Source: an uncultured Planctomycetaceae bacterium (GTDB lineage Bacteria; Planctomycetota; Planctomycetia; Pirellulales; Pirellulaceae). From it: a stretch of DNA of 39,626 bases. Below are positions 1 through 39,626 of this stretch, piece by piece. A program made the translations under genes and the position numbers. The DNA is taken from positions 1 to 39,626 of the forward strand of contig CAIYOB010001103.1 in the NCBI GenBank assembly GCA_903927685.1. The letters are read 5' to 3'. The stretch's first letter is position 1, and the number at the start of each line of letters is the position of its first letter. The notes beneath the pieces are model-generated. The model had not been told where the DNA came from, ran no database searches, and worked only from the letters and a program-made list of their open reading frames with translations.

Positions 1-1185
1 CTCCAGCGAGAGCGTTGCGGCTTCCTTGTCGAGCACGTCGGGGTTGTCGATCGTCCCGCCGACGAACCGGCCTTGAGACTGGCCGTTGTTCCAACAGAAC
101 TCGGCGGCACGGAGGCCGGCGGCGAGATACGTTTCCTCCTTCGTCAGGCGGTGCATCTGCACGAGCAGCGGGATGGCGTTGAAGCTGGCGTTGGGTGAAT
201 CGGAAAACACGGTGCCCTGCGGCGCGATCCAGGCGCGCGGGAATCCGCCCGCCGGCTGCTGTTGTGTCAGCAGCCAATCCGTGAACTGCCGCGCCCAGGC
301 GAGCCATTCGGGATGGACCCGGCCGGCTTGCCGCTCGCGTTCGTAGGCCCGCAGCAGGGCCTTGATGTCGTCGCCGAACGAACGCAGGTAGACCTCGGGA
401 TGACCGGGGGCATGGCTCAGCGCCGTGGTGGGCTGACCCGTCGCGATGACAAATCCCTCGCCTTCCGGCGGCGCCATTTTCAAACGCAGGAACGAGGCGA
501 TGATCCGTTCGGCCTTGCGGCGGAGTTCCACGCTGCGGGCGGTGTTGTCCAGCCGGGCTTCTGCGAGCAGGAACTCGGCCGATTCGAGGGCCTTTCCGGT
601 GAAACCCATCACCGTCTTGGCGTCGCGATGCTCCGGGCCGGGCACGGCGGAAACGGCGTTGGGAATGCCTGCCCGGTCGCTCGCCTCGACGACGTTGGCC
701 GCCAGCGCGTCCACGATCCGCGCCCGCGCCGTCGGAATGTCCTGGGCGTTGACCTGGGGCTGTAGCGTCTGCCACGCCCACCGCCACGTCTCGCGACAGC
801 AAGCCGCCAGGCCTCCGGCGTGGCCGAACCGGAACGCGACGGCGTACCGCTGCTCGAACCCGTCGCGAAGCGGATGGAACCGCCGGCGCCACTGGTGAAG
901 CTGGCCGCCGGGGTACGTGTTGCCGGCGTAGGTGACTTCGCCCTCCGAGCCCGGAAACCAATAGCCCAGGCCCAGGCGGCGTCCCTGCTCCTCGGCCCCG
1001 ATCGCACCAATGCGGAATCGCTCGTCCGTCATGACGCCGCCCTGCACGCTGTTGCCGTCCGCGGCGGTCGTGTCGCCGTGGGGAGCGGGATTCAGCACCC
1101 CCAGCGTCGTCCCGTCCGCAAACCGGCCGGCCAAGAGCGGCGCCGGCAGGCGATCTTCACATAACCGCGAAGCCCCAGGAGCCAT
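1..1185 (-). CDS. Secreted alpha/alpha-toroid-like protein, 3' part cut by window edge
   Basis: A long minus-strand frame stays open from about 1306 to the left window edge, so the C-terminus lies outside. The readable protein contains GRFADGTTLGVLNPAP, a FRIGAIGAEEQGRRLGLGYW stretch, an aromatic and arginine-rich middle and a helical second half with SFNAIPLLVQMHRLT, LAAGLRAAEFCWNNG and NPDVLDKEAATLSLE. Paired helices with small and aromatic residues of this kind are typical of six-hairpin glycosidase and lyase folds, but I cannot name the family and claim no reaction. The ATG at 1185 is the first Met of the frame, has no convincing ribosome site and no signal peptide. A signal-peptide-like start lies in another frame just upstream (1187-1309), so the annotated start is probably wrong and the gene may be frameshifted. 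Coding is certain; function is not. Confidence 0.6.
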   Translation of the reverse strand, partial: MAPGASRLCEDRLPAPLLAGRFADGTTLGVLNPAPHGDTTAADGNSVQGGVMTDERFRIGAIGAEEQGRRLGLGYWFPGSEGEVTYAGNTYPGGQLHQWRRRFHPLRDGFEQRYAVAFRFGHAGGLAACCRETWRWAWQTLQPQVNAQDIPTARARIVDALAANVVEASDRAGIPNAVSAVPGPEHRDAKTVMGFTGKALESAEFLLAEARLDNTARSVELRRKAERIIASFLRLKMAPPEGEGFVIATGQPTTALSHAPGHPEVYLRSFGDDIKALLRAYERERQAGRVHPEWLAWARQFTDWLLTQQQPAGGFPRAWIAPQGTVFSDSPNASFNAIPLLVQMHRLTKEETYLAAGLRAAEFCWNNGQSQGRFVGGTIDNPDVLDKEAATLSLE

Positions 1186-1186
1186 C

Positions 1187-1309
1187 CTAATTCCGCCGGC
1201 TGCGAAACTCGGGCGTTTCGCGCTGCGTGGCCACGCCCTGATCGCAGCGGGGAGCGGCGACGCACTCGACCGTCAACCAAGCGGCGGCGATCGTCACGAG
1301 GGCCTTCAT
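1187..1309 (-). pseudogene. Probable detached signal-peptide exon of the preceding partial gene (frameshift)
   Basis: A 40-codon frame starts at ATG 1309 with MKALVTIAAAWLTVECVAA, a clean signal peptide with a lysine, a hydrophobic core and a small-residue cleavage site. It continues to FRSRRN and stops at TAG 1189-1187. The third frame then reads LGWLLGLRGYVKIACR, which looks like protein, before the long frame takes over at PLLAGRFADG. One missing base near 1190 and one near 1141 would join all three pieces into one secreted protein. This is inference; sequencing error and real gene decay cannot be told apart here. Confidence 0.45.
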
Positions 1310-1511
1310 CGTCTTGCCAAAGTCAAACCGCCTAACCGGCAATAGTCACCTCCGACCGGAATCGCAGAGCGGCGGCAGGAACCCGCCGCGACTCGCCATG
1401 AGCGCGTCCAATCCTCAACGGGGGGCACGTCGCATGATCCACGAAGCGGCGACTCGGCATTGGTATCGGCGATGGCCGACTGCTTCCTCGGGGCTCGGGC
1501 AGACACACGAC

Positions 1512-2552
1512 TCAGACGCTGAACCAACGCCGCAGCGCCGCCGCTTCCGGCTCGTTCAGGCGGCGTTGGCGGAACGTTGCGGGCATGAAGTAGATGATCT
1601 TTTCGATCCAACTCTCCGGCACCGTCAGCGTGATTTCTCCGGCCGTCAAATACAGCGTGGGGGATGGCGATTCGGCCGACGGCGCGAGGGTGTCCAAGAT
1701 CAATACCGTCACTTTCTTGCCGTGGGCCTCGTCGGCGGGAGGTACGCGGGCCAAGGCCGCGGCCAGCGTCCCCGATTCGGCGGCACGCTTCAGCTCCTTG
1801 GCCTGCCCCTGGGCGACCATCACCCAGCGCCGTTGCGCCCAGCGGCCGCGGGGCTCGTCGTACACCCGGCCGGCCAACGTCCAGCCGGCAAAGGCGCCAA
1901 ATAGGGGCGCGACGATGATTTCCACCAGCAGGATGATGGCGTTGGCCACGGGCACCGGTGTCACCGGTTGCCGCGGGTTGCGGCGCTGAGGGACGATCGC
2001 ATCGTTCTGGATGTGGTCCAAGACGCGGCCCGGCAAGCGGTCGACACGGACGATGTGTGGGAGGCCCAGATCGAGCGCCAGCTCGCACTGAAACTGCCCC
2101 AACAAGCCGATCAGCCCCAGCGCTGTCCCCAAGGCCGTGCCCCACGCCCGGCTGCGGCAATGTCCCCAAGTGACGGCGACCCCGGCACCGACCGCCGCCA
2201 GGACGCCCACGAACAACCCCGTGAGTCCCGGCACGTACAGGTCAGCTCGCCGCATCGCGGCCAAGATCAGTGCCACGACACCGGCGCCGCCCAACGCCCC
2301 CGCCGCCGCCAGCGTGAAACGAGCCCAGAGAACACGTCCCGACGGGCGATAGCGTCCCCCGGCGTCCGTCATCGACGGCGCCGTTGGCGCGAGCGGTGCC
2401 GTCAGTGGCTCGGCCAGCGGCTCTGGCGAAAAAGGCGGCGTTTCCGGGACCGCAAACCGCCCGCCGCACGCGCACTTGACCGTCCGGCCGGCCAATTCGT
2501 CCTTGACCTGATAACGCTTTCCGCATTGAGGACAGGTAACCGTCTGGGGCAT
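1512..2552 (-). CDS. Zinc-ribbon membrane protein, function unknown
   Basis: This 346-residue protein begins with an MJ0042-like zinc ribbon, with Cys7-x-x-Cys10 and Cys27-x-Cys29 around a GKRYQVKDELAG loop. A Pro-rich linker (residues 36-60) follows, then four predicted membrane helices near 76-100, 107-129, 137-155 and 203-228, and a soluble tail of about 110 residues ending in RRWFSV. Start choice: the ATG at 2552 puts the first Cys pair right after MPQTVT and has a CGGAG site nine bases upstream. A longer version from 2612 adds only Arg-rich sequence. N-terminal zinc ribbons followed by membrane helices are common in planctomycetes and usually remain uncharacterised. The gene lies about 200 bp upstream of the broken gene at 1-1309 on the same strand. 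No enzymatic motif is visible. Confidence 0.8.
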   Translation of the reverse strand: MPQTVTCPQCGKRYQVKDELAGRTVKCACGGRFAVPETPPFSPEPLAEPLTAPLAPTAPSMTDAGGRYRPSGRVLWARFTLAAAGALGGAGVVALILAAMRRADLYVPGLTGLFVGVLAAVGAGVAVTWGHCRSRAWGTALGTALGLIGLLGQFQCELALDLGLPHIVRVDRLPGRVLDHIQNDAIVPQRRNPRQPVTPVPVANAIILLVEIIVAPLFGAFAGWTLAGRVYDEPRGRWAQRRWVMVAQGQAKELKRAAESGTLAAALARVPPADEAHGKKVTVLILDTLAPSAESPSPTLYLTAGEITLTVPESWIEKIIYFMPATFRQRRLNEPEAAALRRWFSV

Positions 2553-2694
2553 TGACAAGCTCCGCTCAATAGTGCGACGTGCTTCCAGGTCCGGCCATCG
2601 CCTCCAACGCAACCGGCACCTGCCTCAAGGATCGGCGAGTCCATTCCTGACTGTGAGGTGAGCGTAGCCGGGCGAGGCTGGGCAAGCAAGGGGA

Positions 2695-2760
2695 GTCATT
2701 CACCGGGTCATTCACCGAGCCATTCACCGAGGCGTCGTTCACCGAGGCGTCGTTCACCGA
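2695..2760. repeat. Tandem repeat, 3 x 12 bp then 2 x 15 bp
   Basis: Three near-identical 12-bp units of the form GTCATTCACCGR (2695-2706, 2707-2718, 2719-2730) run directly into two identical 15-bp units, GGCGTCGTTCACCGA (2731-2745, 2746-2760). All share the core TTCACCG. The array stands 32-143 bp upstream of a possible -10 element and the start of the SGNH-like gene. Read on the minus strand it encodes an Asn-Asp-Ala-Ser-Val-like repeat, probably by chance. Confidence 0.85.
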
Positions 2761-2791
2761 GGCGTGTGTGGCTCGGACCCGGGCAACGTGT

Positions 2792-2797
2792 ACAATG
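2792..2797 (+). promoter_or_regulatory. Possible -10 element (TACAAT) for the SGNH-like gene
   Basis: TACAAT sits 40 bases before the chosen start at 2838. A similar hexamer within GTAC/TATC context recurs before other genes of the window (8537, 18964, 29306). No good -35 hexamer is visible 16-18 bases upstream, so this is a weak call. Confidence 0.3.
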
Positions 2798-2837
2798 TCG
2801 TGGTGAACGAGGAGCTGCCAGAAGGGAGCAAAGTGCC

Positions 2838-4124
2838 ATGAGATGCATTCAGATTGTCTGTGCGGCGAGCTTGCTGGGCCTGCTCGGCTTGGGCTCCTGG
2901 GCCGCCGACACGCTGGAACCGCAACGCCCGACGTTCGAGGAATACTTGCGTCAGAGCGCTGTCCCGAAAGGCGTCATCGACCGGTTTCTGCAGGGGCCCA
3001 GTTGGGCGCAGTATGATCCTGAGCTGGGCTACATCCTGGGCAGCGACCTGCCGCACGACGGCATGGACAACAGCGCTACGATCTCCACGGTTCAGGCGAC
3101 GGGCGCCCGCACGTCGTACATGTACGCGGGCAAGAAATGCCGGATCAACACCTACGGCGACAGCTTCACGCAATGCCATCAGGTCAGCGACGGCGAGACG
3201 TGGCAGGAGTACCTGGCGGGTCATCTGGGCGAGCCGATCCGGAACTTCGGCATGGGCGGTTACGGCGTCTACCAGGCTTACCGGCGGATGATCCGTGAGG
3301 AAAAGACCGAGCACGGCGCGGAGTACCTGGTCTTCTACCTCTGGGGCGACGACCACATCCGCAGCCTATTGCGCTGCCGCCACGCGATCATCTTCCGTTG
3401 GTGGGATCACCAAGGCGGCCGGGCGTTTCACAATAACTTCTGGCCCAACGTCGAACTGGACGTGGCGACGGGCCAGTTCGTGGAGAAGGAAAACCTGCTG
3501 CCGACGCGCGAGATGCTGTATCAGATGAGTGACCCGCAGCGGATGGTGGACTTGCTTCAAGACGATCTGGCCCTGCAACTGTTCGCGTTCAAGCTGGGAC
3601 TCATCCGGGAGCTGGACCGGCACGCGATCGGCCAACTGGCTGCGCGCCTGGAATACCCCATCGACTGGAACCGCGAGGCCGATTTGCCGGCCCAGGCGGG
3701 GGAACTGCTGGACCGATACTCGCTCCGAGCCACGCTGTTTGTGCTGGACAAGGCCCGCGAGTTCGCGCGGCAGAACCGCAAGAAACTGCTCGTGGTCCTG
3801 TTCGACCCCTACCGCGTCATGAACGAGTTGCGGCAAGGCCGGCAACGGTTCGACCAGCCGGTAGTCGATTACTTGATCCACCAGAAGGTCACCTACTTCG
3901 ACATGAATGAAGTCCAACTTCGCGACTTCCGGAAACAGAAGCTGCCGTATGACGACTACACGAAGCAGTACTTCATCGGCCACTACAACCCGCGGGGAAA
4001 CCACTTTTTCGCCTATGCGATCAAGGACACGGTAGTCCAATGGCTCGACCCGAAGCCGATCACCCACCGGAATCCCGACCCGGCGTCGGCCGATTTCCGC
4101 GGTTACCTGCCGGACGCCCGCTAA
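2838..4124 (+). CDS. Secreted SGNH/GDSL-hydrolase-like protein
   Basis: A 428-residue protein with a signal peptide (residues 1-22, ending SWAAD). Block I of the SGNH fold is seen as INTYGDSFTQC, with Ser109 the expected nucleophile. NFGMGGYGVYQA (from 136) fits block II, and VFYLWGDDH (from 165) fits the block III region. GHYNPRGNHFF (from 381) fits block V with His382. Family members are esterases or O-acetyl-handling enzymes acting outside the cytoplasm. The Asp usually found just before the block V His is Ile380 here, so activity is not assured. Start: ATG 2838 has AAGGGAG ten bases upstream and gives a clean signal peptide, whereas the frame extended to 2658 would translate the tandem repeat. 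The gene stands alone, with about 400 bp of non-coding sequence after it. Confidence 0.75.
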   Translation: MRCIQIVCAASLLGLLGLGSWAADTLEPQRPTFEEYLRQSAVPKGVIDRFLQGPSWAQYDPELGYILGSDLPHDGMDNSATISTVQATGARTSYMYAGKKCRINTYGDSFTQCHQVSDGETWQEYLAGHLGEPIRNFGMGGYGVYQAYRRMIREEKTEHGAEYLVFYLWGDDHIRSLLRCRHAIIFRWWDHQGGRAFHNNFWPNVELDVATGQFVEKENLLPTREMLYQMSDPQRMVDLLQDDLALQLFAFKLGLIRELDRHAIGQLAARLEYPIDWNREADLPAQAGELLDRYSLRATLFVLDKAREFARQNRKKLLVVLFDPYRVMNELRQGRQRFDQPVVDYLIHQKVTYFDMNEVQLRDFRKQKLPYDDYTKQYFIGHYNPRGNHFFAYAIKDTVVQWLDPKPITHRNPDPASADFRGYLPDAR

Positions 4125-4523
4125 CGGCCCATCGCTGAGTCGGCACGGAAGCGTTCGTCAGGTCTCGAATCACCGACTCATTTTGGGCGCTACGGCGCGA
4201 GCGTCAAGCCCGCCCGGCAAAGCGGCAGAAAGGGGTTCTGTTTCATCGCTGGCTCTGCGTCAGTTCGGTCAACGCAGTCGCATCGTAGCTGCCCAGCATG
4301 ATATCATCCTTTTCGCGGCGGCAACACCTTGCTGCTGACTTGCCATCGACCGAACGCGGCACTCGGCAAACAGCCGCAACTGCTTGGCGAGCAACAGGTT
4401 GAGGCCGAAGTCTGCATATTCTCTCAGCTGGCATGTCCACCGGGTATCTCCGTTCACGGTATTGGGGTAGGATTTTGTGACACCACGTCTGCGACTCGCC
4501 ATTGCACCTACCTAGAAGTGACC
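4125..4523. other. Intergenic region without a recognised gene
   Basis: Four hundred bases between the SGNH-like gene and the DUF1559 gene. Short minus-strand frames here have no ribosome site or recognisable protein. The only structure I see is a perfect 10-bp palindrome ATGATATCAT at 4298-4307, preceded by a CTGCGT...ACGCAG pair near 4254-4277. Either could be a regulatory site. No terminator with a T tract was found. Confidence 0.5.
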
Positions 4524-5513
4524 ATGCTCGTTCGGAAGCCAACCACCGCTGCGTTCACGCTCGTCGAGCTACTTGTCGTGATCGCCATCATCGGGATTCT
4601 TGTCGCCCTGTTGCTGCCCGCGGTCCAGACCGCTCGAGAAGCGGCCCGGCGGATGCAATGTTCGAACAATTTGCGGCAGATGGGGCTGGCGTGCCAGAAT
4701 TACCACGGCGTTTACGAGTGCTTTCCGCCGGGCAGCATTACGGAAGGGCCCTGCTGCAGCCAGAAGAGCCGAATCAACTGGGCGATCGCAATCCTGCCTT
4801 ACCTGGAACAGCAGCCGTTGTACGACTTGTACGATCACAGTGTCTACAACGAGGACCCGCCTAACGACGCGGTGCGAAAGGCCACGGTCCCCGGGTACCT
4901 TTGCCCTTCGGATCCCGGGCGGGGCGACTTGCAGATCCCCGCCACCGGGCCCGGCGGCTCGGTCGCGCGCGGAGGCTTGGGACTGGAATACCGCACCAGT
5001 TCGTACAAGTGTGTGGCCGGCTGCGTGGCCAGCGACATACCGCTGAACTCGCAGCAGGGGTGGTGGGACCGGTATACGCCGGCGCTGCCGTTGCCACCCG
5101 AGAACCGGCGCGGCATCCTGCACGCGACGGGGGTGCTCAGCTGGACTTCCGAGTCCTTGAACACGGTCCTGGACGGCTCTTCGAACACGCTGCTGGTCGG
5201 CGAGAAGGCGACCACGACGCGGCGCGACATCGCGGCATTCTGGGCCTACACGTACCTCAGTTACGCCATGGGACACACCGTCGAGCATCCGCTGTCCATC
5301 AACAACGACCTCGCGGCGTGCATGACGCTGGCCACGGCGATGGGCGTCTGGGGCGGCGGAGCGTGCGCGAACAGCTGGGGGAGTTTTCATCCGGGCGTCA
5401 TTCAGTTCGCCTTGGCGGACGGGTCGGCGCGGGTCATCAGCCAGAACATCGACTTGTCAATTCTCTGCGCGATCAGCACGATCCAGGGCGGAGAAACGCC
5501 GCAGTTGCCGTAA
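4524..5513 (+). CDS. DUF1559 domain protein (type II pseudopilin-like, planctomycete family)
   Basis: A 329-residue protein of the large DUF1559 family. After MLVRKPTTAA comes the prepilin-type motif FTLVELLVVIAIIGILVALL, in which a prepilin peptidase would cut before the Phe and the Glu sits at position 5 of the mature protein. TAREAARRMQCSNNLRQMGL follows, as is typical of the family, then the central beta-rich region and the C-terminal SFHPG...ADGSARVIS, matching the H-X9-DG motif. Length is normal. The ATG at 4524 is the last Met before the motif, and the upstream in-frame extension to 4329 lacks protein character. The exact role of these proteins is unknown; they are thought to be pilus-like or surface structures exported by the type II pathway. 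A lipoprotein gene follows after 65 bp, a frequent pairing. Confidence 0.93.
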   Translation: MLVRKPTTAAFTLVELLVVIAIIGILVALLLPAVQTAREAARRMQCSNNLRQMGLACQNYHGVYECFPPGSITEGPCCSQKSRINWAIAILPYLEQQPLYDLYDHSVYNEDPPNDAVRKATVPGYLCPSDPGRGDLQIPATGPGGSVARGGLGLEYRTSSYKCVAGCVASDIPLNSQQGWWDRYTPALPLPPENRRGILHATGVLSWTSESLNTVLDGSSNTLLVGEKATTTRRDIAAFWAYTYLSYAMGHTVEHPLSINNDLAACMTLATAMGVWGGGACANSWGSFHPGVIQFALADGSARVISQNIDLSILCAISTIQGGETPQLP

Positions 5514-5578
5514 CCCCGCCGGCCTGGCTGTCCGCGCCGCGGCAAGTCAGCTCGCCACGCATCTCCGAAGGACCGCTC

Positions 5579-6082
5579 ATGACCAGCCACGATGTTCCCG
5601 CGTCTGAAGCTCGCCACCGCCGAGGGCCCCGTCTTGCCGCGGGCGTCATGCTGCTGCTTCCCCTGCTGGCCGGGTGCGGCAGCAGCGAGTACACGGCGGT
5701 CCCGGTCTCCGGCCGGGTGACGTTGGACGGCAAGCCGCTGCCGGACGTAGGCATTGTCTTCGTGCCCATCTCCAAGGAGCGGGAGCGACCGAACATCGGG
5801 CCCGGATCGCTGGGCCGCACCGACGCGGAGGGCCGGTTCACGCTGCAGACCGTTCGCGGCGACGCGGGAGCGGTTCCGACGGAGCATATTGTGCGCATGG
5901 CGCCGGCGGCAAGTCCGAGCGATCTCGATCGCCCGGAGGACTTTACTCCGGAAGGGAGCAGCCCACCCAAGCCCGTCGAGCGACCGCCGGCCCTGCCGCG
6001 TCAAGCCCTTGATGGCACCTTGCGTTTCGAGGTTCCCGCGACCGGCACCGATCAAGCCAATTTCGACTTCGTTTCCCGATGA
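5579..6082 (+). CDS. Small lipoprotein with carboxypeptidase-regulatory-like (transthyretin-like) fold
   Basis: A 167-residue exported protein. The N-terminus is Arg-rich, followed by MLLLPLLAGC, a lipobox with the acylated Cys near residue 33. VPVSGRVTLDGKPLPDVGIVF and then GRTDAEGRFTLQT are the two signatures of the carboxypeptidase-regulatory-like beta-sandwich found in hundreds of small planctomycete lipoproteins. The end (TDQANFDFVSR) is a beta strand typical of the family. ATG 5579 has GAAGGA six bases upstream. The stop overlaps the next start as ATGA (6079-6082), which suggests translational coupling with the PepSY protein. Role unknown; probably a periplasmic or outer-membrane-anchored structural partner. 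Confidence 0.88.
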   Translation: MTSHDVPASEARHRRGPRLAAGVMLLLPLLAGCGSSEYTAVPVSGRVTLDGKPLPDVGIVFVPISKERERPNIGPGSLGRTDAEGRFTLQTVRGDAGAVPTEHIVRMAPAASPSDLDRPEDFTPEGSSPPKPVERPPALPRQALDGTLRFEVPATGTDQANFDFVSR

Positions 6083-7236
6083 CGACGCGCACGCTCGCCC
6101 GAAAACTTCATCTTTGGCTGGGTATCACGACGGGAATCGTCGTTTCGGTGATCGCTTTGTCCGGGTGTCTGTACGTGTTTGAACGGGAGCTACGGGACCG
6201 GCTGGACCCGTTTCGGTGTGTGGAACCCGAGGCGGGCACCCTGTTGCCGCCCTCGGCCCTGCGCGCCATCGCCGAGCGTCAACTGCCAGGCGAGACGGCA
6301 AGCCGCGTGTATTACGAAGGTCGCCAGCGCGCGGCGTACGTCCAGTTCGGCAACATCAAGACGCCGTACTACAAGCTGGCTTTCCTGAACCCGTACGACG
6401 GCCGGGTGCTGGCAATGAAAGACATGAACCAGGACTTCTTGCACGTCGTCTTCAGCCTGCATTACCGGCTGCTGCTGGAGCCGGAACTGGGAACCACGAT
6501 CGTCGATTGCGCCACGCTGGTGTTTGTCTTCATCCTGATCAGCGGACTGGTCAACTGGTGGCCGCGGCGCTGGGCGGTACTCGCGCAACGTCTGCGAATC
6601 CGCTGGCAGACCACCTGGCGACGGCGGAATTACGACTTGCACAACGTGCTTGGGTTCTACGTACTCCCACTCGCTTTGATCTTTGCGCTGACCGGCTTGG
6701 TCTGGGGATTCGATTGGTTCAACGGCGCCGTGCGCTGGCTCGCGTCCGGAGGGTGGCGCGGTGCCCTGGCCTCCCGGCCGGCGACGCTCGAGATGCCGTC
6801 GCCGACGGACTCGCCCAGTCAGAACGTCGACGCCGCCTGGCAGTGCATCACACGAGCCAACCCGGATGCGGAAGCGACGATCGTATTCTTCCCATCGAAC
6901 TCACAGCGGACGCTGCGCTTCGTCGTCAATCCGCGGCGGTACACCTACTACCGGACGGACCACTACGACTTTGACCCGCACACCCTGGCGGCGGCCCCCG
7001 GCCGGGATTCCTGGGGCAGATACCAGGATGCGACGGCGGCCGGGGTGGTCCGTCGCGTGAATTTCGACGTTCACAGCGGGGCGATTCTCGGACTGCCCGG
7101 CAAGATCCTGGCGTGCCTGGCCAGCCTGATTGTCGCCAGCCTGCCGGTCACGGGGCTTCTGGTTTGGCGGGGCAAGGGGAACTCGGCGGCAGCCACGGAA
7201 GCGCCCCGCCAATTTCGGCCGGGAACTCACGCCTGA
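6079..7236 (+). CDS. PepSY-associated TM (PiuB-type) membrane protein
   Basis: A 385-residue inner-membrane protein with the standard four-helix plan of the PepSY_TM family. LARKLHLWLGITTGIVVSVIAL forms helix 1. Helix 2 is near residues 137-157 (CATLVFVFILISGLVNWWPRR), helix 3 near 188-213 (DLHNVLGFYVLPLALIFALT) and helix 4 near 344-366. Periplasmic loops of about 100 and 130 residues lie between helices 1-2 and 3-4. Conserved His residues in helices 1 to 3 (HLW, HVVFSLHYR, LHNVLG) could bind haem or metal. The family is linked to iron uptake, ferric reduction and flavin-dependent electron transfer. The start overlaps the lipoprotein stop by four bases. A second, shorter PepSY protein lies at 23232-23966. 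Confidence 0.9.
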   Translation: MTTRTLARKLHLWLGITTGIVVSVIALSGCLYVFERELRDRLDPFRCVEPEAGTLLPPSALRAIAERQLPGETASRVYYEGRQRAAYVQFGNIKTPYYKLAFLNPYDGRVLAMKDMNQDFLHVVFSLHYRLLLEPELGTTIVDCATLVFVFILISGLVNWWPRRWAVLAQRLRIRWQTTWRRRNYDLHNVLGFYVLPLALIFALTGLVWGFDWFNGAVRWLASGGWRGALASRPATLEMPSPTDSPSQNVDAAWQCITRANPDAEATIVFFPSNSQRTLRFVVNPRRYTYYRTDHYDFDPHTLAAAPGRDSWGRYQDATAAGVVRRVNFDVHSGAILGLPGKILACLASLIVASLPVTGLLVWRGKGNSAAATEAPRQFRPGTHA

Positions 7237-7249
7237 CCGCAGCCGATGT

Positions 7250-8443
7250 CTACTCCCGGCCGCCCAGGAACCCCTCGTGGAAGAAGACCGGCTGGTAGCC
7301 GTGGTCGGTCACCCAGCGGAGCGCGGCGTCCAGTCGCTGGGGGTGGTCGGGCAAGTAATTCCGGTAAAACGGCCAGAAGTACTGCTCGTGGGTGAACAGA
7401 TCGAGGATTTCCGCCGTGTCGGGATCCGCGATCTGCGGCTCGAGTGTAGGCACGATCTTGTCCAAGGGCTCGCTGTTGCAGATGATGTCGACGCGCGAGA
7501 AGACGATGCCGCTGTCAAAATCCTTCCAGGCGTCGTGGCGGAAGAGGTACGCGGAGACCTCGTCGTTCCAGCGATAGTTCACATCCCAGACGCCGTTGCT
7601 CGGGCGGAAGTAGCCGCTGAGTGCCCGGACGCCGCGGGTGGTCAGCGGCCGCAGCGCCGATGGCCGCGTCATCCCCCAGTGAATCACCGTTGGCGGGGCG
7701 TACGCCTCGGGGCCGGCGAAGCGGCGGATCTGCTCGGCCACCAGATCCAAGTCGGCCAGCAGTTTCTCCGGCGGCGCATCCTGGTACGGGCGATCGGGCC
7801 TGTCGGCGTAAGCGTGGAACGCGAGTTTCAGCCAACTGGAGTTGTCGCGCCACTCGCCTCGATAGCGATCGGGGAACTGCTGCAGGCAGAAATCGTCCCC
7901 GGTCGTGTAGTAGATGTTCACGGAGAACCTGGCCCCGTACTTCCGGTTCAATTCCCGGAGCAGCTGCAGGTACCAGCAATCGAACAGCGACCCGTAGTTC
8001 TTTTGCCAGATGTCGCGGAGGAAGAAGCTGTTGTCGTCGATCGAGAACCGGTAGCGTGGCACGGAGTAGCGGTCCCACACGACTCGCACGCGCGATTCGT
8101 GCCGGCCGGCGCCGTCCTCGCCGACCGCCAGCACGTCCGTCTCCTTGTCACGCAGCAGGATCTCCGCCTGGAATCGGTCGCCCTCGCGCCGAGCCGGCAC
8201 GCCATTGACGGCCACGGCGATCGCGGCCGAGGCGCTGCCTTGGACCAGAATCTTCAACCCCTCCGCCGTTTGCTTTCCGTGGCGATGATTGAGGACCGCC
8301 CCGTGATAGGGCTCGTCGATCTGGAGCGCAGCCTGCGGCCCCGCCGCGGCTCCCCGCACGACGCGGCCGGCGAGAGCTCCCGCCGCCACGCTACCCGCGG
8401 TTGCTTGGAGGAACGCACGCCGATTCATGATCCGTTGGTGCAT
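7250..8443 (-). CDS. Tat-exported polysaccharide-deacetylase-like protein
   Basis: A 397-residue protein beginning MHQRIMNRRAFLQATAGSVA, a twin-arginine signal (RR at 8-9) with an Ala/Gly-rich core, so it folds before export. A beta-sandwich-like stretch follows (about 40-130), then a catalytic-type region with RYRFSIDDNSFFLRDI, FSVNIYYTTGDDF, LAFHAYADRPDRPY and TVIHWGMTRPSA. The order Asp-Asp, Tyr-Thr-Thr-Gly-Asp-Asp and His-x-Tyr-Ala resembles the metal-binding region of NodB-type deacetylases but is not a canonical match. The C-terminus (THEQYFWPFYRNYLPDHPQRL) also fits this group. Start: ATG 8443 has AAGGAGAA five bases upstream and yields the Tat signal; the longer frame to 8692 does not. 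It is divergent from the GH101-like gene and ends 13 bp from the PepSY stop. Confidence 0.75.
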   Translation of the reverse strand: MHQRIMNRRAFLQATAGSVAAGALAGRVVRGAAAGPQAALQIDEPYHGAVLNHRHGKQTAEGLKILVQGSASAAIAVAVNGVPARREGDRFQAEILLRDKETDVLAVGEDGAGRHESRVRVVWDRYSVPRYRFSIDDNSFFLRDIWQKNYGSLFDCWYLQLLRELNRKYGARFSVNIYYTTGDDFCLQQFPDRYRGEWRDNSSWLKLAFHAYADRPDRPYQDAPPEKLLADLDLVAEQIRRFAGPEAYAPPTVIHWGMTRPSALRPLTTRGVRALSGYFRPSNGVWDVNYRWNDEVSAYLFRHDAWKDFDSGIVFSRVDIICNSEPLDKIVPTLEPQIADPDTAEILDLFTHEQYFWPFYRNYLPDHPQRLDAALRWVTDHGYQPVFFHEGFLGGRE

Positions 8444-8536
8444 CGAGTTCTCCTTGCGCTGTTCCGGGGGTGGGAGTTCGGGTTGACATGCCACGTCTCC
8501 GGAAACTCGAATAGAGTATTTCCCGTGCCCATCGTA

Positions 8537-8542
8537 CAATAC
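8537..8542 (+). promoter_or_regulatory. Possible -10 element (TACAAT) for the GH101-like gene
   Basis: TACAAT lies 71 bases before the GH101-like start, inside the 169-bp gap between divergent genes. The same hexamer precedes the SGNH-like gene. No clear -35 box is seen at the expected distance. Confidence 0.25.
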
Positions 8543-8612
8543 CGTCGGGTTCAAGCCAAGAAAGCCAGCGACGCTTGGCGCCGCGGGCGAGTCTAGGCAG
8601 AAAGGCAATATC

Positions 8613-11354
8613 ATGAACGTGGGACACTGGCTCGGGCGGACGCTGCTTGCGGTCCCCTTGACGCTGGGACGCGCCGCCGACGGCGTTGTCATTCGCGACG
8701 ATTCCCACGCGGACGAAAACCGGCTCGCCGCCTACCGCTCAGAACGGCCTTCGAGGTTTCTCTCGATTCGGTGTCTCGCGATCATGTGTGTGGCGGCCGC
8801 GCCGCTGATCTTCTGTGGTCATGGCCGTTCGGCGGAGGGGTTTCTGCCGCAACTGACCGCTCTCGACTTGGCCGCGGACCAGCTGCATCCGGGCGAAACG
8901 CTCGACGCTCGATACGAGTTCGTCAACCTGGGTACTAGCCCCGCGGACGGCGAGCACGTGGTGTTCGTGCACCTCCGGCCCGCGCTCGACGGCGATCCCG
9001 ACGTCGGGCCGGCCACCGGCGCAGACTTCCGGCCTCTCACGCCGACGTTTGCCTGGCTGCCGCGAGCGGTCGTTCGCGAAGACCGTCATCCCATCCGCAT
9101 TCCCGGGGATTTCCCGCCCGGTCGATACCATGTGCTGATCGGTCTCTACGAGCCTGAAACCGGCCAGCGGCAGAATCTGGCCAACGACAATCTGGCCGTT
9201 GCCGGTCAACGCTATCGCGTCGCGACCGTCGAGGTCTTGGCCGACAATGTCGCCGCGCGGGGAAAACCGATCCAGGCGAGATGGCGCGATACGGCAGGTT
9301 GGCCGTTGGCGGACGCGGAATCGGTCAGGCTGCCTGCCGGCCCAGTGACGCAGGTGGACAGTGGAGACTTGAAAGTCACGCTGTCTTCGGCGCAACCTCG
9401 CGTGCTGGAATACGAACTGGCCCAGGGCCCAAAGTTGCTCGGTGATTCCTCAGGCTACCCGTTGCGGGCGAGGATTTGCCGGACCGCCGACGACCGGTAT
9501 CGCACGGTTTGTCTCCGCGACACAGCCGGTTTCTCGCTCCAGCAGCCGGACGCCGCCAGGTACTCGATCCGGGTTTGCGATCAGGAGCAACTGGCGGCCA
9601 GTTTCGCTCTCGTCATTCGAGTTCAGGCGAACGTCTTGGAGGTCCGAATCGAGTCCGTCAAGGAGGAGTCGGGGTACCTGCTGATGGATGTCTGGTTGCC
9701 ACAGTTGGTCAGTGTGCGAAGCCCCGGGGGGCAACTGGTCGTGCCGACGCAAAGCGGGCGGTTGGTTCATTTGGACCGCACAGCGCCGGGACAGCACTCG
9801 ATCGGCCTGAATTGGTTCGAAGCGGATCTCTGCGGGGCCGTGATCGGTGACGGCTGTGCGGCGGCCCTCCGCACCCGCGACTGGGACAACGAGTTGGAGG
9901 CGCGGGTGTCGGGCGCGGCCCCGCAGTTGGCGGGCGGCTTCTCGGTCCGGTTGGCCTTGCGCGCCGAGGCGCGCGGGCCGGCAGCCAAGGTCCGGCTCGC
10001 CGAGACGCCGGGAGTCGAGTTGGCCGTCGTCCGCGGCGCGGACGGTTCCGGTCCGACCTGGATCGATGCGGCCAAATGGCTGCGGCGCGACGTCGCGGGC
10101 GGCCCGAATCCGCTGTACCAGGACACCTACATCTACAAGATCTTCTGTGACGCACCGGGGGCCACCGATTTCACGACGTTCGAGGACGCGCTGGGCGTGA
10201 TCCGCAGGGTTCACGAGTTGGCGCCCTGGCTCAAGCAAGTGGTCTATCTGGTGGGCTGGCAGTACCAGGGGCACGACACCGGCTATCCGGCGACGGACCA
10301 GATCAATGAACGCTTGGGCGGATTAGCAGGACTGCGTCGGGCGGCCGTCGAGGCGGCCAAGTACAACGCCATTCTGAGCTATCACGACAACTTTGACGAT
10401 GCCTATCGCGACAGTCCCCGCTGGGACGAGACCCTCATCGCGCGGGACAGTCAGGGCGGCCTGCAGCGAGGTGGCGTTTGGGCCGGCGGCCAGTCGTATA
10501 TCATCGCCCTTGACAAATATGCCCGGCAGGCCGGCCTGGAACGGATTCGCCGGACCGTCGGCCAGATGCCGGTGCGTGACTCGTACCACATCGATGTCCT
10601 GAGCGCCGTACCGATGCGGCGAGACTACCACCCGCAGACGCCGGAGAGCACGCGCGACAGCCTGGCGGGGAAATTCGCCCTCATTCGCGAGTTCAATCGC
10701 CTGGGCATCGACGTGACGTCGGAAGGTTTTACGGCCCCGTTCGTGGGAGTCATCGGCCACTCCTGGCATCTCTGGCGAAACAGCGATCCGGTATTTGCGG
10801 GCGAGGAGCCGATCCCCTTCATTCCCCTGATCTATCACGGCGGGCCGACGACTTACGGCCGCGGTAACCCCAATGCCAACTATCCCCAAGAGAGTTCGCT
10901 GTACGGCGCCACGTATTCGACCGACTGGACCAAGCACGTCACGCCGCACGAGATGGCCGAGCCGATCTACCTGGTCGTGGCCCCGTGGACGTATCTTCGC
11001 CACCGCAGAATGCAGGACTACCAGAGACGAGGCCCCGTCTGCCGCGTCGTGTATGCCGCGGATACGTTTGTCGAGGTCAACGAGGCGACGGGCCAGTGGC
11101 GTGTCGTCGTCGACGGGACGCCCGTGGTCGAGGACGGACTGGTCGTCGTGCGGAGAGGCGATCTGGTGGCCGTCTACGCCCAAACCGAGCGGCGAGCCAA
11201 GATCGAATTGCCGCCGTCACTGCGCGGCGCGCGCCTGCGGATCACGAACGCCTGCACGGGCAAGGAACTCACGACGCAGGTCGAGATGACGCAGGACTCG
11301 GCGACCATGACGGTGCCGGCCCGGGAGCCGGTTCTGATTCGCGCGGTGCGCTAG
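8613..11354 (+). CDS. Secreted GH101-like glycosidase (endo-alpha-N-acetylgalactosaminidase-like)
   Basis: A 913-residue secreted protein. The beta-rich N-terminal half includes a domain of the 'DLAADQLHPGETLDARYEFVN' kind (residues about 80-210) that resembles a sandwich ligand-binding domain. The C-terminal half is a TIM-barrel-like region with YLVGWQYQGHDTGYPA, ILSYHDNFDDAYRDSP, RDSYHIDVLSAVPMRRD and RLGIDVTSEGF. Asp661 in the HID motif and Glu704 in TSEGF are the likely nucleophile and acid/base, by analogy with GH101, where the two lie a few tens of residues apart. Such enzymes release Gal-beta-1,3-GalNAc from mucin-type glycans; the true substrate is unknown. ATG 8613 has AAAGG eight bases upstream, but the signal peptide begins only at Met58 (ATG 8784). 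Either the true start is 8784 or the protein has an unusual N-terminal extension. Confidence 0.68.
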   Translation: MNVGHWLGRTLLAVPLTLGRAADGVVIRDDSHADENRLAAYRSERPSRFLSIRCLAIMCVAAAPLIFCGHGRSAEGFLPQLTALDLAADQLHPGETLDARYEFVNLGTSPADGEHVVFVHLRPALDGDPDVGPATGADFRPLTPTFAWLPRAVVREDRHPIRIPGDFPPGRYHVLIGLYEPETGQRQNLANDNLAVAGQRYRVATVEVLADNVAARGKPIQARWRDTAGWPLADAESVRLPAGPVTQVDSGDLKVTLSSAQPRVLEYELAQGPKLLGDSSGYPLRARICRTADDRYRTVCLRDTAGFSLQQPDAARYSIRVCDQEQLAASFALVIRVQANVLEVRIESVKEESGYLLMDVWLPQLVSVRSPGGQLVVPTQSGRLVHLDRTAPGQHSIGLNWFEADLCGAVIGDGCAAALRTRDWDNELEARVSGAAPQLAGGFSVRLALRAEARGPAAKVRLAETPGVELAVVRGADGSGPTWIDAAKWLRRDVAGGPNPLYQDTYIYKIFCDAPGATDFTTFEDALGVIRRVHELAPWLKQVVYLVGWQYQGHDTGYPATDQINERLGGLAGLRRAAVEAAKYNAILSYHDNFDDAYRDSPRWDETLIARDSQGGLQRGGVWAGGQSYIIALDKYARQAGLERIRRTVGQMPVRDSYHIDVLSAVPMRRDYHPQTPESTRDSLAGKFALIREFNRLGIDVTSEGFTAPFVGVIGHSWHLWRNSDPVFAGEEPIPFIPLIYHGGPTTYGRGNPNANYPQESSLYGATYSTDWTKHVTPHEMAEPIYLVVAPWTYLRHRRMQDYQRRGPVCRVVYAADTFVEVNEATGQWRVVVDGTPVVEDGLVVVRRGDLVAVYAQTERRAKIELPPSLRGARLRITNACTGKELTTQVEMTQDSATMTVPAREPVLIRAVR

Positions 11355-11374
11355 TTTGTCGTCCAGGCTAAATG

Positions 11375-11466
11375 TTGGGGTGCCCGGGGGCGACTGCAGC
11401 GAGCCGCCAGAGGCAAAAACTGGGCGCTCGCCACTCGTACCTCGTGTCTCGACCCCAGGCACCCAA
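11375..11466 (+). repeat. Dispersed palindromic element, copy 1
   Basis: A 92-bp sequence that begins TTGGGGTGCCCGGGG and ends CCCCAGGCACCCAA, so its ends are imperfect inverted repeats. Its middle reads TGCAGCGAGCC...CCAG, then CTGGG, then GCTCGCCACTCGT. The reverse complement of 33693-33788 has the same order of blocks. An outer perfect 11-bp inverted repeat, GTCCAGGCTAA at 11361-11371 and its complement at 11476-11486, frames this copy. The whole could fold as a long imperfect hairpin between the GH101-like and GH2 genes and may act as a terminator or REP-like element. Confidence 0.75.
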
Positions 11467-11582
11467 CCCCAGTTCTTAGCCTGGACAACGCGCAAGTTGT
11501 GCCGTCCAGGCCAGATCCGCGGGACGGTGCCCGCTAGTTACGGGCAGCGGTCGGTGTCGGGGCGGCGTGTCGGGGCGGCACG

Positions 11583-11610
11583 TTGACATTGCCGACGAAT
11601 GTGGGACCAT
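11583..11610 (+). promoter_or_regulatory. Possible promoter of the GH2 gene
   Basis: A perfect TTGACA at 11583-11588 is followed after 16 bases by GACCAT at 11605-11610. Transcription from this pair would start at or next to the ATG at 11617, implying a leaderless message. No Shine-Dalgarno sequence precedes that ATG, which is consistent. The -10 match is weak. Confidence 0.3.
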
Positions 11611-11616
11611 CAGTGT

Positions 11617-14600
11617 ATGAAACGAATGACTCTGTTCTCCCTGGTCGTGCATTTCACCCTTGGGGCCTCGTTCGCATCGGCTGGCGCCGCCGCCCAGCCG
11701 CCGGCCGACCAACCGGCCGCAACGGTGGTGGTTTCGCTGGACGGCGACCAGTGGCTGCTGGCCACCGATCCGACGAACGCGGGCCGGCAGCAGAAGTGGT
11801 TCGAGGCACCGCGGCCGGAGGCCAAGCGGACCAAGGTGCCGTGGATCATCCAGGACGCCTTTCCCGGCTATCACGGCGTGGCCTGGTACTGGCGCACGTT
11901 CACCGCGCCGGCCAATCCCCATGTGGGCGGCCGCTGCCTGCTGCGGTTCTGGGCCGTCGACTACTTGGCCGACGTGTGGCTGAACGGCCAGCACGTCGGC
12001 GGGCACGAGGGGGGCGAAGGCGTCTTCGTCCTGGATGTGACCGACGCCATCCAACCGCAGCGGCCCAACCTGCTGGCCGTCCGAGTGCTGAATCCGAACA
12101 ACGAACGAATCGACGGGATCGTCCTGGCCGAAACGTGCCATTACGCCAAATCCGAGCCCTTCCGGCCGGGCCTGACTTTCAATCCTGGCGGCATCGTGGA
12201 TGCGGTGGAATTGCTGGCCACGCCGGTGGTGCGAGTCGAGGACTTGGCGGTGCGTCCCGACTGGAGCACCGGGAGCATCGAAGTCCAGGCGAATATCCGC
12301 AACGCCTCGCCCACCACCGTCGCCGGGCAGATCCGGTTGACGGTGGCGCCGGCGGCGGGCGGAGAGACGCTGGATGCGACTAGCACAACCCGGGAGTTCC
12401 CGCCGGGCGACACGCTCGTCACGCTGCAAGTCCAGGTGCGTCAGCCCCGACTGTGGGAGCTGAACGATCCGTACCTCTATCGCGTGACGGCGCGGGTCCA
12501 AGCCGATGGTTCGCCGTCGCTGGACGAGAACTCCACGACCTGCGGCTTCCGGGATTTCCGCTTTGCCGACGGCCATTTCCGCCTGAACGGCAAACGCGTG
12601 TTCCTGAAGAGTTCGCATACGGCAACGATCTACCCCATCGGGCTGCACTGGCCGCACGATCCTGACTTGGCCCGGCGGGAGATGCTGCAGATGAAGATGA
12701 TGGGCTTCAATGCCATCCGCTTCTTCTGTTCCGTGCCGGCCCGCTACCAACTGGACCTGTGCGACGAATTGGGGTTCATGATCTATGAGGAGTCCCTGGC
12801 CGGCTGGTTCCTGGCCGATTCGCCCCAGATGAAAGCGCGGTTCGAACACGAGGTCAGCGACATGATCCGACGGGATCGGAACCATCCCTGCGTCGTGATG
12901 TGGGGGCTGCTGAACGAGATGCCCGACGGCCCGGTGTTCCGGCACGCCGTCCAGATGCTGCCTCTGGTCCGGTCGCTGGATGACACGCGCCTGGTGATGC
13001 TGAACAGCGGGCGATTTGACGGCCGGACGGGCCAGCCGTCGAGTGGATCAATGACCGGCATATCGATTTGGCAGGATCAGGCCGGTGCCCTGGAACCCAA
13101 CGTCACGCACAACGGCACCCAGGCCCCGATTAACGCCCTGGGCGTCCACTGGGAGCCCGGCCGGCTGTCCCTGCATCCCGGTCCGGTTGGCGAATTCTGC
13201 GTCCTCCGCTGGACGGCGCCGGCGGACGGCACGATCTCGCTGTCCGCCAAGTTCATCAGCATCGCCGAGAAGGCCACGACCGACGTCCATGTCCTCCACA
13301 CCGGCAAGCCGATCTTCGCCCGCCTCATCAATTTGGAAGGTCAAGGGATGCAGACGCCGTTTGCCGCGGACGTGGCTGTCAAGGCGGGCGACACGCTCGA
13401 CTTCGCCGTGGGCCGGGGCAACGGCAATTACGGCGGCGACAGCACGGGCGTCGAGATATCCATCGGGCGGGCCGATGGAAAGACCCATGACGCGGCCCGC
13501 GAGTTCTCCGTCGAACAGAACCCCAACGGCGTGTGGAGCTACGGACAACTACGGCCGGACGCCGCGCCGGACGCCGCGACGTTCCGCGTCTTTGACAAAG
13601 GCCGGCGGATTGGCGATGCTGCCGAGGCCAGCGAAGTGATCGGCAGCCTGGCCAATCCCGGGTCGCGGATCTGGGAGGATGTCGTGAGCGACCAGCACCC
13701 GTATCAGCGCGTCCCGCACACGGCGGGGATCATCCGCACGCTGCGGACAGTGAGCGGCGGCAAGCTGCCCGTCTTTGTCTCCGAGTACGGAATCGGCAGC
13801 AGCCTCGACCTCGTGAGGATGACGCGCGACTACGAGCAGGCCGGCGCCAAGCACGTCGAGGATGCCCGCTGGTATCGCGCCAAGCTGGACCAGTTCCTGG
13901 CGGACTGGCAGCGATGGAACCTGCGGGATACGTTCGCCAGCCCCGAGGACTATTTCGCCCAGTGCCTGGCCCGCATGGGCGAGCAGCGAAGGTTGAGCTT
14001 GAACTGCATCCGCGCGAATCCCAACTGCATCGGCCACAGCATGACCGGGACCACCGACTGTGGCGATGCCGGCGAGGGCATCGTCACGCTGTTCCGGCAA
14101 CTCAAGCCCGGCACGGTGGACGCGGTCTTCGACGGCTGGTATCCGCTCCGCTGGTGCCTGTTCGTCGAGCCGGTGCAAGTGTACCGCGGCCGCACGGCCC
14201 ATTTGGAAGCCGTGCTGGCCAACGAGGACGTCCTACAGCCCGGCGAGTATCCGGCGCGGGTTCAGGTGGTGGGCCCCGATGCGCGGAGCATCTTCGACAA
14301 GACGATCTCGGTCACGATCCCCGACCCGGCGGCCCAGCCGCAGCCGGCCTTCGCCCAGCCGATGTTCGCCGAGGATGTGATGATCGACGGACCGTCCGGC
14401 AAATACCGGTTCCTGGTCAGCTTCCTGCAAGGGGCCGCCGCCGCTGGCGGGCAAGCCGAGTTCTACGTGGGCGATCCCGCGGAACTGCCAACGGTCCCGA
14501 CGGAAGTCGTCTTGTGGGGCGAGGACGCAGGCTTGGCCCAGTGGCTTGCCGAGCACAAGGTTCGCACGCGGCCCTACTCGCCTGTGCCGGGTTCCGCAAC

Positions 14601-15213
14601 TGGGCCGGGCGCGACGGCCGCGCCAGCCGGGCCGGTCTCGCAACGTGAGGTGATCCTCGCCTCGGCGGTTCCGCCCGCGCCCGGCGGGGCGGCCGCCTTT
14701 GCAGATCTCGCTCGGCAAATCGCCCGCGGCTCGACGGTCATCTTCCTTTCGCCCGCGGTGTTTGCCAAGGGCGATCAGCCAGCCGGCTGGGTGCCGCTGG
14801 CTGGGAAAGGCACCCTGGCGAGTCTGCCGTCATGGCTGTACCACAAGGACGAATGGGCGAAGAACCACCCGGTCTTCGAAGGACTTCCGGCTGGCGGCCT
14901 GATGGACTACACCTTCTATCGGGAGATCATTCCGGACACGGCCTGGGTTGGCCAGGATCCGCCCGCCGAGGTGGTCGCCGGGGCGATCAACACGTCGCTC
15001 GATTACTCGGCAGGACTGATGGTCGCCGGCCACTCGTTGGGCGCCGGCCACTTCCTGTTGAACACGCTCCAGATCCGGGAAAACCTGGGGCAGAACCCAG
15101 TGGCCGATCGGCTGCTGGTCAACATGCTCCGCTACGCCGCGCGCGATGGGGCCCAACCGCCGGTCGATCTGCCGCCGGATTTCGAGGGGCAGTTGAAGAC
15201 CATAGGTTTCTGA
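11617..15213 (+). CDS. Secreted glycoside hydrolase family 2 enzyme with inserted beta-sandwich domain
   Basis: A 1198-residue secreted enzyme with a signal peptide (1-27, ending SAGAAAQ). The GH2 sugar-binding domain spans about 85-205 (AVDYLADVWLNGQHVGGHEG), the immunoglobulin-like domain about 205-310, and the TIM barrel begins at FRLNGKRVFLKSS. RDRNHPCVVMWGLLNEM carries acid/base Glu434 and LPVFVSEYGIGSSLDL carries nucleophile Glu723. The 289-residue spacing is far above the usual 80-100. The excess is a domain of about 165 residues (near 495-660) with VLRWTAPADGTISLSAKF and AVKAGDTLDFAVGRGNGNYGG, a carbohydrate-binding-like sandwich. A long C-terminal region follows. Family members are beta-galactosidases, -glucuronidases or -mannosidases; the substrate cannot be told. 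ATG 11617 is preferred over 11599 because it starts with MKRM and a standard signal. Confidence 0.9.
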   Translation: MKRMTLFSLVVHFTLGASFASAGAAAQPPADQPAATVVVSLDGDQWLLATDPTNAGRQQKWFEAPRPEAKRTKVPWIIQDAFPGYHGVAWYWRTFTAPANPHVGGRCLLRFWAVDYLADVWLNGQHVGGHEGGEGVFVLDVTDAIQPQRPNLLAVRVLNPNNERIDGIVLAETCHYAKSEPFRPGLTFNPGGIVDAVELLATPVVRVEDLAVRPDWSTGSIEVQANIRNASPTTVAGQIRLTVAPAAGGETLDATSTTREFPPGDTLVTLQVQVRQPRLWELNDPYLYRVTARVQADGSPSLDENSTTCGFRDFRFADGHFRLNGKRVFLKSSHTATIYPIGLHWPHDPDLARREMLQMKMMGFNAIRFFCSVPARYQLDLCDELGFMIYEESLAGWFLADSPQMKARFEHEVSDMIRRDRNHPCVVMWGLLNEMPDGPVFRHAVQMLPLVRSLDDTRLVMLNSGRFDGRTGQPSSGSMTGISIWQDQAGALEPNVTHNGTQAPINALGVHWEPGRLSLHPGPVGEFCVLRWTAPADGTISLSAKFISIAEKATTDVHVLHTGKPIFARLINLEGQGMQTPFAADVAVKAGDTLDFAVGRGNGNYGGDSTGVEISIGRADGKTHDAAREFSVEQNPNGVWSYGQLRPDAAPDAATFRVFDKGRRIGDAAEASEVIGSLANPGSRIWEDVVSDQHPYQRVPHTAGIIRTLRTVSGGKLPVFVSEYGIGSSLDLVRMTRDYEQAGAKHVEDARWYRAKLDQFLADWQRWNLRDTFASPEDYFAQCLARMGEQRRLSLNCIRANPNCIGHSMTGTTDCGDAGEGIVTLFRQLKPGTVDAVFDGWYPLRWCLFVEPVQVYRGRTAHLEAVLANEDVLQPGEYPARVQVVGPDARSIFDKTISVTIPDPAAQPQPAFAQPMFAEDVMIDGPSGKYRFLVSFLQGAAAAGGQAEFYVGDPAELPTVPTEVVLWGEDAGLAQWLAEHKVRTRPYSPVPGSATGPGATAAPAGPVSQREVILASAVPPAPGGAAAFADLARQIARGSTVIFLSPAVFAKGDQPAGWVPLAGKGTLASLPSWLYHKDEWAKNHPVFEGLPAGGLMDYTFYREIIPDTAWVGQDPPAEVVAGAINTSLDYSAGLMVAGHSLGAGHFLLNTLQIRENLGQNPVADRLLVNMLRYAARDGAQPPVDLPPDFEGQLKTIGF

Positions 15214-15265
15214 GACCACGGGGTTTGGCCAATCTCAAGAATGACCAACGTTGGAGGATCCTGGC

Positions 15266-17329
15266 ATGGCCCGAGTACTCACGTTCACGCTCGTCGTTCT
15301 CACGGGGAACGCGTTGGCCACAGGGGGCGAGTTTTTCGTCTCGCCCGTCGGCCAGGACAGCAATCCGGGCACCGCGGAAAAACCGTTTGCCACGTTGGAG
15401 CGAGCACGGGACGCGGTCCGGCAGGTGCAACAGGCGGGCGGCAGGCCGCAGGGCGGGGCGACGGTCTGGCTTCGCGGCGGCGATCATCTCCGCACAGCGG
15501 CCTTGGAACTGACCGCGGCTGATTCGGGCACGGCCCAGGCGCCGGTCGTGTGGCGGTCCTGGCGCGACGAAACTGTCCGGCTGCTCGGTGGACGCTCGCT
15601 GTCCGGGTTCCAGCCGATCACCGCGGCGGCCGTGCGGAACCGGTTGGACGAGAAGGCTCGCGACGGCGTGCGGCAAATCGACCTGCGGGCGCTGGGTATC
15701 ACCGAGTTCGGCGCGATGCAGTCGCGCGGGTTTGGCCGACCGACAACGGCCGCGCATTGCGAACTGTTCTACGAGGGCCAGCCGATGACGCTGGCCCGCT
15801 GGCCGAACGAAGGCGAGTGGTCGCAGATCGCCGGCTTCCCTGAGGCTCAGGCCCAGGACGACGGCCACGGCGGCAAGATTGGCCGACTGGAAGACGGCTT
15901 CTCTTTTGTCGGCGACCGGCCGCTGCGTTGGCAGGATCCGAGCGATCTGTGGGTGCACGGCTACTGGTCGTGGGACTGGGCCAATTCCTACGAACGGGTC
16001 GCCTCGCTGGACCGCGAGCAGCGGCTGATCAAGACGGCGCCGCCGCACGGACTGTACGGCTTTCGCAAGGGGCAGCGGTTCCACTTCCTGAACGTGCTGG
16101 AGGAACTCGACCAGCCGGGCGAGTGGTTCCTCGACCGCGCGGCGGGCGTGCTCTACTTCTGGCCACCCCCAGGGGCGAACGCCAATTTCAACGCCACGCT
16201 GTCGCTGCTCGACCAACCGCTGGTTCGGCTCAACGGCGTCTCGCACGTCACGTTCCAGGGCCTGACGCTGGAAGCGACCCGCGCCGATGCCGTGGTCATG
16301 CAAGGCGGCAGCGGCAATCGCCTCTGCGGCTGCACGATCCGCAACATCGGCGACTGGGCCGTCCGCGTCGACGGCGGGACGGGCCACGGCGTGGTGGACT
16401 GTGACATCTTCGACACGGGCGACGGCGGCGTGACGCTCAGCGGCGGCGACCGCCAGACGCTGACGCCCGGCGGGCACTTCGTCGAGAACTGCCACTTTGC
16501 CCGCCAAGGCCGTTGGTCCAAGTGCTACGTGCCGGCCGTGCTGCTCAGCGGCGTGGGGCTCCGCGTCTCGCACAACCTGATCCACGACCATCCGCACTGT
16601 GCGATCCTGTTTGGGGGCAACGAGCACTTGCTCGAGTACAACGAGATCCACCACATCGCGTTGGAGACCGGTGATGTCGGAGCCATCTACACCGGCCGCG
16701 ACTGGACCTGCCGCGGCAATCGGATCCGGCACAACTTCATCCACCATACCGGCGGCGTGGGCATGGGCTCGATGGGCGTCTACATGGACGACTGCGTCAG
16801 CGGGACCGAAGTCTTTGGCAACGTCTTCTACAAGGTCCACTGGGCGATGTTCATCGGCGGCGGCCGCGACCACCGCGTCGAGAACAACCTGTTCGTCGAT
16901 TGCGACCCGGCGGTGCGGATGGACGGCCGGGGGCTCGACAAGTCGCCGGTGTGGTTCAACATGGTCCACGATTACATGCGGACGCAGCTGGCCGCCGTGC
17001 CGACGGAATTGTACCGCACGCGGTATCCGGCCATCGCCGATCTCGACCGGTACTACGCGAAAACCGACGGTGTGCCGCCCGAGAACAACGTCGTGGCACG
17101 CAATGTGTGCGTCGGCAAGTGGCTGGAAGTCGGCTGGCACGCGACGCAGGAAATGCTGAAGTTGGAGCAGAACTACGTCGGCCCGGACCTCGGCTTCACG
17201 GCGCCGGACAAGATGGACTTCCGCATCCGAGCGGACTCGCCGGTCTGGGCCACCGGCTTTCAAGCCATTCCCTTCGATCAGATTGGACTTCGCCGCCGCC
17301 GCCCGCAGGAGGCAGGCCAGGAACACTGA
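15266..17329 (+). CDS. Secreted right-handed parallel beta-helix protein
   Basis: A 687-residue secreted protein. The signal peptide (1-19) is followed by EFFVSPVGQDSNPGTAEKPF, the classic opening of planctomycete and Bacteroidota parallel beta-helix proteins. Next comes ATLERARDAVRQVQQAG and an insertion domain (about 100-290). From about 310 to 580 there are repeated coils rich in Asn, Gly and His, such as VTFQGLTLEATRADAVVMQG, CTIRNIGDWAVRVDGG, IYTGRDWTCRGNRIRHN and RVENNLFVDCDPAVRM. The fold is shared with polysaccharide lyases and glycosidases; no catalytic residue can be assigned. ATG 15266 has GGAGGATC six bases upstream. It lies 52 bp after the GH2 gene on the same strand, so the two are probably co-transcribed and act on the same extracellular glycan. 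Confidence 0.88.
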   Translation: MARVLTFTLVVLTGNALATGGEFFVSPVGQDSNPGTAEKPFATLERARDAVRQVQQAGGRPQGGATVWLRGGDHLRTAALELTAADSGTAQAPVVWRSWRDETVRLLGGRSLSGFQPITAAAVRNRLDEKARDGVRQIDLRALGITEFGAMQSRGFGRPTTAAHCELFYEGQPMTLARWPNEGEWSQIAGFPEAQAQDDGHGGKIGRLEDGFSFVGDRPLRWQDPSDLWVHGYWSWDWANSYERVASLDREQRLIKTAPPHGLYGFRKGQRFHFLNVLEELDQPGEWFLDRAAGVLYFWPPPGANANFNATLSLLDQPLVRLNGVSHVTFQGLTLEATRADAVVMQGGSGNRLCGCTIRNIGDWAVRVDGGTGHGVVDCDIFDTGDGGVTLSGGDRQTLTPGGHFVENCHFARQGRWSKCYVPAVLLSGVGLRVSHNLIHDHPHCAILFGGNEHLLEYNEIHHIALETGDVGAIYTGRDWTCRGNRIRHNFIHHTGGVGMGSMGVYMDDCVSGTEVFGNVFYKVHWAMFIGGGRDHRVENNLFVDCDPAVRMDGRGLDKSPVWFNMVHDYMRTQLAAVPTELYRTRYPAIADLDRYYAKTDGVPPENNVVARNVCVGKWLEVGWHATQEMLKLEQNYVGPDLGFTAPDKMDFRIRADSPVWATGFQAIPFDQIGLRRRRPQEAGQEH

Positions 17330-17616
17330 TCGGCATTCCGGGTCCGCGGCCGGCGGCCGCTTGGCGCCCATTCGACATTCATCGCGTTGCCCTCTGGGCC
17401 CAAGCAGGCGTGTCAAAGTGCCTTGCCATCTCCTGGACCCATTGGCGCAAGACGTCGGAGACCTGTCGGTCGGCACGGTCTCCTCGGCGGCCGCGGCCCA
17501 GCGACCGCCAGCGCGGGAGAGAGCCGGGGATGCGAGCGCCTCGTACCGGCGCCCGGTACGGCGGAAAGCCGATCGCGCGGGGCGACCCGTGGTTTCGAAC
17601 CCGGAATCTGAAGACT
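17330..17616. other. Convergent intergenic region, nothing recognised
   Basis: Spacer between the stops of the beta-helix gene and the URO-D-like gene. It is GC-rich with short inverted repeats such as CGCGGCCGGCGGCCGC near 17345. A GGTTTCGAACCC string near 17590 recalls a tRNA T-loop but cannot be extended into a tRNA. No T-tract terminator is visible. Confidence 0.4.
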
Positions 17617-18681
17617 CTATCCGCCGCGGCTGGCTCGATCGTACACGCCAAACTCCCGCACCGCGTCGCTCATCGCCACGACGTTCTCCACAGGGGTTTC
17701 CTCCAGGATGTAGTCGTGGCTGGCGCCCGCCACGTAGCCGCCGTCGGGCATCATGATCCGCAGCACGTCGCGCGTCGTGGCTCGCACGGAATCCGGCGTG
17801 CCCTCGAGCAGCGCGTGATGCGAATCGATGGCCCCGTTGAACACGAGCTGCCGGCCGAACTCGGCTTTGAGCTTCGCCAGATCCATCCCCAGGCAGGAGG
17901 GCTGTACGGCGTGGATCGCGTCCAGTTCCGCCCGGATCAGCATCGGCAACAGAGGCGCGAAACCGCCGCAACAGTGCAGCTGGACCTTGAGCCCGTAGGC
18001 GTGTCCCAGGTCGATCAGCCGCCGGAGGTGCGGCAGCAAGAAACGCGCAAACAACTCCTGGCCGACCAGGGGGCCAAACTGACTGCCGAAATCGTTGCCG
18101 ATGAAAAAAATGTCGAGCGCGTCGGCCGCCGCATCGAAAATCCGCCGGGAGACTTCCCAGTAGTAGTCCACGATGTGCTGCAGCAGGGCGTCCACCAGCG
18201 CCGGCTCGTCGTGCATCTTCAGCAGCAGCTCCTCCATGCCCAACAAGTCGATCGCGTCGTGCCAGAACGGGGACCAGTCGCCGCCGAGGATCGCGTACTG
18301 ACGGCCGTAGGCCAACGCTTCCGCGCGAATCCGGGACACATCCATCCAAGCCGGATCGGGCCAGGCATAGTCGTGGATCTCGCGCAGCGACGCGCCGGCC
18401 AGTGGCAGATGGATCGGCTGCCCGTAGCCCAAGCCGTGCCGCTCGACGCCAAACGGCGTGCGGTACGTCGCATCCGGCGCTTGCAGCGCAAACCGCGGCC
18501 CCACGTACACGGCAAACACGCGGCGAAAGTCGTCGCCCAAGCGGACGAGCAAGCCTTCGTCGTCGACGCCCAAACGCCGCTTGGCGTGAGCCCGAAACTC
18601 CGGACTCATGCCAAACCACAACGGTACCCGCTCGGGCTCCTGGTGGGAAAATGCAGTTAGAACGCGGTCGCGGGGGAGCAT
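17617..18681 (-). CDS. Uroporphyrinogen decarboxylase-like (URO-D/MtaA superfamily) protein
   Basis: A 354-residue cytoplasmic protein of the URO-D fold. It starts MLPRDRVLTAFSHQEPERVP, the usual opening (RERVLxALxHxEPDRVP). Later markers are DIFFIGNDFGSQFGPLVG, LKVQLHCCGGFAPLLPMLI, LDAIHAVQPSCLGMDL, LVFNGAIDSHHALLEGTP and GGYVAGASHDYILEETPVEN. The LHCCGG motif with His and Cys is shared with corrinoid methyltransferases of the MtaA/CmuA type, where it binds zinc. That makes a methyltransferase-like role more likely than haem synthesis, for which HemE residues would be expected. The gene is alone on its strand. The ATG at 18681 has no Shine-Dalgarno site; five heptamer repeats lie immediately upstream in the leader. 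Substrate unknown. Confidence 0.85.
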   Translation of the reverse strand: MLPRDRVLTAFSHQEPERVPLWFGMSPEFRAHAKRRLGVDDEGLLVRLGDDFRRVFAVYVGPRFALQAPDATYRTPFGVERHGLGYGQPIHLPLAGASLREIHDYAWPDPAWMDVSRIRAEALAYGRQYAILGGDWSPFWHDAIDLLGMEELLLKMHDEPALVDALLQHIVDYYWEVSRRIFDAAADALDIFFIGNDFGSQFGPLVGQELFARFLLPHLRRLIDLGHAYGLKVQLHCCGGFAPLLPMLIRAELDAIHAVQPSCLGMDLAKLKAEFGRQLVFNGAIDSHHALLEGTPDSVRATTRDVLRIMMPDGGYVAGASHDYILEETPVENVVAMSDAVREFGVYDRASRGG

Positions 18682-18683
18682 GG

Positions 18684-18718
18684 TGATCGGTGATCGGTAA
18701 TTGGTGGTCGGTAACAGG
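18684..18718 (-). repeat. Heptamer tandem repeat (5 units) in the URO-D-like leader
   Basis: On the plus strand the units read TGATCGG, TGATCGG, TAATTGG, TGGTCGG, TAACAGG in unbroken 7-bp register. They end two bases before the start codon of the minus-strand URO-D-like gene. On the message this is an ACC-rich leader with no ribosome-binding site. Confidence 0.75.
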
Positions 18719-18845
18719 TCTTACCGCCCTGCCGAAGACGCCGGCTGCCTGGGTGCGCACGTCGTCCGAATCCGGTGTCCTCGGCGGGGCGGTAAACGAG
18801 GAGGTGATTTCGTGAGCGTTGCCAAGATAACACATTGCGCGATCC

Positions 18846-18870
18846 GTGTGCACACCCACAGTGTGCACAC
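18846..18870. promoter_or_regulatory. Paired palindromic operator-like sites
   Basis: The self-complementary decamer GTGTGCACAC occurs at 18846-18855 and again at 18861-18870, exactly 15 bp apart. A further inverted pair, GCACACCC (18850-18857) and GGGTGTGC (18875-18882), overlaps them. The sites lie about 70-95 bp upstream of the proposed etfB -35 box, a position suited to an activator or to a repressor binding as a pair of dimers. The regulator is unknown. Confidence 0.45.
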
Positions 18871-18910
18871 TCACGGGTGTGCTTCCTCCACAGGCCCGGC
18901 GTTTTTCAGT

Positions 18911-18931
18911 GTCCGACGTTCCGTGTCGGAC
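18911..18931. repeat. Perfect hairpin GTCCGAC-7-GTCGGAC
   Basis: Stem GTCCGAC (18911-18917), loop GTTCCGT, stem GTCGGAC (18925-18931), followed by CGTTCCGG so that CGTTCCG occurs twice. It ends nine bases before the proposed etfB -35 box. It could be a REP-like dispersed palindrome or an operator. No T tract follows, so a terminator is unlikely. Confidence 0.5.
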
Positions 18932-18940
18932 GTTCCGGCC

Positions 18941-18969
18941 TTCGCAGCGCCCCGGCAATCCGCTATCAT
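18941..18969 (+). promoter_or_regulatory. Probable promoter of etfBA
   Basis: TTCGCA (18941-18946), a 17-bp spacer and TATCAT (18964-18969) form a reasonable sigma-70-type pair, 61 bases before the etfB start codon. It is the best-spaced candidate promoter in the window. Confidence 0.45.
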
Positions 18970-19030
18970 ACCGCCGAAAATCTGAACCCTGGCGATTCGC
19001 CGCAATGGCATCCCCGCAGCGAGGCCTGCC

Positions 19031-19780
19031 GTGAAGATCCTGGTATGTGTCAAACGTGTCCCCGATCCCAACCTGCGGGTCAGCGTGCGCGCGGACGGTT
19101 CGGGAATCGAGGATGAAGACCTGACGTTTGTCATCAATCCGTTCGACGAGGTCGCCCTGGAAGAAGCGATCTTGATTCGCGAGCGGTCGTCCGAGCCGGT
19201 CGAAGTGGTTGCCGTGGCGATCGGCACGGAGGAATCGGACGAACAACTTCGGATTGCGCTGGCGATGGGGGCCGACCGGGCCACACTGGTCGCGTGCGAA
19301 CCGCCGCCGGACTCGTGGAACGTAGCCCGGATCCTGCAGCAGATTGTGCTCCGGGAATCGCCCCAATTGGTGCTGCTGGGCAAGCAGGCAATCGACGACG
19401 ACGCGAATCAAACCGGCCAGTTCCTGGCGGCCCTCTTGGACTGGCCCCAGGCCACGTTCGCTTCGCGGATCGAAGTACTGGACGGCAGCCTGCGAGTCGA
19501 CCGTGAGACGGATGCGGGGATCGAGACTGTGCAAGTGACCTTGCCGGCGGTTGTGACCGTCGACCTGCGACTGAACCAGCCCCGCTATGCCGCCTTGGCG
19601 GCCATTCTCCGAGCCCGCAAGAAGCCCCTGGAAACGGTCACACTGGAGGGACTGAGCGTGACCATCGAGCCGCGCGTGCGAACCCTCGGCCTGCGGGGAA
19701 CGGCGGGGGAGCGGACGTGTCGAATGGCGGCCTCGGTCGACGAGTTGGTCGCCCAGTTGCGTGCCGCCAAGGTCCTTTGA
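19031..19780 (+). CDS. etfB: Electron transfer flavoprotein subunit beta
   Basis: A 249-residue EtfB. It opens MKILVCVKRVPDPNLRVSV, has INPFDEVALEEAILIRE and AMGADRATLVAC, and carries the family signature VDLRLNQPRYAALAAILRARK. EtfB binds AMP and forms a heterodimer with EtfA that carries FAD electrons from acyl-CoA and other dehydrogenases to ETF:quinone oxidoreductase in the cytoplasm. The start is GTG at 19031 with GAGG eight bases upstream. Length is that of the family. etfA follows after 14 bp, an obvious operon. No ETF:quinone oxidoreductase or acyl-CoA dehydrogenase is in the window. The pattern fits the classical, non-bifurcating group only loosely, and I cannot decide on bifurcation from the sequence alone. 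Confidence 0.97.
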   Translation: MKILVCVKRVPDPNLRVSVRADGSGIEDEDLTFVINPFDEVALEEAILIRERSSEPVEVVAVAIGTEESDEQLRIALAMGADRATLVACEPPPDSWNVARILQQIVLRESPQLVLLGKQAIDDDANQTGQFLAALLDWPQATFASRIEVLDGSLRVDRETDAGIETVQVTLPAVVTVDLRLNQPRYAALAAILRARKKPLETVTLEGLSVTIEPRVRTLGLRGTAGERTCRMAASVDELVAQLRAAKVL

Positions 19781-19794
19781 GACGGAGGTTGTCG

Positions 19795-20766
19795 ATGCGG
19801 ATTCTGGTCGTCGCCGAACACGAGGGGACCGCGGTGCGCATGGCCAGTCGGTCCGCGCTCACTTTCGCCCGCTCGTGCGCTGCCGCCACGGGCGGCAGCG
19901 CTCAGTGGCTGCTGGTCGGGCATCAGTTGCAGGCCGCTGCCGTCGACGCGGCGGCCTATGCCCCCGTGCTCACTGCCGATGCTCCGGCCCTGATGCATCC
20001 GCTGGCCGACCGTTATGCGCGCGTGATCGCCCAGGCAGTGCAGCAGGCCCAGGCCGACTTGTTGGTGGCTGCCAGCGGTACGTGGGCCAAGGACATTGTC
20101 ACGCGGGCGGCCGGACTGTTGGGCGGCGCGATGGCCAGCGACGTGGTGGCCCACGAATTCGGTGACGGACGGTTGCGGTTGCAGCGGCCGGTGTACGCCG
20201 GCGCGGCGTTGGCGACCATCGAACTGTGCGGTGCGCCGCAGATCGTCACGGTTCGCGCCTCGGCGTACCCTCCCGCCGGGCCGGCGGCAAGCCCGGCCGA
20301 CATCCGGCCGCTGAACGCCGAGGCCCCGCCTCTGCCCCGCCCGGCCGAATATCTGGGCGTGGCCTCCAAGTCCCGTGGGCGGCCCGACGTCAGCGACGCA
20401 CGGGTGGTCGTATCCGGGGGCCGTGGCGTGCAGAACCGCGAAGACTTCGAGCGGTTGGTGGGGGGGCTGGCGGACACGCTGGGCGGAGCAACCGGCAGCA
20501 CTCGGGCACTGGTCGACGCCGGCATCGCCCCCAACGAGTTTCAAGTGGGACAGACCGGCAAGATCGTCGCGCCCGACCTGTACATCGCGTTGGGATTGTC
20601 GGGCACGGTTCAGCACTTGGCAGGCATGCAGGGTGCCAAGTGCGTCGTGGCGGTAAATCGCGACCCGCAAGCTCCGATTTTCTCCGCCGCAGACCACGGC
20701 CTGGTCGCGGACATCTATGAAGTCGTGCCTGCCCTGATCGAGAAACTCCGCACGGCGGTTGAGTGA
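19795..20766 (+). CDS. etfA: Electron transfer flavoprotein subunit alpha
   Basis: A 323-residue EtfA. The N-terminal nucleotide-fold domain begins MRILVVAEHEG and contains DLLVAASGTWAKDIVTRAAG. The C-terminal FAD domain has VVVSGGRGVQNREDFERLVG, TRALVDAGIAPNEFQVGQTG, KIVAPDLYIALGLSGTVQHL and VAVNRDPQAPIFSAADHGLV, the complete FAD-binding signature. It pairs with EtfB to hold FAD and pass electrons to the quinone pool. ATG 19795 has GGAGG six bases upstream; the frame extended to 19717 would overlap etfB and lacks homology. Codon use and length are ordinary. Confidence 0.97.
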   Translation: MRILVVAEHEGTAVRMASRSALTFARSCAAATGGSAQWLLVGHQLQAAAVDAAAYAPVLTADAPALMHPLADRYARVIAQAVQQAQADLLVAASGTWAKDIVTRAAGLLGGAMASDVVAHEFGDGRLRLQRPVYAGAALATIELCGAPQIVTVRASAYPPAGPAASPADIRPLNAEAPPLPRPAEYLGVASKSRGRPDVSDARVVVSGGRGVQNREDFERLVGGLADTLGGATGSTRALVDAGIAPNEFQVGQTGKIVAPDLYIALGLSGTVQHLAGMQGAKCVVAVNRDPQAPIFSAADHGLVADIYEVVPALIEKLRTAVE

Positions 20767-21005
20767 TGCCTCGGGACCATGGCACCCGCATCCCCGCTTC
20801 GGTGTTTCCCTTGCCTGGTCGCCGTCGCCGTGTGCAGATTTCCGTGAAAACCAAAACTCGCCAGCAATAATCCGTGGGCTGGTGCGTTTAAGGGGGCAGA
20901 TAGACCGGCTCAACATCCTGCGGGACCGCGTCGAGTCAGGCAATGCCTGCGGATTTGCGCCGGACGCCTCCCTGAACACATTCACTCGTGAGAAAGGAAA
21001 CGGCT

Positions 21006-21647
21006 GTGCATCGAATCCTGATTCTGACCTCGTTGGCTCTGCAGTGCACTGCTTGGCTAATCCCGTCCGATGCGTTGGCTCAGCCGCCCGGGTTTGAAGG
21101 ACGCGGCGAACGCGGGCCCGGACCGGGCCGGCCGGTGTCACCGCTTGTCCAGGCTCTCGATACGGACGGCGACGGGCAGTTGTCCGCCGAGGAGATCAAG
21201 AACGCGGCCGCCTCGCTGCTGAAACTGGACAAGGACAAGAACGGCATCCTGACGGCTGACGAACTGCGCCCGCAATTTGGCCCCGGGCCGGGACGCGAGG
21301 GGCCGGGAGGCGAGGGGTTTGGTAGGGGCGGACCCGGGCGCGGCGGTCCGGGCGGCGGCGGACCGGATCCCAAGGAACTGGTCGACCAGCTGATGACGTT
21401 TGACAAGAACAAAGACGGCAAGCTGGGCAGCGATGAGTTGCCGGAGCGGATGGCCGGGATCTTGGAACGGGCAGACGCGAACAAGGACGGGGCCGTCGAC
21501 CGAGAGGAACTAACGAAGCTGGCTGAACAGCAGGCAGCGAGCCGCACAGGCCCGCGGCGAGGAGGCCGGGAGTTCGAACGACGCGAGGGCGAACCGGGCG
21601 GTCAACGCGGCCCGCAGGCTCCGCCCCGGGGTGGGGACGGCTTCTAA
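21006..21647 (+). CDS. Secreted EF-hand calcium-binding protein
   Basis: A 213-residue exported protein with a signal peptide (1-26, ending SDALAQ). It has four EF-hand loops: DTDGDGQLSAEE (52-63), DKDKNGILTADE (75-86), DKNKDGKLGSDE (133-144) and DANKDGAVDREE (157-168). Each has Asp at positions 1, 3 and 5 (or Asn) and Glu at 12, so all should bind calcium. A Gly/Pro/Arg-rich linker (92-121) separates the two pairs, and a similar tail follows. Start: GTG 21006 has AAAGGAAA six bases upstream; the upstream GTG 20988 adds only MRKETA. Such proteins are very common in planctomycetes, and their targets are unknown. It stands 240 bp after etfA and 60 bp before the apbE-like gene. Confidence 0.88.
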   Translation: MHRILILTSLALQCTAWLIPSDALAQPPGFEGRGERGPGPGRPVSPLVQALDTDGDGQLSAEEIKNAAASLLKLDKDKNGILTADELRPQFGPGPGREGPGGEGFGRGGPGRGGPGGGGPDPKELVDQLMTFDKNKDGKLGSDELPERMAGILERADANKDGAVDREELTKLAEQQAASRTGPRRGGREFERREGEPGGQRGPQAPPRGGDGF

Positions 21648-21709
21648 ACGCGGCCCGGTTTGTTGTTCTTGGCGACCGAGTACCTCGACGAAGGGTGAGA
21701 AGAACATCG

Positions 21710-23287
21710 ATGTCATGCACCAAACCGACGCTGGCGTTGGCCTTTGCCTGGCTGTCATGTCTCGGGGGTCTGTCGGCTTCCGCAGCGGACCCGCCGTGGG
21801 TTTTTCATCATGACGACGTGCTGGGCACGTCGCTGGAACTGCACGTTCAAGCCGAATCCGCCGAGGCGGCACGCGCGGCCGAGACGACTGTGCTCCGCGA
21901 GATCGATCGGCTGGCGGGGATTTTGAGCGGCTACGATTCGACCAGCGAGTTCCGCCGCTGGCAGGCCGCTGCCCCTGGCACGCTGCCCGCGTCCGGAGAA
22001 TTGCTGGACGTGCTCGAAGCGTGCAGCCGTTGGCGGACCGTCAGTGGCGGTGCTTTCAATCCGGCTGTCGAGGCGCTCAGCCGACTCTGGGCGGCGTGTG
22101 CCCGGACTGGCCGGCTCCCGACGGCGGACGAGTTGTCCCAAGCCCGAATTCGGGCGGAAGCCGCCTCATGGCAGGTGGAGCGAGCGTCAAGGACCGTTCG
22201 CTCGGCTACCGATTGTCCGCTCACCCTGAACGCCTTGGCCAAGGGTTATATTATCGATCGTGCCTGCCAGGTTGCGCTCGCGCCCGGTCGAGGGATCCAC
22301 GGCCTGATGCTGAATATCGGCGGAGACTTGCGTGTCTGTGGCGAGCTGACCACCCGCGTGGGAATTGCTGACCCGTGGCATGATTCGCTGACAACCCGCC
22401 CCGTACAGACGCTGGAACTGCGCGATGCGGCACTGGCCACCAGTGGGAACTATCAACGCGGATTCACCGTGAACGGCCGCACTTACTCCCATGTCATCGA
22501 TCCGCGGTCGGGCTGGCCCGCCGACCAAGTCGTCAGCGCCAGCGTCGTCGCTGAGTGTGCGACGGATGCGGATGCATTGGCGACCATTTGTTGCGTCCTG
22601 TCGATGGAGGACAGCCTGGCACTGGTGCGGAGCCTGCCCGGCGTCGAGTGTCTGATCGTCGGGCAGGACGGACGGACGGTCCAATCCGAGGGCTGGAGCG
22701 GGACGGAGCTTTCGCCGGCAAGCCAATTGGCCATCGCCGACACGGGGCCGGCCGAACCCGCGGCACTCGCCCGCAACGCCGCGACAGGAGCGGCCGCGTC
22801 GGAGAATCGAGACTTCGAGCTGGAGGTGAAGTTCGAACTCAACGGCCCATCCGGCGGGCGTCCCTTCGCTCGCCCTTATGTTGCCATTTGGGTCGAGGAT
22901 CCAGATGGACTGCCCATCCGCACGCTTGTGCTCTGGGTCTGGAACTCGGGCCCCGGCCCGCAGTGGATTCCCGATTTGCGCCGCTGGTATCGCGCCGAAC
23001 GCTTGCGCCGACTGGCCGAAGAGACGGATCTTGTCGACACTGTATCTCGGGCCACGCGTCCGCCCGGAAAGTACAACGTCATCTGGGATGGAAAGGACGA
23101 TCACGGGAAACCGGTCGCGGCGGGCGAGGTCACCCTCTTGATCGAGGCGGTCCGCGAACATGGGACCTACCAAATCATCAGCAAGAAGATCAAACTGGGC
23201 GGCGAGCCGTTCACTGAGGAACTCAAAGGCAATGTCGAACTCAAGTCCGCTTCCCTCGACTACCACCGCAAGAAACAAGATCGGTGA
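21710..23287 (+). CDS. FAD:protein FMN transferase (ApbE) fused to DUF2271 domain
   Basis: A 525-residue exported protein. The signal peptide (1-26) is followed by an ApbE domain (about 28-340): HHDDVLGTSLELHV, Asn174-Ala-Leu-Ala-Lys178-Gly, LNIGGDLRVCG, His261-Val-Ile-Asp-Pro-Arg-Ser-Gly and ECATDADALATICCVL, which carries the Mg-binding Asp/Thr pair. ApbE moves FMN from FAD onto a Thr or Ser of exported target proteins. From about 370 to the end there is a DUF2271 domain (FELEVKFELNG, RPYVAIWVEDPDGLPIRTLV, GKYNVIWDGKDDHGKPV), normally a separate protein beside PepSY and ApbE genes. ATG 21710 follows GAGAAG at a good distance. The 3' end overlaps the next PepSY gene by 56 bp. The pair suggests a flavin-dependent electron path across the inner membrane. 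Confidence 0.9.
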   Translation: MSCTKPTLALAFAWLSCLGGLSASAADPPWVFHHDDVLGTSLELHVQAESAEAARAAETTVLREIDRLAGILSGYDSTSEFRRWQAAAPGTLPASGELLDVLEACSRWRTVSGGAFNPAVEALSRLWAACARTGRLPTADELSQARIRAEAASWQVERASRTVRSATDCPLTLNALAKGYIIDRACQVALAPGRGIHGLMLNIGGDLRVCGELTTRVGIADPWHDSLTTRPVQTLELRDAALATSGNYQRGFTVNGRTYSHVIDPRSGWPADQVVSASVVAECATDADALATICCVLSMEDSLALVRSLPGVECLIVGQDGRTVQSEGWSGTELSPASQLAIADTGPAEPAALARNAATGAAASENRDFELEVKFELNGPSGGRPFARPYVAIWVEDPDGLPIRTLVLWVWNSGPGPQWIPDLRRWYRAERLRRLAEETDLVDTVSRATRPPGKYNVIWDGKDDHGKPVAAGEVTLLIEAVREHGTYQIISKKIKLGGEPFTEELKGNVELKSASLDYHRKKQDR

Positions 23288-23966
23288 CGTCACACCGGAG
23301 CTGCCGCCGGCAGGCGACGGGCCGGCGGGCGGCGGCCGACTGCGCCGCAAATTGCGGGAACTGACGCGCTGGCTGCACACCTACCTGTCCATGCTCGGTC
23401 TGGCCGTCGTGCTGTTCTTCAGCGCGACGGGCATCACAGTCAATCATCCCGATTGGTTCTACGGAGCGGTCGAGAGCGCCGCCGAGGCCCAAGGCCAGTT
23501 GAACGTCAAGTGGGTGCAGGGCGAGCCTTCGAGCCCCGGCCCGGACGGCGCATCGGCTGACGCGGACGACCGCGTTGACAAGTTGGCCGTGGTGGAATGC
23601 CTGCGGGCGACGCATGGCATTCACGGCGCGCTGTCGAGCTTTACGGTGAGCGAAGACGAGTGCTCTGTCACCTTCAAAGGACCGGGGTACGCCGCGGACG
23701 CGTTCATCGATCGCCAGACAGGGCGGTACGAGTTGGCTGAACAGTTTCACGGTTGGGTCGCAGTGTTTAACGACCTGCACAAAGGCCGGGATGCGGGCGC
23801 CGCCTGGTCGCTGGTCATCGACGTGTCGGCCGTGCTGATGATCATCGCCGCGTTGACCGGCCTGGTGCTCGTGTTCTTCGTGAACCGGCGGCGCGCGGCG
23901 GGAGTTCTTCTCGGGCTGGCAGGTACAGTTGCCGTCGTGGTGGTGTTCGTCGTCTGGGTGCCGTAG
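23232..23966 (+). CDS. Short PepSY-domain inner-membrane protein
   Basis: A 244-residue protein. After a Pro/Gly-rich start it has LRELTRWLHTYLSMLGLAVVL, the PepSY_TM entry helix with its His, and GITVNHPDWF just outside the membrane. A periplasmic PepSY-like domain (about 75-180: VVECLRATHGIHGALSSFTV, AFIDRQTGRYELAEQFHGWV, FNDLHKGRDAG) follows, and two helices end the protein (LVIDVSAVLMIIAALTGLVL and AAGVLLGLAGTVAVVVVFVV). This is the compact form that usually accompanies ApbE and DUF2271. The His in FNDLHKG and HTYLS may bind haem. ATG 23232 is the only usable start before helix 1 and makes the gene overlap apbE by 56 bp; its ribosome site AAAGG is close. Translation is probably coupled to apbE. 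Confidence 0.85.
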   Translation: MSNSSPLPSTTTARNKIGDVTPELPPAGDGPAGGGRLRRKLRELTRWLHTYLSMLGLAVVLFFSATGITVNHPDWFYGAVESAAEAQGQLNVKWVQGEPSSPGPDGASADADDRVDKLAVVECLRATHGIHGALSSFTVSEDECSVTFKGPGYAADAFIDRQTGRYELAEQFHGWVAVFNDLHKGRDAGAAWSLVIDVSAVLMIIAALTGLVLVFFVNRRRAAGVLLGLAGTVAVVVVFVVWVP

Positions 23967-23983
23967 CCGCTGGGAGACGAGAC

Positions 23984-26900
23984 ATGAACCGTTGGCAGCC
24001 TCTGTGGGCCGTTCTTCTGTTCACCTCCGGACTGGCAGCCGACGAGGATTCGGCGTCGTCGCTGGTCGCCCACTATCGGTTCGCCGAAGGCCACGGCGAT
24101 GTGCTGCTGGACCACAGCGGCCACCAGCACCACGGGCGGATCATCGGGGCACGCTGGGAGCAATTGGGCCAGCGCTGGGCGCTGCGATTCGACGGCAGTG
24201 GCGACTACGTCGATTTCGGCGACAACCGGGCTTTGAAAATGACCGGGGATTTCACGTTGCTGGCTTGGGTCACTCTCGAGGCCCCCGCCTATCCCGACTA
24301 CAACACGAACTGGACGGTCTTCGACTGTGAGAACTACCCCAGCGAAGGTACGATCCTGCGAATTGACGGCGCGGCCACGACCGTGATGTTCCGATCCAGC
24401 CGCAGCGGTTCGCCTACGCATCAGTTCGGCAAGGCTCGCCTTGCTAATCGGGGGACGTACCAGGTTGGCATGGTGCGGCAAGGCGGCGTGGCGCGGATCA
24501 TCGTGGATGGTGTGGCCGACGCGGAGTTCGCCTGCGGTGCGGAGCCGGTTTACGGCAATGTCCCGTTCAAGATCTCGAGCGAGTCGCAGTCGTTCGCCGG
24601 CTTGATTCACGAGGCGCGGATTTACCGCCGGGCTCTGAATGCCGGGGAGATCGCCGAGTTGTATTGGCGGGAAGCGGGGAACGTCAGTAAGGACGTCACG
24701 GGCCGGGGCCAGTTACGGCTGCACGCCGGAATCTACGCCGATGATCCGCAGGTGCTGGCCGAGGTCGAGTTGTTGGGCGTGTTGCCGTTGGCCGCGGGCG
24801 AGCAGTTGGTGGTATCCCTGGTGCGAGGGGACGGCACGACGGTCCTTGAGCAGATCGTGGAACCGATTCCTCCGACCTGCCAGGCCGCGACCGTCTTCGA
24901 GATGGCGGACCAGCCACCCGGTGACTACTCGCTGTCGGCACAGGTCCGAGGCGCTGGGCCTCAGGCCCGCGCCGCAACTCGGCAGGCCTTCGCTTGGCCG
25001 GTTCGTTTCACAAGCCAGGCCCCATCGCCCCGGACGTTCCTGGCGCCTCGACTGCCGACTCCGCGCCAACGACTCCAGCCGCAGGTCACGATCCTGCCCG
25101 GCGGAGGATTTCACGTGACGGCGGGCGGCCGAGCGGTGCTGGTGGAATCCCGGTTCTCGGTCCCTCACGATGCGGCCATTTCCCTGGCCGCCGACGCTGC
25201 CCAGGCCGGCAAGGTTGCCAGCGAGGGACGGCAGGTGACGCTCGCCAATTCGCATTATCGCCTGCTGCGCGACGTCCAGGCCCAGCGGGGACGCGTGCTG
25301 GTCCGCGATTCGTTGACGAACCTCACGGACCAACCGGTCGGTATCCTGTTCCAGCATCGGCTGGCCCTCGACAGCTCCCAGATCAAGCAGTTCTATCTGG
25401 GCGGCCGCAGCGTTTCACCGCCGATGATCCGCTCGTTGAAGACGAACCCCACCGCCTTTGCCAGCCTGGACGAGTTCGGCATCGGGTTGGTCGCCCTGGA
25501 CGATGTGTTGATCGTCCAATCGCAAGGCGGCTGCGACGGCGAGGGGCTGACGCTCGGCTCACCCGAGTTCGCGCTCGCGCCCCGGGCCACCTACACGGTG
25601 GAATGGGCGGTGTACGTCACTGCCAGCGGCGACTACTACGACCTGGTCAACGACCTGCGTGCGGACGAGGGGCGGAACCAGACCACCGTTCAAGGCACCT
25701 GGGTTACGCCGACCCGATTGATGTCCAAACGCGTTCTCGAGTACGTTCCGCCACCGTCGTATTTCGACGTGCGCCGACCGGCCTACTTCTGTATTCCGTG
25801 CCTCTCCTGGAGCACTGACGATCCGACCGTGTCGCTGGAAGGCATCGAGTTCCTCGCCTATCCGCAGGAGCGGGCTGCGGTCCGCGGCGTGAGCGACGCG
25901 GTGTCCGCCTCGCGTCCGCAACTGAAGACCATGTTCCACGTGGCCCCGAACCTGTACGCCACCGACAAGCCCGACCAGTTGTGGCCCGATTCGCGCCTGA
26001 TTGGCCCGGATGGCAAACAGACGGTGTATGCCTACAACTATGAAGCCAGCAGCTACTTCACCCCGGAACGTCTCGCAGGCAACTGGCGCTGGTGGAGTTA
26101 TTACCCAGCCGTGGATAACTCTTATGGCCAGGCCCTGTTGGACAGCGTCGACGTCATGCTGGGCGAGATGGGCGTCAGCGGCGTGTTCGTGGACGGCGCC
26201 CTGTGGGATTACGGCGGCGCCTACAGCTACGACCGCTTCGATGGCCACACGGCCGACCTGGACCCGGCGACCGGGACGATTACGCGACTGAAGACCGCGG
26301 TGCCTTTGGTGCAGCAGCACGCGGTTGCGGCCTGGGGGCGGAAGGTGATGGACCGGGGGGGCGTCGTCGTGGCCAACAACGCGCTGCCCACTCGGACCTT
26401 TGCCGGCCAGCCTTTCATTTTCGACAAGGAGGTCAGCGAGGGGCCGGAAATACACCTGCTGCCCACGCCCTGCACCCTCGGAAATCCGGGCGCCATCGGC
26501 AGCGAGGCCGACGTGTATGACGACGTGCTCGCCAAGCTGGCCTGGGGAAACCTGTACTTCTACTACGGCGAACCGCTGGATTTGCGGCACGAACTGCCCC
26601 CGGCTCGCATGTACCCAATCACGGTCACCGAGGTGCGCAGCGGCTGTGTGTCCGGCCGCGAACGCATCGTCACAGCTCGGGACGGCGTGTACGGCTGGCC
26701 GGGCGAGGGTTCCTTGCACCTGATCTATCGCTACGACCGCCGCGGCCGCCGTATCGGCCACGATTTTGTGACGACGGTGGATGCCGAGGGCGCACGCACG
26801 GAGGTCCATCTGAACGAGCGTGAACTGGCGATCATCGAGAAACTACCGCTGGTCGTCCAAACCGCATCCGCGGTGAACGTGACAGTGAACCGCCGGGACG

Positions 26901-27013
26901 AGCAGACGCTCGAACTGTCTATCCACGGCTACGGCCCCGCGACCCTGGCGATGCCCGGCGGCCGCGTTCAGGAACTGCAACTGAACGGGGAACAACACCT
27001 GACGATCCCATGA
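23984..27013 (+). CDS. Secreted LamG-like protein with C-terminal glycosidase-like TIM barrel
   Basis: A 1009-residue secreted protein with a signal peptide (1-20). A LamG/concanavalin A-like lectin domain (about 25-225) is shown by LVAHYRFAEGHGDVLLDHSG, WALRFDGSGDYVDFGD and FAGLIHEARIYRRALNAGEI. A beta-rich middle spans about 230-560. A TIM-barrel-like region then has TKPDQLW-like stretches, WWSYYPAVDNSYGQALLDSV, GVSGVFVDGALWDYGGAYS and GGVVVANNALPTRTFAGQPF. The FVDGALWDYG motif puts an Asp at a strand end, as in retaining glycosidases of clan GH-D/GH-31 type, but the family cannot be named. A final beta domain closes the protein. ATG 23984 has GGGAG seven bases upstream. It follows the PepSY stop by 17 bp, so read-through from the redox operon is likely even though the roles differ. 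Confidence 0.75.
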   Translation: MNRWQPLWAVLLFTSGLAADEDSASSLVAHYRFAEGHGDVLLDHSGHQHHGRIIGARWEQLGQRWALRFDGSGDYVDFGDNRALKMTGDFTLLAWVTLEAPAYPDYNTNWTVFDCENYPSEGTILRIDGAATTVMFRSSRSGSPTHQFGKARLANRGTYQVGMVRQGGVARIIVDGVADAEFACGAEPVYGNVPFKISSESQSFAGLIHEARIYRRALNAGEIAELYWREAGNVSKDVTGRGQLRLHAGIYADDPQVLAEVELLGVLPLAAGEQLVVSLVRGDGTTVLEQIVEPIPPTCQAATVFEMADQPPGDYSLSAQVRGAGPQARAATRQAFAWPVRFTSQAPSPRTFLAPRLPTPRQRLQPQVTILPGGGFHVTAGGRAVLVESRFSVPHDAAISLAADAAQAGKVASEGRQVTLANSHYRLLRDVQAQRGRVLVRDSLTNLTDQPVGILFQHRLALDSSQIKQFYLGGRSVSPPMIRSLKTNPTAFASLDEFGIGLVALDDVLIVQSQGGCDGEGLTLGSPEFALAPRATYTVEWAVYVTASGDYYDLVNDLRADEGRNQTTVQGTWVTPTRLMSKRVLEYVPPPSYFDVRRPAYFCIPCLSWSTDDPTVSLEGIEFLAYPQERAAVRGVSDAVSASRPQLKTMFHVAPNLYATDKPDQLWPDSRLIGPDGKQTVYAYNYEASSYFTPERLAGNWRWWSYYPAVDNSYGQALLDSVDVMLGEMGVSGVFVDGALWDYGGAYSYDRFDGHTADLDPATGTITRLKTAVPLVQQHAVAAWGRKVMDRGGVVVANNALPTRTFAGQPFIFDKEVSEGPEIHLLPTPCTLGNPGAIGSEADVYDDVLAKLAWGNLYFYYGEPLDLRHELPPARMYPITVTEVRSGCVSGRERIVTARDGVYGWPGEGSLHLIYRYDRRGRRIGHDFVTTVDAEGARTEVHLNERELAIIEKLPLVVQTASAVNVTVNRRDEQTLELSIHGYGPATLAMPGGRVQELQLNGEQHLTIP

Positions 27014-27017
27014 GCCA

Positions 27018-29033
27018 CTACTCGCGGCCGCTGGTCTTCCACGCCAGTCCGTCGATCCAGATCCGCAGCGGCGGGGCGCCCCACGAGTCGAATCCGATGG
27101 TCAGGTAGTTGACCTGCTTCAGGTCGACCCCGGCGCGTTTCCATTGCTCGTCGCCCGCCAGCGGAATAGCGAAGTAGGTCCAACCCTCGCGTTCCTCGCT
27201 GTTGGGCCGCTGGCTCATCAAGTCCGTGACCGGCGTCAAGGTGGCGGATGTGGTTTCCGACTCGTACAGCGTCACTAACGGGTTTGTTTCCTGCCAGGCA
27301 GGGACGTTCTCGTTGATCGCACGGATCCAGAACACCAAGTGGGTCTTGTCGCTCAGCGTTACCGCCGCGTCTTTCGCGGCCGGATACAGCAGGCTGACGC
27401 GGCCACCGCTGTACGGCTGGACCACGGCCGCCAGCGACTCGCCGCCGGAGATTTGTTGCTCGCGGTCGTCCGAGAAGTGGACCTGGGACTGCGGGTCGCT
27501 CCAGGACCATTGGCCCGCCTGACCGTTCGTGCCGAACTCGACAACGTCCTCCACGGCATACAGATCCCGCCAGCCGAGGTCGGACAGCAAATCGTTCTGA
27601 ACGGTCAAGCCGACACGGTGGAATCCGGGCCTGAGAAAGACGTGTTCGACGCGCGGTTGGTCCGAGATCGTACTGTCGCCGAGGTCCCAGCGGAAACGCA
27701 GCGTTCCGCCTGTGGGATCGCGACTGGCCGAAGCATCGAACACCACGGCCTGTCCCACCACGGCTCGTGCGGGCCCCTCCAGGACGGCCTGCGGCGGTTT
27801 GCGGACGGCCGCGTTCTCGCCGCGCTCGAACAGGTTCGTGACGTTTCCGTCGTTCAGCACGTCATACTCGCGGTTGCCGCGAAACACGTTGGCCGCGAGG
27901 TCGATCCAATCGGCGTTCTTGACGTACAGTCCCCAGCGGTTGTCCGCCAGGGTATTCTGCTCGACAATCCAGTGAAACGCCTTCCATTTGCGGCCCTCGC
28001 TGTCCAGGTCCCCGACCAGCGCGATGCCCGCCCCGTTGTTCCCGAGGCACCGATTGCCGCGGGCGATCGTGTGGCTGGATGTGCCGAACAGGAAGATGAT
28101 CCCCGCATGCCCCGCGCCCGGCAGGTGGGGGGAATTGTGCATGCCGGTCGGCAGGCCGTTGTAGGACGCTTCGTTGTCTTCCAGCACCGTCTGGTCAGAG
28201 CCGCCCATCCAGAATCCGTAGCTGCCGTGATTGGCCTTGTTCCCGATGTACGTGTTCCGCGGCGACCAGGACTCGATGCAGTTATTATTGGCGTACGAAC
28301 AGTCGTTACGTTCGAACACGTTTCCCGTGCTGACCCAGCCGTTCAAGACCCGGACGAAGATTCCATCACCGCCGTGGGTACAGTCGTTGTCGGCGAACCG
28401 GTTGTCGTTCGAGCCACTTTCGATCAGTACGCACGTCGAGTCGCGAGCGTGAACCTCGCCCGGATCGATCCGCAGGCCCCAGCTCAACACGTTGTTGCGG
28501 ATCTGGTTGCGGCAGGCGGTCCACAGCTTGAGGCAGGTATTGGAGGTGTGCGAGAAGTCGTTATTCTCCAGCAGATTGTCATTCGATTCGACCAGCACGC
28601 AGCCATCCCAGACGCGATTGGCCCGGTTGCGGCAGAGCGTCGAGTGCTGGACGCGGACCAGCACGAGCCCGCCGCGGCGGCCGTTCTCGCCCCAGCCGAA
28701 GGCCGGGTCGTGAAAGTTGTCGGACAGGTCGCAATCCTCGATCCGCCAGCCGCTGCCGTCCTCGATCCTCAAGCCGGTTTCCCAGCCCTTCACCCGGACG
28801 TTCTTGAGCGTCACGCCGGAAACGCCTTGGGCGAAAATCCCGGTTCCCGTGTACTCACGCGGGTCGCCCGACGTCTTTCCAACCACCGCGGCGCCGCGGC
28901 CGTCGAGCGTGATGTTCGACGCTTTGATGATCAGCGGACCGTACGTCTGGGCGGGATCCAGGACGGTGTCGGCGGTGATTTCCATCGCCGGTGACAGCGT
29001 CAGGCACAGCGGAGCAAGAAAGGAGAGCAGCAT
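27018..29033 (-). CDS. Secreted beta-helix (NosD/pectate-lyase-like) protein with PKD domain
   Basis: A 671-residue secreted protein. After the signal peptide (MLLSFLAPLCLTLSPA) comes a right-handed beta-helix (about 20-420) with many Asn ladders: TLDGRGAAVVG, VTLKNVRVKGWETGLRIED, NDNLLENNDFSHTSNTCLKL, SNDNRFADNDCTHGGDGIFV, TVLEDNEASYNGLPTGMHNS. A PKD domain follows (about 425-500: VVGQAVVFDASASRDPTGGT, RFRWDLGDS, VEHVFLRPGFHRVGLTV). A jelly-roll-like C-terminal domain ends in LRIWIDGLAWKTSGRE. Beta-helix proteins of this type bind or cleave polysaccharides; no catalytic residues were identified. ATG 29033 gives the clean signal, whereas the longer frame to 29126 is Arg-rich. It is convergent with the LamG protein, four bases between stops. 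Confidence 0.85.
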   Translation of the reverse strand: MLLSFLAPLCLTLSPAMEITADTVLDPAQTYGPLIIKASNITLDGRGAAVVGKTSGDPREYTGTGIFAQGVSGVTLKNVRVKGWETGLRIEDGSGWRIEDCDLSDNFHDPAFGWGENGRRGGLVLVRVQHSTLCRNRANRVWDGCVLVESNDNLLENNDFSHTSNTCLKLWTACRNQIRNNVLSWGLRIDPGEVHARDSTCVLIESGSNDNRFADNDCTHGGDGIFVRVLNGWVSTGNVFERNDCSYANNNCIESWSPRNTYIGNKANHGSYGFWMGGSDQTVLEDNEASYNGLPTGMHNSPHLPGAGHAGIIFLFGTSSHTIARGNRCLGNNGAGIALVGDLDSEGRKWKAFHWIVEQNTLADNRWGLYVKNADWIDLAANVFRGNREYDVLNDGNVTNLFERGENAAVRKPPQAVLEGPARAVVGQAVVFDASASRDPTGGTLRFRWDLGDSTISDQPRVEHVFLRPGFHRVGLTVQNDLLSDLGWRDLYAVEDVVEFGTNGQAGQWSWSDPQSQVHFSDDREQQISGGESLAAVVQPYSGGRVSLLYPAAKDAAVTLSDKTHLVFWIRAINENVPAWQETNPLVTLYESETTSATLTPVTDLMSQRPNSEEREGWTYFAIPLAGDEQWKRAGVDLKQVNYLTIGFDSWGAPPLRIWIDGLAWKTSGRE

Positions 29034-29414
29034 GGCGAGTATCTTTCTGTGGTTTTCCGCGAACGATTCTACGTGGACCGCGCGCCGTGAGCTGAGGCCG
29101 CGCCGTGCGGGTATCATAGCTGCCATCCGTCGTCAGGAGAAGTTCGCCGACGCGGGCCGCCTGTGAGGCCGCCAGATCCCGCCCGGATCACGGCCGTTGC
29201 CACCGTCGAGCGATCGGCGGCGTTTCCGATTCTGCCGTTTCTGACGATTGGATTAGCGAGTGCAGGTCCCATCCGCCACCCCCTGCTTGTCCTGCGCCGT
29301 TCGTGTACCATACTTGACTGGGTTCTTGCGTCCTGGCACGTAACTGCGGACACCGGCTTCTTGACGGGAAGCCTTGGCGATGAGCCCCTGACTCTCGACT
29401 CTTCAGGATCTCCC
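29034..29414. other. Divergent intergenic region
   Basis: Leader region for the beta-helix gene (minus) and the nucleotidyltransferase gene (plus). On the minus strand TATGAT (29115-29120) could be a -10 element 82 bases before the beta-helix start. On the plus strand TACCAT (29306-29311) could be one for the sugar-nucleotide operon, 104 bases before its start. Both are weak. No further structure was seen. Confidence 0.35.
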
Positions 29415-30248
29415 ATGGACATCACTTGTGCTGTGATCACGGCTGCGGGGCCGCAACAGAGCCGGCTGCCGCTGCAACGTTTCGTGGACTTGGGCGGCGT
29501 GGAGAAAACGGCGCTGCAGATCATCATCGAAGAGGTCACGGCGGCGGGTGTCGAGCAGGTCTGTGTCGTCATTCGTCCCGGTGACCAGCGGGCGTATGTC
29601 GAGGCGGCCGGGGACGACGCCCGGCTGCTGACGTTTGTCGAGCAGCCGGAGCCGCGCGGGTACGGCGAAGCGTTGTACCGGGCGGCCGAGTTCGTGGGCC
29701 AGCGTCCGTTCCTGCACCTGGTCAGCGATCACTTGTACATCAGCGGCGAGCACCGCCGGTGTGCCCAGCAGTTGGTCGAAGCGGCGCGCGAGGAGAACTG
29801 CGCGGTCTCGGCCGTCCAGGCCACGCGGGAGAGCATGCTGCCTTACTACGGAGCCCTTGGCGGCCGGCTGGTGGCCGGCCGGAAGAACCTGTACGAAATC
29901 GACGACGTGCTCGAGAAGCCGACGCCCACCCAGGCCGAACAGACGCTGCTGGTCCCGGGCCTGCGGGCGGGCCATTACCTGTGCCTGTTCGGCATGCACG
30001 TGCTGACGCCGCCGGTGCTGGCGATACTCAAGTCATGCCTCGACGCGGCCGGCCGCACACCGATTTCGCTCTCGCCGGCCTTGGCCGAGCTGGCCCGCTG
30101 TGAACGCTACCTGGCGTTGACCGTCAACGGCACCCGCTACAACACGGGCGTCAAGTACGGCCTGTTGATGGCGCAGTTGGCCCTGGCGTTTCACGGCGTC
30201 GATCGCGAAGAGATTCTGGCTCGCTTGGTCGAAATGTTGGCGCGGTGA
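29415..30248 (+). CDS. GalU-like nucleotidyltransferase with altered nucleotide-binding loop
   Basis: A 277-residue protein with the nucleotidyltransferase (GT-A-like) fold of UTP-glucose-1-phosphate uridylyltransferases. It starts [20 protein letters not shown], where the normal loop is GxGTR with a Pro-Lys shortly after. [20 protein letters not shown] follows as in Gal[11 protein letters not shown] matches the GLGHA region, and VSDH (103-106) matches the GDD/GDH metal site with Asp105. IDDVLEKP (162-169) and [14 protein letters not shown] (242-255) complete the pattern. The nucleotide loop lacks its conserved Lys and Gly-Thr, so activity may differ. ATG 29415 has AGGA at seven bases. The 3' end overlaps the downstream kinase/pyrophosphorylase frame by GTGA, indicating one operon. 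It may act as a partner or regulator of the large fusion enzyme. Confidence 0.78.
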
Positions 30249-30256
30249 GGAGAGGG
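30247..30256 (+). promoter_or_regulatory. Strong ribosome-binding site deciding the fusion-gene start
   Basis: GAGGAGAGGG lies directly before ATG 30260, with AGGAG seven bases from it. The in-frame GTG at 30245 would begin inside the upstream stop and has no site of its own, so ATG 30260 is chosen. Confidence 0.7.
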
Positions 30257-30259
30257 CGT

Positions 30260-33591
<3,332 letters not shown>

Positions 33592-33601
<10 letters not shown>

Positions 33602-33621
33602 GTCGCCAAGTCGCTGAGTCG
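33592..33621. repeat. Direct repeat of 14 bp across a stop codon
   Basis: AAGTCGCTGAGTCG occurs at 33592-33605 and 33608-33621, 16 bp apart. The first copy contains the TGA stop of the fusion gene. Probably a slippage product. Confidence 0.7.
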
Positions 33622-33998
33622 ATTCCTTGATATTGGGATAATTGAGAAGGAACGGCCGGTTAGTCAAGCCGAAGCGGATGGGTAGCCAGGGATTGGGGCG
33701 GAGTGCCGGGCGTCGAGCCGTAAGGGACGAGTCGCGAGCCCCCCAGGTTCGCTTCTGGGGCTCGCTGCACGCGACCCCAGGCACCCAAGATGCCGCTCGG
33801 GGACGCCTTGCTCGCAGCTCGTTGGCTTGCGGACTCTCCCGCTTTGTAGTAGTCTAACGAACCCAGATGCGAGTGTGGTCTACCAGAAACCCGCATTCTG
33901 TGGGAAGGCCGTACTTGGCGGCGGACAGAGGTGTGTCTGGCTCCAGGGAACGTGGCCGCCACCATGGGCGTCTGACAATCCGGCGGACGGAGTCAAGC
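33602..33998. other. Intergenic region before the exosortase-like gene
   Basis: About 400 bp. It holds the end of the 14-bp direct repeat, an AT-richer stretch (33621-33660) and the second copy of the palindromic element (33693-33788). Short frames here lack protein features. No sure promoter was identified. Confidence 0.5.
33693..33788 (-). repeat. Dispersed palindromic element, copy 2 (inverted relative to copy 1)
   Basis: A 96-bp sequence ending CGACCCCAGGCACCCAA. Its reverse complement aligns block by block with 11375-11466: TTGGG-TGCC-GGGG-CG, TGCAGCGAGCC, CCAG, CTGGG, GCTCGC, ACTCGT and CTCGAC, then a variable end. Internally CTGGGGCTCGC and GCGAGCCCCCCAG form a strong imperfect hairpin. 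The outer GTCCAGGCTAA arms of copy 1 are not conserved. Confidence 0.72.
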
Positions 33999-35738
33999 AT
34001 GCCGAGGACTGCGAGTGGAACGCGAATGACAGACCCGGTTGCGGCCCCAGCGGTGACGGCGCACGCGGCCACGGCCCCCCGGGGCTGGTGGCGCCGTGAC
34101 GCGGCCCTGTACGCCGTGATCGGCTTGTGTCACTTGCCGTTGCTGTTGGTGCAATGGCAGCGGATGTGGCAGATTGAGTGTTATCGGTATTTCCCTTTTC
34201 TGCTCGTCGCCGCGGTTCTGTTGTTGCGGGGACGGTGGCGTCAACTGCCCGAGCGGCCGACTTTCCTGCCCTCGCGGTCCAGCGTGGCGGTCCTGGTGCT
34301 CGGCTGGCTGGTCCTGCTGGCCGCGGTCGCTGTGGCCTCGCCTTGGCTGGGTACGGTCGCGGCGATTGTCAGTGCCCTGGCGCTGGTCCTGTCGTTCGGA
34401 CGTTCCGCGGCGGTTGCCCTGGCGCCGGCCTGGGCCCTGCTGTGGCTGAGTTTGCCGCTGCCCTTTCGCTGGGACCAGCGGTTGTTCGTGTGGCTCCTGG
34501 GATGGACCTGTCAAGGCGGCAGTCGCTTGCTGGACTTCTGGGGCTTCAATCATGTGTTGGCCGGGTATGCGCTCGACGTCCCGGGGCGGCAATTCCAAGT
34601 GGAAGAACTGAGTGGCGGCTCCCAACTCGTCCTGGCTCTGATCGCCATGGCGGCCGTGTTGGCGGTGTGGCTGCGGCGGGGCTGGATTCACGGCGTCTTG
34701 CTCGTCTGCGGCAGCCTGTTTTGGGCGGTGGCGTTGAACATGGCCGGTGTGGCGTTGATTGTCCCGTTGGCCGTCGGACAAGGCGTCGACCTGACGGTCG
34801 GGGCGGCGCGGTACCTGTTCGATGCGGGGTTGTTCCTCGCCGAATTACTGGTCCTGCTGAGCACGGATCGCCTGCTGTGGTTCTTCAGCGAACCCTGCGG
34901 CTTCGGCCCCGGTGAGGACGACGAGGATCCGCCGCTCGGCGAGCCGGGCGACGCACGCGAGGCAGGGAGGCCAGCGTTGCCGACGGATGGCGAAATCCGC
35001 ACGGCCTCGGCTGCTGCGCGGCTCGGGCTGCGCGTCCTGGCGGTCGCGTTTTTGGCGGTCGGTGGGCTGCAGGCCGCGACGTGGAGTCGGCAGACACCGC
35101 AACCGGGCGAGTTGACGGCCGAGACCTCGGTTGCGGACGGCAGCGGACGCGTTGCGTCCGCTGCGACGTTAACAGCAGACACGCTGCCGGGGGCGTTGGG
35201 CGTCTGGACCGTCGTAGGCTTCCAGGCCGTGACCCGCGCCCCGGACAGCGATTTGGGGCGGTATTCGCTGGTCTGGCGGTATGCCGACGCCCGGGAGGAG
35301 GCCGCTGTCTCGCTGGACTTTCCGTTCGTCGGCTGGTATCCTTCGGCCCGCAGTTTTGAGTCGCGGGGCTGGGAGATCGAATCGCGCGAGATCCTGGCCG
35401 GGGGCGGAGTCGCCGGGCCCGTGCTCGAAGTCCGGATGCGGGACGCCAGCGGGCGGCGGGGCTACTTGTTGGTCAACCAGCGAACCGATTCGGCGAACGT
35501 GGTGACGCCGCCGCCGAGTTCCGGATGGACGCTATCGGGCTGGCTGAGTGGCGTTCACGACCGTCTCCTGAGCCGTTTTGGCGAAGGGGCCGGTCAGCCG
35601 GCGACATACAAGATCCAACTGTTGGTCACCGGCGATTTGCCCTTGGACGCAGCCCAGCGAAGCCAGGCTCAAGAGGTCTTTCAGCAGGTCGTCGAGCGGA
35701 TCTGCGACCGAGTGTGGCCCAAGGATGCCTCGCCATGA
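33999..35738 (+). CDS. Exosortase U-like membrane protein with EpsI-like C-terminus, catalytic residues replaced
   Basis: A 579-residue inner-membrane protein with eight or so helices (about 33-300) followed by one more near 341-360 and a soluble EpsI-like domain (about 390-575: LPGALGVWTVVGFQA, LGRYSLVWRYADAREEAA, FPFVGWYPSARSFESRGWEI). The order and the pattern VPGRQFQVEELSGGSQ, ALNMAGVALIV and VDLTVGAARYLFDAG...LLSTDRLL correspond to planctomycete exosortase U. Active exosortases have Cys in EACSG, Arg in NxxRV and a His after the GW motif. At the aligned sites this protein has Ser205, Gly250 and Arg271. It should therefore not cleave C-terminal sorting signals and may be a scaffold. ATG 33999 has CGGAG at six bases; ATG 34026 is an alternative. 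Its stop overlaps the TPR gene start as ATGA. Confidence 0.82.
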   Translation: MPRTASGTRMTDPVAAPAVTAHAATAPRGWWRRDAALYAVIGLCHLPLLLVQWQRMWQIECYRYFPFLLVAAVLLLRGRWRQLPERPTFLPSRSSVAVLVLGWLVLLAAVAVASPWLGTVAAIVSALALVLSFGRSAAVALAPAWALLWLSLPLPFRWDQRLFVWLLGWTCQGGSRLLDFWGFNHVLAGYALDVPGRQFQVEELSGGSQLVLALIAMAAVLAVWLRRGWIHGVLLVCGSLFWAVALNMAGVALIVPLAVGQGVDLTVGAARYLFDAGLFLAELLVLLSTDRLLWFFSEPCGFGPGEDDEDPPLGEPGDAREAGRPALPTDGEIRTASAAARLGLRVLAVAFLAVGGLQAATWSRQTPQPGELTAETSVADGSGRVASAATLTADTLPGALGVWTVVGFQAVTRAPDSDLGRYSLVWRYADAREEAAVSLDFPFVGWYPSARSFESRGWEIESREILAGGGVAGPVLEVRMRDASGRRGYLLVNQRTDSANVVTPPPSSGWTLSGWLSGVHDRLLSRFGEGAGQPATYKIQLLVTGDLPLDAAQRSQAQEVFQQVVERICDRVWPKDASP

Positions 35739-37228
35739 ACGCTGATCCGATCCGTAGGTCCTGGCTCGAACGACTTGCGCGGGCGCTCGACGCGGCGCAG
35801 CTTCGCGGCCAGGATTGGCTGTTCACCCGGAGCCCGGTGCTGCTCGCTCAGGGGCTGCCGGCGCTGCTGCTGGCGGCAGCTTTCCTGTGGGCCTGGTCCA
35901 GCGGCGGGCCGACCCGCGACCTGGTCTCCCGATACGACGTCGCGGTCGAGCGGGCATTACTGGCGGACGATGTGGCGAGCGCCAAGGTGTATGTGCGGAA
36001 GTTGGTGCTGCTGGATGAACCGGGGCAGCGCACGCGGTACGCCCTGGCGCGGCTGGCGGAACGCGAAGACGACTTGGGCCGCGCGCAGCGATTGATGGCC
36101 GACTTGGCTCCGTACCCGGGGTCCGGCTTTCCGGCGGCCCATTTCTGGCTGGCCCAACGGCTGCGGAATCCGCCCCCGGCCGACGAGGCGGGCAGCCGGG
36201 AACTGATTCACCACCTGGAGCAATCCCTGGCCTCGCCGGACAATCGGCAGCAGGCTTACGAGTGGTTGGCCGAGTTGTATCTGGCCCGAGGCGATTCGCA
36301 GCAGGCCGCTAAGTGCCTTGAGGAGATCGCGCCGCAGAAGCCCGAGTTGTACCTGCGATTGGCGGAAGTGCTCCTGGAGCGTAACGACGAGATCGGGATG
36401 CAGCGGGCCGCGAAACAGGCGTTCAATCATTTTCAACGGCGCGTGGGAGCCGACCCCAAGGATGTCGCGGCGAGGATCGCGTCGGCGCGTGCCTGCATCC
36501 TGGAAGGCAAGTTCGACGACGCCGAGCGGTTGTTGCAGGATGGCTTGGCGATCGCCGACGAGGCGTCGTTGCGGCAGACGCTGGCGGAATTGTACCTGAA
36601 GCAGGCTGAGCGCGCGGATACGGCCGCCCCGGCCGCCCTGGGCCGCCGGTTGGAACTGCTCAGCAAGGCCCTGCGCACGGCCCCGGACCATCCCGGCGTG
36701 GTGGACCGCCTGGCGGCGTTCGTGCGCGATTCCGGTCCGCCCGCCGAGGCGACGCGAGTCCAGTTGCGGGATCTGTTGGCCGCCGGACAGCAGCCGGCGA
36801 CAGTGCATCTGCTGGTGGGCGCAACCGCGGCCGCCGAGGGGCGCTGGGACGAGGCACGCATCCACCTGGAACAAGCCTATCAGCTGAATTCCCGCTTGCC
36901 GGCCCTGTTGAGTCAACTGGCCTGGGCCTTGGCGCAGGCCGAGACGCCGGACCTGGAGCGGGCGCTTCGCCTGGCCGACGAAGCCGTCAAGCTGGCTCCG
37001 GGTCAGCCCGCTGTACTCGCGACTCGGGGCCGCATCCTCGCCCGGCTCCAACGTTGGCAGGAGGCGCTGACCGATTTGGAGGCAGCCCTCGCCGGCAGCG
37101 GCGACAAGAGGGAACTGCACGCAGCGTTAGCCGAAGTCTACACTGCGCTGGGCGACGGCGAGATGGCCGAGCGCCACCGGGAGAAGGGCGAGGGGCGCGG
37201 GGCGAGGGGAGAAGGGAGAGGGGAGTAG
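35735..37228 (+). CDS. Membrane-anchored tetratricopeptide-repeat protein
   Basis: A 497-residue protein with one N-terminal membrane helix (PVLLAQGLPALLLAAAFLWA, about 35-58) and a long run of TPR helices to the C-terminus. Examples are QQAYEWLAELYLARGDSQQA, PELYLRLAEVLLERNDEIG, ASLRQTLAELYLKQAE, RWDEARIHLEQAYQLNSRLP and AVLATRGRILARLQRWQEAL. TPR proteins of this build accompany exosortases as scaffolds. Translation is coupled to the exosortase-like gene (ATGA overlap at 35735-35738), so the two products probably form a complex at the inner membrane. The last 15 residues are encoded by a GA-rich simple repeat (37186-37228) and look like a late extension. Confidence 0.9.
   Translation: MNADPIRRSWLERLARALDAAQLRGQDWLFTRSPVLLAQGLPALLLAAAFLWAWSSGGPTRDLVSRYDVAVERALLADDVASAKVYVRKLVLLDEPGQRTRYALARLAEREDDLGRAQRLMADLAPYPGSGFPAAHFWLAQRLRNPPPADEAGSRELIHHLEQSLASPDNRQQAYEWLAELYLARGDSQQAAKCLEEIAPQKPELYLRLAEVLLERNDEIGMQRAAKQAFNHFQRRVGADPKDVAARIASARACILEGKFDDAERLLQDGLAIADEASLRQTLAELYLKQAERADTAAPAALGRRLELLSKALRTAPDHPGVVDRLAAFVRDSGPPAEATRVQLRDLLAAGQQPATVHLLVGATAAAEGRWDEARIHLEQAYQLNSRLPALLSQLAWALAQAETPDLERALRLADEAVKLAPGQPAVLATRGRILARLQRWQEALTDLEAALAGSGDKRELHAALAEVYTALGDGEMAERHREKGEGRGARGEGRGE
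37186..37228 (+). repeat. GA-rich simple repeat at the TPR gene end
   Basis: Purine-only runs of GAGAAGGG, GAGGGG and GCGGGG units form the last codons (Glu, Gly, Arg) and the stop of the TPR gene. Such tracts are prone to slippage, so the true C-terminus may vary between strains. Confidence 0.6.
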
Positions 37229-37370
37229 CTGCAGCGTCACGTTGCTGCCGCAACGACGCGACTCACCGCGGGACGCAGCCGGCAGGCATTCTCGGGCCGT
37301 GGCTGTGCCTCGACCTGAAAACGACTGCCGGCTTGATTACCCCATGACGCTTCAACCTCGCGACTTGGTC

Positions 37371-38570
37371 TCACCAGTTGAACTGGCCGCCCAGGGTGAC
37401 ACCGTGGAACCACGTGTCGCCTTCCGTGTCCAGGCTCGTTCCGGTAGTGCGAGTCAGCGGCGCCAGCGCTTGGCCGTCGACCAGCGCCAAGCCGTACAGA
37501 TACCAGACTTCATATCCGCAGTACGCCGACAAACGCCGAGTGATCCGGAGGTTGGCGCGCACGCCCAGTTCGCCTTGGAAGGCAAGCGCCACTTCATCGT
37601 CGGAGTTGTTCAGCTCTTGGACCCCGGCGTTGACCAAACGCACGTCGCCGTCCGCAAAGTTGGCGTAGACGCCGAGTTTCGTCCGGGCCATGATGCTCAG
37701 CCGGTCGGATGCGCCGATGGGGTGGATGACGTCCAATCCGCACTGCGGACCGATCAGGCGGTTGTCCGTGCCGAGCGTGAACAGGCCCTGGTCCCCCGGT
37801 GGCGTCGGGCGTTGGGACCCGAAGACAAATTCCTCGCCCAAGTCCATGTATCTCAAGCCGATCATGCACGACATGGTGTCCCAGTCGAAGTACCGCTCGT
37901 TGATCTCCACGCTGTGGAACTTTGTGGTGTAGGACTGGTAATGCGACTCGGCCTGGTTGAACGCCGAGATGTTCACGTCCCCGTTGGGCACGAAGAAATC
38001 CGAGTATAACGGAAATCCGCTGGCCGTGCCGGAGACGGACCACTCGAACGGTCCCACGTAGGAAACCTCAAGGGCTTCCGCGCAATCCCAGCGGCGCCCC
38101 ACGGTGACCCGCAACCCCGTTTCGAAGGACGGCGCTGGCAAGGCGTAGGCGGTGGACAGCGAGGCGGAGTCGCGGCCTTCATTGGCAAAGTGCAAGGCCT
38201 CGCCTTGCACGTACCACGACGGCGGGCAGCCCAGGCCGCAGTCGGCCGGCAGGGCGTCGTCATAGCTACCGGCTTCCTGAGGCGTGTCGGCGACCATCAT
38301 CTCCGGCTGCGGCGACATGGGTCCCGGGGCGTTCGCCTCGGCTTCCGGCTGGGCGACCCTCGGCACGCCATCCTGCCCGGATGCGAGCGAACCGCAACCG
38401 GCGAGGCCACCGCCCCAGATCGCCACCAGGCCCTGCAGCGCAAGCGGCAAGAGGTAGCGTTCCCAGCGGGGTCGCTTCGGGCGACGACGCGGAGCGTCCC
38501 CTGTATGTCGCGGCGAGGCGTCTCCGGTTCGTTGCTCGCTGAGCGTAGTTCTACTGCTTCGTTTCCACAC
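37371..38570 (-). CDS. BBP7-family outer-membrane beta-barrel protein
   Basis: A 399-residue protein. An Arg-rich start precedes a hydrophobic stretch ending in GGGLAGCGS, which can be read as a lipobox. A Pro/Glu linker follows, then WYVQGEALHFANEGRDS. From about 150 amphipathic strands alternate: GLRVTVGRRWDCAEALEVSY, MIGLRYMDLGEEFVFGSQ, IGPQCGLDVIHPIG, SIMARTKLGVYANF, VALAFQGELGVRANLRI and TWFHGVTLGGQFNW. GLRYxxLxE and a final aromatic residue are marks of the BBP7 barrels of planctomycetes. Start: GTG 38570 is chosen because AAGGAGGA lies seven bases before it; ATG 38591 would put that site inside the gene. It lies about 50 bp after the secretin-N gene on the same strand. Confidence 0.82.
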   Translation of the reverse strand: MWKRSSRTTLSEQRTGDASPRHTGDAPRRRPKRPRWERYLLPLALQGLVAIWGGGLAGCGSLASGQDGVPRVAQPEAEANAPGPMSPQPEMMVADTPQEAGSYDDALPADCGLGCPPSWYVQGEALHFANEGRDSASLSTAYALPAPSFETGLRVTVGRRWDCAEALEVSYVGPFEWSVSGTASGFPLYSDFFVPNGDVNISAFNQAESHYQSYTTKFHSVEINERYFDWDTMSCMIGLRYMDLGEEFVFGSQRPTPPGDQGLFTLGTDNRLIGPQCGLDVIHPIGASDRLSIMARTKLGVYANFADGDVRLVNAGVQELNNSDDEVALAFQGELGVRANLRITRRLSAYCGYEVWYLYGLALVDGQALAPLTRTTGTSLDTEGDTWFHGVTLGGQFNW

Positions 38571-38577
38571 AGCCCCG

Positions 38578-38585
38578 TCCTCCTT
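38578..38585 (-). promoter_or_regulatory. Ribosome-binding site setting a GTG start
   Basis: AAGGAGGA on the minus strand, seven bases before GTG 38570, is the strongest Shine-Dalgarno sequence in the window. It decides for the GTG over the upstream ATG at 38591. Confidence 0.75.
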
Positions 38586-38622
38586 ATACATTTCGCGTCT
38601 GTCCGCCGGGACAGGCGGGATT

Positions 38623-39626
38623 TCACTTCGACTCGGGTTGCACCACGATTTCGTCCGTCACCGGGATCAGTTGGGACCGCCGCACGGTGGACATGATTTC
38701 GACGGCGTCCGTGCGGCTGGCGGCCGACCCGCGGACGATCAGCCGAGCCGGTTCGCGAACCAGACTCACACGGCTCTGAGGGAACAGGTAGGCGATCAGC
38801 CGTTCGATCTTCTGGGCGTCGGTTTCCGGCTGCGATCTCGGACCGTCGCCGCCGTTGACAGCAACCAGATAGCTGGCGCGATTCAGGCCCTGCCCGTCAT
38901 ACCAGATCTCGACCTTGACGGTCCCCTGCTGTTTGCCGACGACCGCAATCTCGCGGGGGGTGAACAGCAGCACATCGCAGACCCCATCGCGCTCGGACAC
39001 CACGCGGACCACGTTTTCCGCGGTTCGCAGCAGGCGTTGTTCCCGCACTCCCACGTGCAACAGCGCGGGGGCGTCTCCAGCGACCACGGCGTCGTCGGGA
39101 CGCCCGGACAGCGCTGGCGGCGGCGGAGCAACTTGCATCTGTGGCGGCGACTGCGCCGGCAGCCGCAGGGCATCCGGCTGCGGCAGTTCCGCGATCCGGG
39201 CGGCGGGAGGAGTCCGCAAGACATTGGGCAACGGTGCCAGTGTGGTTTCCCGCGGGGGCCCGCTGCGCGCCAGCCGCTCGGTCCGGGGACTCGCGGCATC
39301 GGGCCGCACGCCAACTTCCGGCGCGGGAGGCTCGGACGGGCGACGCTCCAACGCGGGCGCCACATCCGGCGCGAACACGTCGTCGGTCGCTAACGCGGTC
39401 AGTCCGCTATCGTCCGCCTGCCGGTGCTCCGGCAGATGTTTGGCGATGGCCACGGTTTGGGGCTCGAGGACAGCGTCCAGCGAGGTGGGCTCCGGTTGGC
39501 TGTCGGGGCGAAGCGGCGGCAAGGGCGGCAGAGTTGTGGCGGTCCGACCGGACAACGGGCCCGAGGCCGGGATCGCCGCGACCGTCGTCGGCGCCGTGGT
39601 CTCCGGCACCGCCGGAGTCTGGGCCA
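38623..39626 (-). CDS. Secretin N-terminal/BON-domain protein, 5' part cut by window edge
   Basis: The frame is open to the right window edge. Upstream of the first internal GTG (39609) it reads AQTPA, suggesting that a signal-peptide cleavage site lies at or beyond the edge. A Pro-rich disordered stretch of about 180 residues follows. Then comes a pilus-formation (secretin N-terminal) domain: LHVGVREQRLLRTAENVVRV, VCDVLLFTPREIAVVGKQQG, TVKVEIWYDGQGLNRASYLV. A BON-like domain ends the protein: IERLIAYLFPQSRVSLVREP, LIVRGSAASRTDAVEIMSTV. It stops at VVQPESK without any secretin pore domain, so it is a stand-alone periplasmic partner rather than a CpaC-type channel. The following BBP7 barrel may be its outer-membrane counterpart. 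Confidence 0.8.
   Translation of the reverse strand, partial: AQTPAVPETTAPTTVAAIPASGPLSGRTATTLPPLPPLRPDSQPEPTSLDAVLEPQTVAIAKHLPEHRQADDSGLTALATDDVFAPDVAPALERRPSEPPAPEVGVRPDAASPRTERLARSGPPRETTLAPLPNVLRTPPAARIAELPQPDALRLPAQSPPQMQVAPPPPALSGRPDDAVVAGDAPALLHVGVREQRLLRTAENVVRVVSERDGVCDVLLFTPREIAVVGKQQGTVKVEIWYDGQGLNRASYLVAVNGGDGPRSQPETDAQKIERLIAYLFPQSRVSLVREPARLIVRGSAASRTDAVEIMSTVRRSQLIPVTDEIVVQPESK

Follow-up and report, generated by a model that had tools for sequence, protein, structure and literature searches.

A candidate pseudo-exosortase U in a planctomycete, degenerate at both the catalytic triad and the EpsI-like His/Cys signature

From sequence comparison, we identified a gene in the 39,626-nucleotide stretch of planctomycete DNA surveyed here (hereafter the window) that probably encodes a conserved pseudo-exosortase, XrtU2 (33999..35738, forward strand; an open frame of 579 codons and 579 amino acids), in which the membrane-domain triad was lost first and the EpsI Cys afterwards, and which now serves as a non-catalytic membrane partner of a TPR protein. 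We place the probability of this reading at roughly 0.55. The catalytic triad Cys/Arg/His is replaced in XrtU2 by Ser205, Gly250 and Arg271, as a preliminary description of the gene had pointed out; that description overlooked the loss of the EpsI-like domain's own His/Cys signature, and the loss of this signature across the clade to which XrtU2 belongs (clade B) is what is new here. Both candidate active sites have been lost in clade B, the triad first.

The same description had presented the gene as a full exosortase U-like protein with an EpsI-like tail, and domain searches bear this out. The open frame encodes an exosortase (EpsH) membrane domain at residues 39-288 (34113..34862, +), where a PF09721 match (61.6 bits; cut-off 25.7) is accompanied by a predicted helix bundle, and an XrtU_C/EpsI-like soluble domain at residues 399-573 (35193..35717, +), with the complete protein scoring 98 bits against NF033780 (exosort_XrtU_C; cut-off 40). 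The translation start may be Met10 (34026) instead of position 33999, since several homologues start there. The exosortase subfamily model TIGR02602 gave 50.1, under its cut-off of 105.55, and TIGR04178 returned no match at E 0.01; the corresponding scores of an intact homologue, P0012, are 132 and 49.6. A sequence search of the PDB with the protein yielded no relatives at E up to 1, and none of the other window frames of at least 60 codons matched the profile of alignment A1 at E 1.

The register of the catalytic positions was fixed by alignment with four intact homologues sharing 45-47% identity with the window protein (P0012, P0013, P0017 and P0019), and two distant proteins with intact triads, P0030 and P0031, give the same register. 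Ser205 (AGT; 34611..34613, +) occupies the Cys position of the EACSG motif, Gly250 (GGT; 34746..34748, +) the Arg position of NxxRV, and Arg271 (CGG; 34809..34811, +) that of the catalytic His. The Cys, Arg and His of exosortases are termed absolutely conserved in the available text of PMC1569441, and each was present in 68/68 rows of our outgroup, a set in which proteins carrying the XrtU C-terminal domain are over-represented (many being NF033780 matches) and which includes near-identical rows.

A search of 5.8 billion proteins, with scoring confined to the 7997 candidates that had the most words in common with the query, returned at least 30 relatives, including one identical to the window protein (P0002, 100%) and, as its closest distinct relatives, P0003 and P0004 at 82-85% identity. 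Searching proteins with profile A2 (7997 candidates scored) recovered the same 30 proteins and nothing new; a scan of genome contigs found no relatives with the window protein as single query and five loci with alignment A1. Residue counts were taken from an alignment of 103 sequences, comprising the protein matches together with sequences taken from genomes within the family and the phylum; L003 and L005, which duplicate P0025 and P0028, and the fragments L074 and L001_3 had been removed before counting. Homologues at 41-85% identity to the window protein carry identical or other triad replacements, and the triad loss is therefore beyond chance. The full triad was found in 68/68 outgroup rows, in 4 of the 11 members of a sister clade (clade A), and in none of the 20 distinct clade B rows, the window protein among them. 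Beyond its four intact members, clade A comprises five proteins with His replaced by Gln and two with Arg replaced by Cys, single-residue changes that look like apparent first steps of triad loss. Within clade B, Cys has been lost from 18 rows, Arg from 19 and His from 19, in a mosaic in which Cys persists in P0016 and P0023, Arg in P0026 and His in P0021. The conserved homologues that the preliminary description had proposed searching for exist as a clade united by its lesions; the exact Ser/Gly/Arg triplet occurs in only 5/20 rows. This rules out the triplet as a conserved state, and the conserved feature is the loss of the triad, not the residues that replaced it.

A second lesion lies in the EpsI-like domain (35337..35354, +), where alignment places Tyr447 at a position that is usually His and Ser452 at one that is usually Cys, both within the pattern GWHxLxxCYxxxGW. 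Among EpsI (PF11984) matches from the phylum, for which 30 loci were fetched and two (L128 and L131) dropped beforehand, both residues of the HxxxxC signature that correspond to this His and Cys were present in 28/28, and the Pro of HxPxxC in 26/28. Cys452 is found in all 67 outgroup rows with a residue at this position and in all 11 clade A rows, as against 1/20 clade B rows; His447 is found in 66/67, 11/11 and 10/20, respectively. We also compared those columns conserved in at least 90% of the outgroup: 10 of the 14 lying near the motifs (at most five positions from the triad or from 447/452) fall below half in clade B, compared with 0/17 lying elsewhere, 15 of which stay at or above 90% and two at 55% (Fisher p 2.3e-5, uncorrected for kinship; L002_4751 was also left out of this comparison). 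Weak PF11984 matches, below the cut-off, were obtained for P0011, P0031 and the intact XrtU of L002. Fusions of exosortase and EpsI were also observed elsewhere, in 11 of 30 loci, which serve as examples and not as a rate, the search patterns having demanded both motifs.

The order of these losses was read from a careful tree of 43 rows, built with the motif columns excluded and rooted on 11 chosen XrtU rows. Clade B is supported at 100/99, and clades A and B together join the intact XrtU of L002 at 100/99, placing the window protein among XrtU proteins. The first branch of clade B is P0011 (92/89 for the grouping of the others), which has an Ala/Gly/Gly triad and retains the EpsI His and Cys; the triad was consequently lost before the EpsI Cys. 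The minimum number of changes on the tree is two for Cys205, three each for Arg250 and His271, one for Cys452 and five for His447.

Immediately downstream, the start of the TPR gene (35735..37228, +) overlaps the XrtU2 stop codon as ATGA (35735-35738), in agreement with the translational coupling proposed earlier. It is followed by two antisense genes: a conserved neighbour (37371..38591, -), whose product has no Pfam or NCBIfam match at E 0.01 and whose homologues stand beside the XrtU2-TPR2 pair in L001, L003 and L005, and a gene for a T2SS-T3SS_pil_N domain protein (38623..39609, -), with homologues in the same place in these three loci. The order XrtU2, TPR, antisense gene of the unknown family and antisense pil_N gene is hence common to the window, L001, L003 and L005, with identities to the window of 52-54% for the TPR protein and 43-47% for the unknown-family gene; the XrtU copy of L001 belongs to clade A and has a Cys/Cys/His triad. 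A TPR match also follows the XrtU copy on the short contig L004, and no TPR gene lies downstream of the clade A copy of L002. Across a redundant set with limited flanks, a TPR gene follows 58/85 XrtU frames, intact as well as degraded ones, so the pairing of XrtU and TPR is ancestral and not particular to the dead form. Upstream genes in the window are of the nucleotide-sugar/polysaccharide kind (UDPGP domain, nucleotidyl transferase), among them one at 30245..33601 (+) with a UDPGP domain and a part resembling fucose-1-phosphate guanylyltransferase, below cut-off; near the XrtU copy, L003 has a sugar-nucleotide dehydratase upstream and L001 a family 4 glycosyl transferase. Adjoining the nucleotide-sugar genes of the window is a reverse-strand gene (27018-29126, -) with right-handed beta helix and PKD domains. 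Farther away, the products of the frames at 21695-23287 (+) and 6079-7236 (+) resemble, when inspected by eye, an ApbE-type flavin transferase and a PepSY-type membrane protein, respectively.

Among 241 genomes of the family, XrtU_C matches were found in 142, and only four (G001-G004) matched the clade B profile strongly (>550 bits). G001 encodes five XrtU proteins, three intact and two from clade A, of which one carries the change of His to Gln (L002:4757-6580) and the other that of Arg to Cys (L001:10001-11734). G004 encodes two intact XrtU and a dead one, along with two further exosortases that keep Cys/Arg/His and a fusion protein lacking the Cys. Of the two draft genomes, G003 contains a dead XrtU only, with no further PF09721 match, and in G002 a dead XrtU is accompanied by a Cys-less fusion and by a short N-terminal fragment lacking the triad positions. 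The second, intact exosortase that the preliminary description suggested looking for was therefore present in G004 but not seen in the drafts G002 and G003, that is, in one of three genomes with a clade B copy. PEP-CTERM matches at E 0.01 numbered one each in G001, G003 and G004 and zero in G002, and a simple pattern detected no PEP-CTERM substrate within the window. In G001 and G004 the single match adjoins XrtU (L002:4061-4750, +, and L152:1477-2436, -, respectively), as if it were a dedicated substrate.

These gene complements bear on an alternative in which the dead copy acts as a regulatory partner, forming complexes with an intact exosortase U or capturing its substrates and thereby tuning sorting. 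It would fit the coexistence of dead and intact exosortases in G004 and of partly degraded and intact XrtU in G001, as well as the arrangement in L002, where the His-to-Gln XrtU, a PEP-CTERM protein and an intact pair of XrtU and TPR stand in a row. Nevertheless, the dead copies of the window, L003 and L005 have a TPR protein of their own, and no full-triad exosortase was seen in the drafts G003 and G002; we therefore regard regulation of an intact partner as unlikely, albeit the strongest of the competing explanations.

The Cys-less fusions of exosortase and TPR, located at L150:1381-3753 (+) in G004 and L145:1-1989 (+) in G002, are 86% identical over the matched part. Both have Trp in place of the Cys, keep Arg and His, and match neither NF033780 nor PF11984. 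The TPR domain belongs to the same family as the window TPR protein (35% identity), and the closest exosortase that BLAST assigns to the fusion (41%) is L007, an intact protein from the same genome, which lies outside clades A and B. We read the fusion as a probable separate instance in which an exosortase lacking the Cys has been retained alongside a TPR partner but not EpsI. The lack of an EpsI domain alone diagnoses nothing, as the intact exosortases L136 and L144 have no fused EpsI domain either.

Mosaic losses within clade B, and the graded states in its sister clade, might alternatively be taken as signs of a decaying duplicate, the gene heading for loss and an intact paralogue covering for what would be a clade of relics. 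Several observations argue against such decay. Pairwise dN/dS among three clade B genes was well under 1, at 0.22 (0.17-0.28) for L003-L005, 0.21 (0.16-0.27) for L004-L005 and 0.37 (0.23-0.55) for L003-L004; between the window and its DNA-bearing relatives dS is near saturation (pS 0.66-0.69), and these estimates cover the relatives only. Furthermore, the lengths of the 19 listed clade B proteins lie between 555 and 590 amino acids, none of the 17 conserved columns outside the motif regions shows loss, and the degraded proteins form one well-supported clade. A pseudogene is ruled out by the dN/dS among the three relatives and by the intact frames, and progressive decay is in our estimation less probable still than a regulatory role. 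The view of the gene as a conserved pseudo-enzyme, put forward in the preliminary description, is upheld by the lesion clade, by these dN/dS values, by the retention of full length and by the overlap of the stop codon with the TPR start.

Archaeosortase ArtA and the exosortases belong to the same superfamily. According to the available text of PMC9263693, ArtA requires Cys173, Arg214 and Arg253. By analogy, Arg271 by itself need not mean inactivity, and since an Arg at the third position serves ArtA, the weight of the argument rests on the losses of Cys and Arg. Relocation of the triad elsewhere in the protein was considered and rejected: the sole newly invariant Cys of clade B is Cys44 (34128-34130), for which a catalytic role is judged unlikely. 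Altered catalysis through another nucleophile or a rearranged site, such as Ser205 with Arg271 (in the manner of ArtA Arg253) or Cys44, could draw on the ArtA precedent and on the presence of Cys44 in 20/20 clade B rows and 7/83 others (two of the seven, L003 and L005, being clade B duplicates), yet it appears quite improbable given that 10/20 clade B rows have Gly or Ala at position 205 and 19/20 have Gly at position 250, that Cys44 sits inside the first predicted helix (27-58), distant in sequence from the triad motifs, and that the EpsI Cys is gone too.

To return to the conserved pseudo-exosortase, a copy of exosortase U, probably a duplicate, lost the membrane-domain Cys, Arg and His first, and the EpsI-like domain then lost its Cys and, in some lineages, also its His, while length, fold and framework residues were retained. 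Such a protein would no longer cleave PEP-CTERM-type proteins; it might instead sit in the inner membrane as a partner or anchor for the TPR protein translated with it, with a putative joint task in the assembly or export of envelope material, either polysaccharide or surface protein, perhaps gripping, but not cutting, a hydrophobic segment or sorting tail. The platform or export role is proposed on account of the synteny, the coupled TPR gene and the separate exosortase-TPR fusion. Where exosortase U is active, its EpsI His/Cys pair and the triad may belong to one pathway, such that a dead triad would render the pair dispensable. We tentatively extend this to a bolder proposal, to which we lend rather less credence: that EpsI is a second catalytic half of the exosortase, the His and Cys of HxPxxC acting with the triad (e.g. 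by passing on the cleaved protein) and the loss of one freeing the other, and that the leftover scaffold, as in the Cys-less fusion, has a separate non-catalytic task, anchoring in the membrane a TPR-based machine for envelope assembly.

A maintained clade lacking both the triad and the EpsI Cys would imply that the scaffold has a second, non-catalytic function. The co-loss also provides an evolutionary handle on EpsI, predicting a part for its Cys and His in the sorting reaction. Finally, the label "exosortase" is no guarantee of sorting activity: four of the 30 protein matches (P0008, P0016, P0021 and P0023) are named exosortase by their source, and all four fall in the degraded clade B.

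With regard to known systems, open-licence PMC literature, surveyed through titles and the starts of abstracts, reported neither a catalytically dead exosortase clade nor an exosortase-TPR fusion, and searches of open-licence PMC literature for exosortase with pseudoenzyme, and for DUF3485, returned nothing. The predicted fold of the C-terminal domain is DcrB/Mog1/PsbP-like; a Foldseek search with the model of the window protein gave no match at E 0.001 or better, including to the DcrB, SciW, Mog1 and PsbP folds, and the resemblance is a lead only, fold likeness being no evidence of function. The VIA-align rows spanned mainly the C-terminal domain, and what they lack speaks for that domain only. 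Of the NCBIfam models, the coupled TPR protein matches best PrsT, the TPR protein belonging to XrtA/PEP-CTERM systems (TIGR02917), at 82.4 bits and thus far under the cut-off of 312.2. The C-terminal domain can be aligned to EpsI/DUF3485 (TIGR02914, PF11984), and differs from it in having Tyr and Ser where EpsI keeps its His and Cys throughout; the available text of PMC1569441, the 2006 paper proposing the system, describes EpsI as being without known function. ArtA resembles the window protein in its Arg at the third catalytic position, whereas the two residues needed in ArtA at the other positions are both changed in the window protein. Another close counterpart is exosortase U of planctomycetes (NF033780), from which the window protein departs in lacking the triad and the C-terminal His/Cys and in its TIGR02602 and TIGR04178 results, and with which it shares the domain order, the membrane plan, the C-terminal domain and, in many cases, a TPR gene downstream.
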